NCBI GenBank assembly: GCA_020850475.1 | Contig: JADZEO010000084.1 | Span: 1 to 55,117, forward strand | DNA from: Bdellovibrionales bacterium | GTDB lineage: Bacteria; Bdellovibrionota; Bdellovibrionia; Bdellovibrionales; UBA1609 | DNA: 55,117 bases | Direction of reading: 5' to 3' | Shown here: one piece after another, positions 1-55,117 of the stretch | Numbering within the stretch: position 1 is the first letter of the stretch | Layout of the letters: each line of letters begins with the position of its first letter | Program-made: the position numbers and the translations under genes | Notes under the pieces: model-generated | What the model was told of the DNA's origin: nothing | Databases searched by the model: none | Seen by the model: the letters and a program-made list of their open reading frames with translations, nothing else

Positions 1-108
1 CACCGAGCTATCTGTGCGATGTCTCAGGCTGAGCCGCAAACCCTGGGTAGCCTTAGTGCATAACGATCTCAATTTGAGACGCGGCGATCGGATGGGCTTC
101 GTGATTCG

Positions 109-185
<77 letters not shown>

Positions 186-325
186 ATCGTTGGGAGCAAG
201 GGAACAAGGATTAACTAAGTTTAAACAACGTGACAAGACATTTGTTGTGACAAAGTAAGGGAATCACAATTTAATTTGCTTAGTTGTATCAACTATTTGG
301 ACTGAGACCGAGGAAAGGCCGAGTG

Positions 326-841
326 ATGAGTGAGACGGACAGGAAAGGGGGCTCAAGCCCAGTTCTGGGACCGAGTCTGAGCCCGAGCCACTTTGCCATG
401 TGGCGGGCGGTGGTTGCTCTGGTGCATATCGATGGTCAAGTGACCGACACTGAGCGAGCGATGGTGTGGCGCTTAATGACCGGACTCAATCTTTCGTCAG
501 AGCAGCGGGCGCAGCTTGAAGCCGAGTTGGAGCGGGGGGTTTTGCTTGAAACAGTGCTGGACCAAATCACCGATCATCGCGACTTCTCGCAGTTGATTCG
601 GCTGGCCGCTTCGATTTTTACTGCCGACCACAATTTTGACGAAACCGAACAGGAGACCTTGGGGTTTCTCAAACGCGAGTTTTCTCGCCGTTTTCCCGCC
701 TATGATTGGGCTGCCCGCCCGACCTCGTCCACCGGGAGCAATTTGATTGTCTTATGGTTGCGTCGACCAGTCGTGAGGTACCTTTTGCTCGCCCTGCTTA
801 CGATGGCTTTGCTATATGGGGTGTTGCTGCGTCGACTTTAG
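326..841 (+). CDS. TerB-like helical protein with C-terminal membrane anchor
   Basis: A helical domain of about 110 residues resembles the TerB/DUF533 family: a segment beginning AMWRAVVALVHIDGQVTD, then an acidic 'FTADHNFDETEQE' stretch typical of the second half of TerB repeats. A single hydrophobic helix at the extreme C-terminus (about residues 150-168, VVRYLLLALLTMALLYG) would anchor it in the inner membrane with the TerB domain in the cytoplasm. TerB domains are known as possible metal-binding or stress-linked modules; the role here is unknown. I chose ATG 326 over the upstream TTG at 284 because GAGGAAAGG lies just before it. The 3' end overlaps the convergent radical SAM gene by 44 bases. 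The family call is by eye. Confidence 0.7.
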   Translation: MSETDRKGGSSPVLGPSLSPSHFAMWRAVVALVHIDGQVTDTERAMVWRLMTGLNLSSEQRAQLEAELERGVLLETVLDQITDHRDFSQLIRLAASIFTADHNFDETEQETLGFLKREFSRRFPAYDWAARPTSSTGSNLIVLWLRRPVVRYLLLALLTMALLYGVLLRRL

Positions 842-2135
842 GTTTGCTGAGCGCGGCCAACACCTGAGCGGTTTCTGGCATGTATTCACCCAGCTCTTGG
901 TGGTACAGACGATCGAGCAACTGGGTGTGGTAAAGCAAATCGCGAGTCACCTGTGGCGGGGCCACTTGGCCACAAAGATCCAACAACGCATTCAGCTTCG
1001 TCATCACGTTTTGGCCGTCGGGGGTGCGAAAGTAAAGATAGTCCCGCTCAATTTCCTTGAGGGAAGTTCGCAGGCCCCCAACCAACGAGGCCGGCAACCA
1101 CTGAGCATGTAAAAAAATGGGAGTGTGGAGAAGGTTAATCTGGCAAGAAAGATTCTCTCCGCCGAGACCCGAAGTTCGTTTGCCGATCCAGCGCAGGAGC
1201 GGAGTGAGATGCATGACATTCAACAAAGAAATAGTGGGGAAAAAACGCAAATGAAGTTGGTTTCCGAGACTGGTGAAGGCTTCGAAGTTGCGTTCGAAGC
1301 GGTCCCAGGCAGCGCCACTGCGCTGATACTCGAAGGCCTTGCCGATCCCGTCGAGGCTGATCCACAATTCGGTGCGCTCAAAGGCCTTAAATCGCTCCAG
1401 CCACTCTCGAGCTGCGGTCGTGCCGTTGGTGTTAACCGTCAATTGGATGTGCCGGGCATCTCCGGATCGAATCAGCCCATCGACTAACTTTTGATAAGCA
1501 GGAGTCACCAGTGGTTCGCCGGCGGCAAAATACATACTGCGGATTGAGGGGGCAATTTCCAGCAAACTGGCGATGTAGTCGTTCTGCCAGTGCAAATCAT
1601 CTCGGCCATCCACGCGAGCGAGATTATCACGGTAGTAGGCAGGTAACTCCTGGCCCGCGGCAATCACCGCTTCCATAGTGCGCCGAATGGGCTGGCTAAA
1701 CTCCGGAGCGCAGATCCGGCACCGCAAGTTGCAGTTGCTCCCCAAGCGCACTTCGACGTGGCTGGGGCGCTCGCCGGTGTCGCCGGTTTCAGCTTGGAGG
1801 TGACTCAACCACTGGGCCCAGCCTTGCTCGCCTCGGGTTTGGCGTTGATTTTTGATGCTGCGCTGGCGGCGGCTCAAAATCCCCGCACTCTCCTCTTGGT
1901 AGCAGCGTGTACAGGTGTCGGTGGGTTGGCCATCGAGCATCTGGCGGCGAAAGTTGCGATACTCTGGACCATTCCAGATTTGCGCAAATGTCTGACCCGC
2001 GAACTTGAGCGTCTGGCCGGTTGGGGGCTTAAGGGGATGCAAAGCGCGGCAACAGACTTGAACACTGCCATCGTTTGAAGAGGCCAGGGTCGTCCATGGC
2101 GCGGGACAAAATGTCTTGGGTGCCGAGTTTTCCAT
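798..2135 (-). CDS. Radical SAM protein with N-terminal SPASM/twitch-like Cys cluster
   Basis: The 445-residue protein carries the radical SAM cluster motif CX3CX2C in 'SNCNLRCRIC' (about residues 134-143), which binds the 4Fe-4S cluster that cleaves S-adenosylmethionine. Unusually, a further Cys-rich block comes first (residues 9-85, with 'FCPAPW', 'VCCRALHP' and 'CTRCYQEE'). This looks like the auxiliary-cluster region seen in the 'twitch domain-containing radical SAM' group. These enzymes modify peptides or small molecules; the substrate cannot be told here. ATG at 2135 is preceded by GAGG on the minus strand. There is no operon partner: it is convergent with the TerB-like gene and divergent from the MFS gene. 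Confidence 0.85.
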   Translation of the reverse strand: MENSAPKTFCPAPWTTLASSNDGSVQVCCRALHPLKPPTGQTLKFAGQTFAQIWNGPEYRNFRRQMLDGQPTDTCTRCYQEESAGILSRRQRSIKNQRQTRGEQGWAQWLSHLQAETGDTGERPSHVEVRLGSNCNLRCRICAPEFSQPIRRTMEAVIAAGQELPAYYRDNLARVDGRDDLHWQNDYIASLLEIAPSIRSMYFAAGEPLVTPAYQKLVDGLIRSGDARHIQLTVNTNGTTAAREWLERFKAFERTELWISLDGIGKAFEYQRSGAAWDRFERNFEAFTSLGNQLHLRFFPTISLLNVMHLTPLLRWIGKRTSGLGGENLSCQINLLHTPIFLHAQWLPASLVGGLRTSLKEIERDYLYFRTPDGQNVMTKLNALLDLCGQVAPPQVTRDLLYHTQLLDRLYHQELGEYMPETAQVLAALSKPKVDAATPHIAKPS

Positions 2136-2263
2136 GTACCTCTAGCCTATCAATGAGGTCAATTTCCGGTCAATGATCCCACCAGGCTCCAAAAATTTAC
2201 TATTGGAGGCCAGGGGGACGAAACAGATTGAACTTTCGGACCAAATTTGGTGAATAAAGCCTC

Positions 2264-4201
2264 ATGTCCACTCAGCCCAAAACTACCGCCTATCGAGCCT
2301 TGGTCTTGAGTACCCTGGCCTTCACCGCTTCCTTTGCCGCCTGGATGCTGAATGGCGTCTTGGCGAGCTATTTGGCGGCCAATGAGATTTTTGCGTGGAG
2401 TCCCAGCGACATCGGTTGGCTTATGGCGCTGCCCGTGCTGGTCGGCTCCGCCTTGCGTTTTCCAGCTTGGAAAGCGGCGGAAAGATGGGGCAGTAAGCCG
2501 ATTTTAGGTGGCCTTATGATTGCCAGCAGCGTGCCGATGTTCTTTCTCAGCCGCGCCGATGGCTTTTGGAGTTTTGCACTTTGTAGCTTAGGGTTTGGCT
2601 TAGTGGGGGGCGTTTTTTCCGTCGGGTTGTCCTATGTCGCGAGCTGGTTTTCGGTCGACGATCAAAAGTTCGCCGTGGGGGTGTTTGGCATTGGCAATGC
2701 CGGAGCGGCGCTGACTCCTTTGGCGGGACCCAGTTTGCTGAATTACCTCACTCACGGTCAAACTCAGCTTGAGGGCTGGCGACACCTGCCCTTGGGTGTC
2801 GCGGGACTTCTCTTGGGCTTGGGGATATTGTTTTTGCTGTTTGCGCCCCACCTGACCCCGATTCCCTCGAGCCAGAAAAATCAGCCAACGTCTTCCTACC
2901 TTCGCGATCTCCGGGTGTGGCGTTTAGGCCTTTATTATGTGTTGGTGTTCGGTGGCTTTGTCGCGACCTCTCAGTGGTTGGTTTATTATTTTGAGAGTGT
3001 CTATTGGGTCACGGTGGTTCAGGCGGGTCTGCTCACGGCCGCAATTTGCTTGCCGTCAGGACTGATTCGCGCCGTCGGTGGTTGGATGTCCAATCGTTGG
3101 GGATCGCGGGTCATCATGTACGGGGTTTTGGTGTTTTCGAGCGTCATTAGCTTGCTTTTGACCTTTCCGCGAATGGAAATGCACCTTCCTGCGCAAGGGG
3201 TTACCGCTCGAGCGGCGGGGGTGGTTGAACAAGTAAGCTCCCACGAGATCGTGGTGAGTGGGCAGACCTACAGCTTGGCTCCCAAATTAGAAACCCGCTT
3301 ACTTCGTGACCAAGGAAATTTGATTTTACCAAGCAAAGAGAATTGGCATGAACCGATGGTCAGTGTGGGAACTCAAGTGGTGCCCAAGCAATTGTTGGCC
3401 GCTGGCACGACTCGAGTGTTCTTTCAAGCCAACCTTTGGGTGTTTGCTTTGTTGGTGTTTGCTTTGGGACTGGTGTGGGGGATCGGACGGGCAGCGGTGT
3501 ACCGGCATATTCCCGATTACTTTCCCCAACAGGTGGGTGAGGTCGGGGCGGTGGTCGCCACCATCGGTGGAATTGGTGGATTTTTATTTTTGCTCGTCTT
3601 TGGTTATGCCTTTGAACTGACGGGGATCTGGACGAGCTCCTGGGCCATCGTGTTCCTCCTTTCTGCTACGAGCTTACTGCTGATGCATTGGGTGATCGAG
3701 CGAATGACCAAGCGGCCCCTTGGATTTGAAACCAAGTACGCCGATTCAAGCCGAGTGCTTCCGGGAGATCGGTTGGCTCCTCTTTTTGAGTTTAACGAGC
3801 GATTTCGCATTGGCGTTCAGGACATGGACGATCAACACCGTCGCTTGTTGGAATTGGTAAGTAAGCTCGATGAAGTCATTCAACGCAATCGCGATCCTCG
3901 CGAATTTCGCACGGTGATTGTTGATCTGGAACAGTACATTCAGATTCATTTTGCGGCCGAAGAAATTTATATGGAGAGGATTGGTTTTCCGAAAATTTTG
4001 CAGCACAAAAAATCCCATGGCGACTTTACTCGGGAAGTCGGAAACTTTCGCCGCCGGGTGGGGGGAGGCGAAACGCGCGCCATGGACGAGCTGTTGGATT
4101 ATCTCAAGTCCTGGGTTATTGGCCACATCATGGTGATGGATAAAGAGTACGCGGCCTTTAGTGGTACCAATCAATCAACCACCACATCGACCATCAACTG
4201 A
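2264..4201 (+). CDS. MFS transporter (NarK/NNP-like) fused to bacteriohemerythrin
   Basis: The first ~510 residues are a 12-helix major facilitator with a periplasmic or loop insertion of about 80 residues (about 305-386). It resembles nitrate/nitrite porters, but the substrate is not proven. Residues ~515-640 form a complete bacteriohemerythrin that would sit in the cytoplasm. All seven diiron ligands are visible: H525 (DDQH), H562 and E566 (HFAAE), H581 and H585 (HKKSH), H621 and D626 (HIMVMD). Hemerythrins bind O2 or NO reversibly, so the transporter may be gated by, or deliver to, an oxygen/NO-binding module. The tail overlaps the convergent substrate-binding-protein gene by 31 bases. No frameshift is seen at the fusion point, and the linker around residue 500 is continuous. 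Confidence 0.9.
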   Translation: MSTQPKTTAYRALVLSTLAFTASFAAWMLNGVLASYLAANEIFAWSPSDIGWLMALPVLVGSALRFPAWKAAERWGSKPILGGLMIASSVPMFFLSRADGFWSFALCSLGFGLVGGVFSVGLSYVASWFSVDDQKFAVGVFGIGNAGAALTPLAGPSLLNYLTHGQTQLEGWRHLPLGVAGLLLGLGILFLLFAPHLTPIPSSQKNQPTSSYLRDLRVWRLGLYYVLVFGGFVATSQWLVYYFESVYWVTVVQAGLLTAAICLPSGLIRAVGGWMSNRWGSRVIMYGVLVFSSVISLLLTFPRMEMHLPAQGVTARAAGVVEQVSSHEIVVSGQTYSLAPKLETRLLRDQGNLILPSKENWHEPMVSVGTQVVPKQLLAAGTTRVFFQANLWVFALLVFALGLVWGIGRAAVYRHIPDYFPQQVGEVGAVVATIGGIGGFLFLLVFGYAFELTGIWTSSWAIVFLLSATSLLLMHWVIERMTKRPLGFETKYADSSRVLPGDRLAPLFEFNERFRIGVQDMDDQHRRLLELVSKLDEVIQRNRDPREFRTVIVDLEQYIQIHFAAEEIYMERIGFPKILQHKKSHGDFTREVGNFRRRVGGGETRAMDELLDYLKSWVIGHIMVMDKEYAAFSGTNQSTTTSTIN

Positions 4202-5064
4202 TAAAGCCGGGGATTGATCGTGACCCCGATTTCCTTTGCCAGTTTGCGATTGACGACGAGGTAGGTGCCAATCGGCCCCTCTTCGAGGCCGGGCCAGTCC
4301 CCACTGTCGAGACTATTGAGGAGGAGTGCGGCGGCCTGGTGACCGAGAGTTTCGTAATTGAGGCTCAGGGAGGCAAATCCGCCGGCGCGAACAAAAGCTT
4401 CGCTGAACACCACCAAGGGAATCTTGGCAACTTGGGAGGCCTTGATAATCCGCTTAAGGTCGATCATCGACATCAGCACCGGATCGGGCGGTAACCAAAC
4501 CACGACGTCCGGCTTACCCTTTAAGCTCTCCAAATGTTTTTCGATCTCGGCCGTACCACTCACGGGCTTAAACTCCAGCCCGGGGATGGATTTTTGCGAG
4601 TTGCGAGCGGACACGAACGCGTAGAACGAGCGCCAGCCGGGGACAAGGAGTTTCAGCTGCTGCAAGAGGGCTTGGGGGGCAACTTCGAGTGAGATTCCGC
4701 GCCCCTTGTGCCCGTGATTGGCACCTGAATTTGCACCTGATTGAAGGACAAAGGTGTAAAGGCACGGGATGTCCTTGTTGGTCGTTGCAAAGCACGTCTT
4801 GAGGGCGAGCGAACCGAGCGCAAACACCGCCGCGGGCGGGTTTTTATCCAAGGTTTCAATCACTTTTTGGGCGGGTTGAGTTTTTTCGGCGATGAGGATT
4901 TCTTCAATGGTGTGATCCTTGAGGTCGGCCTTAAAAGCGGCAATTGTCTCGCTGTAAATCTTGAGCTCCTCACTCTTTAGAATCACCACACGATGGCCCC
5001 AGGCGGGCCAAGCGCAAAGGCCACAAACAAAGAGTGAAATTATCCAGCGGCCAGCTATTGCCAA
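4171..5064 (-). CDS. ABC_sub_bind-family periplasmic binding protein
   Basis: This 297-residue protein has a signal peptide (residues 1-22, ending AWPAWG) and the two-lobed fold signature of the ABC_sub_bind (PF04392-like) family: 'AVFALGSLALKTC' in lobe 1, 'VVVWLPPDPVLM' and 'IPLVVFSEAFVRAGG' in lobe 2, and a late 'NYETLGHQAAALL'. It would bind a small ligand in the periplasm. No permease or ATPase lies nearby, so it may serve a sensor rather than a transporter. It overlaps the upstream PhnD-like gene by 10 bases on the same strand, implying translational coupling, and a HAMP kinase is divergent from the pair. Confidence 0.85.
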   Translation of the reverse strand: MAIAGRWIISLFVCGLCAWPAWGHRVVILKSEELKIYSETIAAFKADLKDHTIEEILIAEKTQPAQKVIETLDKNPPAAVFALGSLALKTCFATTNKDIPCLYTFVLQSGANSGANHGHKGRGISLEVAPQALLQQLKLLVPGWRSFYAFVSARNSQKSIPGLEFKPVSGTAEIEKHLESLKGKPDVVVWLPPDPVLMSMIDLKRIIKASQVAKIPLVVFSEAFVRAGGFASLSLNYETLGHQAAALLLNSLDSGDWPGLEEGPIGTYLVVNRKLAKEIGVTINPRLYQLMVDVVVD

Positions 5065-5825
5065 GAGTCACATCCCATTAACTTTAGCAGCTCCCGTCCT
5101 GCGGGGTCCTTATCCATGTCACGAAAGGCGGCTAGGAGCAGTTCCAAGTCCTTCGAGTTAAACATATTTTCTTTAATAAATAAACTCGGATAACTCACTT
5201 TTTTTGAGTTTTTATGAATTGCCAGTTGTTCTTTAAAATCCGGATGAGTCTCAATCAGCAGCGCAAACACGTAGTCGCTGATCACGGCCCAATCGACTTG
5301 CTTATTAACCAAGGCCATCAAGCCATCTAAATCCTTTTTGGTTTGAATCATGCGACTGGAACTTAGAATGGTGAGCGTGTCTTGGGGAAAATAGTCTCGC
5401 AAAAATTCGAATCCGTAGCTCGAAGCCATCAGCGGTTGGTTGCCTGGCTTTGCTCCCTTGTGGGCCAAAAGTAGCAAACTGTAATCGCGGGTTTGGTGGC
5501 AAACGAGGTTGAGTTTAGGGGTGTAGCCCTTGTCCAATTGTCGTTGCTTAAGCAGCTGACCCGAGGTGATGATGACCGCGGGCCGACGAGCCTTCACAAA
5601 TTCAACCAAGGACTCAATTTGATCAATGGGTTGGGAGGAAGGCGCAGCGAGCCCGGACTTCTTTAAGCGCTCAGTGAGATAGGTGTCGAGCCTGGTCTTA
5701 AGTTGCAAGGGACTGCGGGTAAAGCCAGGATCGAGAAATACCACCCTCAGGGGATCGCGGTCGGCGGCCAGAGTCCAACTCCAGCAGGCGAAAAAAACCA
5801 GAATTGTCGTGTTGAAAAGTCTCAT
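5055..5825 (-). CDS. PhnD-like periplasmic substrate-binding protein
   Basis: The 256-residue protein has a signal peptide (residues 1-20) followed by a phosphonate/phosphate-type binding fold: 'RRPAVIITSGQLLKQR', 'ASSYGFEFLRDYFPQ' and 'VDWAVISDYVFALL', the usual pattern in which a region recognising the bound ligand precedes a 'D-A-V-x-S-D' strand. PhnD-like proteins also occur as extracytoplasmic partners of sensor kinases. It is first in a two-gene minus-strand operon with the ABC_sub_bind protein and is divergent from the histidine kinase at about 6.0 kb across a ~150-base intergenic region that must hold both promoters. The ligand is unknown. Confidence 0.8.
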   Translation of the reverse strand: MRLFNTTILVFFACWSWTLAADRDPLRVVFLDPGFTRSPLQLKTRLDTYLTERLKKSGLAAPSSQPIDQIESLVEFVKARRPAVIITSGQLLKQRQLDKGYTPKLNLVCHQTRDYSLLLLAHKGAKPGNQPLMASSYGFEFLRDYFPQDTLTILSSSRMIQTKKDLDGLMALVNKQVDWAVISDYVFALLIETHPDFKEQLAIHKNSKKVSYPSLFIKENMFNSKDLELLLAAFRDMDKDPAGRELLKLMGCDSWQ

Positions 5826-6001
5826 CCCGATTCGACCTAGGTGAAATAAAAACGGCCCACCTGATCGTCTCAGAACAGGTCATGGATGTCTAAGAAAATT
5901 AACTTTAGGGGATCTAGGAAGATGTCGAAAAATTAAGTACTTGCCGGAGTTTTGCAGAACGGGAGAAAGCCATCAATAAGGGCCGATTTGAGTCCAAGAT
6001 A

Positions 6002-7588
6002 TTGTTTATGGTCTTTGCGCTGGCGGTCACTGGACTGTTAGTGGGTGGTCTGTCCGCTGGTTGGTACATCAACTCGCTCTTTGCCAAAATTTCTGATACC
6101 CAAGCCGCCTCCCATTTTGATCGTTTGCGCAGCAAAACCCAGACCTACGGTAACGGCATTAAGAGCGCATTTTTTCTTTACCTTTCGTCGTTTGACTACT
6201 CGATGTTGCAAACTTTGTTGTCTGATACCGTTCGCGCCGATGGTGAAATTCAAAGTATCACGATCTTTCGCCAAGACGACGGGTTGGTGATTGCGAGTAA
6301 TGACGGCAGCCAACTTCTCCACAAGTTAGAAGATCGCCGTCTGTCTTCGGAATTTCAGCGGGTTAGGGTGGCAGGAGAGCGCGAGGTTTTTCGCACCGAC
6401 TATGTTCTAGATTATGAAAGCACTCCGTATGTGCTGCGAATTGAGTATCGAGTTGAATCTTATGATAAAGCCCTGGCGGTATTGACCGCCGAGCGGCAGC
6501 GCCAGAGTCAAGAATTCGCTCTCGCGGGTGCCGCCTTGTTGTTTTTGCTGGTGGTGGCGTCCTTTGGCGTAGCTCGCTGGATCGGTCAACTGGTGAGTCT
6601 GCCCTTAAAGAATCTCAATCAGTCGGCCCAAGAGATTGCGGCCGGTGATTTGAGTCGGCCAGTGACGGCTTTGACTAAGGACGAAATCGGCGAGTTGGCT
6701 GAGTCGCTTGAACTCATGCGAAAAAATATTCTGGTAAAGATCGTAGAAATTGAAAACGCCAATGCGACACTCGAGACCAAAGTTGAAGAACGAACGAAAG
6801 AGTTGAAAAAGGCGCAGGTGGCGCTCGTTCAATCGGGAAAAATGGCGGCTCTTGGTATCATGAGCGCGGGGATTGCCCATGAGATTAATAATCCGCTGGC
6901 CATTGTGACCATGTATCTTGAAACTTTGAGTCGCTCTTTGCGCAAGTTGGGTCTGGCCGATGATCAGATCAAAAAATTTGAAGAAAGCTCGGCCAGAGTT
7001 TTTAAGGCGGTCGAGCGCATCAGTCAGATTATTAATCACGTCAAAGTATTTGCCCGACAGAGCCAAGACAATCAGCGGGTGGACGTCAAAGTGGCTGACT
7101 TGTTGAGTGATGTAAAGTTTTTCTCTGAACCGATTGCGCGCAATCACCAAGTCCAGATTGATTACCAGGGCACTGGCGACCACTTGATGGTCCGTTGTGT
7201 GAAGGGTGACTTGGTCTCGGTCCTGCAAAACTTGGTGCAAAATGCCATTGATGCCTTCGAAGGTCGTCGAGAGCCGGATGCCGGGCGGAGGGTGACGGTG
7301 AAGGTGGGCTCCAGCCACAAGATGGTGCGTATTGAAGTCGAAGACAACGCGGGAGGGATTCCGCTGGAAATCCAGCAGCGAATTTTCGATCCATTTTTTA
7401 CCACCAAAGACATCGGCAAGGGAACCGGGCTCGGCCTCAGCCTGTGTTACTCGATTATTCAAAACTACGGTGGCAAAATTGACTTTGACACGGAAGTTGG
7501 GCGCGGGACGCGATTTTTAGTGCAAATTCCCTTACTGGCCCAAGCAAGTGTCGACGCGACAGCTGAACCCCAAAAGTTGGTAAGCTAA
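6002..7588 (+). CDS. HAMP sensor histidine kinase
   Basis: An inner-membrane sensor: an N-terminal TM helix, a periplasmic sensor region (about residues 25-165), a second TM helix (about 175-195), HAMP (about 195-250), a short coiled coil, then HisKA with 'AHEINNPLA' (phospho-acceptor H293). The HATPase_c domain has an N-box 'NLVQNAIDA', G1 'DNAGG' and G2 'GKGTGLGLS'. The first conventional in-frame start is TTG 6002, but this removes a basic stretch (KGRFESK) just before TM1. An in-frame ATC at 5972 has GGGAG about 7 bases upstream and may be the true start; no ATG, GTG or TTG exists between the stop at 5915 and 6002. It is followed one base later by a response regulator and divergent from two substrate-binding proteins, so it probably reads their ligand. 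Confidence 0.9.
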
Positions 7589-7589
7589 A

Positions 7590-7946
7590 ATGGGCAAGCG
7601 AGTGCTTTTGATCGACGATGAAAAGGATATCGTGGAACTTCTCCAGATGACTTTGGAGGAAGAGGGTTACATTGTTTGCGTTGCTGGCAATGGGCCTGAA
7701 GCTGTGGCCATGATGAAAAAAGCCCCCTTCGATTTTATTGTTTGCGACGTCAACATGCCGGGTGGAATGAGTGGAATTCACGTTTACGAATGGAAGAAGT
7801 CAGCCAATATCGGTGGAACATTTTTGTTTCTCACGGGCCACGCCAAAGGCAGCGAAGAATTGGTGGCAATCGAAAACTCCGGCGTGCCGATTTTGACCAA
7901 GCCTCATTTTTTGGGCGATCTCCTGTCGCATTTAGAGGCCGCCTGA
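7590..7946 (+). CDS. Single-domain response regulator (CheY-like)
   Basis: The 118-residue receiver has all the key residues: D9/D10 (LLIDDE), phospho-acceptor D53 (VCDVNMPGG), the switch residue T82 (FLFLTGH) and K104 (ILTKPH). It has no output domain, so it must act by protein contact or in a phosphorelay. It begins one base after the kinase stop codon and is almost certainly its cognate partner. The gene is followed directly by a 17-bp tandem repeat, with no clear terminator. Confidence 0.95.
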   Translation: MGKRVLLIDDEKDIVELLQMTLEEEGYIVCVAGNGPEAVAMMKKAPFDFIVCDVNMPGGMSGIHVYEWKKSANIGGTFLFLTGHAKGSEELVAIENSGVPILTKPHFLGDLLSHLEAA

Positions 7947-7950
7947 AGTT

Positions 7951-7998
7951 TTGAGCCGCTTGATTTTTTGAGCCGCTTGATCTCTTGAGCCGCATCAA
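7951..7998. repeat. 17-bp tandem repeat, 3 copies (array A)
   Basis: TTGAGCCGCTTGAT recurs at 7951 and 7968, and as TTGAGCCGCATCAA at 7985, with an exact 17-base period. The array starts four bases after the response-regulator stop codon. The reverse complement contains GCGGCTCA, an 8-mer also present in the 17-bp array at 13861. Confidence 0.85.
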
Positions 7999-8047
7999 CT
8001 CCTTACACGCTTAAAAACCAGAGCGGTATTCAAACCCGAGGAGTAAG

Positions 8048-8159
8048 CACTGGGTGCTGGGTGCTGGGCACTGGGGGCTGGGCACTGGGTGCTGGGGGCT
8101 GGGTGCTGGGGGCTGGGGGCTGGGCACTGGGGGCTGGGGGCTGGGCACTGGGGGCTGGG
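8048..8159. repeat. Heptamer array NNCTGGG, 16 units, G-quadruplex prone
   Basis: Sixteen uninterrupted 7-base units share CTGGG, with a variable leading dinucleotide (CA, TG or GG). The dinucleotide order is CA TG TG CA GG CA TG GG TG GG GG CA GG GG CA GG. A GGG run every seven bases with 4-base loops makes the plus strand a strong G-quadruplex candidate. It resembles the heptameric STRR arrays of filamentous cyanobacteria in style. It lies about 100 bp upstream of RAYT unit 1. Confidence 0.95.
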
Positions 8160-8286
8160 CGCTTAGGAATACGCCCGTTCCAACCAAAATTGGGCGGGGG
8201 TTACGGCAACTCGGTATAAGGCCACTCCTGTCGCGTCGCGCGCTGCTCCAATCCATGTAAAAACATATACTTAATATGAAAATAAA

Positions 8287-8315
8287 TTGACGGCTTATAC
8301 GTCTATGACTATAGT
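8287..8315 (+). promoter_or_regulatory. Sigma-70 promoter of RAYT unit 1, leaderless
   Basis: TTGACG (8287-8292), a 17-base spacer, then TATAGT (8310-8315). Only six bases separate the -10 box from the ATG at 8322, so transcription should start at or beside the start codon, giving a leaderless mRNA. The same layout is kept in unit 2. Confidence 0.8.
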
Positions 8316-8321
8316 GCCCTA

Positions 8322-8951
8322 ATGAAAGCCAAACAAGCCAACCTTTTTGATTACTTTGATACTCGTCAGACCCGTAAGCGTTATGGACGCACCCAACACG
8401 GCGGGGTCGAAACCAAAGGGCACCGAAAATTGGAGAGGCCGCTTTCGACCACTCGCCCGATTCATTTGGTTTTGAAGTCTCATAAGGCTACAGGCAGGCT
8501 GAGTTTTCTCACGCATAAGAACAAACCCGTCGTGGAAACGATCATCAGAGAGAAAGCCAAAAAATTTGGCGTGCGAATCTCGCAGTTTGCCAACGTTGGC
8601 AATCACCTTCATCTGAAAATTCGCATTGCCTCTCGGCCGCTGTTTCAAGCTTTTTTGGTGTCGGTCACCACTTTGATCGCCCGAACTCTCACGGGTGCCC
8701 GGCGGGGTAAAAAGTTTGGCAAGTTTTGGCAGGGCCAAGCCTTTACCCGCGTTTTGGTGTCACGACGGGAGGAACTCAATTTGTTTGGCTACATCAAAGC
8801 CAATCAAATCGAAGGGCAGGAGTCGAAGGTGGCACGAGAAATCTATCTAGAAAGATTCCACCGCTGGGTGTACCGGGCACGCGTGAGGGGTAAGAGGCTT
8901 GAGAACTTCGCTATCAAGTTCGAGGTTCAAGAAATTCAACTTCAAGTCTGA
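8322..8951 (+). CDS. REP-associated tyrosine transposase (Y1_Tnp/IS200-like), copy 1
   Basis: The 209-residue HUH single-strand endonuclease has the first beta strand 'RPIHLVLKS' (residues 45-53), the metal-binding HUH motif H95-L-H97 in 'NVGNHLHLK', and the catalytic tyrosine Y157 in 'YIKANQIEG'. RAYT enzymes nick and join REP hairpins as single strands and are usually single-copy domesticated genes; here two copies occur 6 kb apart. About twenty residues differ between copies, clustered in the last 35 residues, while the HUH and Tyr motifs are intact in both. No ribosome-binding site precedes the ATG, in line with a leaderless transcript. It lies between a response regulator and a TonB receptor, amid tandem repeats. 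Confidence 0.92.
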   Translation: MKAKQANLFDYFDTRQTRKRYGRTQHGGVETKGHRKLERPLSTTRPIHLVLKSHKATGRLSFLTHKNKPVVETIIREKAKKFGVRISQFANVGNHLHLKIRIASRPLFQAFLVSVTTLIARTLTGARRGKKFGKFWQGQAFTRVLVSRREELNLFGYIKANQIEGQESKVAREIYLERFHRWVYRARVRGKRLENFAIKFEVQEIQLQV

Positions 8952-9130
8952 GCGACAGAGGCGGCAGCTCTGAGCGACTGAAGTCGTGCAGGCCTGAGTC
9001 CTAATCGTAAAGTCGAACGGCCGAACCCGCAGGGCTGAGGGGCGAGCTCGGCCAAGAAAACAAACTCACGGTGGCCCAAGCCGCGCGCGCTCTAGACGAG
9101 ATGGCGGCGGAAATAGGGTCGCCAAAGAAC

Positions 9131-9240
9131 CAGCCGCGCCCAGTTATCAGCTGCGCCCAAAAACCAGCCGCGCCCAGTAATCAGCTGCGCCCCAAAAATC
9201 AGCCGCGCCCAGTAATCAGCCGCGCCCAAAAATCAGCCGG
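9131..9240. repeat. 17-bp tandem repeat in 34-bp alternation, 7 copies (array C)
   Basis: CAGCYGCGCCCA units start at 9131, 9148, 9165, 9182, 9200, 9217 and 9234, that is every 17 bases with one 18. Units alternate between tails GTAAT/GTTAT and AAAAT/AAACC, so the true period is 34 bp. The array ends right at the stop codon of the TonB receptor (9252). The preceding 8952-9130 holds two partial CTGAGCGAC repeats and nothing else I can name. Confidence 0.9.
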
Positions 9241-9251
9241 TGGCTGAGTGC

Positions 9252-11213
9252 TTAGTTGAGGGTTCCCAGGAGTTTCACAAAGACGGAAGCGCCGGGACCG
9301 GCGGGGATGTCGTCGATCTTTTGGCGAATGTATTCGGGATAAGCGTAGTCTTCCCCGGCCAAATTCTTACCAATGACTGACAAGGACCACTGCTCGGCAA
9401 TTTGATAATTGACCGTGAGATTAAGCACTCCAAATGAAGCGGTATTGCCGCGCTCATCAACCCACAGTGCGGTTGGCGTAATTTGCAGGCGCTCAGACGC
9501 TCGCCAAACCAAGCCCACTGACCCCGCGTGCTTGGCTACATACTTGAGACCATTGTCATTAAGGGCGTCTTGACCTTCGTTGAATCTGTAACTCAAAAAA
9601 CCAGAAGATTTATTTTCAAACTGATGTTCGAAGGCATACTCGAGTCCATAGATGTGTTGGTGAGCGTCGTTGGTGTAGCGACCTTCGCTGCCGCTGCCAG
9701 TTGGAGTTCGCGTAATCACGTCGTTGGCATCAAGGTAAAAGGCGTTGACCGTATGTTTTTGGCGATCATCGACGACCTTTTCGATGGCAACGTCAAGGTT
9801 GTCGACGTTTTCGCGTTTGAGATCTTTGTCACCAAAGAGAACGGTCGGAGTATTGACTCGCTTTTCAAAAAAGTCGGGGTTGCGAAAGGCTTCGGCCAAC
9901 AAAGCCTTAAATGTGGTCGTCTCGTTGATGGCCCAAACATAGCCCAGGCGAGGAGCAAAGACGCTACCCGTATCGCTGTTGGAATTAAATCGTCCGCCAA
10001 AGGTCCACTGGTGAGCGGTTTGGTGATTCCACAGCACTTGGAAAAATAGGGAGGTGTCATTGCTGTGATAAGACTGGGTGTAGGCACTCAATGAAGTGTG
10101 AGCACCAGTCGCTGCCTCGGTAAACCAGTAGGGGTCAGTGTACGAATACTCATAAGTCACTCCGCCGAGCAGTCCGAGGTTGTCGTGAAATTGGTGAGAC
10201 AGAGAGAAATCGGCCGCCGCTTGATACCCGCGAGGGTTCATGAAAACTCCCACGGGAAGCGCCGGACTTTGGCGTTCGAGTTCGTCGTAGCGCAAGCGCG
10301 AAGTCAGCTGAGTTTGCTCCGACAGTGCTTTGGTGTATTTGAGGTCACCCCAAAAACCCGCAAACTCGGTGGGACCACCATAGTTGTGGTTGGGAACGAT
10401 CCCAAATTTTTCTTTTTGCTGGCGAAACCCAGCGGCAGAAAAGGTCCACGGCCCGCGTTGGTGTTCAACAAAGGCGTTGTAGATATCATTCTCGTAATCT
10501 TTGGTTTTGGTGACGCTGGCTTCGTCGGTCGCGGTCCACGGGAAACCTTGGTTGTCTTGCCCGGAGGCGGCCGCGACAGTTTGGGAGCTTGGCGAATGGT
10601 GACTCCAAAACAAATCGCCGCCGACTGTTTGATAGGAGCCCGCCAGCAGGCCCACTTCGGTTGAGTGACCGTCAGTGGAGGTGCCACGGCGAGTGATGAT
10701 ATTAATCACTCCGGCCAAGGCGTTGGTGCCGTATAGGGCTGAGCCCGGTCCGCGGATCACTTCGACTCGGTCAATGACATTGAGGGGTATCATTTCAAGG
10801 TGAAAGCTGCCGTTGACCACCTCGCGCACCGGATGGCCGTTCACCAGCATAAGAACTTTGTTGTTGTAGTGCGATTGCAAGAGCCCGCGAAAGTTAATGG
10901 CGGTGTAGCCAAAGAAGGTTTCGGCGGGAATTACACCTGGAGCCAGCGCGAGAGCGTCCGCCAATGAGGTCACGCCCCAACTGTTTAAGTCCTGAGCCGT
11001 GATCACTGAAATCACCGACGGAGCGAGTGAAGCCCGCTGAGCTGTGCTGGTCGAGGTCGTCACAACCGGATCAACACTTTCGGTTTTAAAAAGTTCCATC
11101 TCCGCGTCGAGTCGGCCGCTGTCTTCAGCTCGGGCGGAGGGCGCCAACCAAGTAAACAAAAGTAGATAAACAAAGAAGAATCGGAGAGTTAAACCTATCA
11201 CTGGTAACCTCAA
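9252..11213 (-). CDS. TonB-dependent outer-membrane receptor
   Basis: The 653-residue protein has a signal peptide (about residues 1-29, ending SARAED), then a plug domain with typical motifs ('SVISVITAQDL', 'SLADALALAPGV', 'NFRGL', 'VLMLVNGHPVRE', 'IDRVEVIRGPGSALYGTNA', 'GVINIITRRG'). A 22-strand barrel follows, ending in a short C-terminal strand. It should take up a siderophore, cobalamin or similar ligand using TonB energy; the ligand cannot be read from sequence. The listed start is a TTG with a weak ribosome site; GTG at 11201, preceded by GAGG, is an equally good start four codons in. It is a single gene with no exbBD or tonB nearby, and its 3' end abuts 17-bp repeat array C. Confidence 0.93.
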   Translation of the reverse strand: MRLPVIGLTLRFFFVYLLLFTWLAPSARAEDSGRLDAEMELFKTESVDPVVTTSTSTAQRASLAPSVISVITAQDLNSWGVTSLADALALAPGVIPAETFFGYTAINFRGLLQSHYNNKVLMLVNGHPVREVVNGSFHLEMIPLNVIDRVEVIRGPGSALYGTNALAGVINIITRRGTSTDGHSTEVGLLAGSYQTVGGDLFWSHHSPSSQTVAAASGQDNQGFPWTATDEASVTKTKDYENDIYNAFVEHQRGPWTFSAAGFRQQKEKFGIVPNHNYGGPTEFAGFWGDLKYTKALSEQTQLTSRLRYDELERQSPALPVGVFMNPRGYQAAADFSLSHQFHDNLGLLGGVTYEYSYTDPYWFTEAATGAHTSLSAYTQSYHSNDTSLFFQVLWNHQTAHQWTFGGRFNSNSDTGSVFAPRLGYVWAINETTTFKALLAEAFRNPDFFEKRVNTPTVLFGDKDLKRENVDNLDVAIEKVVDDRQKHTVNAFYLDANDVITRTPTGSGSEGRYTNDAHQHIYGLEYAFEHQFENKSSGFLSYRFNEGQDALNDNGLKYVAKHAGSVGLVWRASERLQITPTALWVDERGNTASFGVLNLTVNYQIAEQWSLSVIGKNLAGEDYAYPEYIRQKIDDIPAGPGASVFVKLLGTLN

Positions 11214-11431
11214 GAATTTACAAATAGTCTCGACTCCTTCCCCTTAGGGGTCATGTTAAAACCGCATTAATGCTTCACGACAATGGCCTCGGAAGGGATG
11301 GCGGGAGGAGGAGCGGGCCTTGGTCGAGTGGTCCAGTCGAGACTCAGGTTTGTTAGGCCGAACGCCGATTCGACAAGTGGGTGCGACTAACCACCTGAAG
11401 TGGGAATCTACCCCAAGAGGTCGAGGTTGAG

Positions 11432-11818
11432 ATGAGCGGCGAAAAGCCCGCGACAGGGATTAGGACGGGTTCGGAACTTTCGGGGATTCGGCGGCGCCGA
11501 GTTCCTCGCCGGACTTTCCTGGCCCGGGTGGGACTGCTCATTGGCGGCGAGTACCAGTTGGGGCGATGCTTTGAAATCGGGGAAGGCGGCATGCTGCTCG
11601 CTTGTGTGGGCTCACTTGAAGTGGGGCGACGAGTTGTGGTTACTTTTCGAATTCCCGGATCGGGTCACACGGTGGTGCGAGGAGAAGTTCGCTACATTCA
11701 ACCCGGAACGGGTCGCATTGGGATTGAATTCTTAAACTTGGATTTCAATATGAAGCGCGCGATCCGCACCTTTGTGGCATCAAAAACTGATGCCGATGGC
11801 GCGGAATCTGCGGCTTAA
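11432..11818 (+). CDS. PilZ domain protein
   Basis: The 128-residue protein shows the cyclic-di-GMP-binding features of PilZ: an Arg-rich RxxxR motif ('RRRRVPRR', about residues 20-27) and, about 25 residues later, a [DN]xSxxG-like turn that here reads 'FEIGEGGMLL'. The Ser is replaced by Gly, so binding may be weakened. The rest is the six-strand barrel ('RVVVTFRIPG', 'VVRGEVRYIQPG', 'IGIEFLNL'). Single-domain PilZ proteins act as diffusible c-di-GMP adaptors for motility or pili. It is convergent with rpsT (gap 6 bases). The start ATG has GAGGTTGAG just upstream. Confidence 0.85.
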   Translation: MSGEKPATGIRTGSELSGIRRRRVPRRTFLARVGLLIGGEYQLGRCFEIGEGGMLLACVGSLEVGRRVVVTFRIPGSGHTVVRGEVRYIQPGTGRIGIEFLNLDFNMKRAIRTFVASKTDADGAESAA

Positions 11819-11824
11819 TCTGAA

Positions 11825-12097
11825 TTACTTGCTCGTTACCAGCTGGTGAACGTGCTTGGAGAGAGCACTCACTTTGCGCGATACCGTCTTAGCCTTAAGA
11901 ACGCCCTTTTGCGCAGCCTTTGCAGCCTTAGAACTGAACTCAACCAGAAGCTCTTGAGCGGCTTTAGCATCTTTAGTGTTTAAAGCTTTGCGCAGGCTCT
12001 TTTCAAAAGTGCGAATCGCTGACTTCGTACGCGTGTTAACAGCAGTGCGACGCTTGGTTTGACGGGCACGTTTTGCTGCCGACTTATGGTTTGCCAA
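11825..12097 (-). CDS. rpsT: 30S ribosomal protein S20
   Basis: At 90 residues it has the full S20 length, with the signature N-terminus ANHKSAAKR and a helical Lys/Arg-rich body that binds 16S rRNA early in assembly. The start codon is TTG, preceded by a strong GGAGGT. E. coli rpsT also starts with UUG and is autoregulated at initiation, so the weak start may have been kept for the same control. It is divergent from murJ, an arrangement common in proteobacteria. Confidence 0.98.
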   Translation of the reverse strand: MANHKSAAKRARQTKRRTAVNTRTKSAIRTFEKSLRKALNTKDAKAAQELLVEFSSKAAKAAQKGVLKAKTVSRKVSALSKHVHQLVTSK

Positions 12098-12213
12098 CTG
12101 AGGACCTCCAATGATTAACTTAACGTATTGGAATGACTAAAGGACCGGAGATACCATAAGGCCGGTCAGAGCGCAAGCCTTAGGCAGTAATCCGAGGAAC
12201 CACCGGGTGGGTC

Positions 12214-13842
12214 GTGCAGACAGGAAAACCTGAGCAAAAACAGTCTGTTGCGATGTCGGCGATGGCCATGTCGGCAGGGACTCTCGCCAGCCGAATTCTT
12301 GGAGTGGTTCGTGATATGGTGTTGGCGGCCTACTTCTCGCGAACAGTTACCGATGCTTTTGTGGTCGCCTTTCGACTGCCGAACACCTTTCGGCGATTGC
12401 TGGGTGAGGGGTCGCTGTCGGTCAGTTTTATCCCCATATACATCGAAAACCGCACCGTACAAGCTGGGGAATCTCCTGAAATCGCCGACCAACGAGCACG
12501 CGCTTTGGCGGATGGAATGCTGACTCTTCTGGTTATCGTCTCTGGTCTCATTTGTGCGATGGGGGTCATTTTCATGCGACCCCTGATGGCGTTTTTGGTG
12601 GGCGGAGAAGGTTTTCTCGCTGTCGAGGGCAAGCTGGAGCTGACGATTTACCTCTCGCAAATCATGTTCAGTTATTTATTCTTGGTTACGCTTTATGCCT
12701 ATTACATGGCGATCGCCAATGCCTGGAAGAAGTTCTTAATCCCTGCCATGGCTCCCGCTTGTTTTAATTTGGTCTTTGTTTTGTTTGCCCTCATTCCCGA
12801 TGAAGCCTTGGGGTTTCGGCCTGGAGAATACTTGGCCTGGGGCGTGTTAGTCGGGGGAGTCGCGCAGATGTACATCATTGCCCATCAACTCAAGGGCATG
12901 AAGCTCTTGCCGCGATTGCGTTGGCGGCCGTGGGCGGTGCCGGGGGCGAAGCGAGTTTTGATTAATATGCTTCCAGGAATTGCCGGCCTTGGGGTCCTGC
13001 AAATCATGAGTTTAGTTAACGTCAGCTTGGCCAGTGATCTCCCGGAGGGGTCTCACTCGTATATTTATTGGGGCGATCGGCTGTTGGAATTTCCTCAGGC
13101 CTTGATTGCCGTGAGTATCGGAGCGGCTTTGCTCCCTTCGCTCTCTCAACTCAATGCGGAAAATAAATTGGACGAGATGCTGAAGCTCGCGCGCGAGCAC
13201 CTGCAGCTCTTAATGTTCTTGTCACTGCCGAGTGCGCTCGGCTTGTTTTTAATTGCCCAAACTTTGGCTGAAGCCCTTTTTATGCGCGGTCAGTTTGTGC
13301 GCGCCGATGCCGAGATGACCGCGCATGTAATTCAGATTTACTCGCTTTTGTTGTTGGCCTCGGGTTTTAGTCGGGTGCTAGTGCCGAGCTTTTATGCCCG
13401 CAAAAATACCTGGCTGCCTGCCACGGTCTCAGGGGTTACGCTGGTATTTCACGTGGTGGTGGCGATGGGGTTGACTCGTCAATTTGGTTTGTTGGGGCTG
13501 ATCAGTGCCACCACCTTGTCGGGTTTTTTCAACGTGATCCTGCTCTCGGCGTGCTACCGCTGGATCATTGGATCTTTTGGGGTGGGCGAAATGATTCGAG
13601 TGGGCCTTAAGTGGCTCCCCGGATTGATCGTGATGGCGGTGTGGGTTTGGGTGACGCAGTTTTTCTTGCTTCAGCTTTGGCCCGAAGGGCGAGCGCTCAC
13701 TCGTGTGGTGATTTTAGTCGTTGCGGTCGGGCCGGCGATTGTTCTCTACCTCGCCGTGTGTGCCGCGATGAAGGTCAAGCAAGCCGAGCAAGTCGTGCGC
13801 ACTCTTCGGCGAAAGCTACAGCGCAAGAAGGCCAGCTCCTAG
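12214..13842 (+). CDS. murJ: Lipid II flippase MurJ (MviN family)
   Basis: The 542-residue polytopic membrane protein starts with the classic MurJ/MviN N-terminal block ('SAGTLASRILGVVRDM', 'SRTVTDAFVVAFRLPNTFRR', 'GEGSLSVSFIPIY') and has about 14 hydrophobic helices. MurJ flips lipid II across the inner membrane for peptidoglycan synthesis. The listed start is GTG 12214; ATG 12253, thirteen codons in, is an alternative just before the conserved block. It is divergent from rpsT. The stop codon is followed within 20 bases by a 17-bp tandem array, so its transcript may run into repeats. Confidence 0.96.
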   Translation: MQTGKPEQKQSVAMSAMAMSAGTLASRILGVVRDMVLAAYFSRTVTDAFVVAFRLPNTFRRLLGEGSLSVSFIPIYIENRTVQAGESPEIADQRARALADGMLTLLVIVSGLICAMGVIFMRPLMAFLVGGEGFLAVEGKLELTIYLSQIMFSYLFLVTLYAYYMAIANAWKKFLIPAMAPACFNLVFVLFALIPDEALGFRPGEYLAWGVLVGGVAQMYIIAHQLKGMKLLPRLRWRPWAVPGAKRVLINMLPGIAGLGVLQIMSLVNVSLASDLPEGSHSYIYWGDRLLEFPQALIAVSIGAALLPSLSQLNAENKLDEMLKLAREHLQLLMFLSLPSALGLFLIAQTLAEALFMRGQFVRADAEMTAHVIQIYSLLLLASGFSRVLVPSFYARKNTWLPATVSGVTLVFHVVVAMGLTRQFGLLGLISATTLSGFFNVILLSACYRWIIGSFGVGEMIRVGLKWLPGLIVMAVWVWVTQFFLLQLWPEGRALTRVVILVVAVGPAIVLYLAVCAAMKVKQAEQVVRTLRRKLQRKKASS

Positions 13843-13860
13843 CGCCGACTTGAGCTTCGC

Positions 13861-13996
13861 GCGGGTTTGAGCCTCGCGCGGGTTTGCGGCTCACGCGGGT
13901 TTGCGGCTCACGCGGGTTTGCGGCTCACGCGGGTTTGCGGCTCACGCGGGTTTGCGGCTCACGCGGGTTTGCGGCTCACGCGGGTTTGCGGCTCAC
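13861..13996. repeat. 17-bp tandem repeat, 8 near-identical copies (array B)
   Basis: GCGGGTTTGCGGCTCAC repeats with an exact 17-base period starting at 13861, 13878, 13895, 13912, 13929, 13946, 13963 and 13980. The first unit differs (GAGCCTCGC tail), and a more decayed unit precedes it at about 13844, directly after the murJ stop. Copies 2-8 are identical, which points to recent expansion. Confidence 0.97.
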
Positions 13997-14150
13997 GAAT
14001 TTTGACCGGCTCCCCCCTGTGTTTTGTTGCTGCTGCATTGGCTGCAAACGATCGCTGCGTCCACTACGCGCTCTCGCGCCGACCCACATCGCGCCACCAG
14101 AATTACATCGAACTGCTTGGGCAAGGGCGGTTTGTGTCTCGCGCCGGTAC

Positions 14151-14210
14151 GGTTGCGCGTCGGTTCGGTTGCGTGTCGGTTCGGTTGCGTGTCGGTTCGG
14201 TTGCGTGTCG
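14151..14210. repeat. 16-bp tandem repeat, 3.75 copies
   Basis: GGTTGCGTGTCGGTTC recurs at 14151 (one substitution), 14167, 14183 and 14199 (truncated after 12 bases), with a 16-base period. The sequence between this array and array B (13997-14150) has no gene or structure I can support. Confidence 0.93.
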
Positions 14211-14228
14211 CCGCGGTCTCAGTCGCTC

Positions 14229-14340
14229 GCTGCTTTAGCCCTTAGCCACTCCATCTTCGAGTTGCTTTAGATCTGTGTTGCCTTAGCTCTGCGTTGGCTG
14301 GGGGCTGCGTTGCTCTAGCACTACGTGCCCCTGCAGTGGG
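14229..14340. repeat. Degenerate 16-bp tandem repeat, about 7 units
   Basis: Units keep the 16-base register at 14229, 14245, 14261, 14277, 14293, 14309 and 14325. The best-preserved ones read GTTGCTTTAGATCTGT and GTTGCCTTAGCTCTGC; others keep only the GTTG start and a TAG or CTG core. This looks like an old array decaying beside the younger one at 14151. It ends about 30 bases before RAYT unit 2. Confidence 0.75.
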
Positions 14341-14401
14341 GCGTCTGAGTCTTGCGTCGTCCCAAAATCTTGTAAAAACATATACGTAATATGAAAATAA
14401 G

Positions 14402-14430
14402 TTGACGATTTTTACTTCTATTATTATAGT
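14402..14430 (+). promoter_or_regulatory. Sigma-70 promoter of RAYT unit 2, leaderless
   Basis: TTGACG (14402-14407), a 17-base spacer, TATAGT (14425-14430), then six bases to ATG 14437. The spacer has diverged from unit 1 while both boxes and the spacing are identical, which suggests selection on the promoter. Confidence 0.8.
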
Positions 14431-14436
14431 GCCCAA

Positions 14437-15066
14437 ATGCGAACTAAACAAGCCGACCTTTTTGATTACTTTGATACTCGTCAGACCCGTAAGCGTTATG
14501 GACGCACCCAACACGGTGGGGTCGAAACCAAGGGGCACCGAAAATTGGAGAGGCCGCTTTCGACCTCTCGCCCGATTCATTTGGTTTTGAAGTCACATAA
14601 GGCAACAGGCAGGTTGAGCTTTCTCACGCACAAAAATAAACCTGTGGTGGAAGGGATTATAAGAGAAAAAGCGAGAAAATTTGGTGTGCGCATTTGCCAG
14701 TTTGCCAACGTTGGCAATCACCTTCATCTGAAAATTCGCATTGCCTCTCGGCCGCTGTTTCAAGCCTTTTTGGTATCGGTTACCACTTTAATCGCCCGCA
14801 CCCTCACGGGAGCCAGGCGCGGTAAAAAGTTTGGCAAGTTTTGGCAGGGCCAGGCCTTTACTCGGCTGTTGGTGTCGCGACGGGAGGAACTCAACCTGTT
14901 TGGCTACATCAAAGCCAATCAAATCGAAGGGCAGGAGTCGAAGGCGGCAAGAGAGTTATACTTGGAGAAATTTCACCGCTGGGTGTACCGCGAGCGTTTA
15001 CGCGGAAAAGATCTTGAAAATTTCAACGGCAGTATTGAGTTACAAGACTTTCAACAGCAAGTTTGA
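14437..15066 (+). CDS. REP-associated tyrosine transposase (Y1_Tnp/IS200-like), copy 2
   Basis: The 209-residue paralogue of the gene at 8322 retains the HUH motif H95-L-H97, catalytic Y157 and every residue from 102 to 143 of copy 1. Differences cluster in the C-terminal tail (for example 'GKDLENFNGSIELQDF' against 'GKRLENFAIKFEVQEI'), the part most likely to tune DNA recognition, so the copies may have different targets. It has its own leaderless-type promoter. It sits between murJ and mazG with 16-17-bp arrays upstream and 24/31-bp repeats downstream. Confidence 0.92.
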   Translation: MRTKQADLFDYFDTRQTRKRYGRTQHGGVETKGHRKLERPLSTSRPIHLVLKSHKATGRLSFLTHKNKPVVEGIIREKARKFGVRICQFANVGNHLHLKIRIASRPLFQAFLVSVTTLIARTLTGARRGKKFGKFWQGQAFTRLLVSRREELNLFGYIKANQIEGQESKAARELYLEKFHRWVYRERLRGKDLENFNGSIELQDFQQQV

Positions 15067-15091
15067 TGCTCAGAAAGCGCAGGTTTGAAGA

Positions 15092-15200
15092 ATTGAGGCC
15101 AGAGGCCAGGAACAGGCCGACGATTGAGGCCAGAGGCCAGGAGCTGGCCGATGTCAAAAGTCAGGAGCAGGCCGATGTTAAAGGCCAGGATCAAGCTTGC
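15092..15200. repeat. 24/31-bp tandem repeat after RAYT unit 2
   Basis: Two 31-base units (15092-15122 and 15123-15153) begin ATTGAGGCCAGAGGCCAGGA; two shorter ~24-base units follow (15154-15177 and 15178 to about 15200) with GTCAGGAGCAGGCCGATG and a decayed version. The 31-base form is the 24-base form plus a duplicated 7-mer GAGGCCA. The array stops four bases from the mazG stop codon. Confidence 0.85.
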
Positions 15201-15203
15201 AGG

Positions 15204-16004
15204 CTACTTGGTGATCAGCGCGAGTTTGGCTTGTTGCCAATAGTTTTCCAGTTCCGCCGAGGTGAGTTGGGCAAAATCCTTACCGTCGCGATGGCAAAAC
15301 TGCTGCATCTTCACAAAGCGCTCTTCAAATCTAAGATTGGTCACGCGCAAGGCTTGCTCCCCGTCGATGTTGAGGTGTCGCCCGAGTTGGGCCACACTAA
15401 ACAAAAGATCGCCAATCTCGTGTTCCAAGGCCTGTTGGTCACGCGCCTGCAGGGCGACCTTGACCTCTTCGAGTTCTTCCTCAACCTTCTTCAAAACCTC
15501 TTCGGGGGTTTGCCAATCAAAGTGCCACTTCTTGGTTTTCTCTCCCACTTTTTGGGCGCTGATTAAGGCTGGTAGCGCGGGGGGGAGGTCGAAGCGCACC
15601 CAAGGATCCCGCTGCGCTTTTTCCTGGGCCTTGATCTTAGCCCAATTGTCGAGCACTTCGGCACTGTCAGCGACCTGGACGTTGGCAAACACGTGCGGGT
15701 GGCGGCGGACCATTTTGCGGCCGATCCCTTCAATGACGTCGTAGATATCAAACTGGCCGTTTTGACGGGCCATTTCCGCATGAATTACGACCTGAAGAAG
15801 CAAGTCGCCCAGCTCTTCTTTCATTTCAGCCAGGTTGCCCCGGTCAATGGCCACGGCCAGTTCGTGGGCCTCTTCAATGGCAAAGCGGGTCAAAGTCTGG
15901 TGCGTTTGCTCCTTGTCCCAGGGACAGCCCTCAGGCCCGCGCAGGAGCTCAACGATCTTGACGAGAGAGGCAAATTCGCGGAACTGGTCTGGTGCTTGGG
16001 GCAT
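15204..16004 (-). CDS. mazG: Nucleoside triphosphate pyrophosphohydrolase MazG
   Basis: The 266 residues match full-length two-domain MazG. The N-terminal domain has 'CPWDKEQTHQTL' and the metal-binding EEXXE/EXXD helices ('EEAHELAVAI', 'KEELGDLLLQV'). The second copy in the C-terminal half has 'VEEELEEVK' and 'EHEIGDLLFSVAQL'. It hydrolyses NTPs and dNTPs to NMPs, cleaning damaged nucleotides and lowering ppGpp signalling in E. coli. It is a monocistronic minus-strand gene between RAYT unit 2 and the HD phosphohydrolase. Confidence 0.97.
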   Translation of the reverse strand: MPQAPDQFREFASLVKIVELLRGPEGCPWDKEQTHQTLTRFAIEEAHELAVAIDRGNLAEMKEELGDLLLQVVIHAEMARQNGQFDIYDVIEGIGRKMVRRHPHVFANVQVADSAEVLDNWAKIKAQEKAQRDPWVRFDLPPALPALISAQKVGEKTKKWHFDWQTPEEVLKKVEEELEEVKVALQARDQQALEHEIGDLLFSVAQLGRHLNIDGEQALRVTNLRFEERFVKMQQFCHRDGKDFAQLTSAELENYWQQAKLALITK

Positions 16005-16142
16005 TTAAATTCCTTCTGTCGACAGTGCGGAAAAAGTGTCCTATCGTTTGGTCGCGTTTTGCCCAGTGAGGGGGAGGTTACTTCCTTTTTAGCCGCAAAA
16101 TGCCGAAAAATATAGAGAGAATAACTAAGGAAATCGAAGGCA

Positions 16143-18575
16143 TTGGTCAAGGATAAGCAAAAGAAAAACATTCATTCTCGCACCAAGTACATGGATCATT
16201 CCCGGCGCTTTTTGGAATGGGTCAATACGCTGGGTTTGGAGCAAACCGTTTTTGGTCGTTTGGTGCACTATCTCGATGCGCGCTTTCAAATTCGGCGCCT
16301 GTCGTTTTTGTTTTTGTTTACTCTACTGCTCAGTTTTTTGCTCTTTTGGGATATTGATTTTCCCTATTTTGTGCAAGTCGGCGATATTGCCACGACCGAC
16401 ATCAAGTCACCGATCAGCTTTCAGATTGTTGACGAAGTTGCCACCGAGACCAAGCGGCGCGAAGCTGAGCAGAGCGTGCCGCCCATTTATGATTTCGACC
16501 CGAACGCCTACGAAAATACCACTCACAACATCTACAAGTCTTGGCGGAAGATGCGCCAGCTGGTTAAGCAAACGGCCTGGCCAGAAGAAGACCATAAGCG
16601 CGCGGAAGCTGTTAGTGAGTTCATGGAGCAAAAGAAGGCCTTTGAAACTGAGCTGGGTTCTCCTGTCACGGATTTGATCTTTCGCTGGCTGATTGACAAA
16701 CGCTTTAGCGCCAGTCTGGAGAATATTCTCATTGAAGCCTTTGCCAAGTGGTCTTCTTACAAAGTGTATGACGGTGCGACCAATTTGTTGCCCGAAGATG
16801 ATGCTCCGCTGATTGTCCGCGTGATCGATCGACGAGGGGCCTTTGAAGAATACACGGCTGTGCGTGGCGAACTGAAATCACTTCGTGACCCACAGAATTT
16901 TAGTTTCGAGGGTGTCCCGGGCGAGGCCGGGCTGGGACAGCCGGATCGCAAGCGCCTTCAGACCCTGGCTCTGGAAATCCTAGCACCGAATCTCACTTTT
17001 AACCGGCAAGAGACCTCGGACCGGAAGGACAAAGCCCGGGCGTCGGTCTTACCGGTTCAGCTGTCGATTGCCAAAAATCAAGTGGTGGTGGCAGCGGGCG
17101 CGATCGTGCAACCCATTCACGTGACTTTGATGGAAGAGATCCGCAATCTCAAATCCGACCGTCGATCCGACTTTGTTTCGCTCGTCTCGGCCTTGCTCTT
17201 TTTGTCATTGATGTTGGTGTTCTTTTCTTACACCCGCCGCTTTACTTTAAATCGGGTGCGAGTGCAGGACAAAGAGTTGGCGGTGATGGGGTTGGTGACC
17301 GTAATCGTGGTCTTGATCACCAAGATTTTTCTTTTTATGACCGACGCCGCCTTTGTTGTGAAATATGGAAACTTAGTACCGAGCAGCGCCTTTTTGTACT
17401 CAGCCCCGATTGCCGCGGGACCGATGCTCGTGGGTTTACTGATCAGTTCAGGGGAGATTATTTGGTTGTTCACCGCCTTTTTGGCCATTGTCGGCGCGGT
17501 GATGGTTGACTTTAATTTTGGCTTCCTGCTGGTCTCAATGATTGGTGGGATTGCAGCGGCTCGAGGCGTCTACTCTTGCAAAAAGCGCAACGATATTTAT
17601 TGGGCGGGAGTGCGCACGGGTTTAGTGAACTCTCTGGTGATTGCCTTAGTTCTGGTGATGCAGGGAATGGGCAACACCGAGCTCCTCAATCAGTTGATTT
17701 GGGCGGTACCGGCAGGGTTTATGGGCGGGATCATTTCCTCGATGATTGCCATGATGTTGGTGCCGTTGTTGGAAAGTGCCTTTAACTTTGTGACGGACGT
17801 AAAGCTCCTCGAGTTGAGCAACCTCAATCATCCCCTGATGCAAGAGATGATTGTGAAAGCCCCCGGCACTTACCATCACTCGCTGGTGGTGGGAAGCATG
17901 GTGGAAGCTGCAGCAAGTGAAATTGGAGCCAATGCCTTGTTGGCTAAAGTGATGGCCTTTTATCACGACATCGGCAAAACTTCTCATGCGCAGTATTTTA
18001 TTGAAAACCAGAAGCCGGGCAATAACCCCCACGATCACATTTCGCCTTACATGTCGAAGACCATTTTGATTGCCCACATTAAGGACGGGGCGGAAATGGG
18101 CATGCGGCATCAACTGGGAAAGCCGATCATCGACGGGGTTTTGCAACATCATGGCACCACGCTCATCTCCTACTTTTACAACAAGGCCCTCGATGAGGCC
18201 GATCAAGATGTCGATCAGGTTCTGGAAGATGACTTTCGCTATCCCGGTCCCAAGCCGCAGTTTCGCGAGGCCGCCCTGGTCATGCTGGCCGACAGCATCG
18301 AGGCCGCCGCGCGCTCGTTGGATGAGCCGACCACGGCTCGTTTGCAAAATATCGTGAAGAACATCATTCAAGCGAAGTTCCTTGATGGCCAATTGAACGA
18401 GTGCAATCTCACCTTGGCAGATCTTTCGGTCATTGAGTCGTCCTTCTGCCGAATTCTGTTGGGCATTTACCACCAACGCATTGATTATCCGAACCTCAAT
18501 ATGAGTCAGTCAAATCCCTTTAAACTGCGTGACTCCAAACCGCGCGGAGAAAAGAAGGGAATGAGCGGGGCATGA
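16143..18575 (+). CDS. 7TM-HD family phosphohydrolase (PgpH/YqfF-like)
   Basis: The 810-residue membrane protein has an N-terminal TM helix (about residues 50-70), a large extracytoplasmic domain (about 75-340), a seven-helix membrane block (about 345-550), then a cytoplasmic HD domain with 'TYHHSLVVGSM' (H578) and 'YHDIGKT' (H608-D609), plus downstream 'QHHGTT' and 'LADSIEAAAR' metal and substrate positions. The family hydrolyses cyclic dinucleotides; PgpH degrades c-di-AMP. The listed start is TTG 16143; ATG 16191 is possible. The gene is coupled to ybeY through an ATGA overlap, a widely conserved pairing. Confidence 0.93.
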   Translation: MVKDKQKKNIHSRTKYMDHSRRFLEWVNTLGLEQTVFGRLVHYLDARFQIRRLSFLFLFTLLLSFLLFWDIDFPYFVQVGDIATTDIKSPISFQIVDEVATETKRREAEQSVPPIYDFDPNAYENTTHNIYKSWRKMRQLVKQTAWPEEDHKRAEAVSEFMEQKKAFETELGSPVTDLIFRWLIDKRFSASLENILIEAFAKWSSYKVYDGATNLLPEDDAPLIVRVIDRRGAFEEYTAVRGELKSLRDPQNFSFEGVPGEAGLGQPDRKRLQTLALEILAPNLTFNRQETSDRKDKARASVLPVQLSIAKNQVVVAAGAIVQPIHVTLMEEIRNLKSDRRSDFVSLVSALLFLSLMLVFFSYTRRFTLNRVRVQDKELAVMGLVTVIVVLITKIFLFMTDAAFVVKYGNLVPSSAFLYSAPIAAGPMLVGLLISSGEIIWLFTAFLAIVGAVMVDFNFGFLLVSMIGGIAAARGVYSCKKRNDIYWAGVRTGLVNSLVIALVLVMQGMGNTELLNQLIWAVPAGFMGGIISSMIAMMLVPLLESAFNFVTDVKLLELSNLNHPLMQEMIVKAPGTYHHSLVVGSMVEAAASEIGANALLAKVMAFYHDIGKTSHAQYFIENQKPGNNPHDHISPYMSKTILIAHIKDGAEMGMRHQLGKPIIDGVLQHHGTTLISYFYNKALDEADQDVDQVLEDDFRYPGPKPQFREAALVMLADSIEAAARSLDEPTTARLQNIVKNIIQAKFLDGQLNECNLTLADLSVIESSFCRILLGIYHQRIDYPNLNMSQSNPFKLRDSKPRGEKKGMSGA

Positions 18576-19012
18576 ACGTCCTCGTGCTCAATCACCAAGG
18601 TCGTCCGATCTTGCGGCGTTTTACCGAAGATTGTCTCCAGTGGTTTGCGGCGGCTCTCCGTCGCCGTGGACACCGAGGACCTTGGAACCAACAGCAGCTG
18701 GTGGTGGTGTTTCTCGACAAGAGCCAGGCCCGGGTCCTGAATCGGCAATACCGCAAAAAAGACTATGCCACGGACGTCCTGAGCTTCTCGGGAATCGAAC
18801 CCGAAAGTTTGGGTGAGCTCGTCTTGTCGATGGAAGTGATTCGTCAACAGGCGCGGGAGCATCGGTTGACGGTCCGAGAGGAGCTTTCCTATTTGTTGTT
18901 GCACGGCCTGCTTCACCTGTTGGGTTATGAACACGAAAGCTCTCCCACTCAGGCACGGCGGATGTTTCAGCTTCAGGATGCGCTTTGGAATCTGTATTGG
19001 CGGGGCCGCTAA
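18572..19012 (+). CDS. ybeY: Endoribonuclease YbeY (rRNA maturation factor)
   Basis: The 146-residue protein has the zinc-binding signature HGLLHLLGYEHE (H111, H115, H121) and the upstream 'NRQYRKKDYATDVLSF' block. YbeY processes the 16S rRNA 3' end and takes part in ribosome quality control. Its start overlaps the HD-phosphohydrolase stop by four bases. A 7-bp hairpin (CCCACTC/GAGTGGG, 19019-19046) follows but has no T-run, so I do not call a terminator. Confidence 0.96.
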   Translation: MNVLVLNHQGRPILRRFTEDCLQWFAAALRRRGHRGPWNQQQLVVVFLDKSQARVLNRQYRKKDYATDVLSFSGIEPESLGELVLSMEVIRQQAREHRLTVREELSYLLLHGLLHLLGYEHESSPTQARRMFQLQDALWNLYWRGR

Positions 19013-19144
19013 AACTCTCCCACTCCGCCACCTCGGGTTGAGTGGGCCCTTCACGACAAATAATTATCTTGGTCCATTGGTTGCCTGGCCCTCCGGTCTT
19101 TGCTAACCTGTCGATTGTTGCCCAAGCTGTTCAAGGAGAAGGCC

Positions 19145-20267
19145 ATGTCCATCGAGACTCATTTGACCGAAGTTAAATCCCTGTTGAAGGAATTGCGGGG
19201 CAAAACCCTTGATCTTCGGGGGTATCTTTGACATTCAAGGAAAAAAGAAACGCTTAGAAGAGCTCGAACAGCAAATTCAAAACCCTGAAATTTGGAACAA
19301 GCACGGCGAGATGCAGAAAATCAATAAGGAGAAAGTCCTTCTTGAGAAGTCGGTGCTCGATTGGGAAGGCCTCCATCAAAAGGTCGAAGACAATGAAGTT
19401 CTCCTGGAGATGGCGGTCGAGGAAAAAGATGAGACTTCCTTTGAAGAAGTGCGGCGAGAGCTCAGTTCTATGCACGCTGTCATTAAGGATCTGGAGCTCA
19501 AGACGCTGCTCAGTGGAGAGAGCGATCCCAACAGTTCCTATCTCTCAATTAATTCGGGAGCCGGTGGTACTGAGGCCTGTGACTGGGCCCAGATGCTTTA
19601 CCGAATGTACACCCGCTATGCCGAAAAGCACGGCTATCGGGTTGAGATTCTTGAAATGACCGAGGGTGAGGGCGCCGGAATTAAGTCGGTTACCATGTTA
19701 ATTGAAGGCCCCTATGCCTATGGTCACCTCAAGGCGGAGTCGGGAGTTCATCGTCTCGTGAGGATTAGCCCCTTTGATTCGAATGCTCGACGCCATACGA
19801 GCTTTGCTTCGGTTTTTGCTTGGCCGGAAGTCGACGACGAAATTCAAATCGATATTAAGACTGAAGACCTTCGCATTGACACTTATCGGTCGGGCGGAGC
19901 GGGAGGCCAGCACGTCAATCGAACCGACTCGGCGGTGCGCATCACGCATTTGCCAACGAATGTCGTGGTTCAGTGTCAGAGCGAGCGGAGCCAGATTTCG
20001 AACCGGGAAAAGGCCTTCAAAATGTTGCGTGCCGCACTCTATGAACGAGAGATGGAGAAGCGTCGTCAGGAGAAGGAAGCGCTCGACGGGACCAAAGCGG
20101 AGAACGAATGGGGGAGCCAGATTCGCTCCTACGTTTTGCACCCTTACAAAATGGTTAAGGACCTGCGAACTGAAACCGAGTCGGGCACGCCAGATCGGGT
20201 CTTAGACGGCGACTTGGATGAGTTTATTGAATCCTACTTAAAGCAACAAGCAACAGGCGGCGTCTAG
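19145..20267 (+). CDS. prfB: Peptide chain release factor 2, programmed +1 frameshift
   Basis: RF2 releases peptides at UGA and UAA. The first 28 codons start at ATG 19145 (AAGGAGAAGG upstream) and end at an in-frame TGA (19229-19231). A +1 shift on CTT joins them to the long downstream frame, giving 373 residues in total. The anticodon-like tripeptide SPF is in 'RISPFDSNARR' and the catalytic GGQ in 'SGGAGGQHVNR'. Low RF2 slows reading of the UGA and favours shifting, an autoregulatory loop known from E. coli. It is followed by lolC/E with a one-base overlap. Confidence 0.98.
19217..19232 (+). promoter_or_regulatory. prfB +1 programmed frameshift site
   Basis: The slippery CTTTGAC (19226-19232) is preceded three bases earlier by an internal SD-like run of G residues (19218-19222), the canonical RF2 recoding signal. 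The zero frame gives RGYL then stop; the shifted frame continues DIQGKKK. Confidence 0.97.
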
Positions 20268-21493
20268 TGTACCAAGTTTGGTTGGTGTGGCGATTTTTGC
20301 GTTCGGGTCAGAGATTTCTGAATCTGACGACCTCACTGAGCATTTTTGGAATGGTGATTGGAGTGGCCTCGCTGGTCGTCGCCATGGCCGTCGTCAGTGG
20401 CTTTGAGACGACGCTCAAAAATTCGGTGATAGATTCCGTGGGACACATTCTCGTCATGAAGCGGGGCGCTCCCCTCGAAGACGACGCGCAGTTTTTGAGC
20501 ACGGTGCGTGCTCACACGCCGGGTTTGCTAGCGGAGACGCCCTTTGTCTACTTAGAGGCGGTTTTGGCTCATAAGAAGAAGCTGTCGGGGGTGGTCGTCC
20601 AAGGCGTGGATCCCGCGACCTATGAGAAGGTGCTTCGCCTTAAACATCGCTTGCGTGAGGGCGAATTTGCCTTTGGTCCCCGCGAAGACGGAGTTCAAGG
20701 CGGTTTGGTGGGCAAGGGGCTGGCAGAAAAATTTGGCCTTAAAGTGGGTGATACTTTTAAAGCGGTCATGCCGGTGGCCAAGGAGTATGACAATTCGTCC
20801 TTTCGCCCGCGGCCGATGACTTTTTTTGTTCGCGGCGTACTCGACTTAGGCCGCTTTGATTGGAATGAACGGTTTATTCTCACTCACCTGGAGGCGGCCC
20901 AAGAGTTTGCCCAGATTGGCAAGCAAGTGATGGGATATCGTCTGCGGTTGGATCGTGACGATAAGGCCAAGGAAGTTGCCTTTAATTTGAGTCAACAGCT
21001 GGGCCATGCTTATTGGACTCGCGATTGGGAAGATGTGAATCGCAATTTGTTTGAGGCCGTTAAACTCGAAAAGGTTGTGATCTTTTTTGTGCTGTTGATT
21101 ATGGTCCTGGCGGCTTGCTTTAATATTTCGAGCACGCTTTTTGTGAGTGTGCTGCGGCGATTTGGCGACATCAGTGTGCTCAAAACCCTGGGAGCTAATC
21201 GGCGGTTCGTCATTAAGCTCTTTACGGCCCAGGGACTGCTGATTGGTTTTATTGGGACCGTGTTGGGCGTGCTATTGGGTGTGGCTCTCTGTTTTGGTTT
21301 TTTGTATGCCGAACAACACTGGGGACTGCTGCCAGGGGAAGTTTACAAATTAGAGCGAATTGATGTCGAGTTTCGGTGGACGGATATCTCGGCCATTTTT
21401 GGTGCAGCTCTGCTCATTTGTTTTTTGGCGACACTAGCACCGGCCCGCCGCGGTTCTAAGTTGGCGCCGGTGGAAGGACTTCGTTATGAATGA
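20267..21493 (+). CDS. lolC: Lipoprotein-releasing ABC transporter permease LolC/LolE
   Basis: The 408-residue inner-membrane subunit has one N-terminal TM helix (about residues 22-45, 'SLSIFGMVIGVASLVV'), a large periplasmic domain, then three C-terminal TM helices starting at about 270 ('VVIFFVLLIMVLAACFNISSTL') and a final '[17 protein letters not shown]'. With LolD it extracts lipoproteins from the inner membrane and passes them to LolA. Only one permease gene is present here, so the complex may be a LolF-type homodimer or have a partner elsewhere. It starts with GTG overlapping the prfB stop and overlaps lolD by eight bases. Confidence 0.93.
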   Translation: MYQVWLVWRFLRSGQRFLNLTTSLSIFGMVIGVASLVVAMAVVSGFETTLKNSVIDSVGHILVMKRGAPLEDDAQFLSTVRAHTPGLLAETPFVYLEAVLAHKKKLSGVVVQGVDPATYEKVLRLKHRLREGEFAFGPREDGVQGGLVGKGLAEKFGLKVGDTFKAVMPVAKEYDNSSFRPRPMTFFVRGVLDLGRFDWNERFILTHLEAAQEFAQIGKQVMGYRLRLDRDDKAKEVAFNLSQQLGHAYWTRDWEDVNRNLFEAVKLEKVVIFFVLLIMVLAACFNISSTLFVSVLRRFGDISVLKTLGANRRFVIKLFTAQGLLIGFIGTVLGVLLGVALCFGFLYAEQHWGLLPGEVYKLERIDVEFRWTDISAIFGAALLICFLATLAPARRGSKLAPVEGLRYE

Positions 21494-22166
21494 CGGAATG
21501 CCGATTCTCTCCGCTCGGGGAGTTTACAAGTCTTACCCGATGGGCAAGAACCGTTTGGAGATTCTCAAAGGGCTCGATTTGCAAATTCACCAAGGCGAAG
21601 CGGTGTGCATCGTTGGCGCCAGTGGGGCCGGAAAAAGCACGCTTCTGCACATCATGGGCACTTTGGATCGCCCCACTCTCGGTACGGTCCTCTATCGCGG
21701 TCGTGATTTGTTTCGCCAAAGCGATGAGCAGTTGGCGAAGTTTCGTAACGAAAAACTGGGTTTCGTCTTTCAGTTTCACCACCTGATGAGCGAGTTTACC
21801 GCCCTCGAAAATATCACGATGCCCGCTCGAATTGCCGGAATGAGCGCCCGCATGGCGCGCGAGCGGGGCGAGGAGTTACTGGCCGGGCTGGGCCTGATCG
21901 ATCGTAAAGATCACTTCCCCTCGGAGATGAGCGGCGGTGAGCAACAGCGAGTGGCCATCGCCCGCGCTCTCCTCAACGAGCCCGAAGTCCTGCTGGCCGA
22001 CGAGCCGACGGGTAACCTGGACACCAAAAATAGCGGAAAGATTCAGGATCTCTTTTTCGAGCTTAAGGACCGCATGGGCCTCACTTTGGTCGTGGTTTCC
22101 CATGACCAAGAATTTGCTAGACGGTTTCCGCGAATTTGTGTGATGAAGGACGGTCTTTGGGTTTAA
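21486..22166 (+). CDS. lolD: Lipoprotein-releasing ABC transporter ATPase LolD
   Basis: The 226-residue ABC ATPase has Walker [10 protein letters not shown] (44-52), a signature [14 protein letters not shown] (from about 145), Walker [10 protein letters not shown] and an H-loop 'VVSHD'. It powers lipoprotein release with the LolC/E permease encoded just upstream (8-base overlap). The ATG at 21486 lies inside the permease gene, implying translational coupling. Confidence 0.95.
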
Positions 22167-22175
22167 AATGAACTC

Positions 22176-22604
22176 ATGGATGCTCATCGCCTGGTGCGCT
22201 ATTTCCTGATCTCAGTTTGTTGGTGGGGAGGACTCCCCGTCGCGCTGGGGGCCAGTAGCTACCAGCCCCAGAAAATCAAAATCACCTCAGAAAATCCGCG
22301 CAAGTTACAGGTGAAAATCTGGCAGAAGAAGGTCTTTCCTGAATTGATTGGCGGAGTGTGCGAATCGGGCGGATATTTTACGGAGTGCTTTCAGGTACCG
22401 GCTGAGAAGTGTCAAGCTGAGGCTCGTATGCAGATCGAAAGCTGCAAAGCCAAATTGCGAATGCCCCCGACGTTTAAGAGTGAAACTGAAGCCCTCGACT
22501 GGAGTCGGAAACTCGGTGAATGCCTGGGGGGGAAGCTCGAACATAAACTGAAACCTTGGCAACGCGATCAAGCCAAATGCAGTTCGGTTGAGGCCTGGCT
22601 ATGA
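22176..22604 (+). CDS. Secreted Cys-rich protein, unknown function
   Basis: The 142-residue protein has a likely signal peptide (residues 1-26, ending ALGASS) and six cysteines in the mature part, the first four in the pattern 'GGVCESGGYFTECF' and 'EKCQAE...ESCKAK', suggesting disulfide-bonded helices in the periplasm or outside. I recognise no family. It begins ten bases after lolD and its stop overlaps the start of the next secreted protein (ATGA), so the two are probably translated together and may work as a pair. Confidence 0.75.
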   Translation: MDAHRLVRYFLISVCWWGGLPVALGASSYQPQKIKITSENPRKLQVKIWQKKVFPELIGGVCESGGYFTECFQVPAEKCQAEARMQIESCKAKLRMPPTFKSETEALDWSRKLGECLGGKLEHKLKPWQRDQAKCSSVEAWL

Positions 22605-24805
22605 ATTTGAAATTTCGTTGCCGACATTTGATAATTTTTTTGGCAGCCGTGGCTCCCGGCTGGGCACAGGCCAATCAAGGGCTGGCCCAGCGAGACAACT
22701 GGTGCACGTCTCCAGAAAACCAGACAGCCTACCGACGAATGGTAGCAGAATTGAACAAACAATTTGCTTGTCAGGCTCTTGAGCCTCGCGACTGCATGGT
22801 GCTGACGGGTGCTGTCGGGGTGGGAAGTTTGTATGGTGCCGCAAAGGCCGTCCAGGCCCATCAGGCCACCCATGCCCCGACGCCGGTCCCGACTTGTCAG
22901 GTGCGCCTACAGCGGCGAGAAGCTGAGCAGGGCTTTGTGCAGGTGTTTGTTGAAGCTCTCGACGCGCAAGTGCTCGTCGATTGGCTTCTTCCTTTAGCCG
23001 CGGCGAGCGGCCCGTGTGGGATTTCACCTGAAACTCATGGTCGTATGGAGCGGATGGCGCAAACCACCTCGGAATTTGCCCGAGGTGAGTTTGAGCGCTT
23101 CAACACTGCCCAGCGCGCCGTCGAGACCAACATCCGAACCCACCAAGCGACCATCGAGAGGGAATTGCAGGCCCTGCGGGCGCAAATGGGCGAAGCTCGC
23201 GTGAACAACCTGGGGCTGGGTCGAGTTCAAGAATTCTTGCGGAGTGACCAGCGCGCTTTGGCCGATGGTTGGAATGGATTTTTGCGTGATCGCGCCACGC
23301 GGTTGCGGGGAGAACTTTTAGCGGCCACTCAAGCCGGCGACGAGAATGCGGCCCGTTTGGCAGCGGTCGAGATCAGAGAGTTTATCGGCACCAATTTTTC
23401 CGAAGAAGTTCAGCGCTCGCTCCGTCCCATGACGGCGGCGCAAGAGGCCGCCAATTTTAATCGCGGATCGCGGGCGGTGATACAACAAGTCGATGCGCTG
23501 CTGGCCCAAGCTCCGGAACGCTACGGCCAGGCGGCCACGGAGTTTTCGCGGTTGTGTTCAACTGGCCAGATCAATTGCAGCGAGGCCCTCAAGACGGCGC
23601 TGCGGGAGCTTCCGTCCGAGTACACCAAACTCAGTGAGGCCAGCCGAGCGACTAACTTAGCACGAGTTCAACATCGGCTGCTTGGCGAGGCCGCCCAAGC
23701 TTTGCGAGCCCGGACTCCTATGACTGGCACCCAAGCTCGCGAAGTGATGTTGAGACTCACCGAAAACATGGATCGCCGGTTTATGATCTTTGGGGATTTT
23801 CAGGTAGCGGCGGGAGAGATGGGCAATACCACGGAGCAACTGGGTCGACTGGCCACCAGCACGGCGGGTACTCGGGCCGCGGCGATGCGCGCGGGGGCGA
23901 CGGCAGAACAAGCGATCGCGCGATCAGGAATCATGCGTGGACTGGTGGGTATTGGCGGTCGCGCCCTTGGCGGGCTGGCTTTGATGGCGGGCACCGCTGG
24001 AGCGGCGTTGGCCTCGACACCAGTGACGGCCGCCATGATTGTCCTCACACCCACCAATACCAACGGAACCTGTAACGGTTCGGTTCCCACCTCAGTCTAT
24101 GCGGACACCGATGAGTACTGCCGCACACAAGCGGTCTTTAGCGAGCGAACCATGGCCATGGTGTCGATGCCGGTTGAGCAGCAAATGGCTGAGATGCAGA
24201 GGTTTCCTGAAATGTGCGCGGTGGTTCGCGAGACATTCGACAGTGTCAAGCCCACCCGCTGGGAAGGCCAATGTGTCGCAGGAGCGGACGGCCGCCCCAC
24301 CGGGGTGCGGGCCAAGGTGCGTGGCAACGAAGAGGTTTTTCAGGAAGCCACGTGGGGAGCTGATGGCCAGATGAGTTTTTTCCGAATGTACAGTCCAAGC
24401 GGGCAGGGCGGAATTGTGCGCGCCGGATTTGGTATGACGCTGGAAGCTGGGCGTCCCACTGAAATTCGTTTTCGCAACGAAGCGGCCGTCCGGGGGGCTC
24501 GGGATTTTCACCGAGCCCGCCTAGATTCCTTGAATTTTGCCGACGCTCAACTTTATGAACGCTATCGGCCGATTCCTGCGGGCACCGACCCCAATCAGGT
24601 GCAGGGAGTTCAGCGCGCCGCCTTTGAAGAAATCCAACTGGCCCAAGCTCAGTTTCAAGCGAACCGGATGCCTCTAACCGAAATGGCAGCGTGTTGTCAG
24701 GGGAATCATCTGGCCGAACGCTGTCAGCTCTACGGAATGGCACCGGCCTCAACGGCCGCTCCAGGAGCAACTTCCCGCCCTCAAAATGGGCAGGGCACAC
24801 ACTAG
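22601..24805 (+). CDS. Large secreted helical protein with internal hydrophobic segment, unknown
   Basis: The 734-residue protein has a signal peptide (about residues 1-25, ending WAQA), a long Ala/Gln/Arg/Glu-rich helical region (about 140-430) likely to form coiled coil, then a Gly/Ala-rich hydrophobic stretch (about 444-484, containing 'GGRALGGLALMAGTAGAALA'). A Cys-containing C-terminal domain follows. The layout, a coiled-coil stalk plus a mid-protein hydrophobic hairpin in an exported protein, is compatible with membrane insertion. That is inference only; I recognise no family. It is co-transcribed with the small Cys-rich protein. Confidence 0.75.
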   Translation: MNLKFRCRHLIIFLAAVAPGWAQANQGLAQRDNWCTSPENQTAYRRMVAELNKQFACQALEPRDCMVLTGAVGVGSLYGAAKAVQAHQATHAPTPVPTCQVRLQRREAEQGFVQVFVEALDAQVLVDWLLPLAAASGPCGISPETHGRMERMAQTTSEFARGEFERFNTAQRAVETNIRTHQATIERELQALRAQMGEARVNNLGLGRVQEFLRSDQRALADGWNGFLRDRATRLRGELLAATQAGDENAARLAAVEIREFIGTNFSEEVQRSLRPMTAAQEAANFNRGSRAVIQQVDALLAQAPERYGQAATEFSRLCSTGQINCSEALKTALRELPSEYTKLSEASRATNLARVQHRLLGEAAQALRARTPMTGTQAREVMLRLTENMDRRFMIFGDFQVAAGEMGNTTEQLGRLATSTAGTRAAAMRAGATAEQAIARSGIMRGLVGIGGRALGGLALMAGTAGAALASTPVTAAMIVLTPTNTNGTCNGSVPTSVYADTDEYCRTQAVFSERTMAMVSMPVEQQMAEMQRFPEMCAVVRETFDSVKPTRWEGQCVAGADGRPTGVRAKVRGNEEVFQEATWGADGQMSFFRMYSPSGQGGIVRAGFGMTLEAGRPTEIRFRNEAAVRGARDFHRARLDSLNFADAQLYERYRPIPAGTDPNQVQGVQRAAFEEIQLAQAQFQANRMPLTEMAACCQGNHLAERCQLYGMAPASTAAPGATSRPQNGQGTH

Positions 24806-24975
24806 TGTCTGAGACCCACAAGGGGTTCGAGTCCTCTCTCACACAGTAATGATGCGCTACAGTCAAAAAGCGTTCTCTCGCTGGGGGACATTTTGACAAA
24901 GCCTCGTCTTCAGGCTAGGCTCGAGGCCACGTGTTTTCTGTTTTAAGTGTTCAAAACTACTAGGAAATTTACATC

Positions 24976-27345
24976 TTGTCGCAGATAGTTCTTGGCTTCC
25001 TGTTGATCCTCTTCGTTCCTTGGTTGGCGCAAGGACAAGAAACCACCACTGATCGCGCTCCGTCAGCGCGTTCCACGACTAAAAAGAAAACGGAAGAAGC
25101 GGCGACAGCAATTGTGCGAAAGATTTCCGTTAAGGGCATGCGCAAAATCGAAGAAGATGCTGTGCGCTCGCGATTGACCACGCGCGTGGGTGAGCCGTTT
25201 GATCTCGAAAATATCCGCCTCGATGTGCGGGAACTTTTTAAAACCGGATATTTTTACGACGTCACGGTGGACCGGAGTGACGTTGCCAATGGTGTCGAGC
25301 TCACTTACATTTTGCTCGAAAAACCATCGATTGTTTCCATCGAGTACAAAGGCAACACCGAACTGGATGATACCGAACTTAAAGAAGCCTCAGGAATGAA
25401 GGTCTACCAGATTCTCGATTATCCTAAGATTCAGGAAGCAATCGAGAAGATGGAAAAGCTCTACGAGGACAAGGGTTTTTTCCTCGCTAAAATCAAGTAT
25501 GAAATAAAAACTGAAAAAGAGGGCGAGAGCGTAGCTCTGCATTTTGTGGTCGAAGAAAACGAAATGGTGAGAGTTAAACGCATTAGTTTTATCGGCAACA
25601 AGCAGCTGAAGGCGGGCAAGCTTAAGTCGGTGATGGCCACCCAAGAGGGCGGATTTTTTAGCTTCATGAGCGGCTCGGGTGCCTATAAGCAAGACGCTTT
25701 TGATCGCGATCTGCAGATTCTCAATTATTTGTATTTCAACGAAGGATTCGTCCAAGTCAAAATTGATCGTCCGCAAGTGTACGTGACGCCCGATAAGAAA
25801 GGGATTTTCGTTTCGATTCGAATTGATGAAGGCGAACGCTTTGATATTGGCACGGTCGATTTTACCGGCGATCTGTTGTTCCCACACGATGAGCTCAACA
25901 AGGAAGTCGAAGTCAAAGAAGGCGAGCAATTTGTCTACGAAACTTTGCAAAAAGACCTGAGGACTCTGCAAGCCAAGTATGGAGACTTAGGTTACGCGTT
26001 TGCCAATATCATTCCCCGCACTTCGGTGCGCGAAAAAGATCGTCGGGTGGACGTTACTTTTGAAATCGACAAAGGTAACAAGGTCTACATCGGCCGCATC
26101 AATATGTTGGGCAATACCAAGACCCGTGACAAAGTCATTCGCCGGGAATTGGAGATTCGCGAGGGTGAACTCTACAATGAGACGCGCAAACGCCAGTCCA
26201 TTGATGCGGTTCGCCGCCTGGGATACTTCGATGAAGTCAATTTTAATACCAAGACTCCCAAAGGCGAAAACGACCGGATGGATGTCGACATTGTGGTCAA
26301 AGAACGTAACACCGGAACCATCCAAGTTGGAGCGGGTTACAGCAGCTTTGCTGGATTTGTGTTTAACGGTCAGGTGAACCAATCCAACTTATTTGGTAAG
26401 GGTCAAAAACTCGGCGTCTCGATCGACATCAGTAAGAAGCAATCTTTGTTCAACATCAACTTCACCGAGCCTTATTTCATGGATTCGCAGTGGTCGGTGG
26501 GATTTGATGCCTACCAGAGTAAGCGGATTTTGAGTGAGTACGAGGAAACGAAGAAGGGGGGAGCGATTCGCATTGGTCACCCCTTGGCGCCCTTCTTGCG
26601 CGGTTATGTTCGTTACAAATTGGACGACACTGAAATTAAACTGGCCGAGGAAGGCGATCCGCAGTTGTTCCCGGTCGAGACCGTGAACGGTGTCACCAGC
26701 TCCATGACCTTGACCTTGGAATATGACCAGCGCAACGACCGTTTTGCTCCAACTGAGGGGATTTTCTCCAGCGCCAGTGTCGAGTATGCCGGTTTGGGTG
26801 GGGATCTGGAGTACACCAAGGGCTTTGGAACTTTCCGTTATTACAAAAAGGTTTTCTGGGATGTGGTGTGGCGTAATAACCTGACTTATGGATTCTTGAG
26901 CTCGAACAACTCAGATAAAGAGCCGCCGTTTAACGAACTCTTCCTCTTGGGTGGTGCCAATAGTTTGCGGGGATTTGATTGGTTTAGTGTTGGTAAACGC
27001 AAGTATAGCCAAAAAGCCTACAACGAAGCCATCGCGGCGGGCGATCCCCTGGCGGAGTATTCTGCTTTGCGACCCTTTGGCGGAACGCAGCAATTGTTTT
27101 ACAACCTCGAATTCCAATTTCCTCTAATTGATGAGGCGGGCATTAAAGGTGTCGTTTTTTATGATATCGGAAATGCGGACGACGAGTTGTTGCTCAGCGA
27201 TTTCCGTAGTGACGTGGGATTTGGATTTAGGTGGTTTTCTCCGATCGGCCCATTGCGTTTTGAGTGGGGATTTCCCTTTGAGCGCAAGGAACAGTTCAGA
27301 GAAGACTCGGTCAACTTTCAATTTGCCATTGGTGCTCCATTCTAA
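24976..27345 (+). CDS. bamA: Outer-membrane protein assembly factor BamA
   Basis: The 789-residue protein has a signal peptide, then five POTRA domains (from about residue 50; repeated 'I.F.GN' starts such as 'ISFIGNKQLKAGK' and 'INMLGNTKTRDKV'), then a 16-strand Omp85 barrel with 'FLLGGANSLRGFD', 'FYDIGNAD' and the family end 'RWFSPIGPLRFEWGFPF'. It inserts beta-barrel proteins into the outer membrane. The start is TTG with AGGAAA eight bases upstream. It is the first gene of the envelope operon bamA-skp-fabZ-lpxA. Confidence 0.97.
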   Translation: MSQIVLGFLLILFVPWLAQGQETTTDRAPSARSTTKKKTEEAATAIVRKISVKGMRKIEEDAVRSRLTTRVGEPFDLENIRLDVRELFKTGYFYDVTVDRSDVANGVELTYILLEKPSIVSIEYKGNTELDDTELKEASGMKVYQILDYPKIQEAIEKMEKLYEDKGFFLAKIKYEIKTEKEGESVALHFVVEENEMVRVKRISFIGNKQLKAGKLKSVMATQEGGFFSFMSGSGAYKQDAFDRDLQILNYLYFNEGFVQVKIDRPQVYVTPDKKGIFVSIRIDEGERFDIGTVDFTGDLLFPHDELNKEVEVKEGEQFVYETLQKDLRTLQAKYGDLGYAFANIIPRTSVREKDRRVDVTFEIDKGNKVYIGRINMLGNTKTRDKVIRRELEIREGELYNETRKRQSIDAVRRLGYFDEVNFNTKTPKGENDRMDVDIVVKERNTGTIQVGAGYSSFAGFVFNGQVNQSNLFGKGQKLGVSIDISKKQSLFNINFTEPYFMDSQWSVGFDAYQSKRILSEYEETKKGGAIRIGHPLAPFLRGYVRYKLDDTEIKLAEEGDPQLFPVETVNGVTSSMTLTLEYDQRNDRFAPTEGIFSSASVEYAGLGGDLEYTKGFGTFRYYKKVFWDVVWRNNLTYGFLSSNNSDKEPPFNELFLLGGANSLRGFDWFSVGKRKYSQKAYNEAIAAGDPLAEYSALRPFGGTQQLFYNLEFQFPLIDEAGIKGVVFYDIGNADDELLLSDFRSDVGFGFRWFSPIGPLRFEWGFPFERKEQFREDSVNFQFAIGAPF

Positions 27346-27406
27346 CCTGTGCTTTAATAGCCAGGTAAATGACGCCGATGCTGCACAGCACAAGGAAGGA
27401 TAATAT

Positions 27407-27931
27407 ATGAAACTGGCTGGATGGAAATCAGGACTCGTGAGTTTGGTGGTAGTGGGTTTTTGTGGCGCTGCTGGTGCCGAAGCTGACTTTAAAATTGGCT
27501 ATGTCGACATGCAAAAGGCCATTCAGGCGACGACGGCTGGGCAGACGGCCAAAAAATCTCTCGAAGCCGATTTTAATAAACGAAAAAAAGAGCTCGAGAA
27601 AAAAGAAGAAGACATCAAAAAGATGAACGAAGATTTCGAGAAAAAGAAACTCGTGTTGTCTGATGAAGTGAAGCAACAAAAAGCGAATGACATTCGCACT
27701 GAGATGATGAAGTACCAAGAGATGGTCGGCAAAAGCCAGCTCGAGATTCAAAAGAAAGAGCGGGATTTGACCCTGCCCATCGTGACCAAACTGCGCGAAA
27801 TCCTCGAGGGCATTGCCAAGAATGAAAACTATACAGTCATTCTGGAAAAGTCCGAGCAAAGTGTTCTCTATGCCAAAAAGGAAATTGATCTGACGGACCG
27901 TCTGATTAAGGATTTCGAAAAAGCGAAATAG
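27407..27931 (+). CDS. skp: Periplasmic chaperone Skp/OmpH
   Basis: The 174-residue protein has a signal peptide (1-25), the OmpH N-terminal strand 'KIGYVDMQKAIQ', then a very charged coiled-coil pair (about residues 50-125, KK/EE-rich) that forms the tentacles of the trimeric chaperone, and a closing 'IAKNENYTVILEKSEQSVLYA'-like strand. Skp holds unfolded outer-membrane proteins for BamA, encoded just upstream. Confidence 0.93.
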   Translation: MKLAGWKSGLVSLVVVGFCGAAGAEADFKIGYVDMQKAIQATTAGQTAKKSLEADFNKRKKELEKKEEDIKKMNEDFEKKKLVLSDEVKQQKANDIRTEMMKYQEMVGKSQLEIQKKERDLTLPIVTKLREILEGIAKNENYTVILEKSEQSVLYAKKEIDLTDRLIKDFEKAK

Positions 27932-27964
27932 TTCGCAAGAGTCTATACGAGGTTGAGGTTTCAC

Positions 27965-28450
27965 ATGGGAGTGCCGCTAGAGCCGGGCATGCGCGCGGAC
28001 CAGATTCAGAAGATTCTGCCCCACCGCTATCCGTTTTGTTTTGTTGATCGTCTCTTAGAGCGAAAATTGGGGCCCGATCCGGCTTCGCGGGTGGGGTCCA
28101 AGATTGTCGCCTTAAAGAATGTGACCATTAATGAGCATTTCTTTACCGGTCATTTTCCCCATCGCCCGGTGGTGCCGGGGGTGATTTTGATTGAAGCGAT
28201 GGCCCAAGCCGGCGCCTTAGCAGCGTATCGACAAGAAGATCCTCTGATGGACGTCTCCATTGCTTTTATTAAAGACGCCAAGTTTCGTCTCCCGGTTCAG
28301 CCGGGCGATACCATGATTATCAAAGCGGAAGTGACTCGCGACCGCAAGCGAACCATGCTCATGGATTGCTACATTGAGGTCGAAGGTGTGCGAGTTGCGG
28401 AAGCGCTGATAATGGCCTACATGACTCCGATTGAGCCTTTGTTGAATTGA
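27965..28450 (+). CDS. fabZ: 3-hydroxyacyl-ACP dehydratase FabZ
   Basis: This hot-dog fold enzyme has the family start 'ILPHRYPFCFVDR' and the active-site block 'GHFPHRPVVPGVILIEAMAQ', with catalytic His in GHFP and Glu in IEAMAQ. It removes water from 3-hydroxyacyl-ACP and so competes with LpxA for the same substrate. I chose ATG 27965 (161 residues, GAGG six bases before) over the TTG four codons upstream. In many Gram-negatives lpxD lies between skp and fabZ; it is absent here. Confidence 0.96.
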   Translation: MGVPLEPGMRADQIQKILPHRYPFCFVDRLLERKLGPDPASRVGSKIVALKNVTINEHFFTGHFPHRPVVPGVILIEAMAQAGALAAYRQEDPLMDVSIAFIKDAKFRLPVQPGDTMIIKAEVTRDRKRTMLMDCYIEVEGVRVAEALIMAYMTPIEPLLN

Positions 28451-28467
28451 GTTGAAGGAGCAGATCT

Positions 28468-29250
28468 GTGTCGATTCATCCCACCGCGATTATTTCCAAG
28501 CAAGCTGAAATCGCCGAAGGTGTCACCATTGGTCCGTACTCGGTCATTCGCGGTCGAGTGACCATTGGCAAGGGTTGTATCCTTGATAACCATGTGACGA
28601 TTGGATCCGAGCACGGGATTGTTGAAATTGGTGAGAACAATCAAATTTCCGCTTGTGCCGTCTTGGGTGGTCCGCCGCAAGATTTGACGTATAAGAATGA
28701 GCCCACCCGCTTGGTCGTTGGTAACAATAATATTATTCGTGAGTATTGCACACTCAACAACGGGACGGTTAAGGGCGGAGGAGTCACGCGCCTTGGCAGT
28801 CATTGCATGCTCATGTCTTATGTTCACCTTGCCCACGACTGCCATTTCGGCAACCACATTGTCGTCGCCAATAACTCGCACTTCGCGGGCCATGTGACGG
28901 TCGAGGATCACGTTAAAGTCGGCGGCGGTGGCCTTTTTAGTCAGTTCGTTACCTTGGGCGAGTATTGCTACATTGCCGGAGATACGGCAGTTAACAAAGA
29001 CATTCTGCCTTACTCTATTGCCTACGGAAATTTCGCTACGGTTCGCGCGACCAATAAGATTGGTCTTGAGCGTTCAGGTTTCTCCAAAGATGAAGTCGAG
29101 AATATTCATCGGGCGATTCGCACCCTCATCAAAGGTGGCGACACGATTGAGCAAGCCCTCCTCAAAGTCGAAGAGATTTGCGAACCCTCAGATCACATTC
29201 AACGCCTTTTGGATTTTGTGCGAAAATCCGAGCGGGGCATCGCCCGATGA
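28468..29250 (+). CDS. lpxA: UDP-GlcNAc (or GlcNAc3N) O/N-acyltransferase LpxA
   Basis: The 260-residue left-handed beta-helix shows hexapeptide repeats throughout ('AEIAEGVTIGPYSVI', 'GKGCILDNHVTIG') and the catalytic His region 'YVHLAHDCHFGNH'. The C-terminal helical part has 'RSGFSKDEV' and 'NIHRAIRTL'. It adds the first acyl chain in lipid A synthesis. The GTG start has AAGGAG ahead. The next gene may supply UDP-GlcNAc3N, in which case this LpxA may prefer the amino sugar. Confidence 0.97.
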   Translation: MSIHPTAIISKQAEIAEGVTIGPYSVIRGRVTIGKGCILDNHVTIGSEHGIVEIGENNQISACAVLGGPPQDLTYKNEPTRLVVGNNNIIREYCTLNNGTVKGGGVTRLGSHCMLMSYVHLAHDCHFGNHIVVANNSHFAGHVTVEDHVKVGGGGLFSQFVTLGEYCYIAGDTAVNKDILPYSIAYGNFATVRATNKIGLERSGFSKDEVENIHRAIRTLIKGGDTIEQALLKVEEICEPSDHIQRLLDFVRKSERGIAR

Positions 29251-30212
29251 CGATGACGACCCCTCTTCGTTGTGCGGTGGTTGGGGTTGGCTATTTGGGC
29301 AGATTTCATGCGCAAAAATATGCCGCCTTGCCTGAGGCCCAGCTGGTGGCAGTCTGTGATCCGCGAGAGGAGCAAGGCCAGGCTGTCGCTCAGGAACTCA
29401 AAGTTCCTTGGCTGGCCAACTATCGCGAGCTGGTGGGTAAGGTTGACGCAGTCACTGTCGCTGCGACCACCTCGGCGCATTTTGAAATTGCCAAATACTT
29501 TTTGGAAAACGGCATTCATGTTCACGTGGAAAAGCCGATGACCAGCACCAGTGTCGAAGGCGAAGAGTTGTGCCAACTGGCGGAGCGGAAGAATCTCAAA
29601 CTGCAAGTGGGGCACATTGAGCGCTTTAATCCCGCCTTTGTGGCGGCTCGCGAAAAGCTCAAGCGCCCCTTGTTTATTGAGTGTCATCGTCTGGCGCCCT
29701 TTAAGCCTCGGGGATTTGATGTGTCGGTGGTCTTGGATCTGATGATTCATGATTTGGATGTGATTTTGTCATTGGTCAACAGCCCTCCAGTAGGGGTTAC
29801 CGCTGTTGGTACGCCGGTGATCACCAATGCGATTGATATTGCCAACGCGCGCGTTGAATTTGCCAGCGGGACGGTGGCGAATATTACGGCCTCGCGGGTG
29901 TCACAAAAATCGGAGCGGAAGTTTCGAGTTTTTCAAGGGAGTCAGTACCTGTCGCTCGATTTTGGCGCAGGCGAAATTCGGGTTCTTACCAAAACCGGTG
30001 AATGGGGTGGGGATAAGCTCCCGCTCGAGCAGGAAGTTTGGAGCTTGGAAAAGGGCGATGCGCTGCTTGCCGAAACCGCAGCCTTTGTTAAGAGTGTTCG
30101 CGAGGATCTCCCTTGTGTCGTGACTGGACGCGATGGTCTGGTGGCACTGAAGTTAGCGGAACAGGTCGAACGCGATATCCGCGAGCGCCTGGGTCGAGTC
30201 GAGAGCCGATGA
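29247..30212 (+). CDS. Gfo/Idh/MocA oxidoreductase, candidate GnnA
   Basis: The 321-residue NAD(P)-dependent oxidoreductase has an N-terminal Rossmann motif 'VVGVGYLGRFHAQKYA', the conserved 'HVHVEKPM' (Lys and His of the EKP motif) and 'GHIERFNPAF'. The C-terminal half has 'VVLDLMIHDLDVI'. Its position between lpxA and lpxB matches gnnA of Acidithiobacillus and Leptospira, whose product oxidises UDP-GlcNAc at C3 so that GnnB can make the 3-amino sugar. Bdellovibrio lipid A is known to contain 2,3-diamino sugar, which fits. No gnnB (aminotransferase) is present in the window. ATG 29247 overlaps the lpxA stop by four bases; the next gene overlaps likewise. Confidence 0.85.
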   Translation: MTMTTPLRCAVVGVGYLGRFHAQKYAALPEAQLVAVCDPREEQGQAVAQELKVPWLANYRELVGKVDAVTVAATTSAHFEIAKYFLENGIHVHVEKPMTSTSVEGEELCQLAERKNLKLQVGHIERFNPAFVAAREKLKRPLFIECHRLAPFKPRGFDVSVVLDLMIHDLDVILSLVNSPPVGVTAVGTPVITNAIDIANARVEFASGTVANITASRVSQKSERKFRVFQGSQYLSLDFGAGEIRVLTKTGEWGGDKLPLEQEVWSLEKGDALLAETAAFVKSVREDLPCVVTGRDGLVALKLAEQVERDIRERLGRVESR

Positions 30213-31375
30213 AATCAAAAATTCTAATTGTTGCAGCAGAAGCTTCGAGTGCTCTCTATGCCAAGCGCTTACTCGAACATTGGCGGTCAAAAAATCGTGA
30301 AATCGAGGCCTTCGGGGTTGGAACCCGCGAAATGGAGGCGCTTGGTTTTGAATGCTTGGGGCGGTCCGAAGATATGGCGGTGGTGGGATTTCAAGAGGTC
30401 ATTTCTCATTGGAGTGTGATCTCATCAGCCTTTGATCGCCTGTTAGCGGCGGCCAAGGTTCGCAAACCTGACATCGCCTTGCTGCTCGATTACCCGGATT
30501 TTAATTTGCGACTGGCGGCCCGGTTGAAAGCCCTGGGCATTCGCGTGGTTTATTATATTTCGCCGCAGGTGTGGGCTTGGCGCCAGGGGCGGGTCAAGAA
30601 GATCAAAGCCTGTGTTGAGCGGATGCTAGTGGTGTTTCCATTTGAAAAAGGCTTTTATGATCAACATGGCGTCTCGTGTGCGTTTGTCGGTCATCCGCTG
30701 TTGGACGAATTGTCGCCGCGACTGTTTGATGAAGAGGAACGCAATCGGGAGCGCAGTAAGTTCGGACTGACCCCTGATGATTTGGTGTTGGGATTGATGC
30801 CAGGGAGTCGTCGCTCGGAGATCAAGCATCATTTGCAGACTCAGCTCGCGACGGCGCAGAAGTTGCGCGAGCGGCATCCTCGACTGAAAGTGGCTCTGTT
30901 AGTGGCGCCCACTCTTGATAAACAGGAAATCCAAGCACAGCTGCCGGACCTCAAAGAACCTTTGATGGTGATGCAACGCGACCCCATGGAAATGGTGAGC
31001 CTCGTGGACGTCGTCTTGGCGGCGAGCGGAACGGCCACGCTGACGGTGGGACTTCTCGAAAAGCCCATGGTCATAATGTACAAGATGAATCGATTGACGG
31101 CTTATCTGGCCCGCAAGTTTGTCCGCAACACTCCCTACTTTGGCATGATTAATTTGGTGCTGGGTCGCGAGGTGTGCCGAGAACTTTTTCAGGAGCAAGC
31201 AGAGCCAGGCCCCTTGGCCGAAGCCCTCGACGCGTTGATGAGCTCAAGCCTCCAACGGCAAAGAGTGGCCGCCGAATTGCGTGATGCCAAGACCAAGCTG
31301 GGAGAGCGCGGAGCCACAGTTCGAGTGGCGGCTGAATTGGAGCGCTTTTTTCAGGAGGGCCAGAACCCGTGTTGA
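30209..31375 (+). CDS. lpxB: Lipid-A-disaccharide synthase LpxB
   Basis: The 388-residue glycosyltransferase family 19 protein has the typical motifs 'ILIVAAEASSALYA', 'VVYYISPQVWAW', 'MLVVFPFEKGFY', 'GHPLLDEL', 'LMPGSRRSEI' and 'VVLAASGTATL'. It joins UDP-2,3-diacylglucosamine and lipid X into the lipid A disaccharide. The start ATG 30209 overlaps the preceding stop (ATGA). It is translationally chained with lpxK. Confidence 0.97.
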   Translation: MKSKILIVAAEASSALYAKRLLEHWRSKNREIEAFGVGTREMEALGFECLGRSEDMAVVGFQEVISHWSVISSAFDRLLAAAKVRKPDIALLLDYPDFNLRLAARLKALGIRVVYYISPQVWAWRQGRVKKIKACVERMLVVFPFEKGFYDQHGVSCAFVGHPLLDELSPRLFDEEERNRERSKFGLTPDDLVLGLMPGSRRSEIKHHLQTQLATAQKLRERHPRLKVALLVAPTLDKQEIQAQLPDLKEPLMVMQRDPMEMVSLVDVVLAASGTATLTVGLLEKPMVIMYKMNRLTAYLARKFVRNTPYFGMINLVLGREVCRELFQEQAEPGPLAEALDALMSSSLQRQRVAAELRDAKTKLGERGATVRVAAELERFFQEGQNPC

Positions 31376-32382
31376 TGATGCCGTTGGGATGGCTTTATTC
31401 GGGAGCGATGAGAGCGAGAAACTGGTTTTTCGACCAAAAGATTGTTCGTATCGAAAAACTTCCGGTTCCGGTTGTCAGTGTCGGCAATCTCACGGTGGGT
31501 GGCACCGGCAAAACGCCCATCGTGGCTGACTTGGTTCAGTGGTCGCAGCAGCAACAAATTCCTGTGGGAGTGATCAGTCGGGGCTACAAGGGCAAAGGTA
31601 ATTTTGATCGCGCTTTGCGCGTGTCTTCGCAAGTGAGTGACACCGTTATCGGTGGGGACGAGCCCACCATGCTGGCCCGTCGTTTTCCCCAAGTTCCGGT
31701 GTATGTGCACCCCGACCGGGTGCTGGCGGGCCGAGGTTTGCTGGCTCAGCACCAGGTGCGTTGGCTCATTGCCGACGATGCTTTTCAACATCGGCGTCTC
31801 AAACGTGATTTGAACATTGTGGTATTTGATGCCAGTGCACCGCTGGATCAATTGCATCCATTGCCCGTCGGACGAGCCCGCGAGTCGTTGAGCGCACTCA
31901 AGCGAGCGGATTTTGTCGTTCTGACCAAGACGAACTTGGCGAGCCCACAATTGGTTAAGGCCTGGCGGACGGTCGTGAGCGATTGGATGACCCCAGCTCG
32001 ACTCGTTGAATGCAGCTATGAACTCGAAGGCTGGTTTTTGGGAGGCGGCCCGACGAACATCCAGCCCGCCTCTCGAGTCTGGCTCGTTTCCGGAATTGGC
32101 AACCCCCAGGCATTCGAGGACATGATCAAGGCGTCAGGTGTTGAGGTCGTGGGGCACTCGCGGTTTGTCGACCACCATCCCTATGGCGGCAAGGATGTCG
32201 AAAAGATAATTCAGGTTTTTAAAAACTCCCAGGCTTCTCATTTGATTACCACGAGTAAGGACCTCACCAAGTTGGGGGCGTTTCCTGAACTGGCGGGCAT
32301 TTTGGTTGAAGCCAGATTGGGTCTCAAATGGGGTTCGGGGCGCGAAAGATTGATCAATGAACTTAGTCGTCTGGTTCGCTAG
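31369..32382 (+). CDS. lpxK: Tetraacyldisaccharide 4'-kinase LpxK
   Basis: The 337-residue protein has Walker A 'GNLTVGGTGKTP' (about residues 42-53), then 'GVISRGYKG', 'GDEPTMLARR' and the 'IADDAFQHRRLKRDL' block, all typical of LpxK, which phosphorylates lipid A at the 4' position. If the lipid A is the phosphate-free type known from Bdellovibrio, a retained kinase is of interest, because phosphates may be replaced later. The start may be GTG 31369 or ATG 31375, which overlaps the lpxB stop (TGATG). Confidence 0.96.
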   Translation: MLMMPLGWLYSGAMRARNWFFDQKIVRIEKLPVPVVSVGNLTVGGTGKTPIVADLVQWSQQQQIPVGVISRGYKGKGNFDRALRVSSQVSDTVIGGDEPTMLARRFPQVPVYVHPDRVLAGRGLLAQHQVRWLIADDAFQHRRLKRDLNIVVFDASAPLDQLHPLPVGRARESLSALKRADFVVLTKTNLASPQLVKAWRTVVSDWMTPARLVECSYELEGWFLGGGPTNIQPASRVWLVSGIGNPQAFEDMIKASGVEVVGHSRFVDHHPYGGKDVEKIIQVFKNSQASHLITTSKDLTKLGAFPELAGILVEARLGLKWGSGRERLINELSRLVR

Positions 32383-33229
32383 GTCGATTTCTTATATCGT
32401 CGTAAGTCTGCCTCGCTCCTGGCAGATGTGCTTGGGCGACGTGATTGGAATTTTTTGGTTCGATTTGCTGCGCATCCGCCGCCGACTGGTCATCGAAAAT
32501 ATCGCCCGCGCTTTTCCAGAAATGTCCCTGGTCGACCGAGTGCGCCTGGGGCGCAAGTCGATGTGCCACCAGGGGCGCACGCTCATCGAGTACTGTTACT
32601 TTCCCTTTCTCAACCAAGGCGATCTTGAGCGTTTGTTTGTGATTAAAGGTCTCGACAAAGTTGCTGAGGCCCGAAAGCGGGGAATCGGAGTCTGTCTGAT
32701 GACCTGCCATGTGGGCGCCGGGGATTTTGCGACGGCCGGCCTCTCCTTGTCAGGGCTCCCAATTCATTTGATTTCCAAGGAGTTCAAGTGGGAATGGCTC
32801 AATCAAACTTGGTTCAACTTGCGCTCGCGAGTGGGGACTCGTTTTATTAAGCCGCGCAACAGCAGCTTTGAAATCATGCGCGCACTTAAGGCCAACGAAG
32901 TTGTGATTTTCGTGCAAGACCAATTTATGGGCCCGCCGATTGGGGCCAAGACCACCTTTTTTGGGATAGAGACCGGGAGTGCCTTGGGTTTGTCGGTGAT
33001 CGGCCGCAAGACTCAGGCCCCGATCCTGCCCGTCCACACTTATCGACGCAGTGACGGAGTGACCGTGGTGGAAATTGACGACCCGATCCCTTGGGAAGAC
33101 CGCGGCGAAAAAGACGCGACTCTGGTGCACATGACTCAGGTTTTTAACGATAGGATCGAACAAATGGTCCGCCAGCATCCCGACCAATGGATGTGGTTGC
33201 ACCGGCGCTGGAAGCGATTTAAATATTAA
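32357..33229 (+). CDS. Lipid A late acyltransferase (LpxL/HtrB family)
   Basis: This 290-residue inner-membrane acyltransferase has the catalytic HX4D motif in 'CHVGAGDF', the N-terminal membrane anchor (about 1-22), the block 'VIFVQDQFMGPP', and the family end 'HPDQWMWLHRRWK'. It would add a secondary acyl chain to lipid A. It overlaps lpxK by 26 bases, tying it to lipid A rather than phospholipid synthesis. LpxL and LpxM cannot be separated by eye. Confidence 0.92.
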   Translation: MNLVVWFARSISYIVVSLPRSWQMCLGDVIGIFWFDLLRIRRRLVIENIARAFPEMSLVDRVRLGRKSMCHQGRTLIEYCYFPFLNQGDLERLFVIKGLDKVAEARKRGIGVCLMTCHVGAGDFATAGLSLSGLPIHLISKEFKWEWLNQTWFNLRSRVGTRFIKPRNSSFEIMRALKANEVVIFVQDQFMGPPIGAKTTFFGIETGSALGLSVIGRKTQAPILPVHTYRRSDGVTVVEIDDPIPWEDRGEKDATLVHMTQVFNDRIEQMVRQHPDQWMWLHRRWKRFKY

Positions 33230-33262
33230 GAGTAACCGCTACTCATGGATTGAGGAGTCACC

Positions 33263-34378
33263 TTGATTTGCAGACCAAACCTTAGAGGCCTTTTATCGGC
33301 GGTGAGCTGCGTGCTCCTGTCGTCGTGTGCTTCGGGCGTTCTCCAGTACGAGAAGGTGGAGAAGCTTGAAATCAACGAAGAGTACGACAAAATGATCAAG
33401 GTGAAGGAACTTGAACCCAAGGCCGAGCCGCCGGGTCCCGAGGGAGCGACTACCACAGAGGGGAAGGCGGTTGAGGGCAAGACTCCGGGCGGGGAGAAGG
33501 TGGGGCCCAAAGCGAAGCCACCAGTCGAGAAAAAGGTGGAAACGCCAAAAGAAAAAGGCAAGGGTGGTAAAGCTGTGACGGAAAAACCACCCACCGCAAC
33601 TCTCGCTAAGCCAGTCAAAAAGGAGCCCGAGTTGGAAGATGCTGAAGGTTTTCTCGGACGACGCCCGGAGAAGGATCCATTTGGGGTTGGTGAGAAGATC
33701 ACCTTCAACGTTAAATATTTTGCCATGAACGCCGGTGAACTGACCCTCGAGAGTCGTCCCATCCTCGAGGTGAATGGGCGTCGGTCTTATCACTTCGCCA
33801 TCGGGGTCAAAACCCATAGTTTTTTCTCGCGAATCTATGAAGTTGATGATTGGGCTGAAACTTTTATGGATTACGATCAAATGGTCCCTTACAACCTGGC
33901 GGTGCACGTGAAGGAGACCAATCAGCTCAAAGAGAGCCGGTCAGTTTATGATTTTGCCACCGGCAAGGCCAATTTTTGGGAGAAGAAAGTCACCAAAGAA
34001 AAAGGCGAAGAAAACAAAAAGCTCACCTGGGAGATTTTGCCATTCTCGCAAAATGTGATTAGCGCCATTTTTTATTTGCGCGCCTTTACTTTGCGCGTGG
34101 GCAAGACTGTGGCTTTTCGGGTGGCCGACGCCGGTAAGAACATCATCTTTCGAGCTGAGGTTCTGCGCGAGGAGAGATTGGAAAGTCCGGGCGGCTCGTT
34201 TGATACTTTTGTTCTTAAGCTTGAGTTCGAACAAGATGGCGTTTTTAAAAAAACCGGCGACGTGTTCTTGTGGCTCACCAAGAATGACCGAAAGTTTCCC
34301 GTAAAGGTCGAAAGCAAAATCAAGATTGGGACCTTGGTCGGGACCCTCAAGGAACTACAGCCAGGCAAGCTTCCCTAA
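33263..34378 (+). CDS. DUF3108 lipoprotein
   Basis: The 371-residue protein has a lipobox (VLLSSC, lipid-modified C22) and a long Pro/Lys/Glu/Gly-rich linker (about residues 40-125). The C-terminal DUF3108 domain contains 'ITFNVKYFAMNAGELTL', 'FSRIYEVDDWAETF' and 'FLWLTKNDRKFPV'. DUF3108 proteins are periplasmic and uncharacterised, and are often near envelope genes. The TTG start has GAGGAG upstream. Its place between lipid A and core glycosyltransferase genes suggests an envelope role. Confidence 0.85.
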   Translation: MICRPNLRGLLSAVSCVLLSSCASGVLQYEKVEKLEINEEYDKMIKVKELEPKAEPPGPEGATTTEGKAVEGKTPGGEKVGPKAKPPVEKKVETPKEKGKGGKAVTEKPPTATLAKPVKKEPELEDAEGFLGRRPEKDPFGVGEKITFNVKYFAMNAGELTLESRPILEVNGRRSYHFAIGVKTHSFFSRIYEVDDWAETFMDYDQMVPYNLAVHVKETNQLKESRSVYDFATGKANFWEKKVTKEKGEENKKLTWEILPFSQNVISAIFYLRAFTLRVGKTVAFRVADAGKNIIFRAEVLREERLESPGGSFDTFVLKLEFEQDGVFKKTGDVFLWLTKNDRKFPVKVESKIKIGTLVGTLKELQPGKLP

Positions 34379-34458
34379 GCTCTGACTTTGGACAAAAAGA
34401 GGGCGGGGTTTTGTCAACGAACCTCTGGGCGCCGAGTAACAACGCTACAATATGAGGT

Positions 34459-35619
34459 ATGGCGCGAACCGAGTGTCGCTATTTTAATGGCTACAAACCC
34501 TGTGGGCGTTCGGCCCACTGCGATTTGGGGTGCACAAACTTTGCACCCCGTGGTCTTTCGCTGCTGGTGATTCATTTGGAAGCTTTGGGAGCGGTGGTGC
34601 GGGCGACCTCGATTTTGCCGGCCATTAAGCGCAAGTTTCCTCAGAGTCACATAACTTGGGTGACCCAAGCTCCAGCCCAACAGCTGTTGCTTCATAATCC
34701 CTATATTGATCGAGTCCTGACAACCCACTCCAACGATCTTTTGGCGCTGCAAGCACTTGAGTTTGATGTGTCACTGGTCGTGGACAAATCCCTAAAGGCC
34801 ACCGGCGTGTTAAAGCACACTCGCGCCGAGCTGGTGTATGGGTTTGTCGCCAACTCGAGCGGCGCGATTTTGCCCGCGACTCCGGCCGCCCAAGAGCTTT
34901 GGGAATTGGGCCTTGATGACCACCGCAAATTTTTTGTGAATCAAAAACCCGAGACCCAGCTCTTGATTGAGTCACTGGAGTTGGGGCCCTATTGCCGAGA
35001 TCCCTATGTGCTTCGTTTGAGTGATGACGAGCGCAATGAGGCTGACCGACGTCGCGGTCTCTGGAGTGGGCGCGGTGAGCGGCTGATCGGACTTAATACC
35101 GGCTGTAGCGCCACACTGCCAAATAAAAAACTCAGCATTCAAAATCATCGGGACTTGATTGCGTTAGTGGGGCAACTACCCAACGTCAAAGTGGTGCTCT
35201 TAGGTGGGCCGGAAGATACCGAGCGCAATCAAATGATAGGTGAGGGGCTACCCGTCATCGTGTCGCCGACCGACATGGGGCTACGTGATGGATTGGTCAG
35301 CGTGGCTGCCTGTGATCTGGTCGTCACCGGCGACAGCCTCGGAATGCACATGGCAATTGGTCTGGAGAAGTGGGTCGTCGCTTGGTTTGGTCCTACCTGC
35401 GCTCAGGAAATTGATCTTTATGATCGTGGAGTGCGTGTGGTGTCGGCCGCTGAGTGTGGGCCTTGCTGGAAGCGCAGTTGCCACCAAATCAAAATGTGTT
35501 ACGATCAGGTCGCCTTGCACGACTTGATTTTGGGGATTCAGAAGGGACTTCAGTGGCTCACCTCGTCTACCAGACAGCCTTTATCGGCGACCTCGTCCTC
35601 AGCATCCCCCTGCTCCTAA
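34459..35619 (+). CDS. GT9 heptosyltransferase-like protein with Cys clusters
   Basis: The 386-residue glycosyltransferase family 9 protein has 'LVIHLEALGAVVRATSILPAI' at the donor/acceptor N-lobe, and 'IGLNTGC' and 'VTGDSLGMHMAIGL' in the C-lobe nucleotide-sugar site. Unusual are an N-terminal four-cysteine cluster (C6, C15, C21, C25, spaced CX8CX5CX3C) and a C-terminal one ('CGPCWKRSCHQIKMC'), which look metal-binding. The last 22 residues are read from DNA that also encodes the start of the next GT9 gene, so they may be a low-information tail. Confidence 0.88.
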   Translation: MARTECRYFNGYKPCGRSAHCDLGCTNFAPRGLSLLVIHLEALGAVVRATSILPAIKRKFPQSHITWVTQAPAQQLLLHNPYIDRVLTTHSNDLLALQALEFDVSLVVDKSLKATGVLKHTRAELVYGFVANSSGAILPATPAAQELWELGLDDHRKFFVNQKPETQLLIESLELGPYCRDPYVLRLSDDERNEADRRRGLWSGRGERLIGLNTGCSATLPNKKLSIQNHRDLIALVGQLPNVKVVLLGGPEDTERNQMIGEGLPVIVSPTDMGLRDGLVSVAACDLVVTGDSLGMHMAIGLEKWVVAWFGPTCAQEIDLYDRGVRVVSAAECGPCWKRSCHQIKMCYDQVALHDLILGIQKGLQWLTSSTRQPLSATSSSASPCS

Positions 35620-36656
35620 ACGTTAAGCGCAAATATCCTCAGGAGCCCTTGCATCTCGTTTGCCGCCAGGGCTTTGGCAGTCTTTTTCAAGAGCTCGGTT
35701 TGGTCGATTTGGTTTTTGAGGTCAGCAAGAGCCAAGGCGCCGGACCTTACCGAGCGCTGGTCAAGCGCCTACGAGAGGAGCAATACCAACGGGTTTGGTG
35801 TCCTCACCAATCGATTCGCACCAGCCTCATAATTAAACAGCTTCGCGCAAAGCACTCGGTGGGGTTCAAAGAATGGTGGAATGGTTGGGCTTTTGATTCT
35901 CGAGTTGAACGCCCCGTGCACCTTCCGGATCCCTTGCGGCAGTTGTTTTTGTTGTCAGGCGAGGATGAGACTCTGAGTAAACAATACGCCCACCTCGAAG
36001 GTTTGGAAAACCCGACGGAGCGGGGGGTGTGGCGTGCCTTCAACGCCCCGAGGATTCCGGACTGGGCTTCAAGTTATCTCCTTCGCCCGGGAGTCTTGAG
36101 TGGCGAGGTCGTCAAACGCCTCGAGGAAACGACCTTGCGGTTGTTAAGTGAGTACGAACTTTCGCGAGGAAAATTTGCGCTCCTCGCACCTGGCAGCGTT
36201 TGGCCCACTAAGCGTTGGACCATCGAAGGTTACGCTGAGCTGGCTCTCGAGCTGCGCGCCCAAGGCTGGCAGGTGGTGGTGATGGGTTCTTCGGCCGAAC
36301 AGGAAGTCTGTCAGGCTTTAGCTCAATTAAGTCGGGGAGCACTCAATCTCGCCGGTAAGACTTCACTTTGGGAGAGTTTGTCATTGATGAATTCAGCTAA
36401 GGTTTTAATTTGTAACGACAGTGGCGCGGCTCATTTGGCGAGCTGTGTGGGGCTTCCCACCGTCGCCGTTTTTGGTCCGACCACTCTTGATCTCGGGTAC
36501 CGGCCTTGGCAAGAACAGGCCATCGTGGTGCAAAAGGATTTGTCTTGTCGCCCCTGTGGTAAGCACGGAGCGGTGAAGTGTCCCCTCGGGACTCATGAGT
36601 GCATGAAGGCGATCAAAGGTGTCGAAGTTCTCGAGCACGTCCTGGCCCTCCGATAA
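35553..36656 (+). CDS. GT9 heptosyltransferase (WaaF-like)
   Basis: This 367-residue GT9 protein starts 'VAHLVYQTAFIGDLVLSIPLL', the standard N-lobe of heptosyltransferases, and has 'LLAPGSVWPTKRW' and 'LICNDSGAAHLASCVGLPTVAVFGPT' in the ADP-heptose-binding lobe. A Cys-rich end ('CRPCGKHGAVKCPLGTHEC') is common in WaaF/RfaF. I chose GTG 35553 with AAGGGA upstream, since family homology begins exactly there; it overlaps the previous gene by 67 bases. It ends just before a strong terminator. Confidence 0.9.
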   Translation: MAHLVYQTAFIGDLVLSIPLLLNVKRKYPQEPLHLVCRQGFGSLFQELGLVDLVFEVSKSQGAGPYRALVKRLREEQYQRVWCPHQSIRTSLIIKQLRAKHSVGFKEWWNGWAFDSRVERPVHLPDPLRQLFLLSGEDETLSKQYAHLEGLENPTERGVWRAFNAPRIPDWASSYLLRPGVLSGEVVKRLEETTLRLLSEYELSRGKFALLAPGSVWPTKRWTIEGYAELALELRAQGWQVVVMGSSAEQEVCQALAQLSRGALNLAGKTSLWESLSLMNSAKVLICNDSGAAHLASCVGLPTVAVFGPTTLDLGYRPWQEQAIVVQKDLSCRPCGKHGAVKCPLGTHECMKAIKGVEVLEHVLALR

Positions 36657-36658
36657 AA

Positions 36659-36699
36659 CCGGGGCGGGAAGTCGCCTTTCCCACCCCGGAGGGCTTTTT
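36659..36699. terminator. Bidirectional Rho-independent terminator
   Basis: A 12-bp stem with one mismatch (CCGGGGCGGGAA pairing TTCCCACCCCGG, 36659-36689), then GGGCTTTTTG on the plus strand. On the minus strand the stem is followed by TTTTAT. It ends the envelope operon from the left and the flagellin gene from the right. Confidence 0.92.
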
Positions 36700-36735
36700 G
36701 TCTATAAGGATTCGTGTCTACTAAAATCAATTCAA

Positions 36736-37569
36736 TTACGACAATAACCTGAGTGCTGCCGACGGAGCTTGGTTAGCCTGAGCCAACACCCCGATTGAGG
36801 CGTTCAGCAGGATACTGTTGCGAGTGAGCTCAGAGGACGATTGAGCCATGTCAGTGTCGCGGATGCGGCTGTTCGCGGCCGAGAAGTTCTCAACGGCGAC
36901 GCCGATATTCTCAGTCGTCGACACCAAGCGATTCTGAATGGCACCTAGGTTGGCGCGCATTCCGTTGACGTTACGTTGAGCTTCTTCGAGCACACTCAAG
37001 GCTTCACGGGCGTCCATTTTGTCTGAGAAGTCAAAGCCTTCGATTCCAAGAGCTGAGAGGGTCGTATTTTGTTCCGAAGCATTAAAGGCAATGCGATCTT
37101 GAAAGTCGTCATTGTTCACATCAATTTGGAAAGCATACTCCGAGCCTGAGCCATCGAGGAGTTTGGCGCTGCCAAAACGAGTGGACTCGGCAATACGTTG
37201 AATTTCAGATTTGAGTTGCTGCACTTCTTTGTTTACAAATCCGCGCTCCACATCACCAATGGTGTCGGAAGCAGCTTGTACGCCCAACTCTCTGAGGCGA
37301 GTCAAAATGTTACTGACTTCACCCAGTCCGCCTTCCGCCACTTGAATCATTGAGATTCCGTCGTTGGCGTTGCGCTGAGCTTGTTGATAGCCGCGGATAG
37401 TGGACTTTAAAGTTTCGCTAATGGACAAGCCAGCAGCGTCGTCAGCGGCTTTGGTGATGCGGCTGCCACTGCTGAGTTGTGCGTAGCTGGTTTGAATGGA
37501 ACGTTGGCTTGAAGCCATTGTCCGTTGTGCGTTGATAGCGGCGATATTAGTGGCGACTCTGATACCCAT
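36736..37569 (-). CDS. fliC: Flagellin
   Basis: The 277-residue protein consists almost only of the conserved D0/D1 domains: N-terminal 'NIAAINAQRTMASSQRSIQ' and 'LSSGSRITKAADDAAGLSIS', C-terminal 'ANLGAIQNRL', 'NFSAANSRIRDTDMA' and 'LAQANQAPSAALRLLS'. The variable domain is very short, as in other Bdellovibrio-type flagellins. ATG 37569 is preceded by AAGGAGA, and a sigma-28 promoter lies 100 bases upstream. It is a lone flagellin gene here; others may sit elsewhere. Confidence 0.97.
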   Translation of the reverse strand: MGIRVATNIAAINAQRTMASSQRSIQTSYAQLSSGSRITKAADDAAGLSISETLKSTIRGYQQAQRNANDGISMIQVAEGGLGEVSNILTRLRELGVQAASDTIGDVERGFVNKEVQQLKSEIQRIAESTRFGSAKLLDGSGSEYAFQIDVNNDDFQDRIAFNASEQNTTLSALGIEGFDFSDKMDAREALSVLEEAQRNVNGMRANLGAIQNRLVSTTENIGVAVENFSAANSRIRDTDMAQSSSELTRNSILLNASIGVLAQANQAPSAALRLLS

Positions 37570-37667
37570 GGTGCTCTCCTTATAGAAACATTGAGTGGTT
37601 AATAAAAGCCCTTGGCAGGTCGCTGGGTCCAGGGATCCAGTCGAGTCCTGCGCTTGTGACAACCACT

Positions 37668-37694
37668 CTTTCGGCGAGTCGAGATCGCGCTTTA
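37668..37694 (-). promoter_or_regulatory. Sigma-28 (FliA) promoter of flagellin
   Basis: On the minus strand: TAAA, 15 bases, then GCCGAAAG, close to the enterobacterial FliA consensus TAAA-N15-GCCGATAA. It would give a 5' leader of about 90 bases. Confidence 0.8.
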
Positions 37695-37865
37695 GTCGAG
37701 TCGGTGATTTCCGGAGGAAGGTCGAGCGAGTTCTAGTTTTTGGTCCGGGAATTCTCGACCAAAGATGGAGGCAAATGCCGACTGCAGTCGAGGCTGGCGA
37801 CCAGTGTCTTAAGACGAATGTCGTCCCGACTTATATAAGAAGGGACGCAAGGCCGGTCGAGGGGT

Positions 37866-39275
37866 CTAGTCGCGGCCCAAGTCCTTCACATTGATTCCGT
37901 ATTTTTTGATTTTTCTCAGCAAAGTGTTCTTAGGAATGTTGGCCTCAGCGACCGTCTTGTTGATCCGCCCTTGGTTGGCCGTGAGTGCGGCAAGAATAAA
38001 TTCCTTTTCCGATTCTTCCTTAAAACGATCATAGTCCATGGGGCCAGAGTAGTAGACCGGCAAGTCCATGCGGTTTTCACCCAGGTCGGCGAGCCCAATG
38101 TTTTCTGGCAAATTTTCGAGTTCAATCTGATGACCGGTGGTGACAATAAAAGTTCGTTCGATGACGTTCTCGAGTTCGCGAATGTTGCCTGGCCAACGGT
38201 AGCTGGTCAGCGCCTTCATTGCTTCCTCGCTCACGCCGGTGAGATTACGAGCATGAAGTCGGTTAAAGCGACGAACAAAAAACTCAACCAGTCCCGGAAG
38301 GTCATCCAATCGCTCGCGCAACGGCGGCAAAAACAAGGGCATCACATTCAGACGATAAAAAAGATCTTCGCGGAACTTCCCTTCCTCAATCATTTTTTCC
38401 AGATTGCGGTTGGTTGCGGCAATGATGCGGGCATTGGTCTTAACTTCGCGATTGCCGCCCACCGGAATAAACCTTTGTTCCTGGAGCACGCGCAACAATT
38501 TAACCTGCATCTCAGGTTTGAGCTCGCCAATTTCATCGAGAAAAATCGTACCTTTGTTGGCCAGTTGAAACTTGCCAATTTTTCTTTCAGTTGCATCCGA
38601 AAACGAACCCTTTTCGTGGCCAAAGAGCTCGCTTTCCATTAAGTCTTCGGGGATTGCGGTGCAATCAATAACCACAAAGTCGCCGTGCTTGCGGGGCGAG
38701 CTGGAGTGGATCGCCCGTGCCACCAACTCTTTACCGGTCCCGTTTTCGCCGCGTACCAGGACTGTGGTATCGACCTGACTCAGTCGGGAAACCAGATTAA
38801 AAAGCTCGCGCATTTTTTCTGAAGAGCCCACGATTTCGCTGTCCACGTCATCATCAAGAATCGGACGAGAAAGGGCCAAACTCGACACCAGGTCGCGCGT
38901 GTCTAAGGCCTTCTGGACGAGTTCTTTGAGCTTCTCTGGCTGTACCGGTTTTTCAAGGTAGTCGTAGGCTCCGCACTTGATGGCTTCGACGGCATCTTTG
39001 AGGTTACTATGCGCTGTCATAATAACCACAAAAGTTCTCGGGTCATGTTCCTTGATCAGCTTGAGCGCCGTGAGACCGTCGACTTCAGGCATGCGGACAT
39101 CCATCAGCACCAAATCAAATTCTTGCTTTTTAATTTCTTCGAGTGCGATGGCGCCATTTTCAGCTTCAACGATGTTGAAGTCCAAGCCCGGAAAACTATT
39201 TTGCAAGATCGCGACCACAGTTTTGCGGAGTTCAGCTTCATCATCAACAATGAGTGCGTTCAATAGATCGGTCAT
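37866..39275 (-). CDS. NtrC-type response regulator with altered GAFTGA loop
   Basis: The 469-residue protein has a receiver domain (D59 in 'LMDVRMPE', K109 in 'EKP'), an AAA+ domain with Walker A GENGTGKE (176-183), Walker B '[11 protein letters not shown]', and a Fis-type helix-turn-helix at the end ('INKTVAEANIPKNTLLRKI'). The sigma-54 contact loop, normally GAFTGA, reads GSFSDA (223-228), so sigma-54 activation may be lost or changed. Its start overlaps the CHASE2 kinase stop by four bases, so it is the cognate regulator. It sits upstream of flagellin. Confidence 0.93.
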   Translation of the reverse strand: MTDLLNALIVDDEAELRKTVVAILQNSFPGLDFNIVEAENGAIALEEIKKQEFDLVLMDVRMPEVDGLTALKLIKEHDPRTFVVIMTAHSNLKDAVEAIKCGAYDYLEKPVQPEKLKELVQKALDTRDLVSSLALSRPILDDDVDSEIVGSSEKMRELFNLVSRLSQVDTTVLVRGENGTGKELVARAIHSSSPRKHGDFVVIDCTAIPEDLMESELFGHEKGSFSDATERKIGKFQLANKGTIFLDEIGELKPEMQVKLLRVLQEQRFIPVGGNREVKTNARIIAATNRNLEKMIEEGKFREDLFYRLNVMPLFLPPLRERLDDLPGLVEFFVRRFNRLHARNLTGVSEEAMKALTSYRWPGNIRELENVIERTFIVTTGHQIELENLPENIGLADLGENRMDLPVYYSGPMDYDRFKEESEKEFILAALTANQGRINKTVAEANIPKNTLLRKIKKYGINVKDLGRD

Positions 39276-41206
39276 GACACTTCTCCTGGAATCATCGGGC
39301 CACGCAGGCCAACTAACTCTTGAGTCGGTTCAGTCGTCGCTTCATCAATTGGCAGGTCAAATTCAAAGCGAGTACCTCGGCCGACTTCGCTTTCCATTTT
39401 AATATTTCCGCCGTGCAATTCGATAAAATACTTTACTAAATACAAGCCCAAGCCGGTGCCCTTGGTGTTGTGGGTGTGCTGCTGTCCCCGAACAAACTTC
39501 TCAAAGACTCGCTGTTGTTCCGCTGGCGCAATGCCCACGCCGGTATCTTGAACCACCACTCGCACGGTGTCGTCATCTTCCCGCGAAAGGATGAGAACCG
39601 TGCCCCCGTTGGGAGTGTACTTAATCGCATTTTCGACGAGGTTGAGTATCACCTCACGAATTAAAAGACTATCAATTTCGATGAGGAACATGGGTTCAAG
39701 TTTGGTCTCAAGGGCAATCTGCTTGGCGTCGGCCAGAGGGTGCAATTGGCTAATGACGTTGACGATGAGTTCGTTCACGTCGGAGGCCTCTTTGTTCAGT
39801 TTAAAGTCTTTCGATTCGACTCGCGTAATCTGCAGGATCTTCTGAATGTACTTGTGGAGTTCAGCACTCTCGTGACGGAGAGCGGCGAGGTCTTTGGCGA
39901 GAGGATCTTCTTTATGCAAGGTCAAGAGGCGATCGCAAATGGCTTGGATCTTGGCGATTGGAGTTTTTAAGTCGTGACTAAACAAGGACACGAAGTTGTT
40001 TTTCATTTCTTCAACTTCAGTCAAATAGAGCTTTTCTTGTTCCAGTCGCCAATTGAGATTTTCGTTTACCGTTAAGTGATAACTAAGGAACATGATGTAA
40101 GTGGCACCCAATTGAATGAGTGCAGCCTGAATGGGGAGCCACAGGTAGAAGGTGTCGAAGGCCCACATCGACAACGCGGTGGCCGCCGTGCCAAGCCAAA
40201 AGGTGGCGACAAAGGCAATGGACTGCGGGTACCCAAACTGAATCCATACGGAAGTCACCAGGATGATCAGCAGATACAAAATCATCCACCACCGACTGGG
40301 GCGTTGAATCCATCGATTGGTGGCGATGTTGTCAGTGATGTGCGCCATCAGTTCGGCGCGACTGAGTTCGCCGACGGGTGTCCGGTAGCGGTGTCCCGGG
40401 GTATCGCTGCTGCCGATGATGACCGTTTTACCGCGGAAAAAGTCCGGCGGGAAACGACCCTCGAGAAAGGCGCGAAAACTAATGCTGGGGTAGGTGCCCC
40501 GTTCTCCCTGAAAGTTGACCAAGTAATTCTCGCCGGAAATAAAGCGCACATTGGAATTTTGCTGTTTAGCCAGCGGGGCCGCTAAGCGCAGAGCGAGGTG
40601 GGGGACGGTAATGAGTGAAGATGAAAAGTGGCGAACCACGCCGTCTTCGTCGGCCCTGAGATCGTTGATGCCAATTCCGTGAGACACGTTGGGCGTAAAG
40701 GGTGGAAAAATCGCCCGTCCTTCGTTGTCGAGACTGGCCGACCAAATGAGGCGCTCATCGGAAAATATCTTAGGATAAGAGACCGCATCGCCGGTCCGTC
40801 GCAAGCTGGGTCCAAAAAAGTAACTGATGCCCACTTGTTGTGGATCCATCTGCAGAAGTTTTTCGAGAAGAAGGTGCCAAGTGCGCTCGTTCCAAAAAAA
40901 ACTGTCGGTCAATGAAGTGATTTCTTTCATGGGGCGGATCACGTTGCGGCTGCGCCCATGAAAGTCGATCCATTCATTTTGGTCGATTTCGAGCAAAACG
41001 ATGTTGGAGTTGGAGTTTTGCTGGCCACGAATTTGGAAGCGCAAATCGTAGTTGGCCGCGTGATCGAAAAAAATCAAGATGGAGCCAATCAGCCAGGCGA
41101 GCCCAGCGCGCATCCAAACCGCCTTGCGTCTCCAGAGGTAGCGTCCCCAGAGGAGAAGAAAGGCTTTGAGATCACGAAACCATTGTCCATCCACCATTAA
41201 CGCCAT
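39272..41206 (-). CDS. CHASE2 sensor histidine kinase
   Basis: The 644-residue kinase has a TM helix (about 33-50), a large extracytoplasmic CHASE2 domain (about 55-305; 'NSNIVLLEIDQNEW', 'FFRGKTVIIGSSDTPGHRYRTP'-like end), then three TM helices (about 310-385) and a coiled coil. The HisKA domain has 'FSHDLKTPIAK' (phospho-acceptor H411) and the HATPase_c domain 'NLVENAIKYTP', 'DTGVGI' and 'GTGLGLYLV'. The CHASE2 signal is unknown. It is translationally coupled to the NtrC-type regulator. Confidence 0.94.
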   Translation of the reverse strand: MALMVDGQWFRDLKAFLLLWGRYLWRRKAVWMRAGLAWLIGSILIFFDHAANYDLRFQIRGQQNSNSNIVLLEIDQNEWIDFHGRSRNVIRPMKEITSLTDSFFWNERTWHLLLEKLLQMDPQQVGISYFFGPSLRRTGDAVSYPKIFSDERLIWSASLDNEGRAIFPPFTPNVSHGIGINDLRADEDGVVRHFSSSLITVPHLALRLAAPLAKQQNSNVRFISGENYLVNFQGERGTYPSISFRAFLEGRFPPDFFRGKTVIIGSSDTPGHRYRTPVGELSRAELMAHITDNIATNRWIQRPSRWWMILYLLIILVTSVWIQFGYPQSIAFVATFWLGTAATALSMWAFDTFYLWLPIQAALIQLGATYIMFLSYHLTVNENLNWRLEQEKLYLTEVEEMKNNFVSLFSHDLKTPIAKIQAICDRLLTLHKEDPLAKDLAALRHESAELHKYIQKILQITRVESKDFKLNKEASDVNELIVNVISQLHPLADAKQIALETKLEPMFLIEIDSLLIREVILNLVENAIKYTPNGGTVLILSREDDDTVRVVVQDTGVGIAPAEQQRVFEKFVRGQQHTHNTKGTGLGLYLVKYFIELHGGNIKMESEVGRGTRFEFDLPIDEATTEPTQELVGLRGPMIPGEVS

Positions 41207-41266
41207 GTATCAATCTAACTTAAAAAAATCAATTGGTTAGAGAGTAAAAGTTGGTATTTTCTCGCT

Positions 41267-42235
41267 ATGCAAGTGATCAACGGATTGCAATCGGTAACGA
41301 CTCCCCCCTCAAATGGAACTGCTCTCACCATAGGGAGTTTTGATGGGCTTCATTTGGGTCATCGGGCCCTCGTCGGGGAAGTATTGCGCAACGCACAAAA
41401 ACACCAGATTTTGCCGGCCATGCTCACTTTTGACCCTCATCCTCTTCAGGTCTTGCAGCCGCAAACGCCGGTGCGCCGTCTCTTTCCCGTTATCGATTTG
41501 CAAGAACAAGCCGAGGCCATGGGAGTTCAGTGGCTCGTCGTTGAACCCTTCACTCTACAGCTCGCCCAAATGAAACCGGAAGAGTATTGGCTCACGCGAG
41601 TCAAACCCGCCCTGCGGCCTAAGGTTGTGGTGGTCGGTCACGATTTTGGCTTTGGTGCTGATCGCAAAGGGAATCTGGAGTTTTTGAGGCAATTGGCTGG
41701 CCGCGAAGGATTTGAGCTACACGTGGTTCCTCCGGTGACGTTGGCCAGTGACGTGATTTCGAGTTCGCGCATTCGTGCCCTGCTGATCGAGGGAAAAGTC
41801 GACCTCGTCAGCTCGCTCTTGGGTCGCCCCTTTGCGGTGCGAGGGCAGGTGGTTCGTGGAGATGGGCGAGGTCAGAGTTTGGGATTTCGCACGGCGAATT
41901 TGGCAAGTCTGCCGACGACCATGCCCGCGACGGGCGTGTATGTGACTGAAACCTTGGTCCCCTCAGGTCAGTGGGTTCCCTCAATCACCAACGTCGGGAG
42001 CGCGCCCACTGTGCGCCACCCGAATTCCGACTTACGCCTGGAAACCCATTTGCTGGCCAAAGGGGAATGGTCCCTCTATAATGAAACCATCGTGGTGAAG
42101 TTTCATGCCCGTTTGCGGGAGGAAACTCAGTTTGCCGGCATTGGCGAGCTGAAGTCTCAGATTGCCCGTGATATCGAGGAGGCGAAAGCCTATTGGGATC
42201 GAAAAAAGAAATCCGCTGGACCGAAATCGCCGTAA
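41267..42235 (+). CDS. ribF: Bifunctional riboflavin kinase / FAD synthetase
   Basis: The 322-residue protein has an N-terminal FAD synthetase with 'TIGSFDGLHLGHRAL', 'FDPHP', 'VVVGHDFGFGADRKGN' and 'ISSSRIRALLIEG', then the C-terminal flavokinase with 'RGDGRGQSLGFRTANL' and 'TNVGSAPTV'. It makes FMN and FAD from riboflavin. The 60-base leader is too short for an FMN riboswitch. The gene overlaps the AroE-like gene by 43 bases. Confidence 0.97.
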   Translation: MQVINGLQSVTTPPSNGTALTIGSFDGLHLGHRALVGEVLRNAQKHQILPAMLTFDPHPLQVLQPQTPVRRLFPVIDLQEQAEAMGVQWLVVEPFTLQLAQMKPEEYWLTRVKPALRPKVVVVGHDFGFGADRKGNLEFLRQLAGREGFELHVVPPVTLASDVISSSRIRALLIEGKVDLVSSLLGRPFAVRGQVVRGDGRGQSLGFRTANLASLPTTMPATGVYVTETLVPSGQWVPSITNVGSAPTVRHPNSDLRLETHLLAKGEWSLYNETIVVKFHARLREETQFAGIGELKSQIARDIEEAKAYWDRKKKSAGPKSP

Positions 42236-43062
42236 GTCCGCAGCATGAGCGGTGGCAGCTTCTCTCAAAAATCCTCAATGAAGCGGGTGTCGCCAACTGC
42301 TATGAGCCATCGGCGACGGCGCCCGAGCGGTTTGCCGAAAGTTTGAGTCAAGCTACCCAAAACATGGGGGCTCTACGCATCGGCAGTCCGTTCGGGCAAT
42401 TGGTGACCCGGCACTTTCCCTATGAGCCCGTGCTGTCGATGAGTTTAGGAGCGGCAGATACCTTGTTACCGATTCAAGGAAAATGGTGGACCAGGTCGGC
42501 GCTTTATCAGGCCTTTCATCACTTGTTGCGGGAGTTTGGTGATCTGCTCAATATGAAAGGCACCGCCTTGGTGGTCGGAGCGGGAGCGGCGGCGCGCATC
42601 GCGATCGCGAGCCTCATTAAAATCGGATTTAAGCAAATTAAGCTGACCAACCAGGAGCCCACGGAGGCCCAAGCACTCATGCGAGAGATGAGTCGAAGTT
42701 ACTTTGGTGTTTCCTTCGAGTTTGTTCCCTTGAGCCACCTGATCATGCTACCGGGAACCAACAGTATCATGGTGAATACGACCCCCTCAGGCGTTGACAA
42801 CGAGTTGATCAAAGAACTGCTTTATTTTAATTTTCTCGAGCCTGGGGGCGAGGTCTGGGATCTTTCACTGTCTCCAATTGAAACGGCCTTGGTAAAAGAA
42901 GCTGAAGAAATCGGCACTCGCGTGGTTCGGGGCTCTGAAGTCGCGAGCTGGGTCGACGTGGTCTGGGCCAAATGGGTTTTTGGATACGAAATGGACAGAA
43001 ACAGCTATTTGAAATCACTCACTGAAATGCTGAACAAAAATCTCCCGCCAGAAGCGACCTAA
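42193..43062 (+). CDS. AroE-like protein lacking shikimate dehydrogenase catalytic residues
   Basis: The 289-residue protein has the overall AroE layout and a good Rossmann motif 'VVGAGAAAR' (127-135), plus 'MVNTTPSGVD' (AroE's N-x-T/P-x-G region). The catalytic Lys block NVTxPxK is replaced by 'RIGSPFGQ' (62-69), and the GxNTDxxG block with the catalytic Asp by 'GKWWTRSA' (96-103). It probably does not act as a normal shikimate dehydrogenase and may bind another ligand. The TTG start overlaps ribF. Confidence 0.75.
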   Translation: MGSKKEIRWTEIAVSPQHERWQLLSKILNEAGVANCYEPSATAPERFAESLSQATQNMGALRIGSPFGQLVTRHFPYEPVLSMSLGAADTLLPIQGKWWTRSALYQAFHHLLREFGDLLNMKGTALVVGAGAAARIAIASLIKIGFKQIKLTNQEPTEAQALMREMSRSYFGVSFEFVPLSHLIMLPGTNSIMVNTTPSGVDNELIKELLYFNFLEPGGEVWDLSLSPIETALVKEAEEIGTRVVRGSEVASWVDVVWAKWVFGYEMDRNSYLKSLTEMLNKNLPPEAT

Positions 43063-43182
43063 AGTGAAACAAGACCGTTACATCTCGCTGCCGTAGTACC
43101 GATAGAAGAAACGCCAGAAGTGGGTAGGGGGGAGTTGTTCCTCGACCAAAGTCTGGAAGGAAATCAGAAAGAGGGAAGGTCA

Positions 43183-44898
43183 ATGGCGGCAAAAAAGACG
43201 GGATTAGGTGAGCTCTTAGTTAAAGAAAATCTCATCGATTATGAACAGTTGGAAAAGGCCCGACGCGAACAGAAAGCTGGCGGTGGTCGCCTGACGGCGG
43301 CGCTGGTGCGGCTGGGCTATGTTCGTGAAAAGGATCTAGCTGAGTTTTTGGGTCAACAGTTTAATGTTCCCACGATCGACCTCACGTCTTTTGAAATCGA
43401 CGAAGAGGCGACCAAGCTGGTTTCCCGTCAGGTTTGCGAAAAGCACATGGTCATTCCTGTCACCCTGGCCGGAAAGAACTTGGTTGTGGCCTTTGCTGAT
43501 CCCAGCAACATTTACGTCAAAGATGATTTGGCCTTGCTCACCCGTTGCAAGATTGAAGTGGTGGTTGCGTCTGAGGCGGCGATCAGTACGGCAATTGAAA
43601 AATACTATGGTAATTCCGGAAACCGCTTCGACACTATCATGTCGGAAATCGTCGAGGCAGATGAATCATTTACCGGCACTAAATCGAGTGCTGAGTTGGT
43701 GGATGGCGAAGCCAATGTCGATGAAGGTCCGATCATTCGCTTTGTGAATGCGATGTTGGCCGAGGCCATTAAGCTGAAGGCGTCGGACATTCACGTTGAG
43801 CCTTATGAAAAGCGCTTTCGCATTCGCTTTCGTATCGACGGAACACTTTATGAAAAGACCCAACCGCCACCCGGTACGGCGGCATCGGTGGTGAGTCGTA
43901 TCAAGATTTTGAGCAAAATGGACATCGCCGAGCGACGTCGCCCTCAGGACGGACGTTTAAAAGTGCGTCTCAAGAATGGTCGCGAGGTGGACTTTCGGGT
44001 GAACGCCGTGCCCACTTTGTTTGGTGAAAAAATCGTGTTGCGTATTTTGGACAAATCCAACCTGCAAGTCGACCTCACTAAACTGGGAATGGACGAGGCT
44101 CAGCTCAAATTGTTTAAAGATGCGATTTATTTGCCTCAAGGGATGGTGCTGGTAACTGGACCAACGGGTAGTGGTAAGACCACCACACTCTACTCCGCAC
44201 TTTCGGAGCTCAATCAAACGACTCGCAATATTTCAACCGCAGAAGATCCGGTGGAATTTAACTTAGATGGAATTAACCAGGTCCAGGCGGCCGCTGATTA
44301 TGGGGTTTCGTTCTCTGACATCCTTCGAGCCTTTCTGCGTCAAGACCCTGAAATCATTATGCTCGGTGAGATTCGTGATTTGGAAACAGCCAATATCGCC
44401 TACAAAGCGGCCTCGACAGGTCACATGGTACTCAGTACTTTGCACACCAATGACGCACCGGCCTCGGTGACTCGTCTCCTCGATATGGGAGTTCCCGGGT
44501 TTATGGTCGGCGAAGCCACCAGTTTGATCGTCGCTCAGCGACTGATGCGGCGGATTTGCAAGAGTTGTATCACCGAACATCGGGTAGCTCCTGAAGTGCT
44601 CATCGAGTTGGGCGTAAAACAGGAAGACCTTGATAAATTTAAAGATTTGAAAAAAGGCGAAGGTTGTGGAGAATGTAATGGTACGGGATTGCGTGGGCGT
44701 GTCGCGATTTATGAAATGATGAAGATGACCTCTGGCGTAAAGGAAGTGGTATTGAAGTCTGGAACTCCTCAGGAACTTAAGCGACTCGCGATTGCCGAAG
44801 GTATGATGTCGTTGCGGCAAAGTGCATTGCAAAAACTTCGCTTGGGATTTACCACCGTTCAGGAAGTCTTGAACTCGTCAGTTGGAGATGGAACATGA
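43183..44898 (+). CDS. pilB: Type IV pilus extension ATPase PilB
   Basis: The 571-residue protein has an N-terminal T2SSE_N/MshEN-type domain ('GELLVKENLIDYEQLEKA', 'EFLGQQFNVPTIDL'). The hexameric ATPase core has Walker A 'GPTGSGKTTTLYSAL', the Asp box, Walker B 'IIMLGEIRD' and the His box. The zinc-binding tetracysteine is 'CKSC' and 'CGEC'. It powers pilus extension, needed for prey entry in Bdellovibrio. I chose ATG 43183 with AGGGAAGG upstream rather than the earlier start at 43120. It overlaps pilT by four bases. Confidence 0.97.
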   Translation: MAAKKTGLGELLVKENLIDYEQLEKARREQKAGGGRLTAALVRLGYVREKDLAEFLGQQFNVPTIDLTSFEIDEEATKLVSRQVCEKHMVIPVTLAGKNLVVAFADPSNIYVKDDLALLTRCKIEVVVASEAAISTAIEKYYGNSGNRFDTIMSEIVEADESFTGTKSSAELVDGEANVDEGPIIRFVNAMLAEAIKLKASDIHVEPYEKRFRIRFRIDGTLYEKTQPPPGTAASVVSRIKILSKMDIAERRRPQDGRLKVRLKNGREVDFRVNAVPTLFGEKIVLRILDKSNLQVDLTKLGMDEAQLKLFKDAIYLPQGMVLVTGPTGSGKTTTLYSALSELNQTTRNISTAEDPVEFNLDGINQVQAAADYGVSFSDILRAFLRQDPEIIMLGEIRDLETANIAYKAASTGHMVLSTLHTNDAPASVTRLLDMGVPGFMVGEATSLIVAQRLMRRICKSCITEHRVAPEVLIELGVKQEDLDKFKDLKKGEGCGECNGTGLRGRVAIYEMMKMTSGVKEVVLKSGTPQELKRLAIAEGMMSLRQSALQKLRLGFTTVQEVLNSSVGDGT

Positions 44899-45962
44899 TT
44901 ACACTCCACCAGCTGCTCAAAGCGGCGGTGAAGCAGGGTGCCTCCGACCTCCACATTGTGGCGGGTTCTCCCCCGGTCTTGCGGATTGATGGACGGATCG
45001 TGAGAGTTAAGACTCGCGATCTGGCGGCCGACGATGCCCGTAAACTCTGTTATTCGATTTTGACCGACTCGCAAAAGAGTCGGTTTGAAGAACGCAAAGA
45101 AATCGACTTCAGTTTTGGTATTAAGAACATGGCGCGGTTTCGCGCCAATTTGTTTTTTCAGCGAGGAGCGGTCTCCGGTGTCTTCCGCCGAATTCCTCTC
45201 GATATTCCTGACCTACGGATGCTGTCGCTCCCCAACTCGGTCGAGAAGGTCACTAATTTTCCGTCGGGCTTAGTTCTGGTAACGGGCCCCACCGGTTCGG
45301 GGAAGTCCACCACCATCGCCGCTTTGATTGATAAAATTAATCGCGAGCGACGAGGGCACATCATTACGTTGGAAGACCCGATTGAGTACGTTCACGGTCA
45401 CAAAAATTGTATCGTGAATCAGCGGGAGATGGGTACGGACACACTTGGTTATGGTTCCGCGCTGCGCGCCGTTTTACGGCAGGACCCCGATGTGTGTTTG
45501 ATGGGTGAGCTCCGTGACTTGGAAACCATTGAAGCGGCCTTGGTGATCGCCGAAACCGGCCACTTGGTATTTGGCACGCTTCACACCAATTCCGCCGTTC
45601 AAACCATTAACCGGATTGTCTCGGTCTTTAGCGCCGAACAACAGGCGCGGATTCGCGTGCAGTTGAGTTTTACCTTAAACGCAGTGATCAGTCAGAGGTT
45701 GTTACCGGCCGCAAAGGGCGGCGTGGTTCCGGCCGTCGAGTTCTTGTTGATGAACACCACTATTCGCAATTTGATTCGCGAAAACAAGCTCCATCAGGTC
45801 TACGGAATGATGCAAGTCGGACAAGATAAGACAGGAATGATTACCTTGAATCAGTCCTTGCTCAACTTGATCCTCAAACGAAAAATTGATATTCGCTCTG
45901 CTTTTTCTGTGACTCCCGATCCCGAGGAGCTGGACAAGTTACTTAAACAGGCCGGAATTTAG
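44895..45962 (+). CDS. pilT: Type IV pilus retraction ATPase PilT
   Basis: The 355-residue protein has the N-terminal 'GASDLHIVAGSPPVLRIDG', Walker A 'GPTGSGKSTTIAAL', Walker B 'VCLMGELRDLETI', the 'TGHLVFGTLHTNSA' His box and the PilT-specific C-terminal 'TTIRNLIRENKLHQVYGMM' motif (AIRNLIRE). It depolymerises the pilus for retraction. Its start overlaps the pilB stop (ATGA). Confidence 0.98.
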   Translation: MITLHQLLKAAVKQGASDLHIVAGSPPVLRIDGRIVRVKTRDLAADDARKLCYSILTDSQKSRFEERKEIDFSFGIKNMARFRANLFFQRGAVSGVFRRIPLDIPDLRMLSLPNSVEKVTNFPSGLVLVTGPTGSGKSTTIAALIDKINRERRGHIITLEDPIEYVHGHKNCIVNQREMGTDTLGYGSALRAVLRQDPDVCLMGELRDLETIEAALVIAETGHLVFGTLHTNSAVQTINRIVSVFSAEQQARIRVQLSFTLNAVISQRLLPAAKGGVVPAVEFLLMNTTIRNLIRENKLHQVYGMMQVGQDKTGMITLNQSLLNLILKRKIDIRSAFSVTPDPEELDKLLKQAGI

Positions 45963-45992
45963 ACATAAACCGATCGCACACAACTTTGAGCT

Positions 45993-47210
45993 ATGGCAGT
46001 TTATAATTTTCAGGCGAAAGCCACCGATGGGAAATTCGTTAAAGGTGAGGTTGATGCCGCCAACGAGGCAGAAGCCCGGGTAAAAATCCGCGCGCAAAAA
46101 ATGAGTCCCATCAAAGTTACGGCCCGCGGTACTGAGGAAGTCAAAAAACGGGGGCTTAAACTTTTTGGTGAGAAAGTAAGCCCCAAAGACCTTCAGGTTT
46201 TCACCCGTCAGTTCGCGGTGCTCATTGGCGCCGGTGTTCCGGTCGTGCAAAGTCTAGAGGCCTTGATCCAGGGGGCTCGCAGTCCAGCGATGGGTCGCGC
46301 CCTGGAAAAGATTGTGGATGATGTTGAAAAGGGTAAGCAACTGGCCCAGGCGATGGCCACTCAACCCCATGTCTTCGATCGCATGTATGTCAATCTCATC
46401 ACCGCCGGCGAAGAGGGTGGTGTGCTCGACGGTGTGCTCAATCGACTGGCGGAGTACATTGAAAAGTCGGTAAAGCTGAAGGGCAAGATCATGGGCGCGC
46501 TTTGGTATCCCGGCGCCATCGTGGTGGTCGCAACTGCCGTGATCATTGGTATTTTGGTGTTCGTAATTCCGCAGTTTCAAGACATGTTTAAAGGTTTGGG
46601 CCAAGACCTACCCGCCCTCACCCAGTGGGTGATTGACGCCAGTGAATTCGTCAAAGGTGCTTGGTATGTTGTCATGGCCATTATGATTGGTGGCCCGATT
46701 GGCTTTAACATGTATTACTCGTCTTCGAGTGGCAAAAAAGTGTGTGACGCCATCTTTTTGGATGTGCCCATTTTTGGAGATTTAATTCTCAAAGGCTCCG
46801 TCGCCCGGTTTACCCGCACGCTTTCGACACTTCTTCAGGCCGGCGTGCGCATCATGGACTCCCTGGAAATCGCCGCCAACACCGCGGGAAACTGGGTGAT
46901 CGAAAACGCGATTCTAAAAGCCAAAGATTCGGTCAGTAAAGGTAAAACCCTTGCTGAACCCTTGAAGGCCGAAAAGCACATGCCCAACATGGTGGTGCAG
47001 ATGATTTCGGTCGGAGAGCAAACTGGTAACCTCGATACCATGCTAGGAAAAATTGCCGACTTCTACGAAGACGAAGTCGAACAAGCGGCAGAAACTCTGA
47101 CCAGCATGATTGAGCCCCTCTTGATGGTGTTCTTGGGCGGAATTATCGCGATTCTGGTGGTGGCCATGTATCTGCCGATCTTTAACTTGGCCAGCGTGGT
47201 GGCTGACTAG
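45993..47210 (+). CDS. pilC: Type IV pilus inner-membrane platform protein PilC
   Basis: The 405-residue protein has two T2SSF domains (about 70-190 and 270-395), each with cytoplasmic helices ('FTRQFAVLIGAGVPVVQSLE', 'FTRTLSTLLQAGVRIMDSL') followed by membrane helices. The N-terminal 'YNFQAKATDGKFVKGEVDA' is the family start. It connects the PilB/PilT motors to the pilin fibre. It lies 30 bases after pilT. Confidence 0.97.
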   Translation: MAVYNFQAKATDGKFVKGEVDAANEAEARVKIRAQKMSPIKVTARGTEEVKKRGLKLFGEKVSPKDLQVFTRQFAVLIGAGVPVVQSLEALIQGARSPAMGRALEKIVDDVEKGKQLAQAMATQPHVFDRMYVNLITAGEEGGVLDGVLNRLAEYIEKSVKLKGKIMGALWYPGAIVVVATAVIIGILVFVIPQFQDMFKGLGQDLPALTQWVIDASEFVKGAWYVVMAIMIGGPIGFNMYYSSSSGKKVCDAIFLDVPIFGDLILKGSVARFTRTLSTLLQAGVRIMDSLEIAANTAGNWVIENAILKAKDSVSKGKTLAEPLKAEKHMPNMVVQMISVGEQTGNLDTMLGKIADFYEDEVEQAAETLTSMIEPLLMVFLGGIIAILVVAMYLPIFNLASVVAD

Positions 47211-47211
47211 G

Positions 47212-48897
47212 ATGACAACCCTCAATCTAGTTACCAACCTGGAGCCGACTGAACCAATTGGTTTCGGCACCGAACAGCGTCGCCTTTTGGTGATTGAAGC
47301 CAGTCGGGTGCTGTTCTTGGTTGTTATCCTTTTGGTGTCGCTGATTTTTCAAGCGAGCCAAGGTCCGTTTATCAGTCTTGATGTCTGGTTGCCGTTTTAT
47401 GTGTTGCTGACCGTTTCCTTCGTTTTTAATTCGCTCTACCTTTATAATTTCGAAAATTTAGAACGCTGGCACGGGTGGATCAACTCCACCTTGTTTGCCT
47501 ATGATGCGCTCTTTGTTACTTTTCTGATTTATTATACGGGAACCAGCCAATCGATTTTTTTGTTCCTTTATTTGGTGAATATCATTTTGTGCGGCCTGGT
47601 CTTCCAGCGGCGGGGCTCGCTGCTATTGGCGCTGTGGACGTCGATCCTTTTTAGCTTTCTGATGATTGTGGGCCCGAGTGTCCAGGGTCAAAATCTCTAC
47701 TTTGCAGTGGGCCTCAATAACGTGGCGTTTTTTGCGGTCGCTTATCTTGGCGGACTGCTGAGTGAGCAACTCAATTTCATGGGTGTCGAACTGGTTGAGC
47801 GGCAAAAAGACATCGAAGCTTTGCGCGACCTCAATCAGATGATCGTTGATAACATGGCCACAGGTCTGATTACGACTGATTTGAGTGGGAACATTACCCA
47901 AGTCAACTATTCCGCTTCGCGCATCTTGGAAGACTCCGAACTGATGGGACGCCAACTCTTTGAGCTGTTTCCGGATCTAAAGAGTACGATTGATTTAAGA
48001 ACCATTCAGCGCGGTGACATCCAAGCCAAGCGGACCGAGTTAGATTACAAAAATTTTCGCGGCGAAAAGGCGACAATTGAGCTGACCTTGGGGCCGCTGC
48101 GCGATCGCTCCAAGAGTATCATTGGTTTTGTCTTTACCTTTCAGGACCTCACCCAGATCAAACGACTCGAGTATGCTATGCGCCAACAGGAGAAATTGGC
48201 GGCTGTGGGTCAATTGGCGGCGGGAATTGCCCATGAAATTCGTAACCCCTTGGCGAGCATTAGCGGCAGCATTCAACTTTTGTCCAGTTCCAATTCCTAC
48301 ACGGCCGAAGAAAAGAAACTCATGAGGATTGTGCTCAAGGAAATTGATCGATTGAACAATTTGATTTCCGAGTTTCTCGATTACGTTCGACCGCATACGC
48401 GCATTGAGGATCCGGTGAACCTCAATAGTCTTTTGCAGGAAATTTTGGATTTTGTCGCCAATAGCAAATCGCTGCCCTCGGCGGTGCAACAGGAAGTGAC
48501 TTTGGCTTCGGGTCGCACGGTATTTGGACACCGAGACAAACTCAAACAGGCCCTCTTGAATATTATAATCAACGCTTATCAAGCGATGGAGAAGAGCACA
48601 ACGCGAGTCCTGCGGGTTTCAACCCGTGATCTGGACTTGGAGCAAAGGGTCCAGGTGCGGATCGAAGACTTAGGTTGCGGAATGGACTCGGCCAATCGCA
48701 GTCGGATGTTCGAACCCTTTCACACCACCAAACCCGGAGGCACTGGGTTAGGTCTGGCCATTGCGCACAAGATTCTTGATAGTCACGGCGCCAGCATCGC
48801 CGTCGAGAGTGAACAGGGCAAGGGCACCACTTTTATCATCGATTTCCCAAGCCCCGACCGCGAAAAGTCACCGCCGCCCAAACGACACATCGCCTAA
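47212..48897 (+). CDS. pilS: PilS-like sensor histidine kinase (6TM, PAS)
   Basis: The 561-residue kinase has six TM helices (about residues 35-190), a linker, a PAS domain (about 205-310; 'ITTDLSGNITQVNYSASRIL'-type start), HisKA 'AAGIAHEIRNPLASISGS' with H341, and HATPase_c 'NIIINAYQAM', 'DLGCGM' and 'GGTGLGLAIAHKI'. PilS senses pilin in the membrane and controls the sigma-54 activator PilR. It starts one base after pilC, and pilR follows after a 328-base gap that holds a long hairpin. Confidence 0.93.
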   Translation: MTTLNLVTNLEPTEPIGFGTEQRRLLVIEASRVLFLVVILLVSLIFQASQGPFISLDVWLPFYVLLTVSFVFNSLYLYNFENLERWHGWINSTLFAYDALFVTFLIYYTGTSQSIFLFLYLVNIILCGLVFQRRGSLLLALWTSILFSFLMIVGPSVQGQNLYFAVGLNNVAFFAVAYLGGLLSEQLNFMGVELVERQKDIEALRDLNQMIVDNMATGLITTDLSGNITQVNYSASRILEDSELMGRQLFELFPDLKSTIDLRTIQRGDIQAKRTELDYKNFRGEKATIELTLGPLRDRSKSIIGFVFTFQDLTQIKRLEYAMRQQEKLAAVGQLAAGIAHEIRNPLASISGSIQLLSSSNSYTAEEKKLMRIVLKEIDRLNNLISEFLDYVRPHTRIEDPVNLNSLLQEILDFVANSKSLPSAVQQEVTLASGRTVFGHRDKLKQALLNIIINAYQAMEKSTTRVLRVSTRDLDLEQRVQVRIEDLGCGMDSANRSRMFEPFHTTKPGGTGLGLAIAHKILDSHGASIAVESEQGKGTTFIIDFPSPDREKSPPPKRHIA

Positions 48898-48948
48898 GCA
48901 GTCGTTCGACGTTCGCGACCCCTTTGGCCGTCAAAGATTCAAGGGCTT

Positions 48949-49068
48949 GCTCTAAGAAAGGATAATGATCTTCAGGCCGAGTTCGGATTGGTGCGGTGCT
49001 CGCAATCGCGAGCGCCGCTGCCGAACGAATGTTTGAGGACGGAAGATCTTATTATCCTTTCTTAGAGC
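48949..49068. repeat. 120-nt quasi-palindrome between pilS and pilR
   Basis: The outer arms GCTCTAAGAAAGGATAAT and ATTATCCTTTCTTAGAGC are perfect 18-bp inverted repeats. A 2-base bulge follows, then seven more pairs (GATCTTC/GAAGATC). An inner unpaired region leads to an apical stem, GCGGTGCTCGC pairing GCGAGCGCCGC around the loop AATC. No target duplication is seen. This may be a MITE-like element, a structured RNA or an attenuator. The rest of the 48898-49225 gap shows nothing else I can name. Confidence 0.9.
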
Positions 49069-49225
49069 CAGGCCATGAAGCTTGAGGTGTGTCGAAGGGG
49101 TACCGAAAGTCTGACGGGTGCCTGGGCTTGAGTCGAGGGCGGCGGCGGCTTGGTCGGGCTCGATAGGGGTTGTAAATCCTTGAGATACATTGGAAAATGA
49201 GAACACACCTAAGAGGGATCATTGG

Positions 49226-50638
49226 ATGAAACCACGAATTCTGGTTGTAGATGATGAAGAGTCCATTCGCGAATTTCTAGACATCATGTTGCGCAAAGAG
49301 GGCTACGATGTGACGTGCGCCGAGGACGGTCAAAAGGCGCTCGAGCTGCTCAAGAAAAAATCAGTCGACATGGTGATCTCAGATCTGCAGATGCCCAACA
49401 TGACCGGCATTGAATTGCTACGCAATGTGAAGGACCAATTTCCTGACATGCTGTTCATGATGATTACCGCGTTTGGTTCAACCGAAACGGCCGTGGAAGC
49501 CATGAAGCTGGGAGCCTACGATTATCTCACTAAGCCTTTTAAAATTGATGAAGTCCGCATCAATATTGCCAATGCCTTGCGCAGCAAGAATTTGGAAGTC
49601 GAAAACCGCACCCTCAAAAAAGAGCTCAATCGCGAATATAGCTTTCAAAACCTGATTGGAAACTCCGAGGCCATGCATCGGATTTTTGAAATGATCCGGC
49701 GGGTGTCGTCGACGCCGACCAACGTTTTGGTCACCGGAGAGAGCGGAACTGGTAAGGAGATGGTGGCCAAAGCCATTCACTATAATGGCCCCTTAAAGGA
49801 CAAACCCTTTGTGACGGTCAACTGCGGAGCGATTCCTGAAACCCTGATGGAATCCGAAATGTTCGGACACAAAAAGGGCTCCTTTACGGGAGCGGTTGCC
49901 GACAAGCAGGGCTTGTTCGAAGTCGCCGACGGTGGTTCTTTGTTCCTAGATGAGATTGGTGAGTTAGCGCCGTCGATTCAAGTGAAGTTACTGCGCGCCA
50001 TTCAAGAGCGGGTGATTCGTCGTGTGGGCGCCACCGACGACACCAAAGTTGAAGTGCGAATCATTGCGGCGACCAACCGCGACCTTGAAGAGATGGTCGG
50101 ACAAGGAACATTTAGGCAAGATTTGTTTTATCGCCTCAATGTGATCAATATTCGTATGCCGGCACTGCGTGAGCGAACCGAGGACATTCAGTTGTTGGCC
50201 ACCCACTTTTTGGCCAAGTACAATGACCGCTTGGGTAAGTCCATTGGCTCGATCAGCGTTGAAGCCATGGAGATGCTCAAAAAATATCACTACCCAGGAA
50301 ACGTGCGGGAGCTTGAGAACATTATCGAGCGAACGGTGGCCCTTGAGGGAGGCGCTACGATTTTACCTGAGAGTCTGCCGCCCTTTGTGAACACGCCGAG
50401 CGGCCGTAAGCTCGCCTCCAGCCATGAGATTGAGATTACCGAAGAAGGACTGGATCTCGATAAGGTCATGGGCCAGATCGAGAAGGAGCTGTTGGTTAAA
50501 GCAATTCACACCGCCGGTGGAGTTAAAAAAAGGGCGGCCAAGCTGCTCAACATTACCTTCCGCTCGATGCGCTACCGCGTGGAAAAGTACAACTTGGGTA
50601 CCATCAGCGACGATGAAATGGACGACGAAGGCCCATAG
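49226..50638 (+). CDS. pilR: PilR-like sigma-54 response regulator
   Basis: The 470-residue protein has a receiver (D53 in 'ISDLQMPN', K103 in 'TKPFK'), AAA+ with Walker A GESGTGKE, an intact sigma-54 loop GSFTGA, Walker B '[11 protein letters not shown]', and a C-terminal Fis helix-turn-helix ('[21 protein letters not shown]'). Together with the PilS-like kinase it should drive pilin transcription. I chose ATG 49226 (AAGAGGGA upstream), where receiver homology begins, over TTG 49190. It ends before a strong terminator. Confidence 0.94.
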
Positions 50639-50681
50639 ATTGCTGGTCCTCAAATCTTAAAAAAATAAATTGGCAAAAAAG

Positions 50682-50708
50682 AGCCAGCTGCAAAGAGCTG
50701 GCTTTTTT
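50682..50708. terminator. Bidirectional Rho-independent terminator
   Basis: A perfect 8-bp stem AGCCAGCT/AGCTGGCT with loop GCAAAG is flanked by A6 on the left and T6 on the right, so it can stop transcription in both directions: pilR from the left and the secreted protein gene (50789-51571) from the right. Confidence 0.95.
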
Positions 50709-50788
50709 ATGAGTGGAGCATGCCGAATCTCAGTTTTACTGTCGGTTGGGCCACAGGGTTACAGGGAGCGGCACTCTTTCGCTTTGAA

Positions 50789-51571
50789 CTAAATCTTCAG
50801 GTGACCACTGGGTGAGGTGCCTTCTGGGAATCCTGCTTCGGAGGAACCCTCGGCGACTTCAGGAGAGTAAATCTGAACTGACATGATGTTTTGGGAGTCG
50901 TCGGAACCGCCTCCGCCCGTCGAAGTGGAGCGAACCAACTTGGTCACAAAGCCAGAGTTCATCGTCTCACCGAATTCATTTGACGACTTGGAGCAGTTTA
51001 CGAGACGGAGATCGCGAGTTGAAAATTTACAACGAAGTTGCGAGGCCAACAGCACCGTTGAACCACCGCCAGGACGGGCGCGCGAGGCCACCTGTTTGGT
51101 AAAGGCCACCTTGTAGCGTCCGTTGGCAAGTTTAACGAGTTGAAGTTGAGTGAGGGCTCCGTCGAGTGGGCGGCGGTCATTCACACAGTCAATCACGACT
51201 TTGCCAGCTCGAGCACTTAACTCCAGCACCAAGACCACCGGCCCATCGGTGGTGCTGAATTCAAAATTTTCACTCATTTGACGAGGAAGGGCGAGACAGG
51301 ACGGACCGTTGAACTTCGAGAGAATCACCTCGATCTTGAGTTCTCGAATGCCTTGGTCGTTGAGTTCGCCCCAAGTTTGCTCGATACGTTCAAACTGAGC
51401 ACCACAGGGTTTCATAAAGGTGACCGTTCCGGTGGCAACGGGAAACATGTTATTTTGGCTGAGGCTCACAATCTTAGCCTTAGCTTCATACCATTCGGGC
51501 AGATGAGGCGAACGGGCCAAAGCCATTTGCGCGAGTAAAAGGGTCGACAAAGTAAGGATGAGGCGTTTCAT
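50789..51571 (-). CDS. Secreted protein of unknown function
   Basis: The 260-residue protein has a signal peptide (MKRLILTLSTLLLAQMALA, residues 1-19) and a mature domain with five cysteines (about C55, C92, C129, C179, C191), read as beta-rich. A low-complexity Gly/Ser tail region ('TSTGGGGSDD') follows. I recognise no family. ATG 51571 has AGGAGA ahead, better than the GTG-type start five codons upstream. It is a single gene transcribed toward the terminator. Confidence 0.8.
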   Translation of the reverse strand: MKRLILTLSTLLLAQMALARSPHLPEWYEAKAKIVSLSQNNMFPVATGTVTFMKPCGAQFERIEQTWGELNDQGIRELKIEVILSKFNGPSCLALPRQMSENFEFSTTDGPVVLVLELSARAGKVVIDCVNDRRPLDGALTQLQLVKLANGRYKVAFTKQVASRARPGGGSTVLLASQLRCKFSTRDLRLVNCSKSSNEFGETMNSGFVTKLVRSTSTGGGGSDDSQNIMSVQIYSPEVAEGSSEAGFPEGTSPSGHLKI

Positions 51572-51786
51572 GGAGTCTCCTTCCAAGCCAAAGTGATAGT
51601 GATAGACACCTGGCCTTACCAGAGCCTCAGCCTTGCATTCAATTGGGACGGTAGCTGCTTGTAGGGAATGGTCGGACGGTGGGTGGTTTTTGAGAGTTTT
51701 TCACCCGCTGGTGCTGAAAAAACTCCCCATATCGCCCCGAAAGTCCTTGTCTTGTCTGAATCTTACCCCTACTTCTTTAGAGAGGT

Positions 51787-51863
51787 GACCACGTAGCTCA
51801 GTTGGATAGAGCAACAGTTTCCTAAACTGTAGGTCGGAGGTTCAATCCCCCCCGTGGTCGCCA
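51787..51863 (+). tRNA. tRNA-Arg (anticodon CCT), CCA encoded
   Basis: Acceptor GACCACG/CGTGGTC (7 bp), D-arm GCTC/GAGC, anticodon stem ACAGT/ACTGT with loop TTCCTAA (anticodon CCT, codon AGG), discriminator G and encoded CCA at 51861-51863. The T-stem GGAGG/CCCCC has an A-C mismatch in the middle. The 3' end is shared with a direct repeat that bounds the island downstream. Confidence 0.95.
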
Positions 51864-51872
51864 GTTTTTTAC
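51858..51872 (+). repeat. Direct repeat, left (attL-like)
   Basis: TCGCCAGTTTTTTAC begins in the acceptor stem of tRNA-Arg(CCT) and runs over the CCA into the T-run that follows. It matches 53130-53144 exactly. Confidence 0.85.
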
Positions 51873-51989
51873 CAATGAGCTTACATGGTTACTTGGGCCT
51901 ACTACTTAGGTCACAGTGCATCCGCCTGAAAACACTCGACTTTTAGCCAGCATCCTTCAAATTCATACAGTCCGATATGTACGTCATAG

Positions 51990-52005
51990 GCATACAATTG
52001 TATGC
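51990..52005. promoter_or_regulatory. Candidate operator: 16-bp perfect palindrome
   Basis: GCATACAATTGTATGC is a perfect palindrome ending 13 bases before the ATG of the HTH-nucleotidyltransferase gene. The half-site CATACA recurs at 51964 and 52012. This is a likely binding site for autoregulation by the HTH protein. Confidence 0.65.
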
Positions 52006-52018
52006 TATAAACATACAT

Positions 52019-52597
52019 ATGAATTTACTCGCTCAGATCCTATCAAGCCAAGTTCGTGCCGAAATTTTTCGTCTGCTTTTTGGCGACGACAAAATTTCAA
52101 TTCATCTTCGTGATCTTCAACGCCAATCAGGTTTATCGATTGGCACGATTCAAAAGGAAATTGCTCATCTTAAAGCATTAGATCTCGTCACGTCCGAACG
52201 CGATGGCAATCGTCTTTACTATACTGCGAATGCCGATCACCCGCTGTACAAAGAAATTTGCGGTCTTGTTGAAAAAACATCCGGCATTGCAGAGCGATTG
52301 AAAGATGCTTTGAGTTCGGTAAAGGGAATCGAGTGTGCATTTATTTTTGGATCTTACGCAAAAGGCGAAGAGAAATCCCATAGTGATATCGATCTGATCG
52401 TAATTGGAAACGTTGGACTTCGTGTACTATCTTCAGTCTTCAAAAATCTCACAGAAAAAACTCAGCGCGAAATCAATCCGCATATTTATTCTATTAAATC
52501 CTGGGAAGAAAAATTGAAGAAGAAAGATCACTTCATCAAAAGTGTCTTGAGCGAGAAAAAAATCTTTCTGATTGGAGACGAAGATGTCCTTAGCTGA
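52019..52597 (+). CDS. HTH-fused minimal nucleotidyltransferase (MNT, antitoxin-like)
   Basis: The 192-residue protein has an N-terminal winged helix-turn-helix (about residues 5-72; 'QVRAEIFRLLFG', 'HLRDLQRQSGLSIGTIQKEI'), then a minimal nucleotidyltransferase with 'FIFGSYAKGEEKSHSDIDL' (G111-S112, D123 and D125), the GS-X10-D-x-D pattern of MNT proteins. In MntA/HepT systems the MNT protein is the antitoxin and AMPylates the HEPN toxin; here it also has its own DNA-binding domain. I chose ATG 52019, where the HTH begins. It overlaps the HEPN gene by 14 bases. Confidence 0.85.
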   Translation: MNLLAQILSSQVRAEIFRLLFGDDKISIHLRDLQRQSGLSIGTIQKEIAHLKALDLVTSERDGNRLYYTANADHPLYKEICGLVEKTSGIAERLKDALSSVKGIECAFIFGSYAKGEEKSHSDIDLIVIGNVGLRVLSSVFKNLTEKTQREINPHIYSIKSWEEKLKKKDHFIKSVLSEKKIFLIGDEDVLS

Positions 52598-53102
52598 TTG
52601 GGCCAAAAACGGCTGGCTTCGCCCACATAAGCCAAGCAGAGACGAAATTAAAAATCTTTTTGAGATCGTGGAGCGCGATCTGAAAGATGCTTCTACTAAG
52701 GGAATTTCAGACGACTGGAAATTCGGCATTGCTTACAATGCAGCTTTGAAGCTGTGTACGATTCTTCTTCACACTTCAGGCTACAGACCTGAAAAGAATT
52801 TGGCGCACTATCGAACTCTGCAATCATTGCCTCTCATTTTAGGTGATAAACATAAATCAAATGCAGACTATCTCGATACTTGCCGCAAGAAGCGCAATGA
52901 AACTGAATATGATTTAGCTGGCAATGTCAGTGACGATGAAGTCCAAGAGCTTTTTGATTTCTGCCAGGAATTGAAAAATGACGTCGTAGCTTGGCTTAAA
53001 AAAAATCACAAGGGTTCATACTTTTCCACGATGATTTTAGCATCGCCGAAAGAAATTCGATTACGTGTTTTAAAAAAATGTTGTATAAAATCAACAGGAT
53101 AG
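52584..53102 (+). CDS. HEPN-domain protein (toxin-like partner)
   Basis: The 172-residue all-helical protein has a HEPN-type motif 'RKKRNETEYD' (R104, N105 and Y109), where classic HEPN RNases have R-x4-6-H; the His is replaced by Tyr, as in the subgroup with an RNxxEYD motif. HEPN proteins paired with MNT proteins are typically RNase toxins or nucleotide-transfer targets. It is translationally coupled to the HTH-MNT gene, in the same AT-rich island. Whether it is catalytic is uncertain. Confidence 0.78.
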   Translation: MSLADWAKNGWLRPHKPSRDEIKNLFEIVERDLKDASTKGISDDWKFGIAYNAALKLCTILLHTSGYRPEKNLAHYRTLQSLPLILGDKHKSNADYLDTCRKKRNETEYDLAGNVSDDEVQELFDFCQELKNDVVAWLKKNHKGSYFSTMILASPKEIRLRVLKKCCIKSTG

Positions 53103-53129
53103 TTCAGTTCGGATATTGACAAGCATGGT

Positions 53130-53144
53130 TCGCCAGTTTTTTAC
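53130..53144 (+). repeat. Direct repeat, right (attR-like)
   Basis: TCGCCAGTTTTTTAC is identical to the left copy. The preceding ATGGT differs from the tRNA's GTGG by one inserted T. It lies 28 bases after the last island gene. Confidence 0.85.
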
Positions 53145-53215
53145 AGGCACTGAGGATTCCAATATAGGGCTGCTTGAGACTGATTGAACTCAACAAACTC
53201 CACTGGCGTCGGTCG

Positions 53216-53686
53216 TTACTTACATTTCTTGCCTGTGAGAACCTTGTGGACGTCGTTCTTGGATCCCGTCAACGGCGAAACTTTGGTCGGCTCGGTTGAC
53301 TTGAAGAAAGTCTCAAGCGCAGAGGGGTCATCGACAAAGAGGCCCTGCATCTCGAGCGCTTCGCCACCTTTTCCCACGAACACAGTTCGATCTTTTGTTG
53401 TTTTTTTGAGTCCATCAAGGAGGTTGGAAAGGTCATATTGAATCGTAAAAAAGTTTACGTTCGGATTACGCTGCTGGAGTGTTGTGAACCGGTCGACCAT
53501 ATCGCCATAGGCCTCAGAAGCCGCGATTTCCTTTTGGCCTTTGGCAGGGAACTGGTAAAATACACACCAACCTTTGCCGGCTATACATGTCTTAAGTGAA
53601 TCGCATTCAGTTCCAGCTTGGTTTCCCGCCAAGCTTGGCACGAACGTCAATGACAGAAATGAACAACAGACTAGCAAGCGCTTCAT
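53216..53686 (-). CDS. Small secreted protein, possibly thioredoxin-fold
   Basis: The 156-residue protein has a signal peptide (MKRLLVCCSFLSLTFVPSLA, 1-20) and cysteines in 'TECDSLKTC' and 'GWCVFYQFP'. The strand pattern 'NVNFFTIQYDLSNLL', then 'RTVFVGKGGEALEMQG', resembles a thioredoxin fold, but no CxxC is present. I chose ATG 53686 because upstream sequence in the frame overlaps the next gene and is not signal-like. It lies just outside the island's right repeat. Confidence 0.7.
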   Translation of the reverse strand: MKRLLVCCSFLSLTFVPSLAGNQAGTECDSLKTCIAGKGWCVFYQFPAKGQKEIAASEAYGDMVDRFTTLQQRNPNVNFFTIQYDLSNLLDGLKKTTKDRTVFVGKGGEALEMQGLFVDDPSALETFFKSTEPTKVSPLTGSKNDVHKVLTGKKCK

Positions 53687-53726
53687 GAACCTATCCTTTC
53701 TCAGGGTGGCAATGATTATTACGAGT

Positions 53727-54668
53727 CTAAAGGGATTCGGCCAAAAAATCGCGATAAAATTGGATATAGGCTTCTTTGAGTTTGGGCGAGGTGCGGGCGC
53801 CATGCCAGCCGCCGTTGTCGGGATTAAAGGTTTGCCAGATAAAAGGGATGACGACCTTGATTTTTTCCTCGGTCTTAACCATTTTGCGGTAGTAAGGGAC
53901 TTGATTGAGATGTTTGGCTTCATTCTCGGGATTACTGACTTCGTAGCCGGCGGGCGGGACGGCCATTAGATATCGTGGCCGTTGGTCGACGGCCTCCAGT
54001 TTGGCCATTTCAACTTTGAGCTTGTCGTAATAAGAGGGAATCGTCGCCCGTTCGCAGCGAAAAAAATTGTCGTAGCAATCCATGCCGAACCAGTCAAAAC
54101 TCGGTGGCAAGCGATAGCCCTTGTTGAGCTCAATGGCGGAAAAGATCACCGCAATTGGCAACTGCGGATATCGGCTTTTGAAGTAGCTACCGACGGTTTC
54201 GAGGCTTTGGTAAATTTCGTCGACGGTGCGACCTTTTTGGTCTCCGTTGAGGTAGGGCTCATCCATTGGATAAAAGGCGATGATGACGTCGAGATATTGA
54301 TCCATAATATCAATTGCCCATTGGACGCGTGTTTGCCAATCGTCAAACAAGCGCATTTGCTCATCAAAAATGAGCCAGGGAAAATGCACCATCGCCTTCA
54401 GGCCAAGTTCGCGGCAGCGCTGAAGTCGTTGGGCTAATTCGCCCGAGGCAATAAAAACAAAATTCGACTTGTCTTTGAGTTCGTCCAGATCCTCGATGGT
54501 GCCGATCCCATCCATTTGGCTGGCATAATAGCCAAAGAATTTTTCCCGCACAGGCGGTGTTGCGGGCGGGTGAGTGTCGTCGAGTGAGTTTTGCGGCAAA
54601 TGGGTGTTGGCAAAATAAGGCGAGCAACTAACGAGTGCAACAAGTCCCACCAAAATCGCCGCCCGCAT
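53727..54668 (-). CDS. Lipoprotein with TIM-barrel glycoside-hydrolase-like domain
   Basis: The 313-residue protein has a lipobox (LVSC, lipid-modified C15) and a TIM-barrel body with 'LGLKAMVHFPWLIFDE', 'VIIAFYPMDEPYLNG' (candidate acid/base Glu after DE-P), 'PIAVIFSAIEL', 'DWFGMDCYDNFF' and 'IPFIWQTFN'. The D-E-P arrangement and the late aromatic strand are typical of clan A glycosidases. It would act at the cell surface or periplasm on a polysaccharide; the substrate is unknown. It reads away from the window edge toward the island. Confidence 0.75.
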   Translation of the reverse strand: MRAAILVGLVALVSCSPYFANTHLPQNSLDDTHPPATPPVREKFFGYYASQMDGIGTIEDLDELKDKSNFVFIASGELAQRLQRCRELGLKAMVHFPWLIFDEQMRLFDDWQTRVQWAIDIMDQYLDVIIAFYPMDEPYLNGDQKGRTVDEIYQSLETVGSYFKSRYPQLPIAVIFSAIELNKGYRLPPSFDWFGMDCYDNFFRCERATIPSYYDKLKVEMAKLEAVDQRPRYLMAVPPAGYEVSNPENEAKHLNQVPYYRKMVKTEEKIKVVIPFIWQTFNPDNGGWHGARTSPKLKEAYIQFYRDFLAESL

Positions 54669-54784
54669 GAGAACCCCATTTGATCATGAGTTTACTCTCG
54701 ACATATCGGTGTTTGGCTCAGCCACCAACAGTCGCAATCTGCTGAGCTCGCTTTTGGGCTTGCGACCAAGGTCGAGCGCGGACC

Positions 54785-54946
54785 TCAAACGAGGTCGAGC
54801 GAGCGCGCCCCACCGGCGGCATCGCCGATCAAGAACACCTTAACTTCAGAGCCGTCACGTTTGGCGAGAGAGTTGGCCAGGCGAAGGCCGTTGTAGCAGC
54901 GTTCGATGCCGTAAGGGCTATCGTTAATAATGACTAGAATTTTCAT
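54785..54946 (-). pseudogene. Truncated DsrE-like protein gene
   Basis: The 53-codon frame from ATG 54946 encodes a clear DsrE/DsrF-family N-terminus ('MKILVIINDSPYGIERCYNG' start, then 'SEVKVFLIGDA'), but the family normally runs to about 115 residues. It stops after 'GGARSLDLV', where a direct repeat AGGTCGAGCG (54773 and 54795) is seen, so the C-terminal half is probably lost by deletion. The ATG follows a GAAAGTG site and lies within the end of the upstream frame. It is too short to appear as a normal gene. Confidence 0.7.
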
Positions 54947-55117
54947 TCACTTTCTCATTGAGTAGAGAATCAAATTTAGCACCGGCTAAAGATTTGAGGT
55001 CGGCGTCGATGAGGTTGAGACCGCGACCGTGGCCTTCTCCTCTTCCTGAGAAAGTCCACTCGGAACCGGCGCGATGGATGTTGTCGGGGCAACTGAGTAG
55101 GCGCAATTGATTGCGCA
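54924..55117 (-). CDS. Partial CDS, C-terminal end of an unrecognised protein
   Basis: An open frame enters from the right window edge and stops at 54924, giving about 64 residues ('RLLSCPDNIHRAGSEWTFSG' and 'NLIDADLKSLAGAKFDSLL'). Composition looks coding and it overlaps the DsrE-like start by 23 bases, as in an operon. The family is not recognised, and the frame is truncated by the window. Confidence 0.45.
   Translation of the reverse strand, partial: RNQLRLLSCPDNIHRAGSEWTFSGRGEGHGRGLNLIDADLKSLAGAKFDSLLNEKVNENSSHY

Follow-up and report, generated by a model that had tools for sequence, protein, structure and literature searches.

The 55,117-nucleotide stretch of DNA analyzed here (the window) encodes a protein in which a NarK-type MFS porter is fused to a C-terminal bacteriohemerythrin with a complete set of diiron ligands. 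Our analysis confirmed this architecture, which is rare and recurrent, with homologous fusions in two further loci (L034 and L035). Each of the two modules is known and their combination is new; a search of open-access papers found no published NarK or MFS-hemerythrin fusion. The features of the gene are as follows:

2264..4201, + strand: NarK-type MFS porter-bacteriohemerythrin fusion gene, 645 aa (open frame, Pfam, NCBIfam, AlphaFold2 [AF2] model, homologous fusions L034 and L035)
2264..3712, + strand: MFS/NarK half, residues 1-483, 12 TM helices, R65 and R269 (profile alignment to 4u4t, NarK fold match, AF2 helices)
3167..3430, + strand: beta domain between TM9 and TM10, residues 302-389 (AF2 of the segment alone, Foldseek and VIA matches)
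3713..3784, + strand: linker, residues 484-507 (~24 aa), ...RPLGFETKYADSSRVLPGDRLAPLFE (pLDDT 42-63; identities with L034 and L035)
3785..4159, + strand: bacteriohemerythrin domain, residues 508-632, seven Fe ligands (NF033749 and TIGR02481, PDB relatives, ligand pattern)

The gene is a single uninterrupted frame with an ATG start, and the codon-position base composition of both its halves is like that of the adjoining genes. Pfam searches with the 645-residue product identified MFS_1 (E 1.8e-33) as well as Hemerythrin (E 1.8e-14), and each hit exceeded its gathering score. The AF2 model, for which an alignment of the window and locus sequences served as input (mean pLDDT 87.3, pTM 0.76), displayed 12 long helices, with the beta domain (303-388 in the model) inserted between TM9 and TM10, followed by a linker of low confidence (around 484-505) and, at residues 519-644, a four-helix bundle.

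Structural comparison of the MFS half revealed the NarK structures (4iu9/4jre) as the best matches of all MFS proteins, with a VIA Z of ~45 and an rmsd of 2.1-2.2 Å over about 370 residues. Among the NCBIfam profiles, the NarK family model TIGR00886 was the top MFS model for this half, at 135.6 bits and thus under its 311.7 cut-off. Since L034, L035 and the operon-borne narK on contig C157 of the window genome miss the same cut-off as well, we consider it strict and read the window porter as NarK-like. The nitrate-binding pair of E. coli NarK, Arg89 and Arg305, is established by structural work on that porter; in a profile alignment to 4u4t, these residues correspond to R65 and R269 of the fusion, respectively. 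The preliminary description of an NNP-like porter is upheld. Of the nitrate-signature glycine motifs of TM5 and TM11, GNAGA (144-148) and GGIGGF (435-440) are kept, but the substitutions A143I, G429A, G432A and P443L lie nearby.

The porter half of the window copy is otherwise strongly divergent. At 157 positions of this half that are near-invariant, i.e. at least 95% conserved among the relatives, the window copy shows 34 changes, the next most divergent row of the alignment 13, and L034 and L035 one each. The changes hit motif A after TM2 (loop 2-3; G69W, L71A, T72A, D73E and G77S) as well as D277N, P443L and the TM11 signature region, and the window copy lies on a very long branch in the tree. 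The loss of these residues places transport by the window copy in doubt, and judged by its sequence the protein may transport poorly. The porter halves of L034 and L035 look like working porters, and the single near-invariant change in each suggests that the fused porter has been retained as a porter there.

Between TM9 and TM10, every aligned relative carries a beta insert of ~85 residues. It is a trait of the entire NarK subfamily (proteins of about 490 aa) and not of the fusion. The insert is predicted from MFS topology to lie on the periplasmic side. When modeled alone by AF2, it adopted a confident fold over most of its length, the best structural match of which was a segment of the RNA polymerase beta subunit (VIA Z 9-10, rmsd about 3.5 Å, about 63 residues), with a Foldseek E of only 0.025 for the same match. 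A barrel-sandwich-hybrid fold is likely from this model, but not firm.

The C-terminal domain had been described as a bacteriohemerythrin with all seven ligands, and this assignment held. Residues H525, H562, E566, H581, H585, H621 and D626 fit the canonical H-HxxxE-HxxxH-HxxxxD motif, and the C-terminal 125 residues scored 105.7 bits with NF033749 (bacteriohemerythrin; cut-off 84) and 107.1 bits with TIGR02481 (hemerythrin domain; cut-off 51.75). The hemerythrin helices in the AF2 model span residues 519-541, 545-573, 578-600 and 605-644, and the nearest solved hemerythrins are DcrH-Hr (2avk) and a bacteriohemerythrin (4xpx). By standard MFS topology the C-terminus after TM12 would be inside, and the domain is accordingly predicted to be cytoplasmic. 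In the AF2 model the linker (484-507, pLDDT 42-63) is disordered, and a rigid path that would couple the two halves is not visible.

A scan for relatives, in which one genome per species was used and the best 80 loci were kept (L034-L113), identified two full-length fusions and 78 unfused porters, most of about 490 aa. The search for further MFS-hemerythrin fusions that had been proposed thus yielded two, L034 in a MAG named Planctomycetota (ORF of 635 aa, 49% identity to the window protein) and L035 in a MAG named Gemmatimonadota (Gemmatimonadetes; ORF of 639 aa, 47% identity). Separate halves in all close relatives, the outcome raised against the fusion in the preliminary description, are the rule in 78 of these 80 loci, but not in L034 and L035. 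Both hemerythrin domains pass the NF033749 cut-off and possess all seven ligands. Along the joint stretch MTKRPLGFETKYADSSRVLPGDRLAPLFEF, 20 of 30 residues are identical with L034 and 17 of 30 with L035, identities that point to shared ancestry of the three fusions at the joint; ligands and linker are kept among them, across phyla, at 35-51% identity. A frameshift or assembly error at the linker was rejected on the strength of these two independent fusions with the same linker. Because unrelated MAGs hold the same fusion and a homologous linker, an assembly accident is very unlikely and we regard the fusion as real.

The fusion is rare. Close relatives of L034 (77% identical) lack the hemerythrin domain, and the only relative found in the window's own family is unfused. 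Several domain-less relatives end in the first part of the shared tail, namely L007 (from the window's family, ...PAGFDSKH), L161 (from the window's phylum), L137 and L140. A degraded fusion was considered for the same-family relative G035 and rejected: its MFS part ends in ...GFDSKH-stop, and the hemerythrin is absent in any frame over at least about 450 bases. No fourth fusion was found among 369 genomes of the window's phylum, among 392 of the L034 genome's phylum, or among the relatives of the other two genomes with the fusion (121 and 192, respectively); the first look scored few candidates per genome. No plasmid record covered 80% of the fusion query. The free tree did not recover monophyly of the three fusions, yet did not reject it (p-AU 0.45), while a constraint joining the fusions and the tail-sharing relatives gave a slightly higher likelihood and was not rejected either (p-AU 0.588); the window's position in the tree is unsure because of its long branch. 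Either a gain followed by losses or a spread between phyla may account for the distribution.

A nitrate-respiring context is present in the window genome as narGHJI and nirS. Its contig C157 carries narG, narH, an ORF in the place of narJ, narI, an HHE protein and a second NarK-type porter, and contig C113 encodes a cytochrome cd1 nitrite reductase (NirS; E 1e-258 to 1e-257 against solved cd1 nitrite reductases). Cytochrome oxidases are also encoded, so the organism can meet both O2 and nitrate. NrfA and the copper NirK (PF07732) were not found in the window genome, and for NO reductase the COX1-family proteins on C113 and C63 were not assignable to NorB. All three fusion genomes encode NarG, those of the L034 and L035 genomes being 59-60% identical to that of the window genome. 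Among the unfused loci, porter relatives adjoin narG/narH (narGHJI) in 54 of 78, whereas none of the three fusions does; the porter family therefore belongs to nitrate respiration, while the members with the fusion are located away from the nar operon. Upstream of the fusion gene, no FNR/DNR-like box scored better than shuffles. None of the adjacent genes in the window suggests nitrate; they encode a radical SAM protein, two opposite-strand substrate-binding proteins, and a histidine kinase accompanied by a response regulator.

Several further observations were made at these loci. The hemerythrin-like HHE protein gene of the window genome lies between narI and narK (L114, 11873-12526), and 24 of the 80 loci, from many phyla, encode a protein of the same family close to narK (e.g. 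L111, 6468-7100; a tandem pair in L109); HHE genes near narK are a separate recurrent link of diiron-type proteins to nitrate respiration. The cd1 nitrite reductase of C113 (L122, 724-2685) carries an extra cytochrome c domain at its N-terminus, in front of the one that is usual for these enzymes, and is followed by two further D1-family genes. On C63, a divergent COX1-family protein of 464 aa (L120, 1013-2407) falls below the Pfam cut-off and has no solved relative at E 1e-5; it may be related to heme-copper oxidases or to NO reductases. In the window itself, ABC_sub_bind and Phosphonate-bd proteins (4171-5825, - strand; 6002-7946, + strand), with no adjoining transporter genes, lie beside a membrane histidine kinase and a response-regulator-like ORF, with which they may form a sensing set. 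The short Pro/Ser/Gln-rich repeat frame (PPVPSPQ...) at 8011-8256 (- strand) is probably a tandem DNA repeat rather than a gene.

Coupling of the porter to O2 or NO, or buffering of NO, as first put forward for this protein, is plausible and has precedents. O2 inhibition of nitrate uptake is general in hypoxic nitrate transporters (PMC3445494). In M. tuberculosis, NarK2 is the control point, and 23 NarK2 mutations, cysteines included, had no effect on the O2 response, which was ascribed to the redox state of the cell rather than to O2 itself (PMC3445494). The reading that we tentatively prefer, at somewhat less than even confidence, is that the fusion is an O2/redox-gated nitrate/nitrite porter with its own cytoplasmic hemerythrin sensor. 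The hemerythrin, flexibly tethered beneath the cytoplasmic gate, would bind O2 at its diiron site or be oxidized to the met form, altering its contact with the cytoplasmic face such that the porter is held closed or, in the opposite sense, released; entry of nitrate and exit of nitrite would then be confined to times of low O2 with NarG working. MFS porters open and close inward at the cytoplasmic end of TM12, and the domain, being attached there, could act on the gate. Within this model we infer the transport by the window copy, O2 rather than NO as the ligand, the direction of the effect and the mechanical coupling. A more specific version, to which we give somewhat less credence, is that O2 directly gates the nitrate porter through the covalent diiron sensor and that the window lineage has perhaps moved toward a dual nitrate/O2 receptor with weakened transport.

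In support of the gating model, we count the recurrence of the architecture, linker included, in genomes from three phyla, the seven ligands, the sensor role of other hemerythrin domains with this motif, the preserved porters of L034 and L035, the NarG of all three genomes, the nar operon, NirS and cytochrome oxidases of the window genome, the nar neighbors of 54 of 78 unfused loci, the control point at NarK2 in M. tuberculosis and the precedent of the P1B-5 ATPases. Against it count the disordered linker, the 34 losses at 157 positions in the window porter, the lack of a nar operon beside any of the three fusions, the failure to find an FNR/DNR-like box and the redox-state reading of NarK2. 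We keep the gating model as the best explanation because it covers all three fusions, the receptor reading discussed below being a rival for the window copy.

Among the alternatives, the foremost, albeit an unlikely one, is that the tethered hemerythrin is a buffer or detoxifier that leaves transport unregulated. It would bind or convert NO (or O2) where the porter opens to the cytoplasm, the site at which nitrite and NarG-derived NO would be highest. By gene content the window genome makes both nitrite (NarG) and NO (NirS), but NirS is periplasmic, on the opposite side from the domain. A hemerythrin-like protein is reported to be an NO peroxidase (PMC8913304), and YtfE to react with nitrite and NO (PMC9052748); however, these NO-active examples belong to other hemerythrin-like classes, the fused domain being of the O2-binding bacteriohemerythrin type and not RIC/YtfE. 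The HHE diiron-type protein near narK in 24 of 80 loci, including the window genome's nar operon, is consistent with buffering, although its presence there also means that the operon already has a separate such protein, and the sink is small, with a single domain attached to each porter.

We judge improbable, and a shade more so, that the window copy is a receptor (transceptor) mostly devoid of transport, in which the porter fold would sense nitrate and the hemerythrin O2, with the signal passed to a partner. Its 34 changed near-invariant positions, compared with at most 13 elsewhere, combined with the retention of R65, R269 and the diiron ligands, its very long branch, the second, ordinary narK in the nar operon and the kinase-response regulator pair 1.8 kb downstream would suit such a role. 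Nevertheless, the fusion protein has no output domain, and the kinase close by comes with a sensor region of its own and with other neighbors. Comparable losses are absent from L034 and L035, so that this reading would fit the window copy only. We are equally skeptical of an idle fusion, whether of domains joined by chance and each working alone or of a window copy drifting toward loss. The rarity of the architecture, the unfused relatives of L034 at 77% identity and the very divergent MFS half of the window copy agree with it, but the ORF is intact and the ligands and linker are kept across phyla, conservation that an unused domain would not be expected to show. An assembly or binning artefact is scarcely credible, since, although all three fusion genomes are draft assemblies, the two others contain the same fusion with the same linker.

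O2 switches off nitrate respiration at nitrate entry, and the sensor has not yet been found (PMC3445494). With an O2/redox-binding domain built into a NarK, O2 control would become testable in one purified protein. If the gating model is true, the fusion would represent the long-known inhibition of nitrate uptake by O2 in the form of a single polypeptide, and a secondary transporter would join the effectors controlled by hemerythrins.

Compared with NarK/NarU (NNP, TIGR00886; E. coli NarK 4u4t/4jr9), the fusion shares the 12-TM MFS fold (Z 45), both nitrate-binding arginines, part of the nitrate-signature glycines and, in its relatives, the nar operon context; it differs in its C-terminal hemerythrin, its TIGR00886 score below the cut-off, its 34 divergent near-invariant sites and the TM9-TM10 beta insert, which E. 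coli NarK lacks. The NarK of Paracoccus denitrificans, a NarK1-NarK2 fusion, is likewise a NarK-family porter that was changed by gene fusion and serves a respiratory nitrate reductase, but its partner is a second porter and not a sensor or metal-binding domain (PMC5217062). Hemerythrin domains with the canonical motif serve chemoreceptors and c-di-GMP enzymes as sensors of O2/redox (PMC9388753). As in DcrH, Bhr-DGC and Bhr-HD-GYP, the window protein combines a canonical H-HxxxE-HxxxH-HxxxxD domain with an effector in one chain; unlike in these sensors, the effector is a membrane transporter rather than an MCP or c-di-GMP enzyme, and sensing is putative. In the P1B-5 ATPases, too, a transporter has a C-terminal hemerythrin-like domain, with the ligand motif H-HxxxE-HxE-HxxxxD (PMC9388753), but theirs is an unrelated transporter with a metal substrate, whereas the transporter part of the window protein is MFS_1 and its ligand motif is canonical.
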